From contig NZ_JAPEHT010000001.1 in the NCBI RefSeq assembly GCF_028823615.1, positions 1-64,000 on the forward strand: a stretch of DNA of 64,000 bases. Direction: 5' to 3'. Numbering within the stretch: position 1 is the stretch's first letter; each line of letters opens with the position of its first letter. Source of the DNA: Planococcus sp. A6 (GTDB lineage Bacteria > Bacillota > Bacilli > Bacillales_A > Planococcaceae). A program made the translations under genes and the position numbers. This document shows positions 1-64,000 of this stretch, in pieces. A model generated the notes under the pieces. The model did no database searches and was not told where the DNA came from. It saw nothing but the letters and a program-made list of their open reading frames with translations.

Positions 1-13
1 GCCTTTCTCTATA

Positions 14-1198
14 TTATAGACTCTGAGATTTTTGATAGCTGCGAATGCTGCGCTCGATCGCTGGACGTGTAATGGAGAATACCGCACAGCCAAGCGCAAC
101 GAGTACAATAACGGCGCCGACCCAAGAAGTGCTGGTGACAGATCCGGTCTGCGTCAAGGTGAGACCGCCGACTGCAGATCCGAGCGCGATGCCGACTTGC
201 AGCGCCGAGTTATTGAAGCTCTGCTGAATGTCGGATGTGGCCGGATCAGTTTCGATCAAATAGCTTTGCTGCGGCGGGGCAAGTGCCCAGCTGAGCGCCG
301 CCCAAATGACCATTACCGGCAAGAAGATGACGAGCGAGAACGTCGTGAACGGAAGAACGAACAAGCTGACAGCAAACGCCGAGATGACGATCAAAATGCT
401 TTTCTTTGAACCGATCGAGTCGGACAAGGTGCCGCCGATTGCGCCGCCGCTCACTGCTGCGATGCCGAAAATCAAATAACAAGCGCTGACCCAGAACGGG
501 CTGAGCTGCATCGTCGTTTCCAAAAACGGCGTGAAGTACGCATAAACGGTGTAATGCCCGGCGAGCATGAATAGCGTCGCGAGGTGGGCCGTGCCGATTT
601 TCGCACTCGCGACCGCTTTTAATTGCTGCTTAAGCGGAATCGCCGTGCCTCCAGGAATCGGCTGGATATAGAGCGCGATCAAAGCCATCGAACCGAGCGA
701 CAGAGCTGCAATCGCAAGGAAAATGACGCGCCAGCCGAACGCATCGGCAATCAAGATGCCAAGCGGAACGCCGAGCACGAGCGACGAGCTGATCCCCATA
801 AAGATCAGGCCGATCGCTTTCGCGCGGTAAGGCGGCTCAACGATTTTCGCGGCAATCGTCAGTGACAACACGACGATGAGCGCCGTACTCGACGCGGTGA
901 TGACGCGTGCGATGACCATCCATGTGAAGTCCGGGCTGAAGAAGGTCATGATGTTCCCGAGGAAAAAGATGAACATGGAAATAAGATACACTTTCTTGCG
1001 CTCAAAGCGGCTGGTCGCAATCAATAGCACCGGACCCGCCACTGCATAAATTAAAGCGAACAAGGTGATCAATTGGCCGGCAGCGCTCACCGACACATCG
1101 AACTCTTCGGCAATAGTTGGCAAGATGCCGCCGACAATCAGTTCGACAAGCCCGACAGCCACCGTGGCCAAGGCTAAAATATAAACTTTCAAATTCAT
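14..1198 (-). CDS. MFS transporter, DHA1-like drug/sugar efflux family
   Basis: A 394-residue polytopic membrane protein with about twelve hydrophobic segments, the usual length for the major facilitator superfamily. The N-terminal half has the layout of DHA1 exporters of the AraJ/chloramphenicol-efflux type: a hydrophobic start with a glycine-rich first helix and a basic RFERKK loop between helices 2 and 3. Such proteins export small hydrophobic molecules or sugars by proton antiport; the substrate cannot be read from sequence. The ATG at 1198 is preceded on the minus strand by AAAGGAAG. It is monocistronic here, with its stop close to the left edge, and an intergenic repeat lies upstream. 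Family assignment is secure; the substrate is unknown. Confidence 0.85.
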
Positions 1199-1280
1199 AA
1201 CATACGCTTCCTTTCATAGATACAAGTTTTACTGTTTGGCACCTTTTGATGAATAAGTTACATTGCTAATGCTTTTGGCA

Positions 1281-1397
1281 GACATTCCGCAAAATCACTG
1301 CGCTTTCCTGCGGGCGAGCGCCAAGCCTCCTCAGAAGCTGCGCTTCCTGCGGGGTCTCGGCTGTCTCGCTTTCCCGCGGGAGTCTCCGTGATTTTGC
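1281..1397 (-). repeat. Dispersed intergenic repeat, copy 1
   Basis: A GC-rich block of about 115 bp containing GCGAGCGCCAAGCCTCCTC and GGGGTCTCGGCTGTCTCGC. A near-identical block lies inverted at 4361-4470 and a diverged one at 36250-36341. It sits between the MFS promoter region and the hairpin at 1495 and holds no credible gene. Similar GC-rich intergenic repeats are familiar in Bacillales genomes; their function is unclear. Confidence 0.8.
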
Positions 1398-1494
1398 TCC
1401 ATATCTTTTGCGAAGAAGCTTTGAGCGTTCTTCTCATTTCGAGGCTTTGTAAGCTCAACTTGTAGAAGTATCTTCAGAAAATAAAAAAATCGGG

Positions 1495-1541
1495 CCTGAT
1501 TACAGAAAACGAAAAGATCGCTTTCTGTAATCAGGATTTTT
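1495..1541 (+). terminator. Bidirectional intrinsic terminator-like hairpin
   Basis: A perfect 14-bp inverted repeat (CCTGATTACAGAAA at 1495-1508, complement at 1522-1535) with a 13-nt loop. It is followed by ATTTTT and preceded by an A-rich tract, so it could work in both directions. No plus-strand gene lies just before it, so it may insulate the region or be left from a lost gene. Confidence 0.6.
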
Positions 1542-1627
1542 CGGTTCCTGGTAGAGACCCTTAAGCCGTATTCTTAAGGTTATACAGATAGATTATGGGG
1601 GTTATTCACTTTGAACAGCTTACTACA

Positions 1628-1656
1628 TAGACAAGCTTTATGCAAGAGAATATACA
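1628..1656 (+). promoter_or_regulatory. Predicted sigma-A promoter for the small membrane protein and two-component genes
   Basis: TAGACA at 1628-1633, a 17-bp spacer and TATACA at 1651-1656. It lies about 100 bp before the 56-aa ORF and is the best candidate promoter upstream of the response regulator. Judged by eye against the -35/-10 consensus. Confidence 0.45.
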
Positions 1657-1756
1657 ATAGACGTCAGACCTCTCGAGAAGAAATGAAACTTAATTCCAGT
1701 TGAGCCGTAGAATAGACTACCGCATCAAAATCGGTCCACACGAAAGGAATGAGTCG

Positions 1757-1927
1757 ATGAAAACGATCGGATATACGTTTCTCATGCTAGGCCTCGTGTT
1801 CTCTATTCTCAGCTTCACGGGCGACCAGTCGCCTGCAATCGGCCTGATCTTTATATCGGTCGGCATCACCTATTTCTTTTTGGAGGACGAGGACGAACAA
1901 GACGACAAGGACGAAAGCAATTCTTAA
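1757..1927 (+). CDS. Small membrane protein with acidic tail
   Basis: A 56-residue protein starting at the ATG at 1757, chosen because GAAAGGA lies 8 nt before it; the longer frame opening at 1700 has no ribosome binding site. Two hydrophobic segments (about residues 3-21 and 26-41) are followed by a strongly acidic C-terminus of Asp/Glu with a few Lys. No family recognised. A hairpin with a T-tract follows at 1970-2017 and the two-component genes begin 117 bp downstream. It may be an independent small membrane protein or a partial-readthrough partner of the sensor system; the second idea is inference from position alone. Confidence 0.55.
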   Translation: MKTIGYTFLMLGLVFSILSFTGDQSPAIGLIFISVGITYFFLEDEDEQDDKDESNS

Positions 1928-1969
1928 GATTTTCCACTATTTCCATTCAATAGCTAGTCACTTTCAGCG

Positions 1970-2017
1970 AAAGCCTGTATCGTAGATGATAATAAATCTA
2001 CCGGTACCGGCTTTTTT
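1970..2017 (+). terminator. Intrinsic terminator after the 56-aa ORF
   Basis: AAAGCCTGTA at 1970-1979 pairs with TACCGGCTTT at 2005-2014 with one mismatch. An inner stem (GTAGAT/ATCTAC) extends it, and a T-run reaches 2017. It separates the small ORF from the response regulator, or attenuates transcription into it. Confidence 0.65.
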
Positions 2018-2044
2018 CATTTCAACAGGAATAGGGGAATACAG

Positions 2045-2728
2045 ATGAACATACTCGTAGTCGAAGACGACCGGACGATCGCTTCCGGCCTGACATATTC
2101 GCTCGAACAAGAAGGTTTCACCACGGTATTGTGCCATAGCGCAAAAGACGCCACCGCAGCGATTGAAGGGCAGCTCTCTACAATCGATCTATGCCTCTTC
2201 GATTTGTCTTTGCCCGATGGCAGCGGTTATGACCTATGCGCGCTCGTCAAAAAGAAAAGCGACATCCCGGTCATTTTCCTGACAGCGTTCGACGATGAAG
2301 TGAATGTCGTCATGGGGCTCGATATGGGTGCGGACGATTACATCACCAAGCCGTTCCGCGTACGTGAACTCTTGTCGCGCATCAATTCGGTGCTGCGCCG
2401 CTACCAGCGCAATGCGCAGCCGAAAACGGTCGTCGAACTCGGCGACGTGCACATCAACACCTCGGACGGCAAAGTACATAAAGCGGGCAATGAAGTTCTC
2501 CTCACTGCGCTGGAATATCGCTTGCTGCTCATTTTCGCGAACCATCTCGGCCAAGTGTTGACGCGTGCGCAATTGCTCGACCGCATCTGGGACGTCGGCG
2601 GCGATTTCGTCAACGACAATACACTGACGGTCTACATTAAACGGCTGCGCGAAAAACTGGAAGACGATCCTCAACAACCAATGCTCATCAAAACAGTTCG
2701 CGGCATGGGCTATAAGGCGGGTGAGTAA
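2045..2728 (+). CDS. OmpR/PhoB-family response regulator
   Basis: A 227-residue two-domain regulator. The receiver domain (about 1-115) has the acidic pocket at residues 8-9, the phosphoacceptor Asp53 in FDLSLPDG and the conserved lysine in ITKPF. The C-terminal half (about 125-225) is an OmpR-type winged helix ending VRGMGYK. It is followed 2 bp later by a histidine kinase whose layout matches BceS-like intramembrane sensors, and an ABC transporter lies 800 bp downstream. By analogy with BceRS systems it should activate that transporter. The phased repeats at 4203-4241, just before the transporter's -10 element, look like its binding site; this link is inference. Confidence 0.93.
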   Translation: MNILVVEDDRTIASGLTYSLEQEGFTTVLCHSAKDATAAIEGQLSTIDLCLFDLSLPDGSGYDLCALVKKKSDIPVIFLTAFDDEVNVVMGLDMGADDYITKPFRVRELLSRINSVLRRYQRNAQPKTVVELGDVHINTSDGKVHKAGNEVLLTALEYRLLLIFANHLGQVLTRAQLLDRIWDVGGDFVNDNTLTVYIKRLREKLEDDPQQPMLIKTVRGMGYKAGE

Positions 2729-2730
2729 GG

Positions 2731-3720
2731 ATGCTGCGCAATGTTGAAATCCGCTGGCTGCTGGTCGCACTCATCACAATCAGCGCACTTGGCACGATCT
2801 TCTCAGCCGTTTTTGTTTCCTATACAGCCGCTTGGTTCGTGCTCGGCGTCTCGCTACTACTGAGTACCACGGCGATCATCTTCACTTGGTGGCGCTATCG
2901 GGAAATCGAGCGCTTGTCCGGTTTCCTGCAGCAAATCAGCAGCGGCGATTTCCAGCTCGATGTGCGCGACAACCGCGAAGGCGAGCTAAGCCTCCTCAAA
3001 ACACAAATCTACAAAGTGACGAAAATGCTGTCAGAACACGGCGCGCTTCTCACTGAAGACAAAGGCAAGCTGACGAATGCCATTTCGGACATTTCCCATC
3101 AATTAAAAACGCCGCTCACCTCGATGATGGTCATGGCGGATCTCTTACGCGACAGCGAGTTGGACGACGCAAAACGCACCGAATTCATCCGCAATCTCCA
3201 CGTCCAGCTCGAGCGCATGGACTGGCTCGTGTCGTCGCTATTGAAACTATCGAAAATTGATGCCGGCACGATTCATTTCAAAAGAGACCGCATCCCGGTA
3301 CCCAAGCTCATCGAAAAAGCGGTCGAACCGCTGCTCATCCCGATGGACATCAAAATGCAGGAGCTCGAGATCGAAGGAGATCGGGAAGCTGCGTTTACCG
3401 GCGACCTCAACTGGACGACAGAAGCACTCATCAATATTTTGAAAAACTGCGTCGAACATACCGGGGAAGGCGGCAAGCTGACGATTCGTTATAGTGAAAA
3501 CGCACTGTACACCGGTATCCGCATCGAAGACAACGGCAGTGGCATTTCCAGAAAAGATTTGCCGTATATTTTCAAGGAAAACGCCGGCGATGACTCGGTC
3601 GGCATCGGTCTCGCGATGGCCTATAGCATCATCACCAGCCAAAGCGGCGACATCGAAGTTGCAAGCACACCAAACGAAGGCACCCGCTTCCATATCAAAT
3701 TCTACAAGCAGGTGATCTAG
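2731..3720 (+). CDS. BceS-like intramembrane-sensing histidine kinase
   Basis: A 329-residue sensor kinase. Two closely spaced transmembrane helices (about 9-30 and 34-54) leave only a few residues outside, so there is no extracellular sensor domain. This is the hallmark of intramembrane-sensing kinases that read the state of a partner ABC transporter. The H-box has His123 in SHQLKTP, the N-box is ILKNCVEHT, and the ATP-lid glycines are DNGSG and GIGLAM. GTAAGG serves as ribosome binding site inside the end of the regulator gene, so the two are translated together. It probably detects an envelope-active peptide through the 4522-7787 transporter; the ligand is unknown. Confidence 0.92.
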   Translation: MLRNVEIRWLLVALITISALGTIFSAVFVSYTAAWFVLGVSLLLSTTAIIFTWWRYREIERLSGFLQQISSGDFQLDVRDNREGELSLLKTQIYKVTKMLSEHGALLTEDKGKLTNAISDISHQLKTPLTSMMVMADLLRDSELDDAKRTEFIRNLHVQLERMDWLVSSLLKLSKIDAGTIHFKRDRIPVPKLIEKAVEPLLIPMDIKMQELEIEGDREAAFTGDLNWTTEALINILKNCVEHTGEGGKLTIRYSENALYTGIRIEDNGSGISRKDLPYIFKENAGDDSVGIGLAMAYSIITSQSGDIEVASTPNEGTRFHIKFYKQVI

Positions 3721-3733
3721 CGCCTGCTTTTTT
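3706..3733 (+). terminator. Terminator overlapping the kinase stop codon
   Basis: AAGCAGG at 3706-3712 pairs with CCTGCTT at 3723-3729, followed by further T residues to 3733. The stem starts inside the last codons of the kinase gene. It ends the two-component transcript, so the ABC genes need their own promoter. Confidence 0.75.
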
Positions 3734-3804
3734 CTGTGGAATGAAAAAACAGAAACTCCGCATCCGTGGAATTTCTGCTCAACTTTTTCATTTAAAATCA
3801 ACGC

Positions 3805-4035
3805 TTATCCCGAAGTACTGTTAAACCACCAGACGACCAGCGCGATGCTGACAACTCCCCAAGCAGTAACGCTCCATACCCACCAAATCATGTGCTTGGT
3901 ATCTCTTGAAGCTTCCTCGCTGTCCGGGTTTGCTTTAACATGCGCGAGCTTCGTCTCTATTCGTTTTTTCATCAAAAGAAATACAAGCAATCCGATAAGG
4001 ATGAAACCGATCATAAACCACAATAAAAAATCCAC
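3805..4035 (-). CDS. Small two-helix membrane protein, function unknown
   Basis: A 76-residue protein starting at a GTG (4035), with AGGAGGGG placed a few bases upstream on the minus strand. A first hydrophobic helix (about 3-22) ends in KKR. A charged, probably cytoplasmic segment and a second Trp-rich helix (about 49-70) follow. No family recognised. It lies between the convergent sensor-kinase gene and the ABC transporter promoter, read on the opposite strand. Nothing beyond position links it to the two-component system. Confidence 0.65.
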   Translation of the reverse strand: MDFLLWFMIGFILIGLLVFLLMKKRIETKLAHVKANPDSEEASRDTKHMIWWVWSVTAWGVVSIALVVWWFNSTSG

Positions 4036-4202
4036 GTTTTACCCCTCCTCTATGTAGGTGAGTTGTTTCACGCTAAACCTGTGCGACCAAACTGAGCTCA
4101 ATAGGAGTTTTAATAATTAAATTGTAACATGAAATCAATATCTGGAAATTGCCTTCCACTTCCAAGAGGGAGCACAACAGATCTCCACTCAATACTCCTT
4201 AA

Positions 4203-4256
4203 GTGACTAGACTGTCACTTGAAAGTCACCGGGCAGTCATTAACCCTCTCTATACT
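4203..4256 (+). promoter_or_regulatory. Phased-repeat operator and -10 of the ABC transporter
   Basis: Four related hexamers start exactly 11 bp apart: GTGACT (4203), GTCACT (4214), GTCACC (4225) and GTCATT (4236). A consensus-like -10, TATACT, follows at 4251-4256. No good -35 hexamer is present at the proper distance. Helically phased direct repeats replacing the -35 are typical of promoters activated by OmpR-family regulators. AAGTGAC/GTCACTT (4201-4220) also forms a 7-6-7 inverted repeat. The likely regulator is the product of 2045-2728 (inference). Confidence 0.6.
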
Positions 4257-4360
4257 AAAGCTATCAGGTAAATCAAGAGTTCATAATCTGGTGAACGTAT
4301 TTCACTAACTTTGTGCTTAGCGAATATTTCAATCAATTTTAATGCAGAAAAATGAAGTAA

Positions 4361-4470
4361 ACTGCGAAGACGCCTGCGGGAAAGCGAGACAGCCGAGACC
4401 CCGCAAGGAGCAAAGCGACTGAGGAGGCTTGGCGCTCGCCCGCAGGAAAGCGGAGCGGTTTTGCGAATGT
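4361..4470 (+). repeat. Dispersed intergenic repeat, copy 2 (inverted relative to copy 1)
   Basis: The reverse complement closely matches 1281-1397, sharing the GCGAGCGCCAAGCCTCCTCAG and GTCTCGGCTGTCTCGC cores. It lies between the predicted promoter at 4251 and the ABC ATPase start, so it would be transcribed within a leader of about 260 nt. The rest of the 4036-4521 gap holds only the promoter described above. Confidence 0.8.
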
Positions 4471-4521
4471 GGTGAAAATCCAACTTAATTAATAAACAGT
4501 AACCAAACGGAGGGTACACTC

Positions 4522-5205
4522 ATGACAATCATGGAAGTAAAAAACTTATCAAAAGTATACGGCAAGGATGAAATGGCGGTCACTGCACTCGACGACGTGT
4601 CGTTCATCGTCAACAAAGGCGAATTCATCTGCATCATCGGGCCATCGGGTTCCGGCAAATCGACTTTGCTCCATCTGCTCGGCGGCGTCGACCGCCCGAC
4701 CAGCGGCAATGTATCGATCGATGGCACGGACATCTACAAGCTCGACGAAACGCAGCTGGCGATTTTCCGCCGCCGCCAAATCGGCTTGATCTACCAGTTC
4801 TACAACTTGATCCCGATCTTGACGGTCGAGGAAAACATTACGTTGCCGATGCTGCTCGACGAACAGCGTGTCGACAAACATCAATTCCGTAAAATCTCTG
4901 AAGCACTCGGACTCGATCAACGCCTCAACCATTTGCCGAACCAATTATCCGGAGGTCAGCAACAGCGCGTCTCAATCGGCCGTGCGCTCGTCAGCAATCC
5001 AGCGATTATGCTGGCGGATGAGCCGACCGGAAACTTGGATAGCAAAAACAGTGAGGAAATCATGGAGCTTCTCAAGATGTTCAACAAAACATTCAAGCAG
5101 ACTTTGATCGTCATCACGCACGATGAGCGCATTGCCTTGCAAGCGGACCGCGTCATTTCGATCGAAGACGGCAAAATCGCCAAAGACGAGGTCATCCGCT
5201 CATGA
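4522..5205 (+). CDS. ABC transporter ATP-binding protein (MacB/BceA-like)
   Basis: A 227-residue nucleotide-binding subunit. The Walker A GPSGSGKST spans residues 40-48, followed by a Q-loop (IYQFYNL), the signature LSGGQQQR, Walker B (IMLADEP) and the switch histidine in ITHDE. This is the size and motif set of LolD/MacB/BceA ATPases, which drive FtsX-fold permeases for peptide resistance or lipoprotein handling rather than classical import. It overlaps the permease start by 4 nt (ATGA), so the two are translationally coupled. Together with the upstream BceRS-like pair it suggests a detoxification module against envelope-targeting antimicrobials. Confidence 0.93.
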   Translation: MTIMEVKNLSKVYGKDEMAVTALDDVSFIVNKGEFICIIGPSGSGKSTLLHLLGGVDRPTSGNVSIDGTDIYKLDETQLAIFRRRQIGLIYQFYNLIPILTVEENITLPMLLDEQRVDKHQFRKISEALGLDQRLNHLPNQLSGGQQQRVSIGRALVSNPAIMLADEPTGNLDSKNSEEIMELLKMFNKTFKQTLIVITHDERIALQADRVISIEDGKIAKDEVIRS

Positions 5206-7787
5206 ACATCGTCAATAAAGTCACCGTCCGCCACTTGAAGGAAAACAAACGGCGCTCACTCGTCACCATTATCGGCGCCATCATTTCCGTCGCCATGATC
5301 ACCGCGGTCGCAACGCTCGGCGTGTCGTTTCTTGATCTGTTGATCCGGGAAGAAATCGAAGAAAACGGTGAATGGCATGTCGAGTATCAGGACGCGACCA
5401 TCCAGCAGCTTGAAGCAATCGCAAAAGACGATAACACCGAACAGCTCATCGTTACAAGCAATGGGTTTGCCGCTTTCGACAACTCCAAAAACGAAAACAA
5501 ACGCTATCTTTATTTTCGCAACTTCGAAGCACAAGGGATGGGCCATTTCCCACTTGCGCTCACAGAAGGGCGCTTGCCTGAAAACGCCAATGAAGTCGTC
5601 ATCTCGGAAACTTTGAACAATAGTTCTGAAGAGACGTATGAAGTCGGCGATACTTTGACAGCAGGAGTGGGAGAACGCATACACACCCTTGAGGGCAGCA
5701 AGCTCACGGAGTATGAACCGATGCAATTTGGCGTAGGTGACATGCTCAACGAAGAACTAGTCGATGTAGAAGAGCAAACCTTCGACATCGTCGGTATCAT
5801 CGAACAGCCGGGCTGGGAAGTGTCTTGGCTTCCGGTGGTGAGCGTCGTCGGATTTGCCGACACCAATACTGCCGCAGCGGATGAGACCTTCGACGGCTAT
5901 GTCGTGGCTTCGAAAGTCAACAACGATTTATTCGAAGGTGCCTACGCGTTTGCCGAAGAACAAGGCATCCCCACGGTCGATTTCAATTCGGATCTCCTGC
6001 GCCTGTATGGAACGACCCGAAACGATAATTTGCGGACGACTTTGTTCTCACTCGCCGGCATCATCATGGGAATCGTGGTCATCGGCTCGGTCGCACTTAT
6101 CTACAACGCGTTCGCCATCAGTGTCTCTGAACGCGCCCGTCATCTCGGCATGCTCGCAAGCGTCGGGGCAACGAAACGGCAGAAACGCAACTCGGTGTTT
6201 TTCGAAGGTGCTATCATCGGCGCCATCAGCATCCCGCTCGGCATTCTCGCAGGGCTCGGTGGCATTTGGGTGACGTTCCAATTCATCAATACCTTCTTGC
6301 AAGGTGCGCTCAATGTCGATCAGCAGTTGGAAGTCATCGTCACCCCGATGATGCTGATCGTCGCAGTCGGCGTCTCGGCACTGACGATTTTGATCTCGAC
6401 TTACGTGCCGGCGCAAAAAGCGTCGAAGATTTCCGCGATCGACGCCATCCGCCAGACGCAAGACATCAAACTTACGGATAAAGCGGTGAAAACTTCGAAA
6501 TGGGTGCGCAAGTTGTTCGGCCTGGAAGCGGAAATCGGCTTGAAGAACTTGAAGCGCAACCGCAAGCGCTATTTGGCGACAGTCTTTTCACTGGTCATCT
6601 CGATCGTTTTGTTCCTGTCGGTGACGTATTTCACCAATAACTTGAAAACCTCACTGGCCATGACGCAAAGCGATCTGCAATACGATATCCAATTGCACGG
6701 CGGCGAGTTAGATGCGGAGAACCTCGAACAATACGCAAGCCTTCCTGATGTGACCGAAGCCGGCTTCATCCGTCAATCAGGAGGCGAAGCACTCATCGCT
6801 CAAGACCAGTTGCCAGACGTATTGATCGAGCAGATCGAACGCGGCGAAGCCATACTTGAAGATGGCAAACTTCAGTATTTTGTCTCGGTGTATGCCATGG
6901 ATAATGAAAACTTCGAACAATACGCGGAACAAGTCGGCGTGGATGCGTCGAGCTTTGGCCAGGAAACGCCGCGTGCCATCGTCATTGATGAAGTGGTCTA
7001 CCAAGACGGCATGTCCGGCACCATCAACGAAACGAAGACCATCAAAGCAGAACCCGGCGAGACGATAGAACTTCTCGGTAGCTCCATTAATGAAATGGGC
7101 GAGGAAATCGAACCGGAAGTGCTCGCCAATGTCGAAATCGCGGCGTTGACGGATCAAGTACCCACTGGAGTCTCCACCTCATATCCGGGCAGTGTCGACT
7201 TAATTGTTCCGATGGATGCACTCGATGAACTCGGCTTCATCGCTGAAGATACGTATCCTGTCATCTCACTTGCGACGAGTGACCCGATGAAGACAGAGGC
7301 GGAAATTTTGGAAATCAATGAAGCGGACGTCAGCATCTCCAACGTCTTTCAGCGGCGCCAGCAAGAAGAACAACTCATCTTGCTCATGCAAGTGTTCACA
7401 TATGGATTCATCACGCTGATCTCGCTCATTTCCATCGCGAACATTTTCAACACCATCTCGACAAGCATCCAATTGCGCAAACGGGAATTCGCCATGCTGC
7501 GCTCGGTGGGCATGACCCCGAAAGGCTTCAATAAAATGATCCGTTACGAAAGCCTATTCTACGGCGTCAAAGCACTCGCATACGGTCTGCCGATTAGTTT
7601 CGCGGCGATGTTCGCGATGCACTATGCACTGAACCAGACCTTCAGTTACGGCTTCGACGTCCCGTGGGGCAGCGTATTGTTTGTTGTCGTCGTCATCTTC
7701 CTAATTGTCGGTGCGGCAATGCTGTACTCGATCGCGAAGATCAAAAACGACAACATCATTGAAAGCTTGAAACAGGAAAATGCATAA
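5202..7787 (+). CDS. FtsX-fold ABC transporter permease (duplicated)
   Basis: An 861-residue permease built from two FtsX-type halves. The first has an N-terminal helix (about 20-42), a large extracytoplasmic region and three helices at about 280-405. The second has a helix near 450-475, another extracytoplasmic region (about 480-725) and three C-terminal helices (about 735-850). It is longer than typical BceB permeases of about 650 residues and closer to the double-FtsX layout. It forms a transporter with the preceding ATPase. Proximity to a two-component system lacking a sensor domain suggests the permease doubles as the sensor, as known for Bce-type modules; that part is inference. Substrate unknown. 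Confidence 0.9.
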   Translation: MNIVNKVTVRHLKENKRRSLVTIIGAIISVAMITAVATLGVSFLDLLIREEIEENGEWHVEYQDATIQQLEAIAKDDNTEQLIVTSNGFAAFDNSKNENKRYLYFRNFEAQGMGHFPLALTEGRLPENANEVVISETLNNSSEETYEVGDTLTAGVGERIHTLEGSKLTEYEPMQFGVGDMLNEELVDVEEQTFDIVGIIEQPGWEVSWLPVVSVVGFADTNTAAADETFDGYVVASKVNNDLFEGAYAFAEEQGIPTVDFNSDLLRLYGTTRNDNLRTTLFSLAGIIMGIVVIGSVALIYNAFAISVSERARHLGMLASVGATKRQKRNSVFFEGAIIGAISIPLGILAGLGGIWVTFQFINTFLQGALNVDQQLEVIVTPMMLIVAVGVSALTILISTYVPAQKASKISAIDAIRQTQDIKLTDKAVKTSKWVRKLFGLEAEIGLKNLKRNRKRYLATVFSLVISIVLFLSVTYFTNNLKTSLAMTQSDLQYDIQLHGGELDAENLEQYASLPDVTEAGFIRQSGGEALIAQDQLPDVLIEQIERGEAILEDGKLQYFVSVYAMDNENFEQYAEQVGVDASSFGQETPRAIVIDEVVYQDGMSGTINETKTIKAEPGETIELLGSSINEMGEEIEPEVLANVEIAALTDQVPTGVSTSYPGSVDLIVPMDALDELGFIAEDTYPVISLATSDPMKTEAEILEINEADVSISNVFQRRQQEEQLILLMQVFTYGFITLISLISIANIFNTISTSIQLRKREFAMLRSVGMTPKGFNKMIRYESLFYGVKALAYGLPISFAAMFAMHYALNQTFSYGFDVPWGSVLFVVVVIFLIVGAAMLYSIAKIKNDNIIESLKQENA

Positions 7788-7791
7788 CTAG

Positions 7792-7827
7792 AAAACGCGC
7801 TCTGCCTTTTGGCGAAGCGCGTTTTTT
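7792..7827 (+). terminator. Terminator of the ABC transporter operon
   Basis: AAAACGCGCT (7792-7801) pairs with AGCGCGTTTT (7816-7825), followed by more T. A GC core and T-tract directly after the permease stop codon make a textbook intrinsic terminator. Confidence 0.85.
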
Positions 7828-7848
7828 GAATGGGCATCCAGCGAATGG

Positions 7849-8145
7849 TCACCAAAGCGGTTTTTGTTCATTTGCTAACTTAATTGTATAAGGGATAGTC
7901 ACAGTCATCACAAGCGCCAAAGAAAACAATAAGAAAAAGAAAACAGCATCGTTTAAGTGGAAAAGCGGATTGGCGGTGATGAGAATCATGGAAGGAAGAT
8001 AATAGAAGAGCAAGTGGCTCTTCTTAGTGTTCGGCGTGACATACTGCTGTTGGCCGCAGTTCGGGCATTTTTGAGAGTTTTTAATACTGATTATCAATGA
8101 ATCTTTCCATGCCCATTGAAACCCGCATGTTTGGCATTCCGGCAT
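7849..8145 (-). CDS. TIGR04104-type zinc-ribbon membrane protein
   Basis: A 98-residue protein with an N-terminal zinc ribbon, CxxC at residues 4-7 (CQTC) and a second CPNC about 20 residues later. Two hydrophobic helices follow (about 46-61 and 66-86). This matches the small CxxC-20-CxxC membrane family common in Bacillales, whose role is not established. The start at 8145 has GAGGAGG placed correctly on the minus strand. It converges on the ABC operon terminator. Confidence 0.75.
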   Translation of the reverse strand: MPECQTCGFQWAWKDSLIISIKNSQKCPNCGQQQYVTPNTKKSHLLFYYLPSMILITANPLFHLNDAVFFFLLFSLALVMTVTIPYTIKLANEQKPLW

Positions 8146-8218
8146 TTCAACATCCTCCTCGAATAAAAGTCAAAGGTGTCCAGTAAGTTCATTACATGTT
8201 TTAGTTAAAACCGATATA

Positions 8219-8509
8219 TTAGATTCTGCGGACGGCGTTTTTCTTGCGGAAGATTCCCATCAGCAATAACACCAAGCCGGTGATGAAGGTACTTGGGTAC
8301 AGTATTGCGAGCATCGCCACTGCCGCCCAACCACTTCGCTCATAATGGGCATAGCCCATACTGACGAGCCAGGAGAACAACGGGCAAATGACAAACATCG
8401 TCGTGATGCCCCAGATGATGTATTTGCCTTTTCGCGAATAGTCCTTACCGAGCTGAAAGGCGAGAAGCAGCGAGACGAGCAAAATGCCACTGGCTGCGGC
8501 GTATTCCAT
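8219..8509 (-). CDS. Small multi-helix membrane protein, function unknown
   Basis: A 96-residue protein starting at the ATG at 8509, selected because AAGGAGG lies 9 nt upstream; the longer frame beginning at 8569 has no such site. Three hydrophobic segments are visible (roughly residues 5-20, 33-55 and 65-88), with a basic C-terminus (RKKNAVRRI). No family recognised. It is read divergently from the small-membrane-protein operon at 8691. Confidence 0.6.
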   Translation of the reverse strand: MEYAAASGILLVSLLLAFQLGKDYSRKGKYIIWGITTMFVICPLFSWLVSMGYAHYERSGWAAVAMLAILYPSTFITGLVLLLMGIFRKKNAVRRI

Positions 8510-8690
8510 GTCGGATAGCCTCCTTGTGATGGATGCCAATCTAAGATGAGTTTCTGTTTTATTGTTCACAGTTTAACACAAATTCCCAATTACTGAAGTT
8601 CTTCTTGAAAATCAATCTACTATCTTATTGGAAAGGTTTCCAGGTATTCCCTGAGGGTAACAGGGAAGTAGAGCTGGGAGGAGAGAGCAT

Positions 8691-8915
8691 GTGAACAAAC
8701 GAGTGAAGAACACAATAATCGGCACAATAATGTATGGCGTAATCGCTTATATCGTCACTTATATTTTAGACGGGCAACCGGTGTGGAACTTGGTATTCGG
8801 AATGGCGCTTGCTGGGTTTCTGTCTTATGGGTTTATTTTGCCGTATATGGAGAAGAAAAGATTAGAGAAAAACAGTGAAGCAAAAAAGCGGATGGGAGAG
8901 AACTCGAATGACTAA
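8691..8915 (+). CDS. Small membrane protein, first of a tandem pair
   Basis: A 74-residue protein read from a GTG at 8691 behind a GGGAGGAGAG ribosome binding site. Two transmembrane segments (about 8-26 and 31-50) are followed by a charged KKR-rich tail. It resembles the next product in layout and in the Ile-xxx-Tyr/Leu-Gly-x-Pro pattern between the helices, so the two look like tandem duplicates. Its last 8 nt overlap the next start, implying translational coupling. Function unknown. Confidence 0.65.
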   Translation: MNKRVKNTIIGTIMYGVIAYIVTYILDGQPVWNLVFGMALAGFLSYGFILPYMEKKRLEKNSEAKKRMGENSND

Positions 8916-9114
8916 CCGTGCAGTAAAGGCCATTTCCTGGGCAGTGGCATATGGCACTATCGCGTTTTTGGTGAGCTACCTACTCGGCGGCGAACCGGGA
9001 TGGGTCTATTTTATCGGCTCCTTGATTGCCGGCTTCATCGTGTATGGAGTGCTGCGGCCCATCGTCCAGAACAAGCGCCGCAAGAAACAACAGCGAGCAG
9101 GTGAACGTATATGA
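8908..9114 (+). CDS. Small membrane protein, tandem paralogue
   Basis: A 68-residue protein starting at the ATG at 8908, inside the end of the preceding gene and served by GGGAGAG; an in-frame ATG at 8875 lies deep in the upstream gene and is unlikely. Two helices with an LGGEPGW turn echo the LDGQPVW turn of its neighbour, and a basic KRRKKQQR tail follows. Its stop overlaps the next start in an ATGA arrangement. The gene belongs to a three-gene operon of unknown role. Confidence 0.65.
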   Translation: MTNRAVKAISWAVAYGTIAFLVSYLLGGEPGWVYFIGSLIAGFIVYGVLRPIVQNKRRKKQQRAGERI

Positions 9115-9359
9115 GCTGGCCTGAAATCAAAGAACATCTGACAGAGCCGATTTTTTCGAAGAAGAAAGACCCGATACTCTTTTTCCCCTTAGTATTTCTC
9201 GTCACGTGGCTTGGGACAGTCGTTTATCAAAGAACCGGCATTTCTTATGTTGAATACATATTGTGGTTGATCCCGATCTCCCTCGTTCTTTCTGCCTTGT
9301 ACATTTTATTGATTGTCTGGCTGAAAAAGAAACGGGCGAAACGCACCAATGAATCATAA
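9111..9359 (+). CDS. Small membrane protein, third gene of the operon
   Basis: An 82-residue protein with two hydrophobic segments (about 23-40 and 48-70), a soluble N-terminus and a KKKRAKR tail consistent with the positive-inside rule. Its ATG overlaps the previous stop codon (ATGA). It is unlike the preceding tandem pair in sequence but shares size and topology. No family recognised. A strong terminator follows. Confidence 0.65.
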   Translation: MSWPEIKEHLTEPIFSKKKDPILFFPLVFLVTWLGTVVYQRTGISYVEYILWLIPISLVLSALYILLIVWLKKKRAKRTNES

Positions 9360-9400
9360 AGAAAGCGCGTGTCTTCTAAGAGACTCGCGCTTTCTTTATG
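9358..9400 (+). terminator. Bidirectional terminator between convergent genes
   Basis: AAAGAAAGCGCG (9358-9369) pairs with CGCGCTTTCTTT (9386-9397), with an inner TCT/AGA stem. It lies between the plus-strand operon and the minus-strand gene ending at 9404. Confidence 0.8.
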
Positions 9401-9403
9401 GTT

Positions 9404-9958
9404 TTATTCTTCAATCACATGGTTCTCTTTGTCGTAAAAAGTAAATTCGGCCGGCGCTGACGAGTGAATGGCGTCTGGTAGCTTCGCGTACTCAATGAGG
9501 TAGGGGTCACTAGCTGTCGAAAAATTGTATTCCAATTGAGCGGCTCCTAGAGTTTTCAGGGTAACTTGAGCGATTCGCAAGGAATCATTTGTGCCAACCA
9601 ACACACCATAAGTTCCATCATTTGTCGGGATATCCAGATACGTGAAACCAGGAACAGTCCCGAACGTATTTATGCGCAAGCGTTTGAACCAATCAAGTTC
9701 GTAATGCGCATACATTGTCGTCCCGTTACTCGCTTCCAATAAGGCGATCCAGCTTTCGGAAGCATCTATTTTCTTGATTTCTTTCAGTGAAAAGTGCTTG
9801 TCGTCTGAGTTGCTGCGGTAAAGTTCATCAAATGCTGCTTGCGCGTGTTCCTCTAAATTGGCATGAAGATTATTGGCGTTGGCTGAAATGCTCAGCCCGT
9901 AGAATAAAATCGAAACGAGTATTAAAGATGCAAGAAACCACACAATTTTCCTGTTCAA
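9404..9958 (-). CDS. Exported or membrane-anchored protein of unknown function
   Basis: A 184-residue protein beginning with a TTG at 9958, for which GGGAGG is 8 nt upstream on the minus strand. The N-terminus (KIVWFLASLILVSILFYG) is a signal anchor or uncleaved signal peptide; the remainder is soluble and should face outside. No cysteine lipobox and no recognised domain. It converges on the small-membrane-protein operon and is read divergently from the M48-ankyrin gene. Confidence 0.6.
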   Translation of the reverse strand: MNRKIVWFLASLILVSILFYGLSISANANNLHANLEEHAQAAFDELYRSNSDDKHFSLKEIKKIDASESWIALLEASNGTTMYAHYELDWFKRLRINTFGTVPGFTYLDIPTNDGTYGVLVGTNDSLRIAQVTLKTLGAAQLEYNFSTASDPYLIEYAKLPDAIHSSAPAEFTFYDKENHVIEE

Positions 9959-10237
9959 GCCAATGCCTCCCTCACCAGTCAGTTGCCTCTATTTATTCCA
10001 TTCATCATACATCAAATTAGGAGAAATAGAAGACAGCCTTGAAACAATTCAGCAGACCAGCCGTCTTCTGAATAGCTGTTAATCAGTCGGCAACATCTCC
10101 GTATTGATCAGCGAAACCACTTGAATCATCATTTTTTAATCTTAACAAAAAAATTTACAAATCGCGTGAAAATTCTATTCTACAAATGAGCAGTAAGTGC
10201 TATTATATGTAAGATATTCCAAATCGAGAGGGAGAAA

Positions 10238-11530
10238 ATGATGAGTAAGACGAACATTCAATCAGATAGAGAGAGCATTTATTTTATTCTTAGCGTAATT
10301 TTTAGTGTGTTAATTTATGTATTGTTAGCCATCTCCATTGTTGGTATCGGCATTGCCTTGGCGATTTTCGCATTTTTGCTGTTCACCAATGCGGTGATGC
10401 TTGGGTCGATCCGTGGAAACGGCGTGCGCATCCACGAGCGCCAGTTCCCGGATGTCTACGAACGCGTGCAGACTTTAGCTGCGCAAATGGAATTAAAGAA
10501 AGTCCCGGACGTCTTCGTCATCCAATCCGAAGGGGCGCTCAACGCTTTTGCGACACGCTTCTTCGGGCGCGACATGGTCGTGTTGTATTCGGAAGTGTTT
10601 GAACTGGCGCGCGAGCAAGGCCAAGATGAACTGGATTTTATCATCGCCCACGAACTGGCTCACGTAAAACGCCGCCACGTCTGGAAAAACTTGTTGATCA
10701 TGCCGGCTGGGTTCATCCCGTTCTTGAGTTCGGCATACAGCCGCTCATGTGAATACACATGCGACCGCCACGCGGCCTACGAAATCCAAGATGCTGCCGC
10801 TGCGAAACGCGCATTGACGCTGCTGGGCATCGGCAAGAAAGCATATGCAGAAGTGAACGAAGATGCGTACCGCGAACAGATCCACACTGAGTCAAATGCA
10901 TTTGTTTGGTTGGCCGAAGTATTGTCGACGCATCCGCGTTTGCCGAAACGCATCCAATCGATTGACTGGTTCAGCAAGGCCGACGTCAAATTCTACCAGC
11001 CGAAACATGGCCGCATCGCTGTTGGCGCGACGATCTTGGCTCTTGTCATGAGCTTTGCATATGTCGGGATGCTTTCCTTGTTTATGGGAAGCGCTGCTTT
11101 TGCCGGGCCGTTTTTACTCGGATTTGAAGATGCGTTCTACGATGAAATGTATGCAGTTGAAGGACGGACGCCGCTCATGGCAGCCGCCGAGGAAGGGGAT
11201 TTGGCCGGAGTCGAACAAGCCCTTGCTGACGGTGAAGACATTCATGCCAAAGACTCAGAAGGTGCCGATGCCTTGATGTACGCCATCTACTGGTACGATA
11301 CAGAGGTTATGCAGACATTGATTGATGCAGGCGCTGATGTGAACACAAGCGATCATTATATGACAGCCTTAGCGAGAGTCGCTATGTACGGCGATTATGA
11401 CATGGCCAAACTGCTCGTCGAAAATGGCGCAGACCCGACTCTGGAAGGACCGGAAGGCATGAGCGCCATGGATGAAATCGGCGCAAGCTCTGAAAAAGAA
11501 TTCATGGAAATGCTGAAACAAGGATATTAA
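10238..11530 (+). CDS. M48-family metalloprotease fused to ankyrin repeats
   Basis: A 430-residue membrane protein combining two modules. Two N-terminal helices (about 13-50) precede an M48 (HtpX/Ste24-like) domain with the zinc motif HELAH at 138-142 and a downstream Glu in the RSCEYTCDRHA segment, the expected third ligand. A further hydrophobic stretch (about 258-292) leads into three or so ankyrin repeats (about 305-425), with TPLMAAAEEGD, a GAD turn and ENGAD. HtpX-type proteases clear misfolded membrane proteins. An ankyrin tail is unusual and may recruit substrates or regulators (inference). The ATG at 10238 follows GAGGGAG. Confidence 0.85.
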   Translation: MMSKTNIQSDRESIYFILSVIFSVLIYVLLAISIVGIGIALAIFAFLLFTNAVMLGSIRGNGVRIHERQFPDVYERVQTLAAQMELKKVPDVFVIQSEGALNAFATRFFGRDMVVLYSEVFELAREQGQDELDFIIAHELAHVKRRHVWKNLLIMPAGFIPFLSSAYSRSCEYTCDRHAAYEIQDAAAAKRALTLLGIGKKAYAEVNEDAYREQIHTESNAFVWLAEVLSTHPRLPKRIQSIDWFSKADVKFYQPKHGRIAVGATILALVMSFAYVGMLSLFMGSAAFAGPFLLGFEDAFYDEMYAVEGRTPLMAAAEEGDLAGVEQALADGEDIHAKDSEGADALMYAIYWYDTEVMQTLIDAGADVNTSDHYMTALARVAMYGDYDMAKLLVENGADPTLEGPEGMSAMDEIGASSEKEFMEMLKQGY

Positions 11531-11541
11531 TAGACTTCACC

Positions 11542-11583
11542 AAACAAGCGTCGATCGCTAACAGATCGACGCTTGTTTCATTT
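11542..11583 (+). terminator. Strong terminator after the M48-ankyrin gene
   Basis: AAACAAGCGTCGATC (11542-11556) pairs perfectly with GATCGACGCTTGTTT (11564-11578) across a 7-nt loop, followed by CATTTTT. The convergent lipoprotein gene ends inside the loop. Confidence 0.85.
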
Positions 11584-11824
11584 TTACGTTGCCATCATCC
11601 CCATCGACATGATCGATGCCCCATTCGCAATTCCCTTCATTTTCCCATTCCACTTCATAACGGCCCCAGCCATAGTCGATGGAAATCACTTCGGCTGTTC
11701 CAAATGAATTAGTGTGAAGCTCTTCAATAATAGCGATGGCCTCGGATTCACTAATCTGCGGTTCTTGCATGCAGCCGAATAATAGAGAGCTTAAGAACAA
11801 TGCGAGCAAACTCAAGCGCTTCAT
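11558..11824 (-). CDS. Small lipoprotein
   Basis: An 88-residue protein starting at the ATG at 11824, with AAAGGGGTG suitably upstream; the longer open frame to 11935 lacks a start signal. A short signal peptide ends in a lipobox (LFGC), so it should be lipidated and held on the outer face of the membrane. The mature part starts with a helix-like segment containing EAIAIIEELH and is otherwise acidic. No family recognised. Its stop codon lies in the loop of the terminator of the convergent protease gene. Confidence 0.6.
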   Translation of the reverse strand: MKRLSLLALFLSSLLFGCMQEPQISESEAIAIIEELHTNSFGTAEVISIDYGWGRYEVEWENEGNCEWGIDHVDGDDGNVKMKQASIC

Positions 11825-12038
11825 GGTTTCACCCCTTTGGCAGATAGACGGAATTGAACCAACAAAAGTTACTGGAATTTTGGCTGAATATGTTATGTGT
11901 TTGCGATAGGCGGGTAGGCAGGGAGTAACACCCATTTATTTGGCAACTGGGAACAGCTTGGTGAATGACCGCAAATGGCCCGGATAGTTAGCACGGAGGA
12001 ATAAACCTCAAAATCCTTACTAGAGAGGAATGGTTAAA

Positions 12039-12194
12039 ATGAAAAAATTCGCAGCAATCATCTTTGCAAGCGGTTTGGCATTGTCCGCATGCTCAGGCGA
12101 CAGCGAACCGGAAACGGAACCACTCGAAGAAAACGACGGCGCCGATGACACGATGACCGATACGGATGATGGTGAAGAAGAAGAAGAGGATTGA
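12039..12194 (+). CDS. Very small acidic lipoprotein
   Basis: A 51-residue ORF, ATG at 12039 with AGAGAGGA upstream. It begins with a signal peptide and lipobox (ALSAC), then SGDSEPETE and a run dominated by Glu and Asp up to the stop. Residues 1-30 closely resemble the start of the 219-residue lipoprotein at 13248 (MKKFA-, AC-S-DSEPETE-, -MTDT-). It looks like the signal-plus-linker part of that family without its globular domain. It has its own terminator at 12252-12276, so it may be expressed as it stands. It could be a truncated paralogue or a genuine mini-lipoprotein. Confidence 0.6.
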   Translation: MKKFAAIIFASGLALSACSGDSEPETEPLEENDGADDTMTDTDDGEEEEED

Positions 12195-12251
12195 TGGGAC
12201 ACCATTGTTGGTGAAAGGATATGTAGATAATAAAATATGATTTGAAATGAG

Positions 12252-12276
12252 AGCCTGTGTAATCACAGGCTTTTTT
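12252..12276 (+). terminator. Terminator of the mini-lipoprotein gene
   Basis: AGCCTGTG (12252-12259), a TAAT loop and CACAGGCT (12264-12271), followed by T residues to 12276. Confidence 0.85.
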
Positions 12277-12482
12277 CGTGTGCAAAAACATCTTCTTCAA
12301 TGAGCTTGTTATTTCTTTGTGATGAATAGGTAATATCAGTGAAATAACCCACTTAATTGGTAATTATATATTCCATCTAGTATAATTTGGCATTAACAAC
12401 TTAACATTTATTAGTCATTCCGATGAAGAAGAGATGACATCTTGATTCACAGGACACCAAAGAAATGAGGAGGACGAGAAGA

Positions 12483-13175
12483 ATGATTAAAAAATGGTTT
12501 GCAGCAGGAACGATTGGTGCAGCGTTGACGCTCAGCGCCTGCGGTTCGGATACGACCGAGGTCAATGAGGAATCGGAAACGACAGCTTCTGAAGGCGTGG
12601 ATGAAACAGAAGAAACAACTGAAACAGAACAAGCGGAAGAAGAGGAGCCGCTCGAAGACGTCGAGGAAATTGAAGAAGATACCGGGGAAGGTGAGGATGT
12701 CCAAGAAGACGATAGCTTGAAGGCGACCAACACCTATACGAACAAAGAACTCGGCATAACAGGAGAAGCCGGACCAATCCAATATGAAATTCCGGGTATC
12801 CAATTAAAGATTTTAGAACCAAAGGATCAAGCGACAGCTGACCTCTTTGAAGTGGAAGTGGGCGATGAAGTACATGCCTTTACCATTCAACTTGCAGGAG
12901 AGAACACTTCGGATGAGGATATGAATTTTTATCTCGGTCAATCAACAGCAATAACCAACACTAAGGAACAGTTAGAACCGGACATGCTTATGTCAGAGCA
13001 CATTAACGGGGAATATCTGGGCCAAGTACGGCACGAAGGGCATAATGTATACATCTTAGAAAATTCGACCGTCGATGAATTGGAAACAATCGAGTTGAGA
13101 ATATCCGCTCCGACAGATGAGAATTTCGAAAGCCAAGGAGAAGATATTTCTCACACGATTGAAGTGAACCAATAA
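12483..13175 (+). CDS. Lipoprotein with acidic linker and C-terminal beta domain
   Basis: A 230-residue protein starting at the ATG at 12483, because GAGGAGG lies 9 nt before it; the frame itself opens at 12465. The signal peptide ends in LSAC. A Glu/Thr/Asp-rich linker (about residues 22-78) precedes a C-terminal domain of about 145 residues resembling the Ig-like DUF4352/DUF5068 lipoproteins of Bacilli, with an internal EVEVGDEVHAFTIQL strand pattern. These are surface-exposed and of unknown role. It sits in a run of acidic lipoprotein genes (11558-13907). Confidence 0.65.
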   Translation: MIKKWFAAGTIGAALTLSACGSDTTEVNEESETTASEGVDETEETTETEQAEEEEPLEDVEEIEEDTGEGEDVQEDDSLKATNTYTNKELGITGEAGPIQYEIPGIQLKILEPKDQATADLFEVEVGDEVHAFTIQLAGENTSDEDMNFYLGQSTAITNTKEQLEPDMLMSEHINGEYLGQVRHEGHNVYILENSTVDELETIELRISAPTDENFESQGEDISHTIEVNQ

Positions 13176-13247
13176 ACGAGAAGTAAATTCTGACACGACT
13201 ACCGAGTGAATAAACTAACGATCATTGAGAAACAGAAAGGAATTTTT

Positions 13248-13907
13248 ATGAAGAAATTTGCAGTAATACTAGCGGCTATTGGACTTACACTGGCTGCTTG
13301 TTCGAGTGACAGCGAACCTGAAACCGAAGCAGTTGAAGAAGCGGGTAGCGCAGAAGAAGCAATGACTGATACGCAAGATACAGAAGACACTGAATCAGAT
13401 GAAGAAGGTAAAAGCGTCAGCGTCGATGAAGGAATCTTCAATGTCGAAGTGACCATCCCAGCATCGTTCTTTAACGAAGAAGAAGACTTGGAACAAGTCG
13501 CAGCAGACGCTGAAGCCGAAGAGGTGAAAGAAGCAACCGTCAATGAGGACGGATCGATCACGTACAAAATGTCTAAATCCCAGCACGCAGACATGCTGCA
13601 GGAATTCTCGAACAATATCGATGAACTGACAAACGATATCCCTGAATCCGGGGACTATCCGTCTATCCAAGCGGTAGAAGCTTCAAACAATTACGATCAC
13701 TTCACTGTTCAAGTGGACCAGGAAGCTTATGAAAATAGCTTCGACGGCATTGCTACCATGACTCTCGGTATTTCCGGCTCGTATTATCAAGTGTTGGACG
13801 GTGTCGACGTAGATGATTATGAAGTCACTATAGATATAGAAGATGCAGAAACCGGGGAAGTATTTGATACGATTGTTTATCCGGAAGCACTGGATGAGAT
13901 GGGGTAA
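13248..13907 (+). CDS. Acidic lipoprotein of unknown function
   Basis: A 219-residue protein starting at the ATG at 13248, preceded by AAAGGA; the frame is open from 13206. Signal peptide and lipobox (LAAC) are followed by an acidic linker (about 20-58) and a globular domain carrying VTIPASFF and a later YEVTIDIED strand. Its N-terminus is paralogous to the 51-residue product at 12039. No named family is recognised with certainty. It is followed by a symmetrical terminator shared with the convergent antitoxin-like gene. Confidence 0.65.
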   Translation: MKKFAVILAAIGLTLAACSSDSEPETEAVEEAGSAEEAMTDTQDTEDTESDEEGKSVSVDEGIFNVEVTIPASFFNEEEDLEQVAADAEAEEVKEATVNEDGSITYKMSKSQHADMLQEFSNNIDELTNDIPESGDYPSIQAVEASNNYDHFTVQVDQEAYENSFDGIATMTLGISGSYYQVLDGVDVDDYEVTIDIEDAETGEVFDTIVYPEALDEMG

Positions 13908-13926
13908 AAGTAGAATAATGGTATTC

Positions 13927-13955
13927 AAAAAAGCTCGCAGCGATGCGAGCTTTTT
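13927..13955 (+). terminator. Bidirectional terminator
   Basis: AAAAAAGCTCGCA (13927-13939) and TGCGAGCTTTTT (13944-13955) around a 4-nt loop. A-tract and T-tract on the two sides serve both the lipoprotein gene and the convergent gene ending at 13974. Confidence 0.85.
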
Positions 13956-13973
13956 GCCGTTCACCACAATGAA

Positions 13974-14339
13974 CTATTCAACATCGAACAACTCGTTATC
14001 GGCTATCTCATCTGGATCCATAGCCAAAATCCGTGCATAAGCTTGTTCCCCAATTGCTTCTCTCAACGACACCAATTTTTCAGGAGCGGCGTGTAGTTCC
14101 GAAATGCGATTGCTGATTTCAAACTTCCAAAATAGCTCCTTATAATACTCGAGCTCCTGATACAATCTCTCATATTCTCTGTAACCCAACATCACAGAAT
14201 CGATTCGGCCATGAACGGAAATATATTGTGGTTTGTCTTTAGCCGCTTTGCATAAATAGGAAAAATTCTTCGAAGCCTTAGAGACTGTGATGATTTGGTC
14301 GGAAGTAATAGAAGGCTTTTGTCCCGATTCAGGAAGCAC
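13974..14339 (-). CDS. Phd/YefM-like antitoxin-type protein
   Basis: A 121-residue protein. I place the start at the GTG at 14339 because AAGGAG then has 9-nt spacing; the frame opens at a TTG (14348) that touches the ribosome binding site. Its N-terminal part (VSKASKNFSYLCKAA, then an SVHGRIDSVML stretch and REYERL) has the layout of Phd/YefM antitoxins, which bind DNA with this domain and neutralise a toxin with the C-terminus. No toxin gene of RelE or Doc type is adjacent on either side. It may be a solitary regulator or the remnant of a pair. Confidence 0.55.
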   Translation of the reverse strand: MLPESGQKPSITSDQIITVSKASKNFSYLCKAAKDKPQYISVHGRIDSVMLGYREYERLYQELEYYKELFWKFEISNRISELHAAPEKLVSLREAIGEQAYARILAMDPDEIADNELFDVE

Positions 14340-14507
14340 AAAAATCAACTCCTTATAATCTCTTTGTCTAAATATGCTCTCAAGCTAATAATTTGTCAAT
14401 AATTGTAGTAATATTGCGAAAAGTATCCTCAGATTAGTTAAATAATGCTAAACTGAGATTAAGTAACAGACAGGATTTTACAACTAGAGAAGATAGGGGA
14501 CGGCCAC

Positions 14508-16348
14508 ATGATTATCTATAACGAAAGTTCTTATAAATTCATTAGCCACGTACTGGAGCAGCGCATCGAATCTGTTCTTCTAGACCGGGTGCAGGAGAAA
14601 ATGAACCATTCGGTTTCGCCAAGTGAGATCCGTTCGTGGACCAACTCATTACCTCAAATGGCGAAGATTTTGCGTGATGCGGATTTGAAAGACGGCACGC
14701 ATGTATTACTTGAATACAAACTGCCATCAACCGAAAAGCGCATTGATTTTCTTATTACTGGCGAAGACAAGACCGGCAAGCAAAACGCGGTCATCGTGGA
14801 GCTGAAGCAATGGCAGAAATCCCAACTAGCAGAAGGCGATGGCATCGTCAAAACCTATCTTGGCGGGCGCAATCGCGAAACGGTGCATCCGTCTTACCAG
14901 TCCTTATCCTATAAGCGCTTTCTCGAGAACTTCAACGAATCCTTATATGAAGGCACATCGATCAATTTAAGCTCATGTGCGTATTTGCATAATTACATAC
15001 CCAATCGTGAATCGGAGCCTTTGCTCGATGAACGCTACCAAAGCTATATCGAACAGTCGCCGGTCTATTTCCAATTCGATGACTTGTTATTGCGCAAGCG
15101 AATCAATGACGCGGTCTCGGAAGGAAAAGGCGACGAAATCGCGCGAAGAATCGAAGAAGGACGCATCCGACCATCGAAAAAACTGGTCGAAGCCGTTAAT
15201 TCATTGTTCGAAGGCAATGAGGAATTCATCCTGCTCGACGAACAGAAAGTCGCCTACGAGAAAGTGCTATCCATTTACAATGGCTTAGATCTCGAAACCG
15301 ACCAAAAGCACACAATCCTCATCAAAGGTGGTCCTGGCACCGGCAAGTCGGTCATCGGCCTGAACTTGATGAACTTCCTGCTGGGTGAGGCAGCGACGAT
15401 CGAATACATCACGCCGAACCAGTCATTCCGTGAAATCCTGCGCAAGAAACTGATCGGCCGGAGCGGCTTCGTCGAAGTACGCAACCTGTTCAAAGGATCT
15501 GCCGCGTATGTCGACACGCCGAATAATTATTTCGACGTCCTTGTCTGCGATGAAGCACATCGCCTGAAAAATCAGGGCCATATGAAACCGAAAATCGAGG
15601 GCGAAAATCAGGCGACGCAAATTATCCGATCCAGCAGGCTCAGCGTTTTCTTTATCGACGACGAACAAGTCATCTCTAATAAAGATATTGGCCGCTTCGA
15701 ACTGTTGAAAGAAGAAGCCGAAAAACAATAAACGTCCATGTCGTCGAACTCGATTCGCAGTTCCGCTGCTCCGGCTCCGGCAATTACCTGGAATGGCTCG
15801 ATAATTTACTGTACGACAAGAAACAAGACATCCAGCTCGATGGAGACTTCGATTTCCAAATAGTCGATTCACCGCAGGAGTTGTATGAAAAAGTCGTCAA
15901 AGAAAAAGGAGGCAGGCTGCTTGCGGGCTATGCATGGGATTGGAATAAGAACCCGGTGGACGGAGAGTTACCAAAAGACGTCATAATAGAGGAACACGAC
16001 TTCGCCATGCCATGGAATGACCCGAACCGCATCGACTGGGCGATCCATTCAGAAGGCTCGGAACAAATCGGCTGCATACATACCGTGCAAGGACTGGAGA
16101 TGGAATACGTCGGGGTCATTATCGGTAAAGACTTGACCTATAATCCAGAAACGCAGTCGCTGAAAGTGAAGCGGGAGAATTTTAAAGATAAAGGGGCGAA
16201 ACCTGGGAAGCCTAAGGGGAAGTATACGGTTGATCCGCTTGATCAGTTGGTGAGGAATACGTATAAGACCTTGATGACTCGGGGGATGAAGGGGTGTTAT
16301 GTTTATTGCGTAGATAGAGAATTAGAACAACGGTTATTAATCGAATAA
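14508..16348 (+). pseudogene. Frameshifted nuclease-helicase protein with DUF2075 domain
   Basis: The first frame (14508-15731) gives 407 residues ending EEAEKQ-stop. The next frame continues without a gap in homology (VHVVELDSQFRCSG...) to 16348. Adding one A to the A5 run at 15721-15725 restores one 613-residue reading. The N-terminus has a PD-(D/E)XK-like pattern (Asp80, ELK at 98-100). Walker A GGPGTGKS is at 274-281 and DEAH at 348-351, as in DUF2075 (schlafen-3-like) ATPases. The downstream half holds the LDSQFR motif and the HTVQGLE motif. Either a genuine mutation or a homopolymer error; if intact it would be a nucleic-acid-acting enzyme, perhaps in defence (inference). Confidence 0.8.
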
Positions 16349-16393
16349 ATACACAATTTTTTTAAGTAATACTTTAAAGGAGGTGATTATAAA

Positions 16394-16573
16394 ATGGACT
16401 GTAAGAGGTGTGAAGTTGGGAAGATGATGTTTAACGAAGACTGGGACAAAGAATTCGATAGGCTAGATAGAACCTATCCTGATTATGATTCAATAAAAAG
16501 AGAGTTAAATAGGCGAGGGATTCCAAAATACATTTGTTCGAATTGTAAATTTGAGGAACTGGAAAAAATATGA
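16394..16573 (+). CDS. 59-residue zinc-ribbon-like protein
   Basis: A short ORF with an outstanding ribosome binding site: AAGGAGGTGAT ends 7 nt before the ATG at 16394. The product has two CxxC pairs, Cys3/Cys6 and Cys48/Cys51, spaced to form one zinc site and separated by a charged, Asp/Arg-rich helical segment. No family recognised. Composition is AT-rich like the following genes and unlike the preceding one. The start signal is the main reason to believe that it is translated. Confidence 0.6.
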   Translation: MDCKRCEVGKMMFNEDWDKEFDRLDRTYPDYDSIKRELNRRGIPKYICSNCKFEELEKI

Positions 16574-16677
16574 ATAGAAAAGGGGTGCAATGATAGACTG
16601 CAACCCTTGTAATTTCAAGTTAATAATAGGTAGAGATGAAGTAGCTTAAAGAGATTGTCGACAGATAGAAAAGTCAA

Positions 16678-17277
16678 TTATAAAGATTCTATAAACCTCT
16701 TATATTTACTTTTATTGTTTAAATTATAAACTACACCTAATTTTTTGATTTTTTCAATAACATTTAAAGAATCTCTTTCATTCTCTATACCTTCTATTTC
16801 TAATTCATATTCTTCCTTACCATTTGGGAAAAATGAGTGATCTAACTCAAACTTGTGAGAGTAATCTTTAAAAAGTTCGATAGAGTATCTGATGTTTTTA
16901 AGAGAACCTAGGAGTTTTAAATCGTTTATGGTTTCAGTTATGTACTTACCTCCTTCTGGCGGTAGATAAGAGAATATTATAGATGGAGAAGTTGTACATT
17001 TTTGAAATACGTCAGCGGAAACTTCCTGTTCAAACTCCAAAGAAGAAGCATATGAATTATTAGGTAGAGAGAGTTGTTTTGCCTTTAAACAAAGTAACCA
17101 CTTTTCATTTTCTTTTCTAATTCGCAATGTGATACCTCTTCTTCCTAAATCTAGGGTAGGGGTATCGAAATAATAGTTCTCTTGAATAATTTTTGATTTC
17201 ACGTTATTAGCTTCTTGTAAAAGAATATGATATGTATTTTCTTTAAGAAGAAGTTTTAGTTCTTTTTCAATTTCCAT
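16678..17277 (-). CDS. CYTH domain protein, putative triphosphatase
   Basis: A 199-residue protein with start at 17277, where AAAGGAG is well placed; the frame is open to 17319. It begins with the CYTH signature ExExK (EKELK). It continues with alternating strands rich in paired charged residues (TLRIRKEN, LCLKAKQ, YELEIEG), the pattern of triphosphate tunnel metalloenzymes that cleave inorganic triphosphate or act on nucleotides. Length fits YjbK-type bacterial CYTH proteins. It is strongly AT-rich and divergent from the HD-domain gene at 17378, with about 100 bp between the starts. The substrate is unknown. Confidence 0.8.
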   Translation of the reverse strand: MEIEKELKLLLKENTYHILLQEANNVKSKIIQENYYFDTPTLDLGRRGITLRIRKENEKWLLCLKAKQLSLPNNSYASSLEFEQEVSADVFQKCTTSPSIIFSYLPPEGGKYITETINDLKLLGSLKNIRYSIELFKDYSHKFELDHSFFPNGKEEYELEIEGIENERDSLNVIEKIKKLGVVYNLNNKSKYKRFIESL

Positions 17278-17377
17278 TGTTTCAATTCTCCTTTGTGAAA
17301 ATATAATACTAAAATTCATTTTAGCATAAGGATTAGAGGAGAAGATTCAAACATTTTATCTAAAAAGGAGAAATTTT

Positions 17378-18973
17378 ATGGATTCTATTAAATTGAAATT
17401 ATTTGGCAGTATTAATGATCCTATTCATGGATCGATAAAAATGAGCACTGAAGAAATGAATGTAATTGGACATCCATTATTTAGAAGGTTACATCACGTT
17501 CGTCAAAATTCTTTTTTATACAAAGTTTTTCCATCTGCTAAACATACTAGATTTGAGCACTCTATAGGAGTGATGCATGTAGCAAGTAAAATTCTATCTG
17601 CTTTATTGTTAAATGGAGAGAGTGCTTCAAAAGCGGGAGATTTAGCAGAGCTTGAAAGTCTTGAGGAAAAATTAGGAGAGGTTATGGGTTTAGGATTTAC
17701 TTTAACTAATATAATGAAGGAAGAGGAAATAATTCAAATGTATAGAGAAGTACGTCTAGCTGCCTTACTCCATGATATTGGGCATGGTCCACTGTCACAT
17801 TTATTTGATGCATTTGCTCCATCTACAGAAGATTTTTTAGAAATATTAAAATCCGATATTAATTTAAAAACAGGCTATCCGATAATTTTAGAGGCTTTTG
17901 AGAAGATGCTTATTGATTATAAGTATGAAGAAACAAAAGAGGCAGAAAATAGCGTGACAATAGAACATGAGCATGTTTCTTCATATTTCACGTACAGGAT
18001 ATTAGATACGCTCGAAATAGGGGAAGAACAAGAGAAAAAAGATTTAATTAACAATGTACTGACTATATTGAAACCCAAATTGGCATTGGGAAGAAAAATA
18101 ATTGAAATAGATGGTATGGAAGTAGACGTTCTTCCTTTGCTAAATGACATCGTTGCTGGCGCACCAATTGACTGCGACAGGATGGATTATCTAAAGCGAG
18201 ACAGCTATTTTGCGGGTGTTCCATATGGCAATTATAGTGAAGATAGAATTTTGAAATCTTTTTTACCTTTTATTTCATCTACTGGAGAGCATGTGGTAGC
18301 ACGGTTAGGATTAAAACATAGCGGATTACATTCTATTGAGAACTTTCTACAAGCCAGGTATGAAATGTTTGTTCAGGTTTATGGGCACAAAACTAATGAA
18401 GCATGTAATTTTATGTTAAACAGTTTAGTAGAAGAGGAAAAGAAGGATTTTAAAATTTGGGCTGGTATAGAGCTAGATCATAATGAATTTGAAGATCTCT
18501 ATGTTAATTTAACTGATGAAACTTTTCTAGAGAAACTCTCAAACAATTTAGGGCCGAAGGGTAAGCAAACAGTAAGCTGTTTGGTTGACAGAAAGCTGTG
18601 GAAGAGAGTTTATGAAACCGAAGAGTTTGTAGAAACTCACGAACAAAATCCACAATTAGAAAGTATTATGAATGAAGCTATTAATAAATTTAGTGAAGCA
18701 GATGATACCTTAAAGTTATTCAAAGGGGATAGGTTCCCACTAAAAGATTTTGAAAATGCAGCAAGAATTCTAGAAAAAAATTCATATTCTTATTATGCTG
18801 TTTCGCAAACTCCATTAAATAAAGCTTCGCAAATTATTGAATCTTTAAATAAAGGATTAAGAGTGTGGAGAATTTATAGCTTGAAACAAAAGACAGAGGC
18901 GGTCAGTAAACTTGCGAAGGAAGAAATTCACCCTCAAATAAAAAGCTTGCAAAATCTAGGGATCGTAAAATAG
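17378..18973 (+). CDS. HD-domain phosphohydrolase, SAMHD1/dNTPase-like
   Basis: A 531-residue protein with the classical dNTP-triphosphohydrolase HD pattern: RFEHSIGV (His61), then LLHDIGHGPLSH (His132-Asp133), and a later CDRMDYLKRD segment carrying the final aspartate. The N-terminus DPIHG is also typical of this group. Members hydrolyse dNTPs or other nucleotides, and several act in antiviral defence. The gene is AT-rich, has AAAAAGGAG before its ATG, and is divergent from the CYTH triphosphatase gene. The pairing of two phosphate-cleaving enzymes suggests a nucleotide-linked function; this is inference. Confidence 0.85.
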   Translation: MDSIKLKLFGSINDPIHGSIKMSTEEMNVIGHPLFRRLHHVRQNSFLYKVFPSAKHTRFEHSIGVMHVASKILSALLLNGESASKAGDLAELESLEEKLGEVMGLGFTLTNIMKEEEIIQMYREVRLAALLHDIGHGPLSHLFDAFAPSTEDFLEILKSDINLKTGYPIILEAFEKMLIDYKYEETKEAENSVTIEHEHVSSYFTYRILDTLEIGEEQEKKDLINNVLTILKPKLALGRKIIEIDGMEVDVLPLLNDIVAGAPIDCDRMDYLKRDSYFAGVPYGNYSEDRILKSFLPFISSTGEHVVARLGLKHSGLHSIENFLQARYEMFVQVYGHKTNEACNFMLNSLVEEEKKDFKIWAGIELDHNEFEDLYVNLTDETFLEKLSNNLGPKGKQTVSCLVDRKLWKRVYETEEFVETHEQNPQLESIMNEAINKFSEADDTLKLFKGDRFPLKDFENAARILEKNSYSYYAVSQTPLNKASQIIESLNKGLRVWRIYSLKQKTEAVSKLAKEEIHPQIKSLQNLGIVK

Positions 18974-19057
18974 CTTTCTGAAATAAGGAACTTCTATTTA
19001 TGTATCCTATTTATAGATAGTAAGGTTTTAATGGATCAATAGGATAGATTCACTCAC

Positions 19058-19086
19058 AAAAAAAGCCGCCTTATGGCGGCCTTTCT
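19058..19086 (-). terminator. Terminator of the DUF262 gene (possibly bidirectional)
   Basis: GCCGCC (19065-19070), TTAT loop, GGCGGC (19075-19080). An A-run on the left becomes a T-tract when read on the minus strand, fitting the gene that ends at 19138. The HD gene on the plus strand can also end here. Confidence 0.75.
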
Positions 19087-19137
19087 AAACCTGGTCTGAG
19101 ATGCATTTGATTTTGCAGCATGAGTTGTCTTCAAGAT

Positions 19138-20334
19138 TCAACTAGAAGCTTTATCTAATAGTTCGTTATATATGCTTCTTCGAGCAGAATTACTTTGATT
19201 ATTAAATTTCACCGTACAGACCCACGAATTGAGTTCAGCTTTTACTTGTTCGGGTACACTGTTTAAAGCGGTGTAAGGGCTATACACAAAGAATCCAATC
19301 AGATACAAAATATAATCAATCCTATTAATTTTATCAAATAAATTTTGCTCGTCTAAAAATTCTAAAGACAGTTCTAGGGAATTTAAAGTAAGAGTCAAAA
19401 CTTCTCGAAATTTGACAATATCTAATTTAATTAATACATCTTCTTTAGTATCCGAAGGAATGGGAGCATAGTTAGTACTATGCTTACCATTTTTCATAAT
19501 CACTTCATAAGCTGGATTTAAGGCGGCAATTGGATAAGAAACATTAGTGGTAAAGGGACTAAAGAGTTCATCAATACCATAAGATTTAAACATTTCTTTA
19601 AACGGGATAGTGTATTCAGTATAAATATCGAAATTTTGCAATTTTAATTTGGAAAAAGCCATTTGAATTGTTGTAACTCTACTACCGGCATTATTCAAAA
19701 TTTCGAACCATTCTACCTGTTCTTCTTCAGTTAAATCCTCTGCAATATTTATAGTGTAGTTATAGTTGTGAATTTTACTTCGAACATTCACTAGCAAAGG
19801 ATAAAGTTTGGAAATGAGATTTCGTTCTGCTAAATATTCCTCGAGTAATCTTTCATCCTCATTTAATAAAATTCCGACAGGGATTTCAGAATTTGAAGGC
19901 GAACCTTCTATAATTCTAAATTTTGCTCTTGAAACATCTAATACAACATTCACAAAATCAGGGTGATTAATAAAGCATTTAAAATTAGTTGTTAACCTTT
20001 GTTGTCCATCTATAGCAGATTGATGAGCATTTAAAATTTGACTATCGGCAATTAATTCTCTATCAATGAAGGAAATTTGAGAGACGGAATTTTCAGCATA
20101 GATTTTATTTATTTCATTTATTGAAATAGGAGAAACGGGGGCTTTTCCGAATAGTTGGTAATTCAAAAGGTCTACGGACTTCTTTAACGTCCAACTCACA
20201 TCCCTTTGATAAAGAGGAAGGGTAATTTTGTTTTCTTTAATTTTTCTGCACATTTCATGAACTTCCATACTATGACTTTTTTTCGTGGGGTTAAAAGACA
20301 CGGCTTGTCTGAGCTTAGTACTTATACGAACCAT
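19138..20334 (-). CDS. DUF262 (GmrS-like) domain protein
   Basis: A 398-residue protein whose N-terminal half is a DUF262 domain: LPLYQRDVSW near residues 38-47 and the signature IDGQQRLTT near 118-126. The latter is the ParB/Srx-like nucleotide-binding motif of GmrSD and related defence proteins. In GmrSD the DUF262 part is joined to a DUF1524 HNH nuclease; no such HNH motif is visible in the C-terminus here. The gene is AT-rich and begins at an ATG behind AAGGAGGAG. A perfect 11-bp inverted repeat lies just upstream. Role in restriction of foreign DNA is likely by family but not shown. Confidence 0.75.
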   Translation of the reverse strand: MVRISTKLRQAVSFNPTKKSHSMEVHEMCRKIKENKITLPLYQRDVSWTLKKSVDLLNYQLFGKAPVSPISINEINKIYAENSVSQISFIDRELIADSQILNAHQSAIDGQQRLTTNFKCFINHPDFVNVVLDVSRAKFRIIEGSPSNSEIPVGILLNEDERLLEEYLAERNLISKLYPLLVNVRSKIHNYNYTINIAEDLTEEEQVEWFEILNNAGSRVTTIQMAFSKLKLQNFDIYTEYTIPFKEMFKSYGIDELFSPFTTNVSYPIAALNPAYEVIMKNGKHSTNYAPIPSDTKEDVLIKLDIVKFREVLTLTLNSLELSLEFLDEQNLFDKINRIDYILYLIGFFVYSPYTALNSVPEQVKAELNSWVCTVKFNNQSNSARRSIYNELLDKASS

Positions 20335-20349
20335 AAAACTCCTCCTTGT

Positions 20350-20376
20350 AGTAGCTGCTAAAAAGTAGCAGCTACT
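20350..20376 (-). promoter_or_regulatory. Perfect inverted repeat before the DUF262 gene
   Basis: AGTAGCTGCTA (20350-20360), AAAAG, TAGCAGCTACT (20366-20376). It lies between the predicted promoter (20389-20417) and the ribosome binding site, so it may be an operator near the transcription start or a leader hairpin. Its 17-bp core recurs with one change at 30766-30782. Confidence 0.65.
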
Positions 20377-20388
20377 TAATTTATTTAC

Positions 20389-20417
20389 ATTTTATACTTA
20401 TCAGATTAATTAATCAA
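20389..20417 (-). promoter_or_regulatory. Predicted sigma-A promoter of the DUF262 gene
   Basis: On the minus strand TTGATT (20417-20412), 17-bp spacer, TAAAAT (20394-20389). The inverted repeat at 20350-20376 falls just downstream of the expected start site. Confidence 0.5.
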
Positions 20418-20612
20418 GTTTTTAGTGAAATAAAATTTCAAAAAAAGATCTTTTATTTAAATGTAAAATAATTTTAGTTGCGAAATGAGAGAGCTGCACT
20501 AGTACTAGGTGGTGTGAAACAATGTATTTCTCTATATTTTTTCATTGCAAAACACGGTTGGTTCGGAAGTATGTCACTTTAAGGGAAACGAAATGCTAAG
20601 GAGACTCAATCG

Positions 20613-21311
20613 ATGAAATACTTCACGAAGGCTTGGTATGAAGAAATGCAGGTTGCCGGTTTTCTCGTATTGCCGGAGACAGAAGAGGATTGGCAAGAGG
20701 AATTGGATTATTACCGTGAGGAAGGAAAAGATTTGCGGGAGTTGAATTTGCGCAATCTGGCCGATATGCGGGAAAGTTTGATGCGCTATTTGCCAGAGAC
20801 GTTTCATCCATATATCTACGATGGCACACTGGTGACAGAATACCCGACACCAGAGCTGCGCATGCTCGTTAATCGATGGGAACGAGATTACGAGCGGCGG
20901 ATGGAAGAACTGAGTGATCAGTATCAGCAGGATTTCGAATCGATCAAAGTGGAGCTTCCGCCAAATGCAGTCGAGCTGGTGGATAATGGTTTGCACGATG
21001 CGGTTGTCCGTTCTGTTGAAAGACCTTCTGAAGATCGGCTAGTCCTGACGCTCGACTGCAGTGGAGGTTTCTATTACTTCACCGACGTCCGGTTCACTTT
21101 TGAAGGGGTGACTTATTCAGATATCCCGGCTGATTTCAAAGGTGCCTGGTGGCTGTGTGACGAGATTTATAAAACAGAAGATGGCTTCGATCTTCATACC
21201 TTGTTTGATTCCCCAATGACGGAGACAGTGATCCGTGCACGCGATGTGAAAATCGAGCCTAGAAAAATGCCGTTGATGCGCCGGCTGCAGACTTGGTATA
21301 GAAGAAGGTAG
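20613..21311 (+). CDS. DUF4085 family protein
   Basis: A 232-residue soluble protein beginning MKYFTKAWYEEMQ, the typical opening of DUF4085 proteins in Bacilli. A helical, strongly charged N-terminal half (to about 115) is followed by a beta-rich C-terminal half with LTLDCSGGFYYF and an aromatic GAWWLCDEIY segment. The family has no assigned role. AAGGAG is 10 nt before the ATG. Composition returns to that of the core genome, unlike the preceding AT-rich genes, so it may mark the edge of the inserted segment. Confidence 0.7.
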   Translation: MKYFTKAWYEEMQVAGFLVLPETEEDWQEELDYYREEGKDLRELNLRNLADMRESLMRYLPETFHPYIYDGTLVTEYPTPELRMLVNRWERDYERRMEELSDQYQQDFESIKVELPPNAVELVDNGLHDAVVRSVERPSEDRLVLTLDCSGGFYYFTDVRFTFEGVTYSDIPADFKGAWWLCDEIYKTEDGFDLHTLFDSPMTETVIRARDVKIEPRKMPLMRRLQTWYRRR

Positions 21312-21351
21312 CTAACTTTAATTTTTCAAACTGAGATTAGGGGTAATATCA

Positions 21352-22188
21352 ATGGACAGTTATAAAGAATACTTGGTCTTATTATCCAAAAGTTATGAAG
21401 ACGCAATAGAATGGTTGCTTCAAAAATACGGTTCTGCACAAGATGATTATTTCAGGGAAGCTTCATACCAGAGGTTTATGAACGGAGAAATAAAGAACAT
21501 TACAAAAGGTAAATTCTCGAGAACAACTGAAGGTCTATATTGCCATCATATAGATGAAATCAAGTGGTTAAAGATATCTGATCAAGATTTTGTAAAAGAT
21601 TATAGTATCCCCTTTGAGTCTCAAAGAAAAAACAGGTTGGTACATTGTGACTTAGCCGAGCATACGATTTTGCACGTATTGATAACAAAGGAAACTTCTT
21701 TTGAATATGGCTATCCGGGATATGAAGTGTTTTTAAAAAGGCTAATGGAAGAATGGTACCTTGATGAAAGAAAACCCAATCCGGACTGGATGAAACGGTG
21801 TTATTTGAAGTCGTTTCTGAAGCCTCAACAAGCATTTGAATTGGTAAAAGAAATGCAGAGAGTATTAGTAGAGAGTTATTTTAACAGTTTAGAGGATTAT
21901 TTTGAGGAAAAGAAGAAAAGGGAAGAACAAATACAACAGTGGCAAGAACAGCGAAAACAAAGACGAATAGACGAGAGTGCACGTTGGATTGAGGTTGCAA
22001 AGCAATTACATCATAAGAGCCTTAGGAATGATATTGTTACTGCCAGCTATTTTATTCGCGTAGAATATAGAGATGTAATGGATTTATCAAAACAAGCCAC
22101 TACCTTTAAAGAGTATGATCGCGAGATGAAAAAATATAGAAAAGAAGAAATATTGGATGAGCTTTTGGTATATATAAAGTCTTTTTGA
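21352..22188 (+). CDS. Putative HNH-like nuclease domain protein
   Basis: A 278-residue protein with CHHIDE near residue 65 and, after an Asn-containing stretch, CDLAEHTILHVLI near 99-111. This HH...N...EH..LH spacing resembles variant HNH-type endonuclease domains. The second half is a long charged helix (about 170-215, with many Glu, Lys, Gln, Arg), likely coiled coil. No exact family recognised; the HNH reading is based on motif spacing only. Its ATG follows AGGGGT. It lies in the accessory region after DUF4085. Confidence 0.5.
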   Translation: MDSYKEYLVLLSKSYEDAIEWLLQKYGSAQDDYFREASYQRFMNGEIKNITKGKFSRTTEGLYCHHIDEIKWLKISDQDFVKDYSIPFESQRKNRLVHCDLAEHTILHVLITKETSFEYGYPGYEVFLKRLMEEWYLDERKPNPDWMKRCYLKSFLKPQQAFELVKEMQRVLVESYFNSLEDYFEEKKKREEQIQQWQEQRKQRRIDESARWIEVAKQLHHKSLRNDIVTASYFIRVEYRDVMDLSKQATTFKEYDREMKKYRKEEILDELLVYIKSF

Positions 22189-22300
22189 AATTGGTGTAAA
22201 GTGTTAAAAATAGAACACTCTCGTTGGTGTAAGGAAGGGCAATTTTCAATCTTTTTATTTATTATCGATTTATAGAAATCGTAATTAAGAGGGGGACAAT

Positions 22301-22849
22301 ATGAGTTCAATTTATGGAAGGAATTTACTTGAAACCGTCATTGAAAAATCTTCAAAGAAATCGTGGGACAGCGCTGTACTAGAATGGGAAATCGATGATG
22401 TAATTGAAGATAAAGATAATAAATCTACTTGTATATGTGGGAAAGAAAATATTAGATATTTATTTACAATCAGAAATTCATATAATCAAAATACACTTTT
22501 CCCTATTGGAAGTTCTTGTATTAAGAAGTTTAATCGTGAAGATTTAAATGAAATTACTTTAATTAATGAAAAGTTGTTTAAGTTATTTCATGCTATTAAA
22601 ACAAATAAATATATCCAATTAAGTTCTGATTATTTTTCGAGAAAACTATTAGAATACTTTTTTAATCAAGGGGTTTTCAAACCTAGTCAATATAACAATT
22701 TTAATGGGGAAAAGGATTACAATTTTATGCTGAAAATGTTTAATATGAGAAGCCAGCCGACTGCCAGCCAGTCAAAGAAAATAAATGCTATTATCATGAC
22801 TTCTATAAAACCGTATCTGGTACACATGCTTAATGATAAGACTTTGTGA
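22301..22849 (+). CDS. Protein with CxCG zinc-binding motif, unknown function
   Basis: A 182-residue AT-rich gene with GAGGGGG just upstream of its ATG. The central part has Cys44-x-Cys46-Gly, then a strand (IRYLFTIRN), then LFPIGSSCIKKF with Cys73, a short zinc-ribbon or knuckle-like module. The C-terminal part is helical with many aromatic and Lys residues. I do not recognise a named family. It is the last gene before the decayed monooxygenase fragment. Confidence 0.55.
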   Translation: MSSIYGRNLLETVIEKSSKKSWDSAVLEWEIDDVIEDKDNKSTCICGKENIRYLFTIRNSYNQNTLFPIGSSCIKKFNREDLNEITLINEKLFKLFHAIKTNKYIQLSSDYFSRKLLEYFFNQGVFKPSQYNNFNGEKDYNFMLKMFNMRSQPTASQSKKINAIIMTSIKPYLVHMLNDKTL

Positions 22850-22972
22850 GAATTGAGTTCAAGAAAGGACCGATGTGGAAACTGCTGAGTTCGCATACGA
22901 GTCAAACAACAGGTGTTGTGCTGTTCCCTGAGAAGTATGTGAATTACCCTAGCCTTCTTTCCTATTACTATC

Positions 22973-23335
22973 CTAGTCTGCTCCAAAAGCCACAATCTCA
23001 AAAGCCTCCAAATACATTTTCAACATACGCAGCCATTACTTTTCAGTCGCAAGCGCCACATGGCCATCCGGCCGAATCAGGTATAGCTCATCTTGCTTAA
23101 ATCCTACATTCCTCATTTTAGCTTTCCAAGGAAACCCATGGAGCTCAAGTGAATGCAAACAGGCAAAGTCGATGAGTTTTGGGTTTGCTTTGCCGTAGAT
23201 AAGGATTTGCCAATCGACGGAGCGTAGCGGCACGAAATTATCGCCATTTGCGGTTTCGTTCCACGGCAAGGGCCTGCTACAGTAATTGATATGGATTTAA
23301 GAAAACACCTTAAATGCATTTCTTGAAACGCAAAA
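22973..23335 (-). pseudogene. Remnant of the 3' end of an FAD-dependent monooxygenase
   Basis: Read on the minus strand this encodes PWNETANGDNF, VDWQILIYGKA, FPWKAKM and LIRPDGHVALATEK, clearly homologous to the last ~120 residues of the intact monooxygenase at 25195-26724. After ATEK an in-frame TAA (23036-23038) replaces the glutamine codon of the intact gene. The frame then runs on with WLRMLKMYLEAFEIVAFGAD to a TAG at 22973. A deletion of roughly 40 bp relative to the paralogue lies near 23276. No start codon or N-terminal part remains, so it is a dead fragment. Confidence 0.85.
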
Positions 23336-23376
23336 ACCCGATCCAGCGCAAAGTTTCCACACCGGATCGGGCTTTT
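23332..23376 (-). terminator. Terminator of yfkAB
   Basis: AAAAACCCGATCC (23332-23344) and GGATCGGGCTTTT (23364-23376) with a 19-nt loop. It lies immediately after the yfkAB stop on the minus strand and is usable in both directions. Confidence 0.8.
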
Positions 23377-23379
23377 CAT

Positions 23380-24510
23380 TTAAACAGTAATTCTCGATTT
23401 TTGGACGGTGAAATCGATGTCGGGGTAGTAGGCATCTTTCACCAATAAATTCGGTCCGAGGCATTTGGCGGCTGGGCAATGGCAGGCGATCGTTTTGGCT
23501 AATGGCCGCTCCAGCCAGCGGTCAAGCATTGCCGGCAGCGAATCGTGCTGGATATTGCCCATCGCGGGTGTGTCGCCGAAATCGGTGACGATGACTTCAC
23601 CGGTGAAGATATTCACATTGAGCCGTGAGCGTCCGTCTGGGTCATTGCGGACGGTGACGTTTTTGCTTGAGTGGATGCGGTTCAGGAGTTCAATGTCTTC
23701 GTCGTTTTGGCTGCACGGGTAAAACGGCAAGGTACCAAAGAGCATCCAGACATTCTCATCGCGGACATCCAGTAATTCGTGGATCGCTGTTCTCGTTTCA
23801 TCGAGCGACAGCACTTCCAATTGGCTGGCGAAATCGCTTGGGTACATCGGATGCACTTCGTGGCGTGCGCATTTCATTTCTTCAATGATTTGCTTATGTA
23901 TGTTTTTCAGATGAGGCAAGGTCCGCTTGTTCAGCATCGTTTCCGCCGAGACCATGACGCCCGCTTCTGCGAGTGCGCGGCTGTTGTCGATCATGCGCTG
24001 GAACTGTTCAGCCCGGCGCTCACGGGAAGGCTTGCGTTCCATATTGGCAAATCCGCCATCGACAAAATCATCGATCGTGCCCCAGTTATGGGAAATGTGC
24101 AGGACATCCAAATAAGGGGCGATTTCCATATAGCGGTCCAGCGGCATCGTCAGGTTTGAATTCATCTGTGTGCGGATGCCGCGTGCATGGGCGTATTTCA
24201 GGAGGGGCAAGACATAATTGGCGACCGATTTTTTCGAAAACATCGGCTCTCCGCCCGTCAAGCTGATGGTCCGCAAATGAGGGATTTCATCGAGGCGCGA
24301 AAAGAGCAGCTCGATCGGCAGCGCATCCGGATCCTTGTGCTCGAGCATATAGCCGACCGCACAATGTTCACAGCGCATATTGCATAAATAAGTCGTGGTG
24401 AATTCGATGCTGGATAATGTCAGTTTCCCATGGTCTTCGATATCCATATACGCTTCCCATGGATCGTATTGAGGGGTGATCTGTTTGAGTGTTGTTGCCT
24501 GGTTTTCCAT
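23380..24510 (-). CDS. yfkAB: Radical SAM/CxCxxxxC protein YfkAB
   Basis: A 376-residue radical SAM protein. The [4Fe-4S]/SAM motif CNMRCEHC is followed by a SLTGGEP glycine-rich SAM-binding segment. The C-terminus carries CHCPAAKCLGP, the second cysteine cluster (CxCxxxxC) that defines the Bacillus YfkAB group. The reaction is not known. The ATG at 24510 is preferred because TAGGAG is about 10 nt upstream; the frame stays open to 24561 with less suitable starts. It stands alone between the pseudogene and a divergent small gene. Confidence 0.88.
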   Translation of the reverse strand: MENQATTLKQITPQYDPWEAYMDIEDHGKLTLSSIEFTTTYLCNMRCEHCAVGYMLEHKDPDALPIELLFSRLDEIPHLRTISLTGGEPMFSKKSVANYVLPLLKYAHARGIRTQMNSNLTMPLDRYMEIAPYLDVLHISHNWGTIDDFVDGGFANMERKPSRERRAEQFQRMIDNSRALAEAGVMVSAETMLNKRTLPHLKNIHKQIIEEMKCARHEVHPMYPSDFASQLEVLSLDETRTAIHELLDVRDENVWMLFGTLPFYPCSQNDEDIELLNRIHSSKNVTVRNDPDGRSRLNVNIFTGEVIVTDFGDTPAMGNIQHDSLPAMLDRWLERPLAKTIACHCPAAKCLGPNLLVKDAYYPDIDFTVQKSRITV

Positions 24511-24731
24511 ATGTATCGTACTCCTAATCATTTTTTCGACTCTTAAGTATGCGCTTTTCAAATGGCTTGCGCAAGAGCTTGTTTAATATGGTATAAAGGG
24601 TGCGAACTAGTTTCATTTATTCTTTTATCATTTTTTAACTAAATATTCTATTTTTTTGAGCTTTTTACTAGTAATCAAACGTTTGTTCCGGTATATTAAA
24701 AGCATATCACTATGGGATGAGGTGGATTTCG

Positions 24732-25058
24732 ATGGTGCTAGCGATCAAAGAAGTGAACGGATTTGAAAAAGGTATGGAATATACGAGGGATCTTGAGTTT
24801 TTGTCATGCTTTACAAACGACGAACATCGGGTAGTCTCTTTAATAGATACAGACGGCAATGTTTTTTACTGGACGACTACGGAAGGGTCGCCCGAATATC
24901 GAAACTTCCGGTTAAAAGCTACTTATACATTTAAAGTTAGTTATATATCGACCATACTGGGCCCTTCCAGCCCGAAGGTCATTATTGCCGAATTGAAGGA
25001 CATATCAGCCAGAAAAAGCATGTATGGCAAGGCAAAGCGCTTCAAACTAAATGCTTGA
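24732..25058 (+). CDS. Hypothetical protein
   Basis: A 108-residue soluble protein. The start is taken at the ATG at 24732 with GAGGTGG 8 nt before it, rather than the ATG at 24717. It contains several beta-strand-like segments (RVVSLIDTDGNVFYW, TYTFKVSYI, KVIIAELKDI) and a basic end, giving the impression of a small barrel or OB-like domain. This is a visual impression only. No family recognised and no operon partner. A hairpin at 25118-25170 follows. Confidence 0.55.
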   Translation: MVLAIKEVNGFEKGMEYTRDLEFLSCFTNDEHRVVSLIDTDGNVFYWTTTEGSPEYRNFRLKATYTFKVSYISTILGPSSPKVIIAELKDISARKSMYGKAKRFKLNA

Positions 25059-25117
25059 TTCACATAAATCATCGCCCTGTGTCAAAATCGATTCAGTGCA
25101 TGGACTGCAATTGTATG

Positions 25118-25170
25118 CAAAATAAGCCGTATCCAGAAACCTTGATGGTTAATGGGTGCGGCTTATTTTG
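25118..25170 (+). terminator. Bidirectional terminator
   Basis: CAAAATAAGCCG (25118-25129) pairs perfectly with CGGCTTATTTTG (25159-25170) across a 29-nt loop. It lies between the plus-strand 108-residue gene and the convergent monooxygenase gene. Confidence 0.65.
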
Positions 25171-25194
25171 TGTATTTTCATTGCTGTTTCAATC

Positions 25195-26724
25195 TTATTT
25201 TGCTCCAAAAGCGACAATACCAAAAGACTCCAAATACATCTTCAACACACGCAGCCATTGCTTGTCAGTCGCAAGCGCCACGTGGCCATCCGGCCGGATC
25301 AGGTACAGTGCGTCTTGCTTGAATCCTGCGTCTTTCATTTTAGCTTCCCAAGGAAACTCATGGAGTTCAAGCGACTGCGAGCGGGCGAAATCGATGAGTT
25401 CAGGAGTCGCTTTGCCGTAAATATGGATTTGCCAATCAACAGAGCGCAGCGGCGCGAAGTTATCGCCGTTTGCGGTTTCAATCCACGGCAAGCGCATGCC
25501 GGCGAAGATTTTGCCGGCTTTACCTTTACTTAAGAGACTGTTGCGGTAATTAATGTGGATTTGGGACAAAATCTTGAACGCATTTTTTGAGGCGAACGAA
25601 AATTGGAATACGGACGGCAAGACGTAAGGGACGGCATACTCCCGAAGCAAAGTCCCCGGCAGTTTTTGATTGACGATTGTCTGGAATGCTTTGTCGGTCG
25701 TCGCGATCAGCCGCCGCGCAAAGGCGATGCGTTCTTGTTCGTATGTGCTGAGTATCATAGGAGCGGCTTTCCCTTGAACGACGGCTGCTAGTTTCCAACC
25801 GAGATTGATGGCGTCCCCGATACCGGTGTTCATGCCTTGCCCGCCGGTCGGGCTGTGCAAGTGGCCGGCGTCGCCCAGGATGAAGATACGCCCTTTGGTG
25901 AATTTTTCGCTGACGCGGTTGTGGACGCGGTAGGTTGAAAACCAATTGACCTTGGACGCCTTCACATCGATTTTATTTTCAACGTAATTGGTGATTTCGC
26001 TGTACTCGACATCGGTGCGTTCGTTGAATTCTTCTGGCACGATGCCGAGTATGCGTTTCGTATGGGCGTTTCGGACATTCATATAGAGCATGAAGCCGTC
26101 ATTGTCCATGTACATATCCATCTTTTCCATGTCGTCGACCGGCTTAGCGGTTTCGATATCGGCAACAAAGAACAATTGCTTGTACGTGCCGCCGGGGAAG
26201 TCGAGATCGAGTCCTTTTCGGACCATGCTGCCGGCGCCGTCGCATCCGCATAAATAGGCGAATTCGGCCATTTCGACAGGCTCTCCAAGTTGTTGCATGA
26301 CGGCGTTCACGCCATTTCCTGTGTCTTCAAACGAAATCAACTCGGTGTTCCATTCCACTTCGACGCCGATCTTGCCTAATTCATCGACTAATATTTCTTC
26401 GTGATCGTCTTGCGGCAAACTCAGGATAAACGGAAACGGGCTCTGCCCTTTGCCGAGCTCATGGAATTTTACTTGGGCTCGTACTTTTTTGCCGTCGCTG
26501 ACATCGAGCGATAAAATCGGATGCCCGCGCTTGATGTTGCGGTCGGCGAGGCCGAATTGCTCGTAATGCTCCAATATGCGCGCATGTACTGCAAGCGCAC
26601 GTGAGGCGGTGCCGGTTCCAGAGTTACGGTCGATGATGCGAAACGGCACGCCTTGACGCGCCAGGCTATAGGCCAGAGCCAAGCCGGTGGGGCCCGCTCC
26701 GACGATTAAGATTTGTGGGTTCAT
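25195..26724 (-). CDS. FAD-dependent aromatic-type monooxygenase
   Basis: A 509-residue flavoprotein of the PHBH/PheA group. The N-terminal Rossmann motif is VGAGPTGLALAYSLARQG, the central DG-type region has CGCDGAGS, and the GD motif GDAGHLHSP lies near residues 284-292 followed by GGQGMNTGIGDA. The C-terminal thioredoxin-like tail present in phenol hydroxylase relatives extends to the end. Such enzymes use NAD(P)H and O2 to hydroxylate aromatic compounds; the substrate is unknown. AGGAGG precedes its ATG. A decayed copy of its 3' end lies 2 kb away at 22973-23335. Confidence 0.88.
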   Translation of the reverse strand: MNPQILIVGAGPTGLALAYSLARQGVPFRIIDRNSGTGTASRALAVHARILEHYEQFGLADRNIKRGHPILSLDVSDGKKVRAQVKFHELGKGQSPFPFILSLPQDDHEEILVDELGKIGVEVEWNTELISFEDTGNGVNAVMQQLGEPVEMAEFAYLCGCDGAGSMVRKGLDLDFPGGTYKQLFFVADIETAKPVDDMEKMDMYMDNDGFMLYMNVRNAHTKRILGIVPEEFNERTDVEYSEITNYVENKIDVKASKVNWFSTYRVHNRVSEKFTKGRIFILGDAGHLHSPTGGQGMNTGIGDAINLGWKLAAVVQGKAAPMILSTYEQERIAFARRLIATTDKAFQTIVNQKLPGTLLREYAVPYVLPSVFQFSFASKNAFKILSQIHINYRNSLLSKGKAGKIFAGMRLPWIETANGDNFAPLRSVDWQIHIYGKATPELIDFARSQSLELHEFPWEAKMKDAGFKQDALYLIRPDGHVALATDKQWLRVLKMYLESFGIVAFGAK

Positions 26725-26911
26725 GATATAGACCTCCTAATGAGTATCACGCCTGTTGATGGATTTTGTTTCAAGTATCGTGTGAAGCTGAATAATCAGG
26801 TATAAGAAAAATTGAAAGCACGTGATACCGAACAAAAAACCTTGTATAGCTACTATATCCTTAATTGAAGGGTTTCAAGCATCGGCGCGTGCAATAAACG
26901 AAATGCCAGAA

Positions 26912-26958
26912 AAGCGTATGCGGTTTCCCTCGGAAGGAGACCGCATACGCTTCATTTT
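26912..26958 (-). terminator. Terminator of the SDR gene
   Basis: AAGCGTATGCGGT (from 26912) pairs with ACCGCATACGCTT (to 26952), extended by TTTCC/GGAGA-like inner bases. Beyond the T-rich right flank it lies 30 bp past the SDR stop on the minus strand. Confidence 0.65.
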
Positions 26959-26988
26959 ATGGTCTTGAATAGGTTCATTTCAAAGATG

Positions 26989-27888
26989 TCATTGATTGAA
27001 ATCAAACGTGACGCCGGTCAGGTGTTCTGATACGTCCCACAGTTTCTGGCGGGTGGCTTCATCATTCACTGCCGGATCCGGTTTTTCTAAAGTCGGGTAG
27101 CCTCTCCGTTGGCCTTTGCCATCCGGCCCGATGTATTCGCCGCCTGTGATGCCAGATGCCGTAGCGGCATAAACGGTTGGAAGTGCCCCCATTGCGGCAG
27201 GCTGCAAATAGCGGTTCATGAGCCCTTTGAAAATGCGCGGCATTTCGCGCCCACCGATTTTAAACAGATTGGTCGAAGAAATCCCGGGATGGCAAGCGAG
27301 GCTCAGTGTCGATAAGCCATGTTGCTTGAGTCGCTTATCGAGTTCAGTGGCAAACATTAAATTTGCCAATTTGCTTTGGCCGTAAAACTTCATCGCTTTA
27401 TAGCCCTTTGAGCCGTCCAGGTTATCAAAGTCAATGGTGGAATTGCGGTGTGCCAGACTGCTGAGTGTCACCACCCGCGAATTCTCGGTGTTGAGAAGCA
27501 ACGGCAGGAGCAGGCCCGTCAAGGCGAAATGCCCAAGATGGTTGCTGCCGAACTGCAGCTCAAAGCCGTCTTTCGTCTTCGCATAAGGCGGCGTCATCAC
27601 GCCGGCGTTATTGACCAGCAAATCGAGGGACTCGAAGCGGCTGATGAAGGTTTCTGCAAAATTCCGTACGCTAGCCAAATCGGACAAGTCGAGTTGCATG
27701 ACCTCAATAGGTGCCTTGGGAGATTCTTCTCTAATTTCTTGTTCAGCTGCTTTCCCTTTGTCGAGATCACGGACCGCCAAGATGACCCGTGCGCCTAAGC
27801 GGACGAAGGTTTTAGCTGTTTCCAGTCCGAGTCCGCTATTGGCCCCTGTGATAATAGCCGTTTTTCCTGTCATTGTATTGAATTCCAC
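26989..27888 (-). CDS. Short-chain dehydrogenase/reductase, retinol-dehydrogenase-like
   Basis: A 299-residue classical SDR. The NAD(P)-binding TGANSGLGLE is near residues 15-24, NNAGV near 91-95, and the catalytic YGQSK segment supplies Tyr and Lys, as in WWOX/retinol dehydrogenase-like members. The start is a GTG at 27888, supported by AGGAGCT upstream on the minus strand; an internal ATG six codons later is the alternative. Substrate unknown. It is separate from the monooxygenase gene by about 260 bp, in the same orientation but with its own terminator. Confidence 0.87.
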   Translation of the reverse strand: MEFNTMTGKTAIITGANSGLGLETAKTFVRLGARVILAVRDLDKGKAAEQEIREESPKAPIEVMQLDLSDLASVRNFAETFISRFESLDLLVNNAGVMTPPYAKTKDGFELQFGSNHLGHFALTGLLLPLLLNTENSRVVTLSSLAHRNSTIDFDNLDGSKGYKAMKFYGQSKLANLMFATELDKRLKQHGLSTLSLACHPGISSTNLFKIGGREMPRIFKGLMNRYLQPAAMGALPTVYAATASGITGGEYIGPDGKGQRRGYPTLEKPDPAVNDEATRQKLWDVSEHLTGVTFDFNQ

Positions 27889-27963
27889 AAGCTCAGCTCC
27901 TAGTTCTGATAGATTCTACTTACATGTACCCTAATGATGCTTTTGATAATCGGGTGAGAAAAT

Positions 27964-27985
27964 GTCCCTGTGCACGAAACAATTC
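27964..27985 (+). repeat. GTCCCTGTGC dispersed repeat, copy D
   Basis: GTCCCTGTGC then ACGAAACAATTC. It matches copies at 28098-28118 (inverted), 59331, 59396 and 62314. It lies in the 265-bp gap between divergent SDR and lipoprotein genes, which otherwise holds only AT-rich sequence and the inverted copy. Confidence 0.7.
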
Positions 27986-28097
27986 GAAACGATTCTGACA
28001 ATACGCTACAATTTATAGCATATACACGAATATGGCTGTTAACATTATACGTTTAATGCCGATTTTTCTTTTTATGCAGCTTTATAAATTGTGTATA

Positions 28098-28118
28098 AAT
28101 TGTGTGGTGCACAGGGAC
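28098..28118 (-). repeat. GTCCCTGTGC dispersed repeat, copy E
   Basis: Reverse complement reads GTCCCTGTGC then ACCACACAATT, identical over this core to the copy at 59396-59416. Together with copy D it forms an inverted pair upstream of the lipoprotein at 28154. Confidence 0.75.
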
Positions 28119-28153
28119 AAACAGAAGGAACAAACAGAAGGAGCGTGGATGAA

Positions 28154-28756
28154 ATGAAGGTTTTCAGCAAGATCATTTTTGCAGGCAGTGCAATTGTATT
28201 GCTCGCTGGGTGCGGGGACGATGCAAACGAAAGTCCGGAAGAAAATCCAGCGAGTGATCAAGCTCAGGACACTGGCAGTGAAACAGAAGAAAGCACTGCC
28301 AGCACTGGGCAAGAGGCTGAAGAGGATCAAACTGCAGGCTCCGAAGAAACTGTTGCCGAATCGGAAGAAAATGCCTTGTCTTCGTATTCAAGTGAACAAA
28401 TCGAATATGCTAGGGTGTGGCTGCAGCTAGGGCCTAACCAGGACATCGATGGCTTATACGTCAAACAGATCCCGGCTGGAACACCGCTTAACCCGGACGA
28501 CGAAACCAGTGCCACCTATCCGGAAGATGTTATTCAGCTAGCCGGATCGCGCTTGGTCGATGGCGTCGTCACTTATAGCGGCAATGGCGACGGCACGGTG
28601 AATGTCTACAACGTCCCGCTTCGCTGGGATGGAGAATACCCGGCAGGCGAGGCGTTCTATAACAATTTGATTGACAATACGGAATTGGTGGCCATTAATG
28701 CGGGGGAAGACGAAGACGTGATTCGCTTGATCGAACTGTTGGAGATGGAACCGTAA
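28154..28756 (+). CDS. Lipoprotein of unknown function
   Basis: A 200-residue protein starting at the ATG at 28154, behind AAGGAG; the frame is open from 28091. The signal peptide ends with the lipobox LLAGC. A low-complexity Ser/Glu/Thr-rich linker (about 22-72) is followed by a globular domain beginning SSEQIEYARVWLQL and continuing with VYNVPLRWDGEYPAGE. Domains of this appearance occur in Bacillus/Listeria lipoproteins without assigned function. Two inverted copies of a dispersed repeat lie just upstream. Confidence 0.65.
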   Translation: MKVFSKIIFAGSAIVLLAGCGDDANESPEENPASDQAQDTGSETEESTASTGQEAEEDQTAGSEETVAESEENALSSYSSEQIEYARVWLQLGPNQDIDGLYVKQIPAGTPLNPDDETSATYPEDVIQLAGSRLVDGVVTYSGNGDGTVNVYNVPLRWDGEYPAGEAFYNNLIDNTELVAINAGEDEDVIRLIELLEMEP

Positions 28757-28777
28757 CGTATATTGAGCGAGCCAACC

Positions 28778-28818
28778 AAACAGGAGCAGCACCTAGTTTT
28801 TAGGCGCTGCTCCTGTTT
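28778..28818 (+). terminator. Bidirectional terminator
   Basis: AAACAGGAGCAGC (28778-28790) and GCTGCTCCTGTTT (28806-28818) form a perfect stem between the lipoprotein and the convergent antiporter gene. Confidence 0.8.
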
Positions 28819-28829
28819 AGTTAACGCGG

Positions 28830-29852
28830 TTAATTCCGCAAGATGATAAAAATTAAATAAACGATGTAGATGGCGGCCAAGAGCCCACCTTCAATCCTCG
28901 AAACCGTGTACTTGGTTCTTGAGAGAATCATCAAAAGAATGGTCACGACGATCATCAGAAAGATGTCCGTGAAGATTTTCGAGTCTACGGTTAACGGGTG
29001 AATCACGGCTGAAGTGCCCAACACAAAGAAGATGTTGAAGATATTGCTGCCGATAATATTGCCTAACGCGATGTCGACTTGTTTTTTCAAAGCGGCCGTT
29101 ATCGAAGTGACCAGTTCGGGAAGGGACGTGCCGACCGCTACAATCGTCAAGCCGACCAGGGTTTCACTCATTCCAAGTGAAAGGGCGATCTGGACGCTGT
29201 TATCGACGACGAGGCTCCCGCCGAAGATGATGCCGGCAAGCCCGCCGACGGTTAACAGCGAATTCTTTACCCAGTGTTTGTTCGCGGCGTCAGCGTGAGT
29301 CTCCTCGTTATTCCGGCGGTCTTTCCGTGCCACTTCGAAGATATAATAGAGAAAGATGGCAAAGAACAACAACAGCACGATGCCTTCTGTTCTGGTGATG
29401 AAGTTGCTGTCCAAAGATTGGAGCTGCTGGTCGCTGATCAAGACGAGCAACGCCACGGCACTGAGCAAGGCGAACGGAATCTCTTTACGAATGGTGTCGC
29501 TTTGGACGAGCAACGGGAAAACGAGCGCAGTAGCCCCTAAGATGAACGTGATATTGAAGATATTGCTGCCGACGACGTTCCCGATCGCGACTTCACTGCT
29601 CCCTTCGAAGGCGGCAATAAAACTGACGGAAGCTTCCGGTGCGCTGGTACCGAAAGCGACAACCGTCAAGCCGATCAATAACGGCGAAACCCTCAAGCTT
29701 TGCGCTATTTTTGAAGCTCCTTCTACAAAGAAATCGGCGCCTTTGATCAACAGGGCGAAGCCGACCAATAACAATAAATAAGCCACCGGGTCATCACGTC
29801 CTTCCGATTGTATGTATTTTAAACAAAACCGTTTGATTCTTTCTATGAACAT
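28830..29852 (-). CDS. Calcium/sodium antiporter, CaCA family (YrbG-like)
   Basis: A 340-residue protein with two homologous halves, each carrying the CaCA alpha repeat: GTSAPEASVSF plus GNVVGSNIFNI in the first and GTSLPELVTSI plus GNIIGSNIFNI in the second. About ten helices are visible. These repeats form the cation pathway of Na+/Ca2+ exchangers. The open frame starts at 29852, but the first ~22 residues are charged and poorly supported by a ribosome binding site. A GTG at about residue 23, just before AYLLLL, is a possible alternative start. Confidence 0.9.
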   Translation of the reverse strand: MFIERIKRFCLKYIQSEGRDDPVAYLLLLVGFALLIKGADFFVEGASKIAQSLRVSPLLIGLTVVAFGTSAPEASVSFIAAFEGSSEVAIGNVVGSNIFNITFILGATALVFPLLVQSDTIRKEIPFALLSAVALLVLISDQQLQSLDSNFITRTEGIVLLLFFAIFLYYIFEVARKDRRNNEETHADAANKHWVKNSLLTVGGLAGIIFGGSLVVDNSVQIALSLGMSETLVGLTIVAVGTSLPELVTSITAALKKQVDIALGNIIGSNIFNIFFVLGTSAVIHPLTVDSKIFTDIFLMIVVTILLMILSRTKYTVSRIEGGLLAAIYIVYLIFIILRN

Positions 29853-30060
29853 ACCCTTTAACCAATTTTCAAAATCCCTAAAAGAGGTCCATTTTATGGG
29901 AAGGCTAGAAATAAACTTTAACTACAGAGCTAGCAGAACTGCGTGATAGAATAACAGAGAGTGAAACAGCAGCAACAACAGCAACAACGGAGTTGCCTTG
30001 TCTAATCGGAAGTGCAACATTCATAAACGATAGATGAATTGAAAGGAATGAGACAGCCTA

Positions 30061-30516
30061 ATGAACAAAATGGTCGAACAGAAAATGAACGAGATGACTG
30101 ATGTCTTTAATAGCTTGCCGAATTGCCGCGTGGAAACGAGTGAGGACGGGCGGATATTGATCTTGAGCGATAAGCCGGTTCCTTGGAGTGACACGATTGA
30201 GAAGCGGGACGCGCACTCGGAATATAAAATCGGATCCATCACGCCCCATAAAGCGGCTCTCGGCCTGTATATCGATTTCCCGCATAACCTATTGGATATC
30301 GACCGGGTGGAGGACATCGTCGATCCGGACATCACCTTGACATACTACGAACCGGGTACCAAGACCTCGACTGCGAAAAGTTGGTGGCGCTTCCGGTCGG
30401 ACGAGAAATTCGACAGCGTCCATATGGTGTTGAGAAAAACGGAGCTGGAGTTGTATGATTTCACGAGAGACAACTGGGTTGGATTGATGGAAGAGATCAC
30501 CGCTGTTCATAAGTGA
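30061..30516 (+). CDS. Hypothetical protein
   Basis: A 151-residue soluble protein with no signal peptide or membrane segment. It contains strand-like segments (GRILILSDKP, LGLYIDFPHN) and a conserved-looking aromatic cluster (KSWWRFRSDEKF). No family recognised. GAAAGGA lies a little far (about 14 nt) from the ATG at 30061, so the start is moderately secure. Codon use is core-like, unlike the AT-rich gene that follows. Confidence 0.5.
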   Translation: MNKMVEQKMNEMTDVFNSLPNCRVETSEDGRILILSDKPVPWSDTIEKRDAHSEYKIGSITPHKAALGLYIDFPHNLLDIDRVEDIVDPDITLTYYEPGTKTSTAKSWWRFRSDEKFDSVHMVLRKTELELYDFTRDNWVGLMEEITAVHK

Positions 30517-30765
30517 TTGGCAACTTGGCTGAATAACTGAAGTTCTCAGAATTGAATCAATTTCTCTAAAAAATTCGATTGCAAGATACATCATAGGTAG
30601 ACCGTTCCTCCATCCTTATTGCCATATATGCGATGCTCTACAAAAAATGTCTCCTGTGGCAAGAGTTAATGATTGATAGTTTACTTTTCAAAGTTCCACT
30701 TATAATTTTTCGGTTTTTCAGAAACTTTTTGTTTTTTTCTATGGCGTCATAAAAAATTATTTAGT

Positions 30766-30782
30766 CTGCTAAAAAGTAGGAG
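30766..30782 (+). promoter_or_regulatory. 17-bp near-palindrome shared with the DUF262 promoter region
   Basis: CTGCTAAAAAGTAGGAG, identical at 16 of 17 positions to the core of the perfect inverted repeat at 20350-20376. It lies 34 bp before the methyltransferase-like gene. A TATAAT hexamer is present upstream at 30701 but no convincing -35. Confidence 0.5.
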
Positions 30783-30815
30783 TTAATATTTAAAATTGGA
30801 AGAGAGAGGATAACT

Positions 30816-32345
30816 ATGCAAGGCGAAAAGCAAAACCCAACTGCAATTTCCCTTTATTGTGGAGCAGGTGGAATGGATTATGGATTTAAACAAGCTGGGT
30901 ATGAAATTTTGTTAGGTATAGAAATAAATAAAGCTTACTCTGACACTTATGAAAAATTCTCAAATACAAAGTTTTTGAATAAGGATTTAATCGACATAGA
31001 TTATAGGGATATTCCTTATGCGGATGTTGTTATAGGGAAATTCCCTGTACCACCATTTACAACAAGACTAAATGAAGTTCAAGATTTCTCAGGTATTAAT
31101 TCTGTATTAAAATTATTAAAGATAAAAAAACCACGTGCGTTTGTTTTAGAAAGCTTTAAAGGACTAGTGAATTTTAAAAAGGGTTCTTTTTTTCAAGAAT
31201 TACTAAAAGTGTTTTCAGAAAGCAACTATCAAATTACTCACGAAGTTATAAATACTAAAGACTTTGGAATTGCACAAAATAAAGAAAAGTTGATCATTGT
31301 AGGAATCAGGAATGACATAGGAAAAGAATACACTTTTCCAGGTCGAAAAATGGAAAATGTTCTTGTCAAAGATGTTGTATGGGATTACAGATTCGATGAT
31401 AAAGATTATAAATCGTCATTGCTGAATCCGCCTTCGCAAGGACCAAAAAACAGATATAAAAAAGTTATATTGGAATCCATTTCTCCTCCGCTTTTAGGGA
31501 CTTCAAGATATGTTATTGGAAATGAAAAGGTTGGTTTTTCACCTTTGACATTAGAAGAAGCAGCTGCAATCCAATCTTTTCCTAAGGATTTTGAATTTGT
31601 TGGTTCTAGACATTCTAAAATGAATCAAATAGTCGCTTCATTTCCACCTAAATTATCTTTCGAACTTGCAAAAAGTCTGCTCACTACACTAGATATCGAA
31701 GAAAAAATAAATGTAATTGGTAAAAATGGTGAGAACCCAACTTCTAATTTAACTGGAAAAGTGAAAAAAGAAATGGGAAATCAGTCAAAACAAGAAGATA
31801 TGGATAATAATCTAAGTGTAGACCCCGAAATTAAAAATATCTCAATGATTTTACCAGGTAAAGAGCAAGCGCATGATTACCATAATACGGTATTCGAATA
31901 TTTGAAAATTATTTTTGAAAAAGAATTGAGAAGAGGTAGAAAAGAGACACCAATTAATTCTGGAAGAAAAAGGATAGATATAACTTTCGACAATGCAGGG
32001 AAGGAAGGCTTCTTTTTTGATTTGAAAAACCAATATGATATTAAATGTGCCAAAATCTTGATTGAATGTAAGAATTACAATGAAAGTCTTCAGAATCCAG
32101 AATTTGATCAACTAACAGGAAGATTTAATAACTGGTATGGAGAATTTGGACTATTAATTTGTAGATCTGTAACTTGCAGAAAAAAAAGCATTTCTCAATG
32201 CAAAGATATTTTGAATAGTGGCAAAGGGGTGGTCATAGTTTTAACTGATGAAGACTTGAAAAACTTAATGGCTTTAAGAAACAATTTGGATTTCCAAGGA
32301 ATTAGCGATTATATGAGGGATTTATTAAACGAAGTTATTGTGTAA
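30816..32345 (+). CDS. C5-methyltransferase-like domain lacking catalytic Cys, fused to PD-(D/E)XK nuclease
   Basis: A 509-residue AT-rich gene. Residues 10-290 follow a DNA cytosine-C5 methyltransferase: motif I YCGAGG (14-19), acidic motif II (Glu36), motif VIII around Gln154 and a motif IX/X-like LTLEEAAAIQSFP (244-256). The catalytic Pro-Cys of motif IV is changed to FPVPPFT (76-82), with Val78 where Cys should be. ENV of motif VI reads ESF, and QIGNAVPP reads QIVASFPP. After a linker, residues 350-480 show a PD-(D/E)XK nuclease pattern: Asp388, ECK (417-419) and Gln432. It is probably a non-methylating DNA-binding or base-flipping reader coupled to a nuclease (inference). No partner methylase is nearby. 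Confidence 0.8.
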   Translation: MQGEKQNPTAISLYCGAGGMDYGFKQAGYEILLGIEINKAYSDTYEKFSNTKFLNKDLIDIDYRDIPYADVVIGKFPVPPFTTRLNEVQDFSGINSVLKLLKIKKPRAFVLESFKGLVNFKKGSFFQELLKVFSESNYQITHEVINTKDFGIAQNKEKLIIVGIRNDIGKEYTFPGRKMENVLVKDVVWDYRFDDKDYKSSLLNPPSQGPKNRYKKVILESISPPLLGTSRYVIGNEKVGFSPLTLEEAAAIQSFPKDFEFVGSRHSKMNQIVASFPPKLSFELAKSLLTTLDIEEKINVIGKNGENPTSNLTGKVKKEMGNQSKQEDMDNNLSVDPEIKNISMILPGKEQAHDYHNTVFEYLKIIFEKELRRGRKETPINSGRKRIDITFDNAGKEGFFFDLKNQYDIKCAKILIECKNYNESLQNPEFDQLTGRFNNWYGEFGLLICRSVTCRKKSISQCKDILNSGKGVVIVLTDEDLKNLMALRNNLDFQGISDYMRDLLNEVIV

Positions 32346-32880
32346 TTTAATCATTTTACTATTCTATAAAACTTTAAAAAGCACTAATATTACTTGCAAA
32401 GTAAATTGAAATAAATTTTGAATTCACTTTAGTATATTTATGAGAGTTACTTAAAGATGGTGCTTTACCCAATGAATTTGAGAATTATAGTACGTAGCTT
32501 TTATATTTTCAATAAGTATAATGAGCATGGGGATGGTTAAAAGTAAGGGACTCGCTCAAAACACATTTTACTAACTGGATTGCTACACTTGCTGAATCAC
32601 TTCGGCAGGTGTTTTTTTATTGTCCCACACTCCGCAAGCGCCTCAAGGAGAGAGTGGATATTGTGTCTTTTATCTTCACATGTTCCATTAGCCATACAGC
32701 ACAAAAAATGATGTATAGGGAATGGAGTATATTTGCCCCTAATTGCTTCAAGAGTTTTGGCATTAATTGGCACCTTTCGCTTTATTCAAAAGAATGAGCA
32801 AGCGTATGCGCATATAGTAGCACTACCTGTGGTATAGAATAGGAAGAAAATAATCTACTGAAAGCATCGGAGGATGAAAA
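32346..32880 (+). other. 535-bp intergenic stretch
   Basis: AT-rich, no credible gene. The only clear element is the terminator at 32585-32618. Sequence after the terminator returns to core-like composition, suggesting that the right border of the transferred segment lies between about 32350 and 32620. No integrase, attachment repeat or tRNA was recognised. Confidence 0.5.
32585..32618 (+). terminator. Intrinsic terminator
   Basis: ACACTTGCTGAA (32585-32596), TCAC loop, TTCGGCAGGTGT (32601-32612) with two G-U pairs, then a run of seven or more T. It lies 240 bp after the methyltransferase-like gene, so it may end that transcript or be left from a lost gene. Confidence 0.75.
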
Positions 32881-34920
32881 ATGAATGAGTTTGTTGAGTT
32901 TAGAAATCGTGTTTATGGTAACAACGGCAATTATAGTTACCCTTTTCAATTTTTGGATGAGTACATAAATAACAGCACGGCGCTAAACTCCGATGAATCC
33001 AGAGTGGTCAAGCAAATTCGAGCAATCAAGCAACTGGAGCTGGACAAGCAATTAGGTGAAAAGGAAATAGATGAATTATTGTCGTTTTTGGGAGAGCACC
33101 CAACGACAGACCGATTTATCGTAGATGCGGTTTTACGCTTATTTAATGACGAAAGCAAGCAATTACTAGAAGCAAAGATCAAAGAGCTATTGGTAAACCA
33201 GCAATACGATAGTCAAAAGCTCTATCATGTTTTGGATCTCTGTATTGAATGTGGTATCGACATGTTAAGCAATGAGGATATCTCATTTATGCTTGAGCGC
33301 TACAAACAGGATTGGGAGATCGTTTCTCTGTTGCTGGACTATCTGGACCGTTTTGAGCGGCAGGGATTTAAAGACCTTATATACGAATTATTGGAGCTCG
33401 ATTACCCGGATGGCATAAAAATCCAAGCCCTCAATTTATTAATGAAATTGGGTCCAACGGAAATGGCTGACCAATCCTTCGTGCAGAAGCATATCAGAAA
33501 CGAGAAAAATGAAGTGTTTTTTGATAGTTATGTAGACTTTCTCAAGACAGATTTTAATTTCGACAAACAAGGCGTTTCCGTTTTACAGTCGATGTTTTAT
33601 GGGGATTTTGAAGATAGCGGGAAAGGGAATAATGGAGGCTTAGCCGTATTATTAAAATCTTTGGGTGAAGAGGTATCGAAAGACGATCGCATCGCTCATG
33701 TGTTTACGATCACGATCACGCAAGAATCCAATAAGCCTTTTATCAGCTTCCATGGCGATAAACATGTCTTTATCAGATTGCCCATCTATTTAGATCAGTC
33801 TCGATCAGACAAGTTCATTAAACGAGAGTTATTCATCAAAAGGCAGATTGCCCATTTTTTGAAACGGTCTGACATAAAGCCCGATGTCTTCCATATCCGG
33901 TTTTTAGACAACGCATCTAAAGCGGTTGCCCATCTGAGCAAGGATTTAAACAGCAAACTGGTCTTTACCCTAACGCCAGACCCGCACCGAAACATGTTTG
34001 AGGGATCGGGGCAGTTAAAGGAATTTAATTTTAATGAGCTGATTGAAAAACTGAACAAGATCAAGATAGGTGATGAATTAATCCACACGAGCGATGGCAT
34101 CGTTGGCATCGGGAATGGAGACGTGAAAACAGAACTTGCGGTCTATTTCCCTCAATTTAAGGATGAGGATGTAAACAGAAAAATAAAAATGATCGGTGAA
34201 GGTATACAGACAGGCCAAGCAATTAATGTAAAAGACATCGCTCCCCATTCAACTGCGCTTACAGAATGGAGCGAAACAAACAAAGCTTTCTTTGAAAAAC
34301 CCGTCATCTTAAACGTCGGTAGATTGGCTGTGTTAAAAGGGCAGATGGAGCTGTTAAAAGCGTGGGCAAACTCCAAGCTTTCTGACACCCATAATCTTCT
34401 CATTATCGGCGGAGATTTGGAGCGGCCGAGCGCAGAAGAAAAAATGGTGATTGATTTCTTTGAGGATTTCTTGCAACAGCATCCCGAGTTCAAAGACCGG
34501 TTCATCCATAAAGGGGCCATGTCGAATGTGGATATCAGATCGCTCGAACGGAATATCATTAAAAAAGACTTTGACTACCCCCATATCTACCTATGCTCGA
34601 GTGCAAAAGAGGAGTTTGGTATCGCTATTTTAGAAGCGATGTCAATCGGATTCCTAACTTTGGGGCCGATCAAAGGCGGAGTGAAAAGTTACATGAAGAG
34701 TGGCGAAAATGGATTTTTGATCGACACCAGCAATTGGGAGACGATCGCCAGAGAAACGGAAAAACATCTGTATGATCCCCAAATCGATAAAGAGGCAGTA
34801 AAGAAAATTCAAGTTGCAGGACAAAAAACGATAGATGAAAACTTTTCGATTCAAAACATTTCAAAGGAGTTTGTGTCATTTTATTCGTCTTTAGAAGGAG
34901 AAAATGAAAATGAAATATAA
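32881..34920 (+). CDS. Glycosyltransferase family 4-type protein with helical N-terminal extension
   Basis: A 679-residue protein. Residues 1 to about 215 are an all-helical, repeat-like region rich in Leu and Glu. From about 240 a GT-B fold begins with a sucrose-phosphate-synthase-like GKGNNGGLAVLLKSLG loop. The donor half has LNVGRLAVLKGQ, LLIIGGD and the EEFGIAILEAM motif with the retaining-enzyme glutamates, then GPIKGG. It should transfer a sugar from a nucleotide donor with retention. Neither acceptor nor pathway is evident. The gene overlaps the next glycosyltransferase by 11 nt, so the two are coupled. GGAGG precedes the ATG. Confidence 0.82.
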   Translation: MNEFVEFRNRVYGNNGNYSYPFQFLDEYINNSTALNSDESRVVKQIRAIKQLELDKQLGEKEIDELLSFLGEHPTTDRFIVDAVLRLFNDESKQLLEAKIKELLVNQQYDSQKLYHVLDLCIECGIDMLSNEDISFMLERYKQDWEIVSLLLDYLDRFERQGFKDLIYELLELDYPDGIKIQALNLLMKLGPTEMADQSFVQKHIRNEKNEVFFDSYVDFLKTDFNFDKQGVSVLQSMFYGDFEDSGKGNNGGLAVLLKSLGEEVSKDDRIAHVFTITITQESNKPFISFHGDKHVFIRLPIYLDQSRSDKFIKRELFIKRQIAHFLKRSDIKPDVFHIRFLDNASKAVAHLSKDLNSKLVFTLTPDPHRNMFEGSGQLKEFNFNELIEKLNKIKIGDELIHTSDGIVGIGNGDVKTELAVYFPQFKDEDVNRKIKMIGEGIQTGQAINVKDIAPHSTALTEWSETNKAFFEKPVILNVGRLAVLKGQMELLKAWANSKLSDTHNLLIIGGDLERPSAEEKMVIDFFEDFLQQHPEFKDRFIHKGAMSNVDIRSLERNIIKKDFDYPHIYLCSSAKEEFGIAILEAMSIGFLTLGPIKGGVKSYMKSGENGFLIDTSNWETIARETEKHLYDPQIDKEAVKKIQVAGQKTIDENFSIQNISKEFVSFYSSLEGENENEI

Positions 34921-36211
34921 GAAAATATTCTTTATCAGCCCGCCTTTTTATTCGCATTTTAACCCCTTGCTCGTGTTGGCCAAAAGCTTTCAAGACCATG
35001 GGGCAGACGTGACATTTGGCTGCAGCATCGAATTTAAGGAAAAAATCTTGAAGGAGAATTTGAATTTTTATGAAATAGATATAAATTCGAATAAAAATAT
35101 TGGGAAAGGTGAACACGCGATACAACCGGATGCGGAGAGAATGAGGTTAGAAGAATTTTTTGAGTCGACCAAAAAAGGGGCAGTGGAAACACTGATCACA
35201 CAGTCCCGCCATCGAAAAGCGGATATGCTGTATAATCCGCAAGAGCTGATCGACAATATAAAGGCCATCGATGATTCCATGGATGTTGACCTGTATGTGG
35301 TGGATATCCTGTCGTACTCGGTTACGCTGAGCTTGTATTTCCTGGGACTGCCTTTTGTGACTTTCTGTCCGCCTCATCCCAATACCATTCCAAGAGACGG
35401 ACGGTATTTTAACGTACCCAAAAGCTGGCCTGAGGCGATAACGGTCGAAGAAGAAGACTTGAAGATGTTAAAGCAGGTATCCACCCAAACACAACAAGAG
35501 TTTACGGAAGTTTTCAACACGATTATCACTGAAAATAAATCGATTAAAAAAATCAGCAATGCGTTTAGCTTAGTTTCTGAAATTGCGGTCATCTACAATT
35601 ATTTTGATTTCAACAATATTGAAAAACATGATGAAAACCCAAAAGAGCTGTTTATAGGAAATTCATTTGAAGCGGTTGCCTTAGATGAAGAATGGATGGA
35701 AAAAATAGAGACAAACGAACAGAAAATCATGATCAGTTTGGGGACGTTTTTATCGAATCGAAAAGATGTACTGGAAAAACTCATCTTGTCGGCCAGAGAA
35801 AGCCATCCGGATGCGCTGTTGATCGTTTCGGCAGGAAGCCATGCGGAGGAACTTAAAAAATACAGTTCGCCCAACACAATCATCGAAGGTTTTATCCCTC
35901 AAGTCGCGCTGATGCAGTATGTTGACACCGTTATCTTTCACGGGGGATGCAATACCTTGACAGAAGCGATGTACCACGGGAAAAAGATGGTCATCCTGCC
36001 ATTTTCCAGCGATCAGTTCAATATCGCGTATGATATTGAAAAGAATAATTTAGGAAGAGTGCTGGACCCGAATAATTTCAGCCAAGTGGAATTGGCGAAG
36101 GCATTGGCTGAGCTAGAAGAGAGTTCTAAAGACAATTTACGGTATTGGCGAAACTTCTCAAGAGAACGAGGCGCAGATTATGCAGTGAAGAAAATATTGG
36201 AGATTGAATGA
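34910..36211 (+). CDS. GT1-family (UGT/MGT-like) glycosyltransferase
   Basis: A 433-residue inverting GT-B enzyme. The N-terminus KKIFFISPPFYSHFNP contains the acceptor-side His. The donor side shows ISLGTF and the UGT-type signature FHGGCNTLTEAM, followed by PFSSDQFNIA. Relatives decorate lipids, macrolides or sterols from UDP-sugars. I place the start at the ATG at 34910 since AAGGAG then lies 9 nt upstream; the ATG at 34904 would be only 3 nt away. It is coupled to the preceding GT4-like gene, so the two probably act on one glycolipid or secondary metabolite (inference). Confidence 0.85.
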   Translation: MKYKKIFFISPPFYSHFNPLLVLAKSFQDHGADVTFGCSIEFKEKILKENLNFYEIDINSNKNIGKGEHAIQPDAERMRLEEFFESTKKGAVETLITQSRHRKADMLYNPQELIDNIKAIDDSMDVDLYVVDILSYSVTLSLYFLGLPFVTFCPPHPNTIPRDGRYFNVPKSWPEAITVEEEDLKMLKQVSTQTQQEFTEVFNTIITENKSIKKISNAFSLVSEIAVIYNYFDFNNIEKHDENPKELFIGNSFEAVALDEEWMEKIETNEQKIMISLGTFLSNRKDVLEKLILSARESHPDALLIVSAGSHAEELKKYSSPNTIIEGFIPQVALMQYVDTVIFHGGCNTLTEAMYHGKKMVILPFSSDQFNIAYDIEKNNLGRVLDPNNFSQVELAKALAELEESSKDNLRYWRNFSRERGADYAVKKILEIE

Positions 36212-36249
36212 CATACAAATATATTGACTGACTTATAATCTTTCATTGT

Positions 36250-36341
36250 CGATATTCCGCAAAACAGCTGCGCTTTCAGCGGGCCCGCGCCCAAGCCTCC
36301 TCGGTCTCAGCGCTTCGTCCGCGGAAAGCGTCCGCATGGAG
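36250..36341 (-). repeat. Dispersed intergenic repeat, copy 3 (diverged)
   Basis: Shares the ATTCCGCAAAA opening and GCGCCCAAGCCTCCTC core with 1281-1397, but the second half has diverged (GCGGAAAGCGTCCGC). It fills most of the gap between the glycosyltransferase and permease genes. Confidence 0.65.
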
Positions 36342-36414
36342 TGCAGAGTCCTGTATACCGAAGATGACACGATGGATTGAATAATAGCTAAATAAAAGTG
36401 AAAAGAGGCGTTTT

Positions 36415-37755
36415 ATGAAGGAAATAGTTGGAGCTGACACGAAGGCTAGGAATACCAATAAATACGATGTAGATGGCGTACCGCCGTTAAAAGAAGCCAT
36501 CCCGTTAGGACTGCAGCATATTTTCGCGATGTTTTTAGGAAATGTGGCCGTTCCGATCATCATCGCGGGGGCGGTCGGCATCACAGGAGCTGATTTAACG
36601 ATCTTGATTCAAAGTGCCATGGTCATGGCTGGAATTGCGACGATTATCCAATGTTACCCAATATGGCTAGTCGGGGCACGGCTCCCGGTCGTGATGGGGA
36701 CGAGCTTTGGGTTTCTGCCGACCAATCTTGTTATCGCCAGTTCCTACGGCATAGGCGGATTATTGGGTGCCAGCCTGATTGGCGGATTATTTGGAGGAGC
36801 TTTAGGGTTTTTCATTAGGAAAGTACGGAGATTCTTTCCGAAGATCGTCACCGGTACGGTCGTTTTGACGATCGGTTTATCCCTGTTGCCTACAGGGATT
36901 GTCTCGATGGCTGGCGGCAGTGGTTCTGAAAATTTCGGGTCAGCTAAAAACTGGTTGGTGGCTTTATTGGTATTGGCCATTGTGCTCTTCCTGAATAGAT
37001 ATGCGAAGGGAATGGCGAAAACATCCTCCATTTTAATCGGCATTATTATTGGATACATAGTGGCTCTGCCACTGGGGATGGTCGAATTTACTGCCATGAG
37101 AGAAGCCAGTTGGTTTTCCCTTCCACAACCGTTTTATTTTCCGATGGAATTTTACTGGGGCGCAATCCTCCCTATGATGATCATGTTTATCGTGACATCG
37201 GTTGAGACCGTAGGGGATGTTACCGCCATGACTAACGGGGGAGCCGACAGAGAACCTACAGAAAAAGAGCTTTCCGGCTCCGTAATCGCGAATGGTTTCA
37301 CGTCCTCTTTGGGAGCGATCTTTAACTCGCTGCCGAATACATCATTTAGCCAAAACGTAGGGATGATTGCATTTACCAAAGTAATGAGTCGATATGTCGT
37401 AGCTGTCGGCGCCGGGTTTTTAATCCTGGCCGGGCTGATTCCTAAGATGGGCGCACTGATTTCCACCATGCCGCCGGCCGTCATTGGCGGGGCCACGGTC
37501 ACTATCTTTTCCCAGATTACCTTAACCGGCATCTCCATATTGACTTCAGAGCCATTAAATGAAAGAGCCAAGATCATCATCGGATTGTCTTTAGTATTTG
37601 GGCTCGGCTTAAGCCAAGTACCTGATGCGATGAATGGGTTTCCGGAAGTCATCAAGTTATTGTTCGGCGGATCGGGCATCACGATTGCCTGCTTTATGGC
37701 AATCGCATTGAACCTGATCATTCCGGAGGAGTCAACGAAAGAAGAAAACGCATAA
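36415..37755 (+). CDS. NCS2-family nucleobase permease (uracil/xanthine type)
   Basis: A 446-residue membrane protein with about 12-14 helices. It has the NCS2 hallmarks: GLQHIFAMFLGN in helix 1, an SVETVGD segment and the downstream NSLPNTSFSQNVGMIAFTKVMSR motif, which is characteristic of xanthine/urate-type members. It imports a purine or related base by cation symport. No purine riboswitch is visible in its leader, which instead contains the repeat copy 3. It is monocistronic, with two stacked hairpins after it. Confidence 0.9.
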   Translation: MKEIVGADTKARNTNKYDVDGVPPLKEAIPLGLQHIFAMFLGNVAVPIIIAGAVGITGADLTILIQSAMVMAGIATIIQCYPIWLVGARLPVVMGTSFGFLPTNLVIASSYGIGGLLGASLIGGLFGGALGFFIRKVRRFFPKIVTGTVVLTIGLSLLPTGIVSMAGGSGSENFGSAKNWLVALLVLAIVLFLNRYAKGMAKTSSILIGIIIGYIVALPLGMVEFTAMREASWFSLPQPFYFPMEFYWGAILPMMIMFIVTSVETVGDVTAMTNGGADREPTEKELSGSVIANGFTSSLGAIFNSLPNTSFSQNVGMIAFTKVMSRYVVAVGAGFLILAGLIPKMGALISTMPPAVIGGATVTIFSQITLTGISILTSEPLNERAKIIIGLSLVFGLGLSQVPDAMNGFPEVIKLLFGGSGITIACFMAIALNLIIPEESTKEENA

Positions 37756-37765
37756 ACGAAATCAA

Positions 37766-37830
37766 GCCCTTGGCAACAAGGGCACAAAAAAAGGCCGTAT
37801 TTGGCAAGCTCAACGCTTGTTGGATACGGC
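37766..37830 (+). terminator. Double-hairpin terminator after the permease gene
   Basis: First hairpin GCCCTTG-GCAA-CAAGGGC (37766-37783) followed by an A-run. A second stem GCCGTAT (37794-37800)/ATACGGC (37824-37830), with an inner CAAGC/GCTTG, ends in TTAAGTATTTTA. Confidence 0.65.
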
Positions 37831-37897
37831 TTAAGTATTTTATTAATCGATAGTTCTTTAGTAAACTATGAACGACCAAAGAAATGGGGTGTAGTTA

Positions 37898-39124
37898 ATG
37901 GAATATATGTATCTCTTGATTGCGGCCATTGCAGTGATATTGGTGGGCGTCTTCGTTTACTTGAAAAAGAATAAAGACGCGCCTGTTCAAATAGAAGAAA
38001 CACCAAATGAAAGTGTGGAAGAAGAAATCGAAGTGGAGGAACCTGAGCCAAAAGACGACGACAGCCATTTGAACCCGGTCGTGACGGAACTGGAAGACGC
38101 GGAACTCGTCAAGAGCGGCTATAAGCGGATCGAGATTCCAGCGAACATGATTCCGGTGATTGCTGAGACGCTGAAAGACGGAGCGATGATTTTCCACCAA
38201 AGCCGGACGTTTCGCATCGAGTTCAGCCCGGAAGTGGTGAAGGGCTTGAAGGATAAGAGCATGACGCTGATTGAGCGGGTCAACGGCAAGGGCTATATGC
38301 CGGCCGTGAAAAAAGACGGCGTGAAAGGGATATACGAGCAGGCGGTGTTGGTGAAACGGGTGAACCCTGGGCTCCTGGCCCATGCGAGCATGAACTTGTT
38401 GACGACGGTGGTCGGCCAGCAGCAATTAATGGAAATCCAAAGTTCCTTGAAGAGCATGGAAAAGAAACTCGAGACGCTCATTCAACACCGGGAACACGAT
38501 TTCGCCGGGAAGATCGACGCGCGCTTTGGCTATTTCAAGGAAGTCATCGAACGCTTCCGGCGAAACGGCATCACACTCGGCGGCGTGGAAGACGCGGAAA
38601 TCGAAGGCTTTTACACCGCGACGCTGCAGGATTTGAAAGTGCTGACGAAAGACTTGAAAGCAATCGTCGCGAGCGTCGAGAACTTGAAAGAGCACGAAAC
38701 GCTGCGCAAATGGGGAGAAGCCCCGGTGAAAAAAGAGTACGAGCAACTCATCGGGCGCTTCAACGCCAAACAGGAATTATTGCTGCTCAATGTACAATTT
38801 ATCCAGGAATGCTACGAGCCATATCTGCGGACCATTCGGAATTACGAAGAAGCCGATGCGAAATCGCAGACTTTGGCGGAGATCGTGGCGGAGAATCATG
38901 CATTGATACAAAGCATCGAAGAGAAAGTGAAAAGCATCGAAGAAAATTATCAAGTGAAGATCAACTTCGGCCTGAAAGCATTGAAGTATCGTAATATGGA
39001 GAGCTTGAAAGAACTGGCGCCTGTGAAGATCAATGAGCACCGGGCTAAAGAGCAGCAGGTTCCTTCTGAAGTGTTGGTTGAAGTGACGGAAGACGATCAG
39101 GCTTATGCGTATGTGCCGCGTTAA
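37898..39124 (+). CDS. Membrane-anchored coiled-coil protein of unknown function
   Basis: A 408-residue protein with one N-terminal transmembrane helix (about 4-22), a KKNK stop-transfer, an acidic linker (about 30-65), then a long helical body with heptad-like Leu/Ile spacing, especially 180-205 and 265-370. The helix-linker layout puts the body in the cytoplasm. No family recognised. GGGGTG precedes the ATG. It is expressed alone, with a terminator at 39175. It could be a structural or scaffold protein, but nothing specific supports a role. Confidence 0.6.
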   Translation: MEYMYLLIAAIAVILVGVFVYLKKNKDAPVQIEETPNESVEEEIEVEEPEPKDDDSHLNPVVTELEDAELVKSGYKRIEIPANMIPVIAETLKDGAMIFHQSRTFRIEFSPEVVKGLKDKSMTLIERVNGKGYMPAVKKDGVKGIYEQAVLVKRVNPGLLAHASMNLLTTVVGQQQLMEIQSSLKSMEKKLETLIQHREHDFAGKIDARFGYFKEVIERFRRNGITLGGVEDAEIEGFYTATLQDLKVLTKDLKAIVASVENLKEHETLRKWGEAPVKKEYEQLIGRFNAKQELLLLNVQFIQECYEPYLRTIRNYEEADAKSQTLAEIVAENHALIQSIEEKVKSIEENYQVKINFGLKALKYRNMESLKELAPVKINEHRAKEQQVPSEVLVEVTEDDQAYAYVPR

Positions 39125-39174
39125 AGAGGAGAAGTTTGTTTTAGAATTGAGTTCCTTTTGAAATTAACGATAAG

Positions 39175-39208
39175 AGCTGCCCATCTGAAAAGGTGAGCAG
39201 CCTTTTTT
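39175..39208 (+). terminator. Intrinsic terminator
   Basis: GCTGC (39176-39180) pairs with GCAGC (39197-39201), with an imperfect inner stem, followed by a T-run. Ends the coiled-coil protein gene. Confidence 0.6.
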
Positions 39209-39256
39209 ATAGCAGAAAAGCCATCATTCCATTTTCAGAATAATACGTAATCGAAG

Positions 39257-39302
39257 TTGATTTTGAAAACGCCATCAACTATACTTTTACTAAACCGGTT
39301 TA
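39257..39302 (+). promoter_or_regulatory. Promoter and LacI-type operator of the kdg operon
   Basis: TTGATT (39257-39262), 17-bp spacer, TATACT (39280-39285). The 12-bp palindrome TAAACCGGTTTA at 39291-39302 covers the expected start site. Its central CG step is typical of LacI-family operators, and a KdgR-like LacI repressor is encoded at the end of the same operon, so autoregulation is likely. Confidence 0.7.
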
Positions 39303-39339
39303 TTAAACGATGAAATATAGGTTGGGAGAGGTACTGATT

Positions 39340-40296
39340 ATGGCAGAAACGCATAAGATTTTAACATTGGGAGATGCATTGATTACATTTAACCCATCGG
39401 AAACAGGGCCGCTTCGCTATGTGCCAGCATTTACGCGAAAAGTCGGCGGTGCAGAGTTGAATTTTGCAATCGGCAGCGCACGTCTGGGCATGGGGACAAA
39501 GTGGGTCAGCCGTCTCGGCGGGGATGAATTTGGCCGTGTCATCTATAACTTTGCTCGAGGAGAAGGCATCGATATGTCCGATGTGCAATTTGTCGAAGGT
39601 TATCCGACCTCTTTGAATTTTAAGGAAATCCGTGAAGACGGTTCAGGAAAAACCTTCTATTACCGCTATCAATCGCCAATACTGACGATGGAAGCGGAAG
39701 ATATCACGAAAGAGATGTTCGAAGGTGTGGATCTTGTGCATTTGACGGGCGTGTTCTTGGCAATCGACCCGAAAAACTTGGCGATCGTTAAACAAGTATT
39801 AAAAATTGCGGGTGAGCAAAATATCCGTGTGTCGTTCGATCCGAACATCCGTTTGAAGTTATGGACCTTAGAGGAGGCGCAAGCAGCGTATCAGCAAATC
39901 CTGCCTTCAGTCGATATCTTATTGACAGGTTTGGATGAGATTGAAATGTTGAATGGTACGGCAACAGATCAAGCATTGGAAGGCTTCGCACAACAATACG
40001 CTATTAGCCAACTGGTCATCAAAGACGGCGGAAACGGCTCTAGAGTCTATCAAGAAGGTACGTGGCATATGAAAGAGGCGTTCAATGTGAACGTAGTGGA
40101 CACAGTAGGGGCTGGGGACGGCTTTGATGCGGGTTATATTTACGCAGTGCTTAACGGATATGTCCCGGAAGATGCGCTCGAGTTTGCCAATGGCGTCGGC
40201 GCTTTAGTGACGACAGTGTCTGGAGATAACGAGGGGCTGCCGTATTTGCAGGAAGTGCTGGCGTTGGTACGTAAAGAAAAATTAGTCGAACGTTAA
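39340..40296 (+). CDS. kdgK: 2-keto-3-deoxygluconate kinase
   Basis: A 318-residue PfkB-family sugar kinase. The N-terminal GDALITFNPS, the central FDPNIRLKLW and the C-terminal DTVGAGDGFDAGY, with the catalytic Asp in GAGD, identify the family. Location directly before kdgA and uxuA points to 2-keto-3-deoxygluconate as substrate, giving KDPG. The ATG at 39340 is chosen because GGGAGAGG lies just upstream; the frame is open from 39310. First gene of the kdgK-kdgA-uxuA-kdgR operon. Confidence 0.9.
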   Translation: MAETHKILTLGDALITFNPSETGPLRYVPAFTRKVGGAELNFAIGSARLGMGTKWVSRLGGDEFGRVIYNFARGEGIDMSDVQFVEGYPTSLNFKEIREDGSGKTFYYRYQSPILTMEAEDITKEMFEGVDLVHLTGVFLAIDPKNLAIVKQVLKIAGEQNIRVSFDPNIRLKLWTLEEAQAAYQQILPSVDILLTGLDEIEMLNGTATDQALEGFAQQYAISQLVIKDGGNGSRVYQEGTWHMKEAFNVNVVDTVGAGDGFDAGYIYAVLNGYVPEDALEFANGVGALVTTVSGDNEGLPYLQEVLALVRKEKLVER

Positions 40297-40311
40297 AGGG
40301 GAGAAACTATC

Positions 40312-40932
40312 ATGTTAAAACATGAAATTTTAGCAAGCATTACCGATACGAAAGTGGTTGCGGTCATCCGTGGCAACAGTGCGGAAGAAGCGATCGAACT
40401 CTCAAAAGCCGCGGTGGAAGGCGGCATCCGTGCCATCGAATTAACTTATACAACGCCGCAAGTACAAAAAGCATTTGACGCCTTGCACGGAACAGACGTC
40501 TTGCTCGGCGCGGGATCCGTTTTGGATGCAGAGACTGCCCGCCATGCCATTCTGTCTGGAGCGAAATTTATCGTTAGTCCACATTTCGACGAAACCATTG
40601 CGCCAGTCTGTAACCGTTATGGGATTCCTTATTTGCCAGGCTGCATGACAATCCGCGAGATGGTCAAAGCTTTGGAAGCAGGATGCGAGGTCATCAAACT
40701 TTTCCCTGCAAATAACTTCACGCCTTCATTTATTAAATCCGTCAACGGACCGCTGCCGCACGTGCGCATCATGCCGACAGGCGGCATCAACTTGGATAAT
40801 ATTCAGGACTGGTTAGCCGCAGGAGCCGTCGCAGCCGGCATCGGTAGTGATTTGAACAAAGCATATGCGGCGGGCGGGTATTCTGCTGCCGTGGAATTGA
40901 GCCGAAAATACGCAGGAAAAATCGAACAATAA
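40312..40932 (+). CDS. kdgA: KDPG/KHG aldolase
   Basis: A 206-residue class I aldolase. AVIRG near the N-terminus, the GAGSVLD loop, the Schiff-base lysine in FIVSPHFD/IKLFPAN context (Lys in the VIKLFPA strand) and PTGGI are the typical markers. It splits 2-keto-3-deoxy-6-phosphogluconate into pyruvate and glyceraldehyde-3-phosphate. AAGGGGAG precedes the ATG, 15 bp after kdgK. It catalyses the last step of the hexuronate pathway encoded here. Confidence 0.92.
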   Translation: MLKHEILASITDTKVVAVIRGNSAEEAIELSKAAVEGGIRAIELTYTTPQVQKAFDALHGTDVLLGAGSVLDAETARHAILSGAKFIVSPHFDETIAPVCNRYGIPYLPGCMTIREMVKALEAGCEVIKLFPANNFTPSFIKSVNGPLPHVRIMPTGGINLDNIQDWLAAGAVAAGIGSDLNKAYAAGGYSAAVELSRKYAGKIEQ

Positions 40933-40945
40933 AGGAGCAAAATTC

Positions 40946-42028
40946 ATGAATATGACATTTCGCTGGTATGGCCAAGGCAATGATACGGTCACACTTGAAC
41001 ACATCAAACAAATCCCAGGCGTCAAAGGCATCGTTTGGGCACTTCACGATATACCGGCTGGAGAAGTCTGGTCAAAAGAAGACATTGCGAAAGAAGTTGC
41101 ATATATTGAGTCACACGGATTCCATGCGGATGTTGTGGAAAGCGTTAACGTCCATGAATCTATTAAGCTTGGCAATAGCGAAAGCTCGCAGTACATTGAA
41201 AACTATAAAGAGTCGATCCGCAATCTAGCGGAAGCGGGCGTTAAAGTGATCTGCTATAACTTCATGCCGATTTTCGACTGGACGCGAACGGAAATGTTCC
41301 ATCCTCTGGAAGACGGCTCGACGGCGTTGTTCTTTGAGAATGCTAAAGTAAAAGATGCGGATCCAAAAGAATTGATCCGCACCGTCAGTGAAGCATCGGA
41401 TTTGACTTTACCTGGTTGGGAACCCGAGAAACTGGATCGCATCACCGAATTGTTCGATGCCTATAAAGAAATCGACGAGGCGAAGCTATGGGCAAATTTA
41501 GAAGTTTTTCTGAAAGAGATCTTGCCGGTTGCTGAACAAGCAGGCATCAAAATGGCTATCCATCCGGACGATCCACCGTTCTCTATCTTTGGCTTGCCAC
41601 GCATCATTACGGGTGCAGCAAGCTACGAAAAACTCATCGAAATTTCCGATTCGCCATCGAATGCATTTACGATGTGTACCGGTTCAATGGGCGCTAGCAA
41701 ATCGAATGATATGGTAGCGATCGCGAAGAAATATGCCCACCGTTCGCCGTTTGCGCATATCCGCAACGTGAAAATTTACGATAATGGTGACTTTACCGAA
41801 ACCTCTCATTACACGCAAGATGGCTCGATCGATATCAAAGGGGTTGTGAAGGAATTGCATGAGCAAAACTTCACGGGCTATGTGCGCCCTGATCACGGTC
41901 GCCATATTTTTGGTGAAGTGTGCCGTCCGGGCTATGGTTTATATGACCGTGCACTGGGCATTATGTATTTACTCGGCTTATGGGATGCGTACGAGACAAA
42001 ACGCATTACCTTGGCTGAACAACGCTAA
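40946..42028 (+). CDS. uxuA: Mannonate dehydratase
   Basis: A 360-residue TIM-barrel enzyme, full family length. It starts MTFRWYGQGNDTV and contains IPGVKGIVWALHD. It has the metal-site region with HPDDPP, a TMCTGSMGAS stretch and the C-terminal RPDHGRHIFGE, all diagnostic of UxuA. It dehydrates D-mannonate to 2-keto-3-deoxygluconate using a divalent metal. It follows kdgA by 13 bp with AAAGGAG before its ATG. Confidence 0.95.
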   Translation: MNMTFRWYGQGNDTVTLEHIKQIPGVKGIVWALHDIPAGEVWSKEDIAKEVAYIESHGFHADVVESVNVHESIKLGNSESSQYIENYKESIRNLAEAGVKVICYNFMPIFDWTRTEMFHPLEDGSTALFFENAKVKDADPKELIRTVSEASDLTLPGWEPEKLDRITELFDAYKEIDEAKLWANLEVFLKEILPVAEQAGIKMAIHPDDPPFSIFGLPRIITGAASYEKLIEISDSPSNAFTMCTGSMGASKSNDMVAIAKKYAHRSPFAHIRNVKIYDNGDFTETSHYTQDGSIDIKGVVKELHEQNFTGYVRPDHGRHIFGEVCRPGYGLYDRALGIMYLLGLWDAYETKRITLAEQR

Positions 42029-42053
42029 TCTGTTTTATCCGGGAGTTTGAGTG

Positions 42054-43061
42054 ATGATGAAAAATGTAACGATGGCCGATGTGGCGAAGCATGCAAACAC
42101 GTCGAAAAGTACGGTTTCGCAGTATTTAAACAAACGTTATGAATACATGAGCGAGAAAACCAGGGAGCGCATTGAGCTGGCGATTCAAGAACTGAACTAT
42201 CACCCGAACATTGTTGCGAGAAGTCTTTCGCAAAAGACCACGTATACGGTCGGAGTGATCGTCGCCAATATTCTCCATTCTTTTTCCACGCACATTATCA
42301 GGACGCTGGAAACCGAGTTCAACAAGAAAGGTTTTCACACTATTATCTGCAATGCTGATGATGATCCGGAAAAAGAACGCAATTACATTGAAATGCTGCT
42401 GGCAAAACAAGTAGATGGGTTAATCGTTTTTCCGACTGGTGAAAACTTGGACTTGTATGAACAAATGACAAAAAGGAATTTTCCGATTGTCTTTATGGAC
42501 CGCCAAGTGGAGGGGTATGACATCGACACGGTGATGCTTGATAATCGGCGGGCTGCGGAACTTGCTGTCGATAAGCTCGCATCGCTCAACTACACAAAAA
42601 TTGCGATGATCACTACCTCAGTCATCCGCAATATCAGCCCGCGCGTTGAACGCATCGATGGCTACAAGAGGGCGTTGGAAAAGCACGGCATTCCATTGCA
42701 GTCGGAATACGTCAAAACGGCGGATGCTGAGTTACTTCAAGAGACGCTGCATGGTTTGTTTCAGCTCGAGCCAAAGCCGGAAGCCATTGTGGCTGGCAAC
42801 GACATTGTACTGACCGAAGTGCTGAAATATATCAAACATCATCATCTCTCGATTCCGGGAGACGTGGCAGTCATTGGCGTCGATGAAGTCACCTTTGCGA
42901 GCTTCTATACACCGCCGATTACGGTCGTGGAGCAGCCGAAAGTGGATATGGCTAATCGTGCTGCTGAATTGCTGCTCGAGCAAATCAAAGGTGAAAAAAT
43001 ATCGGACAAACCGGTGGTTGAACGTTTCACACCGACATTGATCGATAGAGCTTCTTGTTGA
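42054..43061 (+). CDS. kdgR: LacI-family repressor, KdgR-like
   Basis: A roughly 335-residue regulator. The N-terminal LacI helix-turn-helix is TMADVAKHANTSKSTVSQYLN with the hinge YHPNIVARSL; the rest is a periplasmic-binding-protein-like effector domain. Three consecutive potential starts (GTG 42051, ATG 42054, ATG 42057) lie behind GGGAG; I use 42054. It is the last gene of the kdg operon and probably binds the palindrome at 39291-39302. 2-keto-3-deoxygluconate or its phosphate is the expected inducer by family knowledge. Confidence 0.85.
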   Translation: MMKNVTMADVAKHANTSKSTVSQYLNKRYEYMSEKTRERIELAIQELNYHPNIVARSLSQKTTYTVGVIVANILHSFSTHIIRTLETEFNKKGFHTIICNADDDPEKERNYIEMLLAKQVDGLIVFPTGENLDLYEQMTKRNFPIVFMDRQVEGYDIDTVMLDNRRAAELAVDKLASLNYTKIAMITTSVIRNISPRVERIDGYKRALEKHGIPLQSEYVKTADAELLQETLHGLFQLEPKPEAIVAGNDIVLTEVLKYIKHHHLSIPGDVAVIGVDEVTFASFYTPPITVVEQPKVDMANRAAELLLEQIKGEKISDKPVVERFTPTLIDRASC

Positions 43062-43075
43062 CGCAAACGGACAAT

Positions 43076-43092
43076 AAAAAAGGCGCTTTTTT
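43076..43092 (+). terminator. Short bidirectional terminator between convergent regulators
   Basis: AAAAAAGGCGCTTTTTT: an A-run/T-run stem with a tiny GC core between kdgR and the convergent LacI gene. Modest by eye. Confidence 0.45.
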
Positions 43093-43099
43093 GTCATGC

Positions 43100-44092
43100 T
43101 TATTTTTCTGTTGGCGTGCCAATCGCAGCACAAGAACTTCTTTCGGTGATCACTGGAGTTAAAGTTTGGACAGCGGGAACGGAATCCGGATCCTTGATGT
43201 AACGCGTCAATGTCTGGACCATCGCTTGAGCGATTTCTTCTACTGGTGCACCGACACTGGTTAGCGGAATTTCCATATTCGCCATCTGTGGAATATTGTC
43301 GTAGCTGAGTACGGAAATATCATTTGGAATCATATAGTTTTCCTGCCTCAGAGCGCGGATGAGGCCAGCGCTAATATCGTAACTGGCACTGATGATTGCT
43401 GTGGGGCGGTACGGAGAATTGATGAGGCGGACGGTCGCCATATAGCCGTCGTACCAGCCTAAGCCTTTCGTATCGAGTATATGGTCTTCTTGGTAGATCC
43501 CAAAATTTTTCATGGCTTTTTTAAAGCCGGCTGCTTTTTCTATTTGCCGCTCGTCATCAGTTGTAAGATCACCGATAAAGGCGATATCGCGATGGCCAAG
43601 TTCGTATAAATACGTCACGGCATCATTCATAGCCCCTTGGTAATTCACATCGATTACCGGGAAAGGGGTATCTTTTTTGACGCCATAAGTCAGGCAGGGC
43701 AAAGGGGAAGTCGCAGGCATATCATTCAGGTATTCGTTAAAGATAATCACTCCGTCTACTTGGAAGCGCTTGAACATTTCAAGAGAGGTTTGAAGGGGGT
43801 TGACGGACAGAATCATTGAGTACGAGCTTTTCGATATTTCTTCGTTGATTTTTGTCACGAGTACAGATGGCGCTACACGTTCTAAAGTCGGCCAAATAAG
43901 GCCGATGACTTTCGATTCTTTTGAAACCAGGCGCTGAGCTGCATAATTCGGTTCGTATCCCATTTCTTTTGCGATCTTTATAATTCGATCTTTAGTTTCG
44001 GGTTTGACAAGTGAACTGTCATTTAATGCTTTTGACACCGTTGAATAACTGACTCCGGCAACAAGAGCCAAATCTTTTATTGTGATGGTCAT
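43100..44092 (-). CDS. LacI-family transcriptional regulator
   Basis: A 330-residue LacI/GalR regulator. The N-terminal TIKDLALVAGVSYSTVSKALN is the helix-turn-helix, followed by hinge YEPNYAAQRL and a sugar-binding effector domain. It is transcribed divergently from the TRAP transporter operon. The 445-bp shared region has several palindromes with a central CG, so it most likely controls the transporter, glycosidase and uxaC genes and itself. GGAGGG precedes the ATG, and a GTAAGCGTTTTA element lies in its leader. The ligand is probably a hexuronate-related sugar (inference). Confidence 0.87.
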   Translation of the reverse strand: MTITIKDLALVAGVSYSTVSKALNDSSLVKPETKDRIIKIAKEMGYEPNYAAQRLVSKESKVIGLIWPTLERVAPSVLVTKINEEISKSSYSMILSVNPLQTSLEMFKRFQVDGVIIFNEYLNDMPATSPLPCLTYGVKKDTPFPVIDVNYQGAMNDAVTYLYELGHRDIAFIGDLTTDDERQIEKAAGFKKAMKNFGIYQEDHILDTKGLGWYDGYMATVRLINSPYRPTAIISASYDISAGLIRALRQENYMIPNDISVLSYDNIPQMANMEIPLTSVGAPVEEIAQAMVQTLTRYIKDPDSVPAVQTLTPVITERSSCAAIGTPTEK

Positions 44093-44107
44093 AGTAACCC
44101 TCCCTCC

Positions 44108-44121
44108 ATGTAAGCGTTTTA
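44108..44121. promoter_or_regulatory. cre/LacI-type operator in the leader of the LacI gene
   Basis: ATGTAAGCGTTTTA fits the cre pattern (WTGNAANCGNWNNC) except near the end. It lies 16 bp before the regulator's start codon, suitable for autorepression or catabolite repression. Confidence 0.5.
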
Positions 44122-44288
44122 AATTTTTTATGGGTTCAAAAACATGATATCAATTGCATACTAACAGAAGCAATGCCAAAAGTATCGCTCCATAATGGAG
44201 TGGTTTTCTCAACTCAAAACGGCGATAAAAGAAATTTCAAAAAACATACTTGATTATTTAGGTATATTACTTTAAGATGAAATTTGTA

Positions 44289-44365
44289 ATAACAACGTTG
44301 TTATTTGTTGTTGTCTCAAGTCTAATGTAAATTTATATATTTTTCAACAAAATGAAAGCGTTTGC
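44289..44365 (+). promoter_or_regulatory. Palindrome, promoter and cre site of the TRAP operon
   Basis: A perfect 18-bp palindrome AATAACAACGTTGTTATT (44289-44306) is followed by TTGTCT (44312-44317), 17-bp spacer and TATATA (44335-44340). A cre-like ATGAAAGCGTTTGC (44352-44365) lies just after the expected start site. This arrangement suggests a specific regulator upstream and CcpA blocking downstream; promoter hexamers are approximate. Confidence 0.5.
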
Positions 44366-44504
44366 CTTTAGAACGACAATTGCTTGTTTTAGAAGGGAGA
44401 ACTGTTCGTTTGTTACTCAATAACTTGAGTTCACGGAATTTTCAACTAGTTCGATAAAGAAAATGGATCAGTTCCCGGAGTTTCACTGCAGTGTATTTTG
44501 ATAA

Positions 44505-44518
44505 TTGAAAGCGTTTTA
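44505..44518 (+). promoter_or_regulatory. Second cre-like site before dctP
   Basis: TTGAAAGCGTTTTA, 20 bp before the dctP start codon and overlapping the region before its AAGGAGG. It matches the cre core TGAAAGCG and may act as a roadblock for CcpA or for the adjacent LacI regulator. Confidence 0.5.
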
Positions 44519-44538
44519 TAAAAAAGGAGGAATTTCAT

Positions 44539-45573
44539 ATGGAATTCAAAAAAGGATTTTCATTCGCAACGATTGGTCTAAGTTCATTCTTATTGCTAGC
44601 AGCTTGTGGAGACGATAACAGTGCGCAGGGAAGCGCTGAAGGCGGAGGAGATGGGGAATCCGTCTCCCTACGGCTTGCTCACAACCAAGGCGAAGATCAC
44701 CCGGTACATACCTCATTGGTTGAGCTGTCCGAGTTGGCTGCAGAAAATTCAGGGGACAGTGTGGAAATTGAATTGTTCCCGAACGGACAATTGGGTGATG
44801 AGCGCGGTGTCATTGAATTGGTGAAATCAGGAACGCTTGATATGGCGAAAGTCAGTGCCAGCGCGCTAGAATCTTTTGATAGCAACTACGCAATTTTCTC
44901 GCTTCCTTATGTATTCCAAAGTGAAGAACATTATTTCGATGTAATGGACAATAGCGAAGCGGTCCAGGAAATTTTCCAAAACACGCGGGATGAAGGATTC
45001 TTTGCAGCCGGTTGGTATACAGGCGGGCAGCGCAGCATCTATACCGCGGATAAAGAAATTGCGACACCAGAAGATCTGAACGGCATGAAGATCCGTGTTC
45101 AAGAGAGCCCAACCTCTATCGCGATGATCGAAGCGATGGGCGGAGCGCCAACACCAATGTCTTTCGGTGAAGTATACACTTCACTTCAGCAAGGAGTCAT
45201 TGACGGTGCGGAAAATAACGAAACGGGCTTGACGAGCAATAAACACGGTGAAGTAGCTAAGGCATATAGCTATACAGAGCATCAGTACGTACCGGATGTC
45301 TTGATCGTCAGCACTAGCATGTGGGACGGATTGTCAGAAGAGCAACAGGAAGCCATTTCCGAGGCGGCAGTGGAATCATCTGAAAGCCACAAGCAAGTAT
45401 GGGCTGATGCCATCGAAACAGCCATTACAGATGCAGAAGAAATGGGCGTAACGTTCTATGAAATCGACAAACAGCCGTTTATTGATGCTGCATCCCCGCT
45501 TCATGAAACATACCAGTCTGAAAGTGAAGACAGCAAACGCTACTTTGAAGACTTCCAAAGCTATGTCAAATAA
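44539..45573 (+). CDS. dctP: TRAP transporter substrate-binding lipoprotein
   Basis: A 344-residue DctP-family solute receptor. The signal peptide ends in the lipobox LLAAC, as expected for a Gram-positive anchored receptor. The family's organic-acid-binding core is visible: LRLAHNQ, the arginine in MKIRVQESPTS that clamps the carboxylate, and the helix VYTSLQQGVIDGAENN. In this hexuronate locus glucuronate or a similar uronate is the likely ligand (inference). AAGGAGG precedes the ATG. First gene of dctPQM-GH31-uxaC-SDR. Confidence 0.92.
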   Translation: MEFKKGFSFATIGLSSFLLLAACGDDNSAQGSAEGGGDGESVSLRLAHNQGEDHPVHTSLVELSELAAENSGDSVEIELFPNGQLGDERGVIELVKSGTLDMAKVSASALESFDSNYAIFSLPYVFQSEEHYFDVMDNSEAVQEIFQNTRDEGFFAAGWYTGGQRSIYTADKEIATPEDLNGMKIRVQESPTSIAMIEAMGGAPTPMSFGEVYTSLQQGVIDGAENNETGLTSNKHGEVAKAYSYTEHQYVPDVLIVSTSMWDGLSEEQQEAISEAAVESSESHKQVWADAIETAITDAEEMGVTFYEIDKQPFIDAASPLHETYQSESEDSKRYFEDFQSYVK

Positions 45574-45659
45574 ACAATGAATAACAGGGGCTCAACTTGT
45601 GGCAAGAAACCCTTGCACTTGTGGGGCCCTTAATTTATATAGGAATGGAGAGAATCCCA

Positions 45660-46169
45660 ATGAGAGATATTGTGGATAAAATCACGGCATTTTTGACATG
45701 CTCCTTGATGGTGGCAATGGTTCTAGTGGCTTGTTGGCAAGTATTCACACGTTTCGTCTTAAATTCACCTAGTACAGTATCTGAAGAATTTCTTCGCTAT
45801 TCCCTAATTTGGCTCACGATGCTTGGTTCTGCTTATGCATACGGCCAAAAAAAGCATTTAGCCGTGGTGTTCATAGCGCGTAAAGTACCAGAAAAATTTA
45901 AGTTTTACGTGGACATGCTTGTTGAACTCATTGTGTTGGCGTTTATTTTCATCATCTTGCTCTACGGAGGCATGCAAGCTTATCAAAATTCAGTCGGACA
46001 GGTTTCATCTGCTTTGAATATGCCGACGCAGTATTTGTATTTAAGCTTAATCGTTGCAGGTGTCTTGTTTTTATTTTACGCGGTCATCCATATCATCGAA
46101 CATTTCCGCAATCATAAAAAAATGAAAAACGTAAAAACCAAGTTTGAATCAGACGAGATTCTAGAATAA
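45660..46169 (+). CDS. dctQ: TRAP transporter small membrane subunit
   Basis: A 169-residue protein with four predicted helices, the DctQ size. The start at 45660 is taken because GGAGAG lies 8 nt upstream; the frame is open from 45597. The WQVFTRFVLNSPSTVSEEFLRY stretch, with its Arg/Glu pair, is typical of the subunit interface in DctQ proteins. It forms the membrane complex with DctM. Gene spacing and order (P-Q-M) are standard. Confidence 0.9.
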   Translation: MRDIVDKITAFLTCSLMVAMVLVACWQVFTRFVLNSPSTVSEEFLRYSLIWLTMLGSAYAYGQKKHLAVVFIARKVPEKFKFYVDMLVELIVLAFIFIILLYGGMQAYQNSVGQVSSALNMPTQYLYLSLIVAGVLFLFYAVIHIIEHFRNHKKMKNVKTKFESDEILE

Positions 46170-46182
46170 GGAAGTGAACGTT

Positions 46183-47476
46183 ATGGCGTTGGAGGCAGGA
46201 ATCGTACTAGCGATTGTATTTGCAGTAATGCTCATTATCAGTGTACCGATATCGGTCAGTATCATCATTGCTTCATTGGCAGCAATATTGATTAGTTTAC
46301 CTATGGATATGGCGATTTTTACTGCCAGCCAAAAACTTGTTACTGGGCTGGATAGTTTCACCTTATTGGCAGTTCCGTTCTTCATTTTGGCAGGGATCTT
46401 AATGAATAATGGCGGAGTTGCCGAGCGTTTGATCAACTTTGCCAAAGTGCTTGTCGGGCGTGCGCCAGGAGCATTGGCGCATACGAACGTGCTCGGGAAC
46501 ACCTTGTTCGGTTCTTTGTCGGGTTCTTCTGTAGCGGCGGACCGCAATTGGCGGCGTTATGGGGCCATTGCAGAAAAAAGAAGGATACGATCCGAAGTTT
46601 TCCGCAGCGGTCAATATTTCCTCTGCACCGATCGGTTTGATTATTCCGCCAAGCGGAACCTTAATCATCTATTCGCTTGTCAGTGGAGGAACGTCGGTCG
46701 CGGCATTGTTTGTCGCAGGATACTTACCGGGCTTGCTATGGGCATTCGCTTGCATAGCCGTGGCATTTATCATTGCGAAAAGAAGAAATTATCCAACATC
46801 AGAAAAAGTCAGCTTTCAGGTAGCCTTTAAAACATTCTTGGATGCGATTCCTAGTTTGATGTTAATTGTCATTGTAATTGGCGGAATTTTGTCAGGGATT
46901 TTCACTGCGACAGAAGCAGCAGCCGTGGCAGTCGCGTATACCTTTATACTGTCTTTGGCTTATGGCGCAGTTAAGTTCAAGCATCTTCCAAGAATCATTA
47001 TGGAATCGGTGGAAATAACCGCTGTCATCATGCTTCTCGTATCCGCTTCGGCGGTCATGTCGTGGGTCATGGCGTTCACGGGCATTCCGTCAGCAATCAG
47101 TGAATTGATCTTGGGCATTTCAGAAAATCCAATTATTTTATTGCTGATCTTAAACCTTTTCTTGTTATTCATTGGAACATTTATGGATATCACGCCGGCT
47201 GTCCTTATATTTACACCAATTTTCTTGCCGATTGTGGTCGGTTTCGATATGGACCCAATCCATTTTGGCATCATGATGGTCATGAACTTGAGCATCGGGA
47301 ACATTACGCCTCCTGTAGGAAGCGCTTTGTTTGTCGGATCCAGTATTGCGAATTTGGATATTGAAGACGTGATCAAACCGCTCATTCCATTTTACGCCGC
47401 GATTATCGTGGTACTCCTATTGGTTACATATATTCCCGCAATCAGCATGTGGTTGCCGAATTTGCTCGGTTATTAA
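46183..47476 (+). pseudogene. dctM: TRAP transporter large membrane subunit, frameshifted
   Basis: Start at the ATG at 46183 after AAGGAAGTGA. The first frame reads as DctM through LFGSLSGSSVAAD, then turns to nonsense. From 46559 the next frame continues with MGPLQKKEGYDP and runs correctly to 47476. Removing the A at 46541 (GCGGCGG-A-CCGCA) restores the expected GSSVAAAAIGGVMGP and one 430-residue DctM with about 12 helices. It is thus a single-base insertion. With an otherwise intact operon this may be a sequencing error; if real, the TRAP importer is inactive. Confidence 0.88.
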
Positions 47477-47539
47477 TCCGAACAGGCAACAATCACAAAA
47501 ACAAGGTTTTTCAATGCACAACGAAAGGGTGTACGGCTC

Positions 47540-49915
47540 ATGTCTTTAAAAGAACAGTATTTATTTGAATTTCAAACAGAACAAGACAATATTCTTACAT
47601 TCCATCTCGGAGACCCTTCGGTTACCGCACAAGTAATGGTGTTGGAACAGGACATCATCCGGGTACTTATGATGAACGGGGATCAGCTTGAAGTCGACAA
47701 TACATGGCTAGTCGCTCCTGGAATGGACGATGTCCCATTTGAAGGCAGAAGCCGTTTTGATTTGTCGCCGTTCTCACTTCCTTCTTATAAGGCGCATACA
47801 GAAGGGAACACAGCGAGCGTTGAAACAGAAATGGTCAAACTATCCATTGACTTAGATGGTTTTAAAGTCACATGGTTTTTCAAAGGAAGCGATGGAAAAC
47901 TCACCGAGATTGCAGCAGACCGGAAAACCCAAGCATATAATTTCGACGGTTCACTCGGGAATGGCATATTCCACTACTTGCAAAGAAATCACGATGAGCA
48001 GTATTTCGGCTTAGGGGAAAAAAGCGGCGATATGGACCGTTACGGCAAACGCTACCGCATGCTGAGCGTCGATCCGATGGGATACGACGCACAACACACG
48101 GATCCATTGTATAAACACATTCCGTTTTACATTACGCGTAATAAACAATCGGATATTTCCTTTGGGATTTTCTATGACAATATGGCGCAAAGCGTGTTCG
48201 ATATGGGCAATGAAATGGACAATTACCACGGATGGTACCGCTACTATCATTCATTCGCTGGAGACTTGGATTATTACATAATTGCCGGGCCACAAGTGAA
48301 AGACGTTGTGAAACGCTATTCTTGGCTAACAGGGAAAACCATCTTTTCCCCGAAATGGAGCCTCGGCTATTCCGGATCGACAATGACCTACACGGATGCA
48401 CCTGATGCCCAAGAACAATTAAAAGACGACATCATCTGCGATTCGTTCCAATTGTCTTCAGGCTATACTTCCATCGGCGACAAGCGTTATGTGTTTAATT
48501 GGAATCGGGAGAAGTTCCCAGATCCGAAAGGCTTTATCGATGAATATCATCAAAAAGGCGTGCAGTTATGCGCGAACATCAAGCCGGCGCTATTGAAAAG
48601 CCATCCGCAATTCGAAGAACTGGAAAAACAAGGCGTGTTTATCCGCAACCGTTCAGGTGAAGTGGAAATGGTTCAGTTCTGGGACGAAGTTGGCGCCTAT
48701 ATTGACTTCACCAATGTAAAAGCCATTCAATGGTGGAAAGAAAATGTCACTTCGCAATTATTAGAGTACGGCATTGACTCCACATGGAATGATAATAACG
48801 AATTCGAAGTCTGGTCGACAGAAGCTGTCTCCAATGGGTTCGGCAAAGAGCTGCCATTTGAAACGATGCGTGCTGTCCAGCCGCTGCTCATGATGAAAGC
48901 ATCCTATGAAGCGCAAAAGGAATACGCGCCTCATTTACGTCCTTATTTGATCTCCCGTTCTGGCAGCCCAGGCATGCAGCGTTATGTCCAAACTTGGTCT
49001 GGCGATAATTACACGAATTGGAAATCGCTTAAATACAATATCAAAATGGGCTTAGGGCTGAGCATGTCGGGTATTTATAATGTCGGCCATGACATCGGCG
49101 GATTTTCAGGTCCTGCCCCGGAGCCGGAGTTGCTGGTGCGCTGGGTACAAAATGGCATCTTCCATCCGCGCTTCACCATCCATTCCTGGAACGACGACCA
49201 AACCGTCAATGTCCCGTGGATGTATGAAGAAACGACAAGTACAATCCGTGAATTGATGAAGTTCAGGCACCGTATCACGCCTTATTTGTACACGGCACTG
49301 TATGATGCTCATGCAAACTACGAGCCGATTATCCGACCAACCTTCTACGATTTCGGAGGAGATATCAAAACGTATGAAGAGAACGATGAGTTCATGTTGG
49401 GCGAGTCTATCTTGGTAGCGTCAGTTGTCGAACAAGGTCAAACGGAAAGAGCGGTCTATTTACCGGTGAGTGAAGGCGGCTGGTTCAATTTCCATACTTC
49501 AGAATGGCACGATGGCGGCCAGCATGTAACAGTGCCGGCGCCGCTCGACTACAATCCGTTGCTGATTAAAGCAGGAAGCATCGTACCGATCAACGACGCG
49601 GAGCCGAGCTTTGCGACAAAAGATAAAGTGGAGCGTGGCTTTATGCTATTCCCGCATCGCGAAGAAGGCAGCTCGACGTATCGTTTGTACGAGGACGATG
49701 GCATTTCCGCAGACTACGAGCAAAATCATGCAGTGATCACGGTCTCGATGGAATCGAGTGCTTCGGAAATCGAGTTGAGCTTTGACGTTAAAGGAACGTA
49801 CACTTTGCCTTACGACACAATCCGTTTTTACATGAACGGGGACGATAAGCGTGCCGTGTCTGTAAACGGCAGCGAAATTGAGAAGAAAAACGGGTGTTTC
49901 GAAGTTGAAATTTAA
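47540..49915 (+). CDS. GH31-family glycosidase
   Basis: A 791-residue glycoside hydrolase family 31 enzyme. An N-terminal beta-sandwich with YFGLGEKSGDMDR precedes the TIM barrel. It contains the nucleophile region WNDNNEFE, the acid/base segment WSGDNYTNW and the GHDIGGFSG loop, then a C-terminal beta domain. No signal peptide, so it acts in the cytoplasm on an imported saccharide. GH31 enzymes cleave alpha-glucosidic or alpha-xylosidic links. Placement between the TRAP transporter and uxaC suggests it releases a sugar from an acidic oligosaccharide; this is inference. Confidence 0.9.
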   Translation: MSLKEQYLFEFQTEQDNILTFHLGDPSVTAQVMVLEQDIIRVLMMNGDQLEVDNTWLVAPGMDDVPFEGRSRFDLSPFSLPSYKAHTEGNTASVETEMVKLSIDLDGFKVTWFFKGSDGKLTEIAADRKTQAYNFDGSLGNGIFHYLQRNHDEQYFGLGEKSGDMDRYGKRYRMLSVDPMGYDAQHTDPLYKHIPFYITRNKQSDISFGIFYDNMAQSVFDMGNEMDNYHGWYRYYHSFAGDLDYYIIAGPQVKDVVKRYSWLTGKTIFSPKWSLGYSGSTMTYTDAPDAQEQLKDDIICDSFQLSSGYTSIGDKRYVFNWNREKFPDPKGFIDEYHQKGVQLCANIKPALLKSHPQFEELEKQGVFIRNRSGEVEMVQFWDEVGAYIDFTNVKAIQWWKENVTSQLLEYGIDSTWNDNNEFEVWSTEAVSNGFGKELPFETMRAVQPLLMMKASYEAQKEYAPHLRPYLISRSGSPGMQRYVQTWSGDNYTNWKSLKYNIKMGLGLSMSGIYNVGHDIGGFSGPAPEPELLVRWVQNGIFHPRFTIHSWNDDQTVNVPWMYEETTSTIRELMKFRHRITPYLYTALYDAHANYEPIIRPTFYDFGGDIKTYEENDEFMLGESILVASVVEQGQTERAVYLPVSEGGWFNFHTSEWHDGGQHVTVPAPLDYNPLLIKAGSIVPINDAEPSFATKDKVERGFMLFPHREEGSSTYRLYEDDGISADYEQNHAVITVSMESSASEIELSFDVKGTYTLPYDTIRFYMNGDDKRAVSVNGSEIEKKNGCFEVEI

Positions 49916-49992
49916 GAAGTTGGACGCTTGACTGGAGTAACGGAGCAAGACAAAGACTTTTTGAAAATAATTGCCTTACTGGGAGTGGCCTG

Positions 49993-51399
49993 ATGAAATT
50001 TATGGATGAAGATTTTTTACTGAATAGCAAGAGCGCGAAGATCCTCTATCATGAGTACGCAAAAGATCTTCCTTTATACGATTTTCATTGTCATTTGAGT
50101 CCGCAACAGATTGCGGAAGACCATCGCTTTGAAAATATTACCGATGTCTGGCTAAAAGGCGACCATTATAAATGGAGAGCGATGCGCGCATTTGGGATCG
50201 ACGAGCAATTCATTACGGGAAATGCCAGCGACAAAGAGAAGTTTCACGCATGGATCCGCACGGTGCCGCATACGATGGGGAATCCGTTGTATCACTGGTC
50301 TCATCTGGAGCTGAAAAAGTATTTCAACTACGACGAAGTGATCAAAGAAGAAAACTGGGAAGCGATGTGGGAGCAGCTCAATGAGCTCGTTCAATCAGAT
50401 GCTTTCTCCGTTCGGAAGTTAGTAAAAGACAGCAATGTCAAAGTCATTTGCACCACTGATGACCCGGCTGACAATTTGGAATATCACATGCAAATTGCTG
50501 CAGATGCGAGTGTTGAAGCGAAAGTGCTGCCGACATTCCGCCCGGACAAGGGCCTTGCCATTTCTGCTGACGGATTCACTTCATACATTCAGGAACTTGG
50601 AACATCAGCTCAACTGGCTATCCATAACTACGCAGATTTCTTGAAGGCTTTGTCTGAAAGAGTCGACTATTTCCACAAGCACGGATGCCGCATTTCGGAT
50701 CACGGCTTTGAGTATTTGCCATATCAAGAAACTCACTTTGAAGAAGCTGCAAGTATTTTCGAAAAAGCGTTATCGGGCGAAAAGATTTCCAAAGTCGAAG
50801 AAGAAAAGCATAAAACGTTCACGATGCAATTCTTGGGTGAGCTATATGCAAAACACGATTGGGCAATGCAATTACATATTGGCCCATTGCGCAATAACAA
50901 TACACGGATGTTCGAGCAGGCTGGCGCCGATAGTGGCTTCGATTCCATAAATGATTTTGAGTTGGCTCGCCCGCTCAATCAATTTTTAAACAGCTTGGAT
51001 CGAAAAGAAGTGTTGCCAAGAACGATTATCTACCCGCTCAATCCGGTCCATTTTGAAATGGTGGCCAGTACGATCGGCAATTTTCAATCCAGCGAAATGA
51101 AAGGGAAAATCCAATTCGGTTCCGGCTGGTGGTACAACGACCAAAAAGATGGCATGATGCGGCAAATGAAAGAATTGGCCAATGCTGGGTTGTTGAGCCT
51201 CTTTGTCGGCATGTTGACGGATTCGCGCAGTTTCCTGTCCTTTACACGCCACGATTATTTCAGAAGAATCTTGTGCCAATTGGTTGGGAACTGGATCGAA
51301 GAAGGGGAGATCCCGGCGGATTATGAATTCGTCGGCCAGATGATTCAAGATATTTCTTACCACAACGCAACACAATACTTCGCTATTAACTTGGACTGA
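49993..51399 (+). CDS. uxaC: Glucuronate isomerase
   Basis: A 468-residue member of the UxaC family at full length. It begins MKFMDEDFLLNSKSAKILYHEYA and has the DFHCHLSPQQIAED metal-binding start. The region CTTDDPADNLEYH and the C-terminal MLTDSRSFLSFTRHDYFRRILC are family signatures. It converts D-glucuronate to D-fructuronate (and galacturonate to tagaturonate). GGGAG precedes the ATG. It is followed 26 bp later by the reductase for the next step. Confidence 0.96.
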   Translation: MKFMDEDFLLNSKSAKILYHEYAKDLPLYDFHCHLSPQQIAEDHRFENITDVWLKGDHYKWRAMRAFGIDEQFITGNASDKEKFHAWIRTVPHTMGNPLYHWSHLELKKYFNYDEVIKEENWEAMWEQLNELVQSDAFSVRKLVKDSNVKVICTTDDPADNLEYHMQIAADASVEAKVLPTFRPDKGLAISADGFTSYIQELGTSAQLAIHNYADFLKALSERVDYFHKHGCRISDHGFEYLPYQETHFEEAASIFEKALSGEKISKVEEEKHKTFTMQFLGELYAKHDWAMQLHIGPLRNNNTRMFEQAGADSGFDSINDFELARPLNQFLNSLDRKEVLPRTIIYPLNPVHFEMVASTIGNFQSSEMKGKIQFGSGWWYNDQKDGMMRQMKELANAGLLSLFVGMLTDSRSFLSFTRHDYFRRILCQLVGNWIEEGEIPADYEFVGQMIQDISYHNATQYFAINLD

Positions 51400-51425
51400 T
51401 ACAAGTCTGGAAATGAGGGTGCTTT

Positions 51426-52262
51426 ATGATTCCTATCCACAAAAATTTAAATGGCCGTGTAGCGGTTGTCACTGGGGGCAGTGGCGTCCTGTGTTCGGAA
51501 ATGGCGCGTGAACTTTCGAGGCAAGGCATGAAAATCGCTATTCTCAATCGTACTGCTTCAAAAGGCGAGAGTGTGGCCAATTCAATCATTGAAGCAGGTG
51601 GACAGGCGCTTGCGCTGCCAGTCGACGTGCTCGATCGTGCATCACTGGAACAGGCAAAGCAGCAAATATTGGAGAAATTCGGCCAGATCGACTTGCTCGT
51701 CAACGGCGCAGGCGGCAATCACCCAGATGCCATCACAGCTCCTGAAACCTATGATGAAAAAGCCGCTGGACAATCCTTTTTCGATTTGGACGAGCGCGGC
51801 TTCTCCTCGGTCTTTTCACTTAACTTCACGGGAACCTTTTTGGCCTGCCAAGTATTCGGGCAAGAGTTGTTGAAAAGTGAATCGCCGGCAATTATCAATC
51901 TATCATCGATGAGTGCTTATGCACCACTGACGAAAATTCCAGCCTATAGTGCGGCGAAAGCTTCCATCAATAACTTCACACAATGGCTGGCGGTGCATTT
52001 TGCAGAAACAGGCTTGCGCGTCAATGCCATTGCACCAGGTTTTTTCCTGACAGATCAAAACCGGGATTTGTTGATGGACAAAGACGGAAATCCTACAGCT
52101 CGCACGAAAAAAATTCTCGAAGCGACGCCGATGAACAAGTTCGGCGAGCCGGAAAACTTGCTTGGAGCCTTGCTGTTTTTGGCGGATGAATCGTATTCAT
52201 CGTTTGTGACAGGAACAACCATGGCAGTCGACGGCGGTTTCATGGCTTATTCCGGAGTGTAA
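51426..52262 (+). CDS. SDR-family D-mannonate oxidoreductase (fructuronate reductase)
   Basis: A 278-residue classical SDR with the glycine-rich TGGSGVLCSEMARELSRQG, NGAGGNHPDA, the active-site Ser in LSSMSAYAP and the YSAAKAS motif. In this position, after uxaC, it most likely reduces D-fructuronate to D-mannonate with NAD(P)H. It thus replaces the unrelated long-chain UxuB of enterobacteria and corresponds to the YjmF-type enzyme of Bacillus. That substrate is inferred from context. A strong terminator follows. Confidence 0.88.
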   Translation: MIPIHKNLNGRVAVVTGGSGVLCSEMARELSRQGMKIAILNRTASKGESVANSIIEAGGQALALPVDVLDRASLEQAKQQILEKFGQIDLLVNGAGGNHPDAITAPETYDEKAAGQSFFDLDERGFSSVFSLNFTGTFLACQVFGQELLKSESPAIINLSSMSAYAPLTKIPAYSAAKASINNFTQWLAVHFAETGLRVNAIAPGFFLTDQNRDLLMDKDGNPTARTKKILEATPMNKFGEPENLLGALLFLADESYSSFVTGTTMAVDGGFMAYSGV

Positions 52263-52298
52263 ACGTACACTATGTCTCTAATAAGTTAAAATTCTCAT

Positions 52299-52355
52299 AA
52301 AACACCCTCTACTGAGCGATTGGCATTTGCCGTTGCTCGGCAGAGGGTGTTTTTT
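52299..52355 (+). terminator. Terminator of the uxaC operon
   Basis: AAAACACCCTCT (52299-52310) pairs with AGAGGGTGTTTTTT (52342-52355), with an inner imperfect stem (CTGAGC/GCTCGG). It resembles the terminator at 57764-57825 that follows the amidase gene. Confidence 0.85.
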
Positions 52356-52359
52356 CCTG

Positions 52360-52431
52360 TCCTGTTCCCAAGAATAACCCAGTTCAATCAAACGTGCTTC
52401 ACTGAATGCTTGTGCACTTAATGTGACCCAA
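52360..52431 (-). pseudogene. Remnant of an amidase 3' end
   Basis: On the minus strand this short stretch reads VTLSAQAFSEARLIELGYSWEQ, nearly identical to the C-terminal VTFSAQAFSEARLIEL of the intact amidase at 57843-59252. The DNA is also similar over about 65 bp. Upstream and downstream of it the similarity ends and the reading frame becomes meaningless. It is a decayed fragment. Confidence 0.75.
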
Positions 52432-52518
52432 AACTTCTCGCATAATAATGCCTCTATATTCATTCTTAAAAAAACCTGGAATTCAGTTCCTCTCCAAAGC
52501 ATCTCCTCAGATTTCCCA

Positions 52519-52567
52519 TTGACATTTTTCCTCGCATATTTATAATTGACCATGATAATCATTTTCA
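52519..52567 (+). promoter_or_regulatory. Sigma-A promoter with Fur box upstream of the Dlt-like operon
   Basis: Consensus TTGACA (52519-52524), 16-bp spacer and TATAAT (52541-52546). TGATAATCATTTTCA at 52553-52567 matches the 7-1-7 Fur box TGATAATnATTATCA at all but one position and would cover the transcription start. The first plausible gene downstream is the carrier-protein gene at 52714. A 30-codon ORF without ribosome binding site (52573-52665) and no other feature lies between them. Confidence 0.7.
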
Positions 52568-52713
52568 ATTAGATGTTTGTAGATGATTTTCGGGAAGGTC
52601 GAAAGACAGTGACTGCGTATGTGATCCGTCATTGCGATGGCGAGGATATACTTGAAACAAACTAAAGCTTCCTGCATAGGCAAGTGATACTAACGAGTGA
52701 AAGGAAGTAAACA

Positions 52714-52962
52714 ATGAAAAACATCGAAAAATATCGAAATGCATTTATAGAAGCCTTGGAATTGGACGAAAATGAGGCATTGGAAGAGTTGGCATTGGGC
52801 GAGTCAAGCGAATGGGATTCGCTGGGGCATATGATTCTTATTTCTACTTTGGAAGAGGCTTTTGATGTTTCCATAGATGCGGATTTGATGACTGAATTCG
52901 ATTCGTATCAGTCCGGGATCGATTTATTGACTCGTATGGGAGTAGACTTCGTCAATGAATAG
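52714..52962 (+). CDS. Acyl/aminoacyl carrier protein
   Basis: An 82-residue acidic four-helix carrier protein with the phosphopantetheine site SEWDSLGHM, where Ser is around residue 35 in the DSL motif. It would be primed by a phosphopantetheinyl transferase encoded elsewhere and loaded by the ligase that follows. The arrangement of carrier, adenylating ligase, MBOAT and SGNH protein parallels DltC-A-B-D, though in a different order from dltABCD. AAAGGAAG precedes the ATG. Its last 8 nt overlap the ligase gene. Confidence 0.88.
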   Translation: MKNIEKYRNAFIEALELDENEALEELALGESSEWDSLGHMILISTLEEAFDVSIDADLMTEFDSYQSGIDLLTRMGVDFVNE

Positions 52963-54346
52963 CTTCAAAAAAATCGAGCAGTTTGGAAGCCGTTCAGCGG
53001 TATATGCGGAACGGGAATATTCTTATGCTGAAATGGGGGGAATTGCTGATGCGATCTGCGCTCAAGTAGGGGAAAGAACGCTCGTTTTTTGCTTGTGTTC
53101 GAATAATAAAGAGTCTTTATTTGGCTACGTGGGCTTTATTAGAGGCGGCGTTGTGCCGGTGCTGTTGGATGCCTCCATCCAGCCCGACCGGCTGCAAAGG
53201 CTGATTGCCCTTTATAAGCCTGCATACATATGGGCGGAGAGTGAAAATCAGAGCCTCTCCAATGCAATGGATCATTCGTTTGTGTACGGGAATTATACTT
53301 TATTCAAAAATCCGGAGCGTTTTCAACAGGAGCTTGATGAACATCTTGCGCTTCTTTTAACCACTTCAGGAAGTACCGGAAGCCCCAAATTTGTTCGCTT
53401 GAGTTATGAAAATATTTTCAAGAACGCTGAATCCATAGCGGAGTATCTTGACATCAAGCCAGACGATAAACCGATCACCACTCTGCCGATGAACTATTCT
53501 TACGGCCTTTCGATCATCAATAGCCATTTCATCAAAGGCGCGACGGTCATTGCAACGGATGCCTCCATCTTGAAAAAAGAATTTTGGGATTTGTGCAAAG
53601 AACAACGGGCTACCACTTTCGGGGGCGTTCCGTTCGTCTACGAGATGCTCGATCGGCTGAAGTTTGAAGCGTTTGACCTGCCGAGTTTAAAAACATTGAC
53701 GCAAGCAGGCGGGAAATTAAACCCGGGGTTGGCGTCCAAGTTTGCGGCAGTATGCAATGAAAAAGGAATGCGTTTTTTCACCATGTACGGCCAAACGGAA
53801 GCGACGGCACGGATGAGCTATTTGCCGCATGAAAAAAACCAGGCAAAAGTCGGAAGCATCGGAATTGCCATCCCCGGCGGAGAATTGATGCTCCAAGATG
53901 AAGAGGGCAATAACATCACAGCACCCCATGTAAACGGCGAGTTGATCTATAAAGGGGCCAATGTCTCCTTAGGGTATGCGGAGTCGCTGGCGGATCTTTC
54001 GAAAACAGATGACAATGGCGGCGTGCTGCACACAGGTGATCTGGCGTATGTTGACGAGGACGGGTATTTCTATATAACGGGGCGCATCAAAAGAATCATT
54101 AAAGTCGCCGGAAGCCGCATCAGCCTGGATGAAGTGGAAGAGCTTTTGGGTGAGCATGGCCATGAGTGCATCTGCAGTGGCACGGATGACCGAATGCATG
54201 TGTACACACTGAAGGAAGATTGTGTTCAAATTAAAAAAATAATAAAGGAAAAATTAAACTTAAAAGGCGTTAAGGTGACGGAAATTAAGGAGATCCCACG
54301 CAACCAGTTTGGGAAGATACTTTATTCCGAGTTGCCTGCAGGATGA
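52955..54346 (+). CDS. Adenylating acyl/amino acid ligase (ANL superfamily)
   Basis: A 463-residue ANL enzyme. The P-loop-like LLTTSGSTGSPK lies near residues 132-143. MYGQTEATARM, LHTGDLAYVDEDGYFYITGR and the C-terminal lysine in NQFGKILYSEL complete the adenylation set. The N-terminus is shorter than in DltA (about 500 residues). It should activate a carboxylic or amino acid as adenylate and load it on the adjacent carrier protein. The substrate is not predictable by eye. The start overlaps the carrier gene by 8 nt. Confidence 0.9.
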   Translation: MNSFKKIEQFGSRSAVYAEREYSYAEMGGIADAICAQVGERTLVFCLCSNNKESLFGYVGFIRGGVVPVLLDASIQPDRLQRLIALYKPAYIWAESENQSLSNAMDHSFVYGNYTLFKNPERFQQELDEHLALLLTTSGSTGSPKFVRLSYENIFKNAESIAEYLDIKPDDKPITTLPMNYSYGLSIINSHFIKGATVIATDASILKKEFWDLCKEQRATTFGGVPFVYEMLDRLKFEAFDLPSLKTLTQAGGKLNPGLASKFAAVCNEKGMRFFTMYGQTEATARMSYLPHEKNQAKVGSIGIAIPGGELMLQDEEGNNITAPHVNGELIYKGANVSLGYAESLADLSKTDDNGGVLHTGDLAYVDEDGYFYITGRIKRIIKVAGSRISLDEVEELLGEHGHECICSGTDDRMHVYTLKEDCVQIKKIIKEKLNLKGVKVTEIKEIPRNQFGKILYSELPAG

Positions 54347-54474
54347 TCGCCTGACCCTTCACAGGAGACAAGGTATAGGGGACACCATTTTAAAGGCTGA
54401 GACAGAGGGTGTTCAAGGCACTGGAATCTCTCGTTTTATGAAAAATCTTAAGTTTATTTTGATCAGGTGATTGA

Positions 54475-55926
54475 ATGACGTTTATTTCAATTGAGTTTCT
54501 GCTATTTTTTGCCGTAATCGTTTTCACTTATTATTCCATCCCGCATCGTTGGAGATGGATTCTTTTACTGGCTGCCAGTTATAGTTTTTATGCGAGTTTG
54601 AATAGCTATTTTGTGCTGTTGCTGCTTGCAAGCACGGCGTTCTCTTACGTTACGGGAATCATCATTGAAAAGCAGGAGACCAAAAAGCAGAAGAAACGAG
54701 TCATGCTGGCGGGCATTTGCGTATTATTGTTCATTCTCGGCTGGTTTAAATATTTTAATTTCGTCAATGACTCAGTCCGGGCCATTGCCATCTACATGAA
54801 TTGGAATTATAGCGTCCCTTATCAGGAAATCGTGATGCCAATAGCTATTTCTTTCTATACTTTCCAGGCAGTCAGTTACCTGGTGGACATCTATAAAGGA
54901 AAGCTCAAAGCGGAACGGCATTACGGTTATTTCTCCATCTATTTTGCCTTTTTCCCGCAATTGGTGGCAGGCCCGATTGAACGCGCCAAGAAATTGCTTC
55001 CCCAATTCAAAGTGGAACAGACATTGAAATATGAGAATCTAAGCTATGGAATGAAGCGGATCGCCTGGGGATTTTTTAAGAAAACCTTGATTGCGGATCG
55101 TCTGGCGCCGATTGTTGCCAGTGTTTACAATAGTCCTGATGCGACCGGTTCCGAAATTGTGCTGGCGACGATCCTGTTTTCGATCCAATTATACGCCGAT
55201 TTTTCGGCACTCAGTGACATCGCTATCGGCTGCGCCCGAATTTTGGGAATCAAATTGACGGAAAACTTTAAGCAGCCGCATTTTGCCGTTTCGATCGGGG
55301 ATTTCTGGAACAGATGGCATATTACGCTTTCCACATGGCTCCGCGACTATATCTTTATCCCGTTAAGTAAAGGGAAAAAGAAGAGAAGTGAAATTTATCT
55401 GGTCATTGTGATTACTTTTTTAGTAAGCGGCATTTGGCACGGGGCAGCTTGGACTTTTGTTTTGTGGGGCTTGATTCATGGGTTCTACCGTGTTTTTGGA
55501 GATCATACAAAGCATGTTCGAGGGAAGATGGCGTCGTTTACGCGGCTAGATCAGAGTCCATCCTTGCATAAATGGGTGAAAATCACCATTACATTCCTGC
55601 TGGTTTGCTTTTCCAGGGTTTTCTTCCGCTCGGATAGCGTAGCCGAAGCATTTGAAAATGCGAAGCTTTTCCTGACGCCACACTCGTGGAGGCCGGCCGG
55701 AATGATCGATGCACTTGAATTGTTCTCGCTGCTGGATTTAATGATCTTCATGTTCTTCTTTGTTATTGTTCAATTGTTCCACTATATCGAGAGAAAAAAC
55801 ACTTCGACATGGGACTGGCTGTCGCAACGCCCGGCGTTCACCCGGTATGCAGTATATGTGTTGATCGTGGTCTCTGTCCTTATATTCGGTGCTACAGGCC
55901 AAGGGTTCGTGTATGGCGGATTCTGA
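54475..55926 (+). CDS. MBOAT-family acyltransferase (DltB/AlgI-like)
   Basis: A 483-residue polytopic protein with about eleven helices. MBOAT hallmarks are FPQLVAGPIERAKKLLPQ, FWNRWHITLSTWLRDYIFIPL and the active-site histidine in SGIWHGAAWTFVLWG. In DltB and AlgI this histidine channel takes the acyl group from a carrier protein on the inside and passes it to an acceptor outside. It follows the ligase by 128 bp without a terminator between them and precedes a DltD-like gene. Confidence 0.92.
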   Translation: MTFISIEFLLFFAVIVFTYYSIPHRWRWILLLAASYSFYASLNSYFVLLLLASTAFSYVTGIIIEKQETKKQKKRVMLAGICVLLFILGWFKYFNFVNDSVRAIAIYMNWNYSVPYQEIVMPIAISFYTFQAVSYLVDIYKGKLKAERHYGYFSIYFAFFPQLVAGPIERAKKLLPQFKVEQTLKYENLSYGMKRIAWGFFKKTLIADRLAPIVASVYNSPDATGSEIVLATILFSIQLYADFSALSDIAIGCARILGIKLTENFKQPHFAVSIGDFWNRWHITLSTWLRDYIFIPLSKGKKKRSEIYLVIVITFLVSGIWHGAAWTFVLWGLIHGFYRVFGDHTKHVRGKMASFTRLDQSPSLHKWVKITITFLLVCFSRVFFRSDSVAEAFENAKLFLTPHSWRPAGMIDALELFSLLDLMIFMFFFVIVQLFHYIERKNTSTWDWLSQRPAFTRYAVYVLIVVSVLIFGATGQGFVYGGF

Positions 55927-56081
55927 TCCAGCCGCGCCAAAACACCAAGTGGCCAGCCCGTTTGAAGGCTGTATTCCCTTATTCATTTTAAAACGACCTT
56001 ATCGATCGCATGTGTATAGAAATTCGGCTTGCGAGCCAATCCGTAAATTGAAAAAGACCTACTGTATCGAGAGGATTTGCC

Positions 56082-56987
56082 GTGAAACGTTTATTCATTA
56101 AATTAACAATTATCATGACTGTGGCTTTGCTCGTGTTTATACCCGCAAATAATCTGGTGAAGCATTCCCGGAGTTACAACATCAATGATGACATATTGGC
56201 GTTCAAGAAAGATCCGCATCCGGTTGATATCATCAATCTGGGTGCTTCCCATTCCATGTATGGGTATTATTTTAAGCCGACTGGACTTACCCATCTGGAC
56301 TTGGCACTGCCTTCCCAGACGATTCAATACGATTTTAAATTGCTGAAAGAGTATGGCAAGTATTTGAAACCGGATGGTGTCGTCCTTATATCGATTTCGC
56401 AAATCACGTTCGCAAATGCTGAAATTGAGAACGTAGAAAATTATTATGAAATTCTGGATCATTCCCAAATCGAGCCGTTTCGCTTAACGGACTATTACAG
56501 ATACTTGTACTTTCCTGGGACCCAAAGCGAAAGTTTTACTTCTGCGCTCTCGAGTGAAATGAAAAAACTCAAATGGGATTCCCATCAGCCCTGGGCAAAT
56601 GATGGGAAAAACTATGCGGCCAGAAAGTACGATTATGTGGAAGATTTATATAGGGCAGCCGAAGAAGAAAATTACTTCGAACAAAATTTGGAGCACTTAA
56701 AAGAACTGCTGGAATATTGTCAGGAGAACGGCTACCAAGCAGTACTGACGATGGAGCCTGTGCATCAGACGTACGAAACATATTTTGATGAAGCAAAGAT
56801 GGACAAATTTGTTTTTCAGTACTTAGATACTTTGGAAACAGATGTCCCTTTTTTAAACCATATGAACGATCCACGATTCGCTGACAATAAAGACTATTTT
56901 ATCGACTCCGACCATTTAAACAGTGATGGAAGAAAAAAGTATTCCTGGATCATTTATGAGGAGCTCAAGGAGTTAGGCTATTTTTAG
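56082..56987 (+). CDS. DltD-like SGNH-fold protein
   Basis: A 301-residue protein with an N-terminal membrane anchor (about 5-25) and an extracytoplasmic SGNH-like domain. INLGASHSMYGY holds the presumed nucleophile Ser and its His, and DSDHLNSDGRKKYS near the end holds the Asp-x-x-His dyad. DltD and AlgX-type partners of MBOAT proteins have this layout and complete transfer to the cell-wall or polysaccharide acceptor. It starts at a GTG (56082) behind GAGAGGA. A strong terminator ends the operon. Confidence 0.85.
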   Translation: MKRLFIKLTIIMTVALLVFIPANNLVKHSRSYNINDDILAFKKDPHPVDIINLGASHSMYGYYFKPTGLTHLDLALPSQTIQYDFKLLKEYGKYLKPDGVVLISISQITFANAEIENVENYYEILDHSQIEPFRLTDYYRYLYFPGTQSESFTSALSSEMKKLKWDSHQPWANDGKNYAARKYDYVEDLYRAAEEENYFEQNLEHLKELLEYCQENGYQAVLTMEPVHQTYETYFDEAKMDKFVFQYLDTLETDVPFLNHMNDPRFADNKDYFIDSDHLNSDGRKKYSWIIYEELKELGYF

Positions 56988-57037
56988 AAGAAGGCTTTCT
57001 CGCGTTCGAGTAGAACGTGAGAAGAGTCTTCTTTTTT
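56988..57037 (+). terminator. Terminator of the Dlt-like operon
   Basis: AGAAGAAGGCTTTCTCGCGTTC pairs across a GAGTA loop with GAACG-TGAGAAGAGTCTTCTT with few mismatches, then TTTT. It begins right after the stop codon. Confidence 0.8.
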
Positions 57038-57157
57038 CTATTCATACACTTGAAGCCATTGACGCTTTCGAAAACACTATGTTTCCAGGAGGGGTGAGGC
57101 AGGTAAGGATAAGGATAAGGAAAGGTGGTTTTAAATACTTCGGCAAGGAGGAATTTG

Positions 57158-57631
57158 ATGAACAGGCAATTTTTCAAGAAGAGCTTGCATGGAAAAGACG
57201 CAAACGTCGATACGGCAGTCGTTTTTAATGGTTTGGATTGGCAGCAAGCAGGCCAGAAACCGGCGGAGTTCCCCCATACGGTTTGGGAATTGTTGTTTCA
57301 TATGAATTATTGGCAAGATTTCATGCTAGACCTGTTAACTGGCAAAATATCCACAAGCCAGAATCCGGACGAAGAATCCTGGCCGGCTGTACCGTCGCCC
57401 GACAGTGAAGGCGAATGGGATTCAGCTGTGGCGCATTTCCTGGAAGGGGTGCAAAAAGCCGAGCAGGAAGCGGGGAAAGATTTATCGGAAAAAGTGGTGG
57501 AAGGGAAAGAAGAGACCCGGGCCGACTGCCTGCAGACAATCATCTTGCATAATACATATCATGCGGGACAAGTGGTGTTTGCGCGGAAAATCCTCGGTGA
57601 CTGGCAGCCTCCTACTGATAGTGGCAGCTGA
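57158..57631 (+). CDS. DinB-family protein
   Basis: A 157-residue four-helix protein of the DinB/YfiT type. The start at 57158 is fixed by AAGGAGG 7 nt before it. Metal ligands are in the helices HTVWELLFHMNYW and the late HNTYHAGQ segment, which together form the His triad. Many members are metal-dependent thiol S-transferases or hydrolases, often damage-inducible, but the reaction here is unknown. It is monocistronic between the Dlt-like operon and the convergent amidase. Confidence 0.85.
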   Translation: MNRQFFKKSLHGKDANVDTAVVFNGLDWQQAGQKPAEFPHTVWELLFHMNYWQDFMLDLLTGKISTSQNPDEESWPAVPSPDSEGEWDSAVAHFLEGVQKAEQEAGKDLSEKVVEGKEETRADCLQTIILHNTYHAGQVVFARKILGDWQPPTDSGS

Positions 57632-57763
57632 ATCGTCTCGTTGAAGGTCCCCTTAAAAGCGAGAAGTGATGATTTTATAAGAACATATCTTTCGAGAAAA
57701 TGGAGCTTTAACATTCATTATGAAGCACTGGCTGCGTTACTGGATTCAAAGGCACTGCTGATG

Positions 57764-57825
57764 AAAACACCCTCTGCTGAGCGCCCGGCATTTGTATGCT
57801 GGCGTTTTAGTAGAGGGTATTTTTT
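57764..57825 (-). terminator. Bidirectional terminator between DinB and amidase genes
   Basis: ACCCTCT (57769-57775) pairs with AGAGGGT (57812-57818), with inner GCGCC/GGCG and GCAT/ATGC stems, flanked by A- and T-tracts. Its sequence resembles the terminator at 52299-52355 next to the amidase remnant. Confidence 0.75.
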
Positions 57826-57842
57826 GATGATGTAAATGAAGT

Positions 57843-59252
57843 TTAGTACGATTCCAAATCCGGTGCGATCCGTTTCTGCGTCGCTTGCTCGTAAGAATAA
57901 GCCAGTTCAATCAACCGTGCTTCGCTGAATGCCTGTGCGCTGAACGTCACACCAACCGGATGGCCGTCTTCCGTGTAGCCGGCCGGAACGGTGATGGACG
58001 GATAGCCAGCTTTGGCCGGCATCGCGGCGCCGCGGTTGTTTTGGAATAGCAATGCGTCGAGTTGATGTTGTTGCATGATTAGGTCGATGCCCTCTTTTGT
58101 GGACGTGCGAAAGTCGATTTCGCGGTGCTCCAGGTAAGTCGCGTCGTTCGGATCGTCGCGCTCGGGGTCTTGCTGGTTGAACGCGATAACGTCAGCGAGT
58201 GATTTAACCGGCACTTCGTCAGGTGTCGAAGCAAGGTAGTCATTGACGCCGCGTTTGAATTCATACCATAAGACGTCCGATTCAAACTCCTGCTGGGGAA
58301 TCGTCAATTCAACGACGGTGGCGCCGAGTGCTTTGATTTGCTCGATTGCTGCGTCCATGATGGCGCGTTCTTCAGGTGCTTCATTGTTCAAAAATGAAAA
58401 GTCGACGCCGATGCGAGCGTTTTTCAAGCCATCTGATTTCAGATGCGGCGTGTAATCGGTAAGTGAGCATGCTGCACTCCCCAGTGTCGCCGGATCCTGT
58501 TCATCGACGCCGGTCATCGCGCCGAGCAAGATCGCCGCATCCGTCACGGTGCGTGCCATCGGTCCAGCAGTATCTTGGCTTTCAGCGATCGGGATGATGC
58601 GCGATCGGCTGATGAGCCCGACGGTCGGCTTGATGCCGACGATGGAATTGGCGCTTGATGGGCTAAGAATCGAGCCCGAGGTTTCGGTGCCGACTCCGAC
58701 TACCGCGAAATTCGATGCGATTGCAGCACCCGTTCCGGAACTCGAGCCGCCGACGTCTTCCGGTTTGAAGATATCGACGCCGTACGGATTTTTCACCTGT
58801 CCGGCGAGTGAGCTATAGCCACTCGGCCCGTCTTGGGACATGAAATACGCCCATTCGCTCAAATTCACTTTGCCGAGAATGATGGCACCGGCATCGCGCA
58901 ATTGCTTCGCGACGAACGTATCTTGTTTCGCGAAATTGTGTTCAAGTGCGATGGCACCGGCAGTAGTCGGCATCGGGTCTTTCGTTTCGATATTGTCTTT
59001 CAGCAACACGGGAATGCCATAGAGCGGGCCTTGCTCAGTCTGTCCTCGTTTTTCGTCCAACTCGGATGCGATTGCCAACGCGTCCGGATTGATGGCCCGC
59101 ACGGAATTGATTTTCGGTCCGTTTTGATCAAACTTTTCGATCCGGTCGAGATAGGCTTGAACCAATTCCACGGAGGTCAGTTTTTGGTCACGGAAGGCTT
59201 GTTGGGTGTCTTCAATCGTCGCTTCGATCAGTTTGAATGTGCTTGTTTCCAT
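57843..59252 (-). CDS. Amidase signature family hydrolase
   Basis: A 469-residue amidase of the GatA-like signature family. The catalytic lysine is Lys85 in VLLKDN, the GGSSSG stretch at 168-173 supplies the middle serine, and GTETSGSI provides the nucleophile around Ser194. These enzymes hydrolyse amide bonds of small molecules or peptides. It is not part of a gatCAB operon, so a tRNA-dependent role is unlikely; the substrate is unknown. GAGGAG precedes the ATG at 59252. A remnant of its 3' end lies at 52360-52431. Confidence 0.9.
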   Translation of the reverse strand: METSTFKLIEATIEDTQQAFRDQKLTSVELVQAYLDRIEKFDQNGPKINSVRAINPDALAIASELDEKRGQTEQGPLYGIPVLLKDNIETKDPMPTTAGAIALEHNFAKQDTFVAKQLRDAGAIILGKVNLSEWAYFMSQDGPSGYSSLAGQVKNPYGVDIFKPEDVGGSSSGTGAAIASNFAVVGVGTETSGSILSPSSANSIVGIKPTVGLISRSRIIPIAESQDTAGPMARTVTDAAILLGAMTGVDEQDPATLGSAACSLTDYTPHLKSDGLKNARIGVDFSFLNNEAPEERAIMDAAIEQIKALGATVVELTIPQQEFESDVLWYEFKRGVNDYLASTPDEVPVKSLADVIAFNQQDPERDDPNDATYLEHREIDFRTSTKEGIDLIMQQHQLDALLFQNNRGAAMPAKAGYPSITVPAGYTEDGHPVGVTFSAQAFSEARLIELAYSYEQATQKRIAPDLESY

Positions 59253-59330
59253 ATGTATGCTCCTCGCTAATTAGATGTACTTTCTTTAATTGTACATGAA
59301 TTCCTAATTTTGCATAAAGTTTTGGTTCGT

Positions 59331-59369
59331 GTCCCTGTGCGCGACACAATTCTCCAGGTGAAAACCTTG
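59331..59369 (+). repeat. GTCCCTGTGC dispersed repeat, copy A (long form)
   Basis: GTCCCTGTGC, GCGACACAATTCT, then GGTGAAAACCTTG. The same long form returns at 62314-62352, so the M14 peptidase gene lies between two direct copies. Confidence 0.75.
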
Positions 59370-59395
59370 TTGTGGGAGGGTTTGTATGTGGCGAC

Positions 59396-59416
59396 GTCCC
59401 TGTGCACCACACAATT
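59396..59416 (+). repeat. GTCCCTGTGC dispersed repeat, copy B
   Basis: GTCCCTGTGC then ACCACACAATT, 26 bp after copy A. The core is identical to the inverted copy at 28098-28118. The rest of the 59253-59542 gap is AT-rich; no certain promoter was identified. Confidence 0.75.
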
Positions 59417-59542
59417 AATAGATGTTGCAATAACTGGAATAAAGTCCTATTTTTAAGAATTAATCCATTTACCTACTTCGGAATACGAAATATTCTGTTA
59501 TATTAAGAGCTGGTAATAAAAATTTCAAGGTGAAGGGATGTT

Positions 59543-62308
59543 ATGTGGATGAAGAAAGTTTTTGCAGGATGGCTCTCGGTAGTGCTGGTATTGTCAGCGT
59601 TTGTGCCGACAATGGCCGCAAATGAAACGGGGGCCAGTGCGACTGAACAAGCGACTGCGCTTGAAGTGAGCCGTTCGGTCTTTTCATTGACCGAAGCGCG
59701 CACTGTCGAAATGTCGGCTGATTTAGGCGAAGGGGTCAATTTGGAAGATGTCGAGTTCCAATTTGGCGGAAAGCCATTGTCTGAATGGCAGCAATGGACA
59801 GAAGGCCAAAACTACAATGGCGACCCGTTCATCACGGTCGTTGAAGAGCCTTCTTTTGTGGAAGGCACGAACAAAATCACCGCAGTGCTGGAATTCGGTT
59901 TGCTGTACGGGACGGATGATTTGTCCAACCGGACGATCCGCACTCAATACCAGCAATTTATCGGCGATTATGAATTGGCGCTGATTGATGCGGCAAGCGG
60001 CGACAAAGCGGCAGCGACTGTCGAATTGAACGTCTACGATGAGTTTAAGTTTTACGATGAATTAAAACCGGCGATCGATGAGATTTTCGAAGCCGCTGAA
60101 GAAGATGTGGACAACGATCGCTACCTCGAGTATCAGACCGTCGGCAAAACGGCGGAAGGGCGTGATATTCATTTCGTCATTTTGGCACGAGATGAGGCAG
60201 CGGTCGATCAGTATTTGAATGAAACTTTGCCGACTGCACTCCAAGACCCGGAAAGTTTAATTGAAAAACTTGAGAACGATACGATGGGCGATTACCAAGT
60301 GCCGATCTGGTTCAATAATATCCACCCGGACGAAGTGGAAGGCGTGGATGTACAAGTTGAGCTATTGGAGAAATTCGCTTTGGAAGACGAAGTGAAATTC
60401 ATGAATACAGACGGCGAGACGGAATTCGAAGAGAACTTGAATGTGGACGAAGTTTTGGACGATGCGATTTTCCTTTATATGTTCACGAGCAACCCGGATG
60501 GCAGAGCGGCCAACACGCGCGCGAACGCCGAGGGCTTTGACTTAAACCGTGACAATGCGTACCAGACGCAAGTGGAAACGCAGCAAGTGAATGAAGTGCT
60601 GTCGAAATGGACGCCGTTATCATTTGTGGATTTCCACGGCTATGTGGATGGGTTCTTGATCGAACCGGCAACACCGCCACATAACCCGAACTTTGAATAC
60701 GATTTATTGATCGACAATATGATGGAACAAGCCAATGCAATGGGGCAGGCGGGCATTGCCAATTCCGAGCTGACGTCTTATTTCATTGCCAAAGACGGCT
60801 ATGGTTCCGGTTGGGATGATATGACGCCGGCATACACGGCGATTTACGCGATGCTCCACGGTGCACTCGGCCATACAATCGAAGTGCCGACATTGAGCCA
60901 AGACGGCTATAATGCTTTGGTTGGCAGCGGCCTTGGTGCGGCGAATTATGTGCATGACAATAAAGACCAATTGTATAAAGAGCAATTGGAGATTTTCAAG
61001 CGCGGCGTGGACGGGGAAGATAACCGTGCCGTCGATGAATATTATGTCAATGCGGCAGGTGAAGTAATCGGCCGCAACCGCGGAGATAATGAAAACTTCT
61101 TCCCGGATTATTACGTGATTCCGACAGATGACAAGAACCAGAAGAATGCGTTGGAAGCTCACAACATGGCGGATTATTTGATTCGCAACGGCGTGGAAGT
61201 CGAGAAGACCGTGAAACCTGTCGAGGTGGACGGTGTGACCTATCCGAAAGGCACATTCATCGTGCCGATGGACCAGGCGAAGCGCGGCTTGGCGAATGCC
61301 ATGCTCTATGAAGGCGACGATGTATCTGATTGGGATGCGATGTATGACCCGATCGTCGTCAACTTCTCCGATTTGAGAGGCTTTGATCTGGAAGAAGTTC
61401 GTACGGAAGGTTCGTTCGATGGAAAAACTCAAGAACTTGAAGAAGCGGTTGTTCCGACAAGCACGGTAAAAGGAAATCCGCCGAAACAGATTCTCGAGAA
61501 TTCTACGAACGATGCGATCCGTGTCGTTAACGCACTGCTTGCTGACGGCAAAACAGTGGAAGTGCTGACGGAAAGCAAAGGCAAAGCGGAAGCTGGTGAT
61601 TTCGTCGTCGCGACGAACGACCTTCGCCCGTATGCCGATGATTATTATTTTGAAACACAAGTGTTTGGCAACGGCAAAAATGCCGAAACCGAAGTGCTAG
61701 AGCAGCCGAGTGTTGCGGCAACCGGTTCTGCACAGCTGAACTTCTCGTTGCGCCAGCTTGGCTTTGAATTGACGGACGCTGCAGCAGCGGATGTCATCGT
61801 CAGCGATGGCGGTTCATTCAACGCAGCACAAGTGACCGGCAAAACTTTTGTCGGGATCGGTGCACCTGCACTTAACGCTGTGAGTAAGAGCGGCTTGCTT
61901 CCAGGCTTTGCGTACACGAGCACCGGAAGCAGACACGAAGGACTCGTGAAAGCAGACGTCGCGGAGCATCCGTTGACTGCCGGATACGAGCAGCAAGAAA
62001 ATCTCTACGTCACGACCGGCTCGTGGATTTCAAGCGTTCCTGAAGGCGCAGAAGTGCTCGCAAGCTTCCAAGACAGCGACGATTTCTACCTCGCCGGCTG
62101 GTGGCCTGGATATGAACAAGCACAAGACCAAACGATGGCCATCACGGCTGAGCAGGGAGAGACGACGTTTAACTTATTTGCCAACTCTCTCGCATTCCGC
62201 GCCCATACCGAGCACAGCTACCGTTTCATTGCGAATTCGATTTATGATGCGGTGAGCGTTGAAGCGGAAGTGGTGGAGAAGGGGAAAGGAAAAGGGAAGA
62301 AACAGTAG
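59543..62308 (+). CDS. Secreted M14-family zinc carboxypeptidase-like protein
   Basis: A 921-residue exported protein. The signal peptide covers about residues 1-26. The M14 domain has the zinc ligands HPDE (His261, Glu264) and a third histidine in FHGYVD (His365), with the catalytic Glu in HTIEVPT (Glu447). A long C-terminal extension of about 400 residues of unknown fold follows, and the protein ends in a KGKGKGKKQ tail. It probably trims peptides or peptidoglycan stems outside the cell. The start may be the ATG at 59543 or the one at 59549. Dispersed repeats flank the gene. Confidence 0.85.
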   Translation: MWMKKVFAGWLSVVLVLSAFVPTMAANETGASATEQATALEVSRSVFSLTEARTVEMSADLGEGVNLEDVEFQFGGKPLSEWQQWTEGQNYNGDPFITVVEEPSFVEGTNKITAVLEFGLLYGTDDLSNRTIRTQYQQFIGDYELALIDAASGDKAAATVELNVYDEFKFYDELKPAIDEIFEAAEEDVDNDRYLEYQTVGKTAEGRDIHFVILARDEAAVDQYLNETLPTALQDPESLIEKLENDTMGDYQVPIWFNNIHPDEVEGVDVQVELLEKFALEDEVKFMNTDGETEFEENLNVDEVLDDAIFLYMFTSNPDGRAANTRANAEGFDLNRDNAYQTQVETQQVNEVLSKWTPLSFVDFHGYVDGFLIEPATPPHNPNFEYDLLIDNMMEQANAMGQAGIANSELTSYFIAKDGYGSGWDDMTPAYTAIYAMLHGALGHTIEVPTLSQDGYNALVGSGLGAANYVHDNKDQLYKEQLEIFKRGVDGEDNRAVDEYYVNAAGEVIGRNRGDNENFFPDYYVIPTDDKNQKNALEAHNMADYLIRNGVEVEKTVKPVEVDGVTYPKGTFIVPMDQAKRGLANAMLYEGDDVSDWDAMYDPIVVNFSDLRGFDLEEVRTEGSFDGKTQELEEAVVPTSTVKGNPPKQILENSTNDAIRVVNALLADGKTVEVLTESKGKAEAGDFVVATNDLRPYADDYYFETQVFGNGKNAETEVLEQPSVAATGSAQLNFSLRQLGFELTDAAAADVIVSDGGSFNAAQVTGKTFVGIGAPALNAVSKSGLLPGFAYTSTGSRHEGLVKADVAEHPLTAGYEQQENLYVTTGSWISSVPEGAEVLASFQDSDDFYLAGWWPGYEQAQDQTMAITAEQGETTFNLFANSLAFRAHTEHSYRFIANSIYDAVSVEAEVVEKGKGKGKKQ

Positions 62309-62313
62309 TTGGT

Positions 62314-62352
62314 GTCCCTGTGTTAGAAACAATTCTGTGGGTGAAAACCTTG
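62314..62352 (+). repeat. GTCCCTGTGC dispersed repeat, copy C (long form)
   Basis: GTCCCTGTG, TTAGAAACAATTCT, then GGTGAAAACCTTG, five bases after the M14 stop codon. It matches the long copy at 59331-59369. Confidence 0.75.
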
Positions 62353-62367
62353 AAATAGAGGCGTGGT

Positions 62368-62408
62368 AGAGATCCGCTCCATTCGACAATGGAGCGGATC
62401 TCTTTTTA
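62368..62408 (+). terminator. Strong terminator after the M14 peptidase gene
   Basis: AGAGATCCGCTCCATT (62368-62383), CGAC loop and a perfect complementary arm (62388-62403), followed by TTTTTATT. Confidence 0.9.
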
Positions 62409-62497
62409 TTCGCCAGAGAAATTTCGGAAGCCGAATGATTTGAATTCATGAAGGTGTAAGAGTAATCTGAAAATAGAATTGAGAGGAGTGGAAGTAA

Positions 62498-63340
62498 ATG
62501 GTGAAAGCAATTCCAGAAGTGACATTAAATGACGGCACGACTTTGCCGGTGACAGGGCTCGGTACATACGGACTGTGGGGCAATGCCGGAGCGAACGCCG
62601 TCAGCAGCGGCATCAATGCAGGATACCGTTTGATCGACACGGCGTATAATTACGAAAACGAAGGCGCGGTCGGCGAAGGCATTCGGCGCAGCGGCATTCC
62701 CCGCGACGAGCTGTGGGTGACTTCCAAGCTGCCTGGGCGCTACCACACTTACGAAAAAGCCTTGGTGGCGATTCAGGAATCGCTATTCCGCGCGCAATTG
62801 GATTATTTCGATCTGTATTTGATTCACTGGCCTTTGCCAAATCAAGATACGTACGTAGAAGCGTGGCAAGCTTTGATTGACGCACAGAAATGGGGGCTCG
62901 TCCGCTCGATCGGTGTCAGCAATTTCCTGCCTGAGCATTTGGATCGCATCATCAAAGAAACTGGAGTGACGCCAAGTGTGAACCAAGTAGAATTACATCC
63001 GTTTTTCAACCAGGCACATCAGCGAAAAGTGCACACGGACCTCAATATCCAAACGCAGTCGTGGAGCCCAATCGCCAGAGCGAAGGATATCCTGTCGAAT
63101 GACACCATCAGCCAAATTGCCAAAGCCCATCATAAAACCATCGCGCAAGTCGTATTGCGCTGGCAATACCAAATCGGCTCGGTGTCGATTCCGCGCTCCA
63201 CCTCGCCCGAGCGCCAACGCGAAAACCTGGCCATTTTCGACTTTGAATTAAGCGACAGTGAAATGACGGCGATTTCGGATTTGTCCCGCCCGGATGGCCG
63301 ACTGTTTGATATGGATCCGGCGACGCATGAGGAGTTTTAA
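62498..63340 (+). CDS. Aldo/keto reductase
   Basis: A 280-residue TIM-barrel NADPH-dependent reductase. The family tetrad is present: Asp in LIDTAYNYENE, Tyr in the same segment, Lys in WVTSKLPG and His in YLIHWPLP. The cofactor segment is SIPRSTSPER. It resembles the YtbE/YvgN-type oxidoreductases of Bacilli that reduce aldehydes such as methylglyoxal; the natural substrate is unknown. GAGAGGAG precedes the ATG. Monocistronic, with a terminator at 63420. Confidence 0.92.
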   Translation: MVKAIPEVTLNDGTTLPVTGLGTYGLWGNAGANAVSSGINAGYRLIDTAYNYENEGAVGEGIRRSGIPRDELWVTSKLPGRYHTYEKALVAIQESLFRAQLDYFDLYLIHWPLPNQDTYVEAWQALIDAQKWGLVRSIGVSNFLPEHLDRIIKETGVTPSVNQVELHPFFNQAHQRKVHTDLNIQTQSWSPIARAKDILSNDTISQIAKAHHKTIAQVVLRWQYQIGSVSIPRSTSPERQRENLAIFDFELSDSEMTAISDLSRPDGRLFDMDPATHEEF

Positions 63341-63419
63341 TGGAAAGCTAAGTAGCTTAAGCCATTTGAAAATGATTTGTGCTGAACTTCATTCTAAAAT
63401 TCAGGTTCTGCAACAAACT

Positions 63420-63460
63420 AGAAGACCCGCCAATCCGTTTAGGAATCGGCGGGTCTTCTG
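63420..63460 (+). terminator. Bidirectional terminator
   Basis: AGAAGACCCGCC (63420-63431) pairs with GGCGGGTCTTCT (63448-63459), extended by a partial inner stem. It lies between the aldo/keto reductase gene and the convergent peptidoglycan-binding gene. Confidence 0.85.
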
Positions 63461-63484
63461 GTCTTTGTTTACTTTTTAAGAAAA

Positions 63485-64000
63485 TTAATGTTCCCCGTAC
63501 AACGCCATCCACGTATTCACCCCGACAATACCATCAATTTTCAATCCCTTATCCGCTTGGTATTGCCGAACGTTCCGATTGGTCTCGGGTCCGAAGATGC
63601 CATCGACTTCCGTTTTCAACCCGTAGTCATTCAACATCCATTGCAGCAATTCCACTTCGATGCGCTGGCTGCCTTGGCGCAAGGTGTACTGGTGCTCCGG
63701 TGCGATCGCCATTAAATTCTTCAGCCTGGCGGGCAGTTGGGTGTCATCCGAAGGCTGTTGATGTTCGGCGTAAATGGCGACCCAGGTATACATGCCGACA
63801 ATGCCGTCGACGACGAGGCCTTTATCCTGTTGGTATTGCCGGACGTTCCGATTGGTCTTCGGCCCGAAGATGCCATCGACTTCCGTCTTCAATCCGTAAT
63901 CGTTCAATGTCCATTGGAGGAGTTTCACTTCGATGCGTTTGCTGCCTTGGCGCAGCGTGAATTGATGCTCCGGGGCGATGTCCATCAGGTTCTCGAGGTT
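63485..64000 (-). CDS. Peptidoglycan-binding-domain repeat protein (partial)
   Basis: The C-terminal part of a protein made of PG_binding_1 repeats; the frame runs off the right edge without a convincing start. Two repeats of about 90 residues are visible, each with LRQGS-RIEV-LLQW, VDGIFGP-TNRNVRQYQ and DGIVG--TW-A-Y. At the edge the residues NLENLMDIAPEH mirror the NLMAIAPEH opening of the second repeat. So the copy at the edge is the start of another repeat unit boundary. Such domains anchor hydrolases to the cell wall; the catalytic domain, if any, is outside the window. Confidence 0.8.
   Translation of the reverse strand, partial: NLENLMDIAPEHQFTLRQGSKRIEVKLLQWTLNDYGLKTEVDGIFGPKTNRNVRQYQQDKGLVVDGIVGMYTWVAIYAEHQQPSDDTQLPARLKNLMAIAPEHQYTLRQGSQRIEVELLQWMLNDYGLKTEVDGIFGPETNRNVRQYQADKGLKIDGIVGVNTWMALYGEH

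Follow-up and report, generated by a model that had tools for sequence, protein, structure and literature searches.

What becomes of a DNA methyltransferase that has lost the residues it needs for methylation and that shares its polypeptide with a nuclease? The question is raised by a gene of Planococcus sp. A6, which lies in the window analysed here (the first 64,000 nucleotides of contig NZ_JAPEHT010000001.1) within a 3.52-Mb draft genome of 265 contigs that is 99.97% complete. The gene (30816..32345, + strand) starts with ATG and encodes 509 amino acids in an uninterrupted reading frame; a likely ribosome binding site, GAGAGAGG, was assigned by eye six bases upstream of the ATG (30802..30809, +). 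Its product, hereafter the fusion protein, consists of a head with a C5-methyltransferase fold (residues 1-297; 30816..31706, +), a linker modelled with low confidence (residues 298-340; 31707..31835, +) and a PD-(D/E)XK nuclease domain (residues 341-509; 31836..32342, +). In sequence and models we observe these two folds, losses in the first, conservation in the second and insertion of the gene into its present site. Reading of the frame and its codons found in place every feature that the initial annotation of this DNA had listed.

The identity of the head is clear from sequence and from structure prediction. Over the whole protein, the Pfam C-5 cytosine methylase family (PF00145) matches with an E-value of 6.7e-41 (141 bits against a cut-off of 22), most strongly over residues 10-194, and no further Pfam family matches at E<=1. 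The nearest solved sequence is that of M.HaeIII (E 2.6e-29), and in PADLOC the best 25 of the 56 families matching the fusion protein are methyltransferases. The head model superposes on M.HhaI with Z 29.3 (rmsd 4.0, 253 aligned residues) and on M.HaeIII with Z 28.7. In the whole-protein AlphaFold2 model (mean pLDDT 72.6), the core blocks of the head, residues 11-70 and 91-180, reach mean pLDDT values of 91-97, and the catalytic loop 81-87 and residues 208-240 fall below 50; the nuclease half is poor in this model, with only two sequences behind it, and a separate domain model is quoted for that half instead.

The fold is kept, and the residues for catalysis are lost. In order to align C5 methyltransferases, we used a profile built from an alignment of the fusion protein and 23 others; this gave 154 rows, near-duplicates included, of which 142 span motifs IV and VI. 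The motif IV cysteine is present in all 142, and the fusion protein has Val78 at this position (codon GTA, 31047..31049, +), as had been noted together with the retained order of the C5 motifs. Three base changes separate GTA from either cysteine codon, so that the replacement is not a single-base sequencing error. Motif VI reads Glu-Ser-Phe at residues 112-114 (31149..31157, +) instead of Glu-Asn-Val; its asparagine occurs in 141 of the 142 rows, the sole exception being a second fusion protein, L038, described below. Motif VIII reads Gln-Asn-Lys-Glu-Lys at residues 154-158 (31275..31289, +) and not Gln-x-Arg-x-Arg, with Lys156 and Lys158 at positions where the first arginine is found in 142 of 143 rows and the second in all 143. 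In motif X, Val273-Ala274 (31632..31637, +) stand where Gly-Asn is expected. Glu112, Ser113, Phe114, Lys156, Lys158, Val273 and Ala274 were read from their codons, which bears out the replacement of ENV by ESF and of QIGNAVPP by QIVASFPP given in the initial annotation.

The extent of these losses becomes apparent against 137 background rows, which are aligned stretches recruited by similarity to the fusion protein and its kin rather than a random C5 sample, exclude L038 and rows more than 90% alike, and include up to 22 rows also used in making the profile: at the 19 columns with a conservation of 95% or more among them, the fusion protein departs ten times (F14Y, G75K, C78V, S82T, N113S, V114F, R156K, R158K, R242S and G273V), the worst background row three times and the next once. 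The near-invariant residues that the head keeps are G16, G18, D70, P77, E112, Y138, Q154, E248 and Q253. The SAM-site residues Gly16, Gly18, Glu36 and Asp57 of motifs I-III are kept, with Phe14 changed to tyrosine. The target-recognition region between motifs VIII and IX (31311..31544, +) is short, with 78 residues against a 5th percentile of 79 in 126 rows; its shortness and low model confidence speak against precise sequence reading. C5 methylation is not expected without the motif IV cysteine, and the alignment supports a head that has the fold of a C5 methyltransferase without the residues for catalysis and would not be expected to methylate DNA itself. Exchange of this cysteine for glycine in M.HhaI or M.EcoRII leads to stronger DNA binding or to toxicity of the protein, so that tight binding to DNA is compatible with a catalytically dead C5 enzyme.

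The second half of the protein shows the opposite picture of conservation. A domain model of residues 333-509 (AlphaFold2) reached a pLDDT of 91.6 and a pTM of 0.88, and the order of its predicted core elements (H17-34 E39-48 E53-61 H66-73 E81-87 H95-102 E112-117) is that of the alpha-beta-beta-beta-alpha-beta core of PD-(D/E)XK nucleases, a core that had been named beforehand as the structural test. The best solved fold match is FokI (Z 13.1, rmsd 3.0, 152 aligned residues), followed by Nt.BspD6I (11.5), AspBHI (9.6), Shedu SduA (8.8) and MspJI (8.6); ordered by Foldseek E-value, AspBHI (6.2e-4) and MspJI (1.3e-3) come first. The predicted catalytic residues are Asp388 (GAT, 31977..31979, +) and the E-x-K motif Glu417-Cys418-Lys419 (GAA, TGT and AAG, 32064..32072, +), with Gln432 (CAA, 32109..32111, +) on the next helix. 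Asp388, Glu417, Lys419 and Gln432, from which the nuclease had been recognised in the initial annotation, are invariant together with 14 other columns in all 71 aligned domains, the fusion protein included, and the cysteine is conserved in at least 90%. The branch of the fusion protein in the nuclease tree is long (1.45), and the retention of all 18 invariant columns despite this length argues that the nuclease is under selection.

By sequence, the nuclease domain alone matches the PADLOC family PDC-M36A (PDLC04597; E 2.8e-13, profile positions 285-433 of 457), which PADLOC lists with no description, the letters PDC presumably denoting a phage-defence candidate. Residues 333-509 gave no Pfam match. 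Mrr_cat (PF04471) weakly matches 38 of the 71 domains at E<=0.1 (best 7.8e-6), the domain of the fusion protein not being one of them. A search of PDB sequences with the nuclease-alignment profile returned nothing below E 0.07, and the matches above it look like chance. An NCBIfam match to lacG (0.0055) lies far under the family cut-off and was likewise taken as chance.

How widely is this nuclease distributed, and with which heads? Scans with a six-sequence nuclease alignment as query yielded 157 relatives in genome contigs and at least 16 in viral contigs; a further relative lies on a Paenibacillus plasmid, and in 261 genomes of the family strong relatives of the nuclease region occur in four proteins of about 480-500 amino acids with other N-termini. 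Heads were compared by single-linkage blastp clustering in 98 rows, comprising the window, the plasmid locus, the best 80 of the 157 genome loci and 16 viral loci, a few of which repeat genome loci. PDC-M36A-like heads account for 87 of these rows (several of them fragments), a second head type for four and C5 methyltransferases for two, namely the fusion protein and L038 from a Clostridiales metagenome-assembled genome; the rest are four short unclustered N-termini and one row without an N-terminus. Among five full-length relatives compared with PADLOC, four match PDC-M36A over the head too, and the remaining one belongs to the second head type. Roughly the first 280 positions of the PDC-M36A profile describe another head, whose place is taken here by the C5 methyltransferase. 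This nuclease module is widespread and comes with three or more kinds of exchangeable head; given that other proteins combine it with different front ends, the role of the dead methylase is probably that of a sensor. The earlier interpretation stands for the catalysis-less C5 head, the conserved PD-(D/E)XK nuclease, the expected lack of methylation of its own and the horizontal acquisition; it is to be corrected in that the protein represents one head type on a widespread nuclease module and is no isolated oddity. The nuclease residues are conserved across the family (71 of 71), and a dead motif IV is seen in this protein only.

The second head type (L002, L031, L041, L042 and L049) is about 310 amino acids long and occurs in Bacillota on the same nuclease; in L002 and L031 no Pfam family matches this head above the cut-off, and PADLOC does not match the complete L041 protein. 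The nuclease domains of L002 and L049 lie at zero distance in the tree.

Proteins with both halves of the fusion are rare. In a full-length search of the 261 family genomes, both halves were matched in the window's own genome only, and no second copy of the gene was found in them. Profile searches of 398, 329 and 283 genomes, the first two sets sharing genomes (limits E 1e-30, 1e-45 and 1e-55), found the fusion protein and L038 and no third protein with both halves. A single-sequence scan of genome contigs gave 32 pattern matches and no relative. Among plasmids, one nuclease relative was found with the fusion protein as query and two with L038; phages gave none at E 0.01. Two further candidates were examined: L134 looked like a shortened third member, but its visible part has the PCQ and ENV motifs of an ordinary methyltransferase and runs off a contig end, so that it may or may not continue into a fusion; L153 is an ordinary methyltransferase. 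Clustering of the neighbours within 3.5 kb at 97 nuclease loci revealed no common partner gene, so that a two-gene restriction-modification reading is not supported for the nuclease family; the largest clusters, judged by eye, are recombinase-like (8 loci), split-off pieces of the family head (6) and helicase-like (5), and a C5 methyltransferase gene neighbours the nuclease gene at 3 of the 97 loci. In an Azambacteria metagenome-assembled genome (L045), a C5 methyltransferase gene (2053-3060) and part of another (3-653) lie a few kilobases from a PDC-M36A-like nuclease gene.

L038, from Clostridiales bacterium GWB2_37_7, has the same two-part plan and is 31% identical to the fusion protein over 557 columns. 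Its head, matched by Pfam at full length (240 bits), keeps FPCQSFS and the second arginine of motif VIII; in ENV its asparagine is replaced by glycine, Gln-x-Arg reads His-x-Lys and motif X lacks Gly-Asn, and with 4 of the 19 near-invariant residues lost it is an outlier against the background. Its identity to a plasmid gene that is annotated as an ordinary methyltransferase reaches 47%, and the genome of L038 holds two more full-length C5 methyltransferase matches. In the methyltransferase tree the two fused heads are separated by well supported branches, in agreement with a larger quick tree. A single origin of both heads was rejected by the AU test, as a tree that unites them is worse by 37.4 log units (p-AU 0.00117; the branch of the fusion protein is long). 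In the nuclease tree both proteins lie in a weakly supported clade of seven (83/54) that includes the second head type. From the trees we read two separate recruitments of C5 methyltransferases by one nuclease family, each apparently followed by loss of conserved positions that would have gone further in the fusion protein; with two cases this is a pattern and not a rule, and one fusion followed by head replacement may also account for it. Of the refuting outcome named at the outset, homologues with an intact PC motif and this copy as a single decayed outlier, one half is seen: L038, the only other protein of this architecture found, has the intact motif, but its head comes from another lineage and has itself lost 4 of 19 residues, and for this reason the fusion protein is not simply one decayed member of a healthy family.

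The location of the gene adds a further line of evidence. Comparison by blastn with three sister species (L267, L268 and L272) delimits an insert of 2054 bp (30524..32577) that is absent from their site: the matches stop at 30523 and restart at 32578, and the 48 bp between them form the empty site. The insert has a GC content of 30.7%, against 43.2% in the adjoining 1.2 kb. It is bordered by a gene for a 151-aa hypothetical protein (30061..30516, +) and, on the far side, by a glycosyltransferase gene identified by Pfam and blastn (32881..34920, +) that lies outside the system. AT-richness had suggested horizontal transfer in the initial annotation, and the GC difference and the empty sites in three sister species support horizontal acquisition of the fusion gene. 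The gene itself is isolated, as had been stated, yet it occupies an insertion spot that other genomes share.

This became evident from the Na/Ca exchanger gene next door. At 1e-90, 16 of the 46 genomes of the genus, counting the present one, contain this gene; the stretches beside it were compared in 14 of the 15 others (G100 was left out). The 151-aa gene follows the exchanger in eight of the 14 (L265-L272). It is directly followed by the glycosyltransferase gene in L267, L268 and L272, and L265 shows the same gene order but includes some 0.7 kb of sequence without a match. In three sister species, other cargo comes with a full or partial second copy of the 151-aa gene: L266 carries a complete JetABCD Wadjet operon (PADLOC JetA2-JetD2) between the gene and its fragment (L266:1641-9630), with no glycosyltransferase found in the 13 kb examined; in L270, three genes that neither Pfam nor PADLOC matches at 0.01 lie between the gene and its fragment (L270:9254-11427); and in L271, a Mutator-type transposase and unnamed genes are flanked by one partial and one full copy (L271:1219-3824). 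No convincing remnant of the 151-aa gene was found in the fusion-gene insert. L269 has a symporter at the site and no glycosyltransferase was found there; the six stretches L273-L278, of which one measures only 3.2 kb, contained none of the other window genes that were looked for. The site is an insertion hotspot that has repeatedly taken up cargo, at least once a known defence system; the symporter of L269 and the transposase with unnamed genes of L271 indicate that its cargo is not always defence.

With regard to methylation in the host, no other C5 methyltransferase over the Pfam cut-off was found in the genome (one partial match of 19.8 bits lies below it), nor was any PF01555 methyltransferase over the cut-off. 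N6_Mtase (type I HsdM) gave three strong matches and a weaker fourth on contigs C212, C196 and C22. Elsewhere in the window, an AT-rich stretch at about 16-23 kb encodes a 398-aa protein with a GmrSD_N restriction-endonuclease match (8.8e-10; 19138-20334, -) and a 531-aa HD-domain protein (17378-18973, +) with weak, below cut-off likeness to dGTPase and Cas3-HD. Two neighbours in this stretch, at 21352-22188 and 22301-22849, are not matched by Pfam at 0.001.

Which function would reconcile a dead methyltransferase with an intact nuclease? On balance we lean, by a small degree, towards a single-gene anti-phage or anti-plasmid endonuclease with a non-methylating head that is derived from a C5 methyltransferase and serves in DNA recognition or licensing. 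A C5 methyltransferase would have been fused to a mobile FokI-like PD-(D/E)XK module that elsewhere has other front ends, and would then have lost catalysis, with its fold and much of its SAM pocket kept. DNA is the most likely ligand of the head, which may hold a flipped or a C5-modified cytosine and would bring the nuclease to foreign DNA or activate it there. We infer DNA binding, cleavage, a role in defence and any dependence on modification from the observations above. If self is not marked, a nuclease has to be selective or kept under control, and as no methylation is expected of the head and no other host C5 methyltransferase was found, self must be spared otherwise. The simplest option would be recognition, in a type-IV-like manner, of a modification that only invaders carry; foreign C5-modified DNA as the target would explain the absence of self C5 methylation.

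We hold this modified-cytosine reading of the head only tentatively and consider it rather improbable. FokI and Nt.BspD6I are not modification-dependent, and that they rank above the modification-dependent enzymes by Z counts against it; by analogy, the use of heads for other cues in SduA-like nucleases may count against any DNA or modified-cytosine ligand. We speculate, with the same reserve, that C5 methyltransferases were retired at least twice independently into non-methylating readers by fusion to the same mobile FokI-like defence nuclease, giving restriction enzymes that would recognise C5-modified or otherwise marked foreign cytosine in what was once the catalytic pocket, with a reader unrelated to the SRA, McrB-N and winged-helix readers; the dead motif IV is seen in one protein only, and L038 keeps its cysteine.

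Other explanations appear unlikely to us, albeit to different degrees. The protein could be the decayed remnant of a natural type-IIC-like restriction-modification fusion, its methyltransferase half dead and the gene becoming a pseudogene. A fused ancestor of this kind would look like L038, with its FPCQSFS motif and full-length Pfam match, the branches of the fusion protein are long in both trees, and an engineered fusion of the Eco29kI cytosine methyltransferase and endonuclease is functional (PMC3039593). This origin is nevertheless hard to reconcile with a frame that is intact over 509 codons and with all 18 family-invariant nuclease residues kept, and the host should suffer from a restriction half that survives its methylase. 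Moreover, since the heads are not sister lineages by the AU test, L038 is not the healthy ancestral form, and it is itself an outlier with its four losses.

Slightly less probable than such a remnant is a head that senses a small molecule or a protein rather than DNA, for example one that keeps the nuclease silent when bound to SAM and releases it upon SAM depletion by a phage. Retention of Gly16, Gly18, Glu36, Asp57 and Pro77 alongside loss of Cys78, Asn113, Arg156 and Arg158 would fit a SAM sensor; changes are however seen at Phe14 and at the Gly-Asn of motif X, positions that lie in or next to the SAM site of C5 enzymes, and we know of no SAM-sensing nuclease of this kind. Shedu-type nucleases, whose SduA is among the fold matches, have variable N-terminal sensory modules (PMC12839542), but C5 methyltransferases are DNA-binding proteins from the outset. 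The least probable of these alternatives is an ordinary sequence-specific restriction enzyme with a methyltransferase-derived reader, host sites being rare or protected by another methylase. The three strong HsdM matches make adenine methylation in this genome likely; yet HsdM is part of type I systems with their own specificity, neither a PF01555 nor another C5 enzyme exceeds the cut-off, and the target-recognition region is short. The DNA-recognising or licensing endonuclease remains the reading that we prefer. If true, it would mean that a self-marking enzyme can be converted into a sensor of foreign DNA, that a one-gene system can be freed from the need for self-methylation, and that there is a new class of cytosine reader, potentially useful for mapping modified DNA. 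Regardless of this, PDC-M36A proteins present a nuclease module with exchangeable heads, and one recognisable head makes the logic of the family testable.

Several known systems share parts of this plan. FokI and Nt.BspD6I, the closest solved nuclease folds, have a separable cleavage domain, a different recognition domain and separate partner methylases; their recognition domain is unlike the head described here. MspJI and AspBHI, also similar in nuclease fold, combine a reader with a following PD-(D/E)XK nuclease and have no methylase of their own. The reader of MspJI is an SRA-like domain (PMC3874153), whereas a C5-methyltransferase fold occupies the reader position in the fusion protein. 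Shedu SduA resembles it as a PD-(D/E)XK nuclease with variable N-terminal modules (PMC12839542), and differs in its type of head, PF00145 being the sole Pfam match of the fusion protein.

Dead methylase domains, too, have a precedent in defence. In the DndFGH counter-invader system, which has an active REase domain, DndH carries a catalytically inactive DAM-type methylase domain, and this DAM domain is proposed to mask sites from invader methylases (PMC10853773). The methylase domain of DndH is of DAM type, has an eroded AdoMet loop too and belongs to a multi-gene system, in contrast to the C5-type head with kept motif I glycines that is encoded here by one gene; by analogy, site masking as proposed there could apply to the fusion-protein head as well.

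The methyltransferase of Eco29kI is of the C5 type. In engineered RM.Eco29kI, a cytosine methyltransferase and an endonuclease of the GIY-YIG type are both active on one chain (PMC3039593); from such Type IIC arrangements the fusion protein would differ in lacking the residues for methylation. In the titles and abstract openings of the open-licence literature, no natural nuclease with a dead C5-methylase head was found to be described, and nothing on PDC-M36 was found in open-licence literature. The likeness to PDC-M36A lies in the nuclease domain and the difference in the C5-methyltransferase head. By its head, the fusion protein belongs neither to MspJI/AspBHI nor to PDC-M36A: a candidate defence nuclease (PDC-M36A) and dead methylase domains in defence were already known, and what is new is the C5-methyltransferase type of head.
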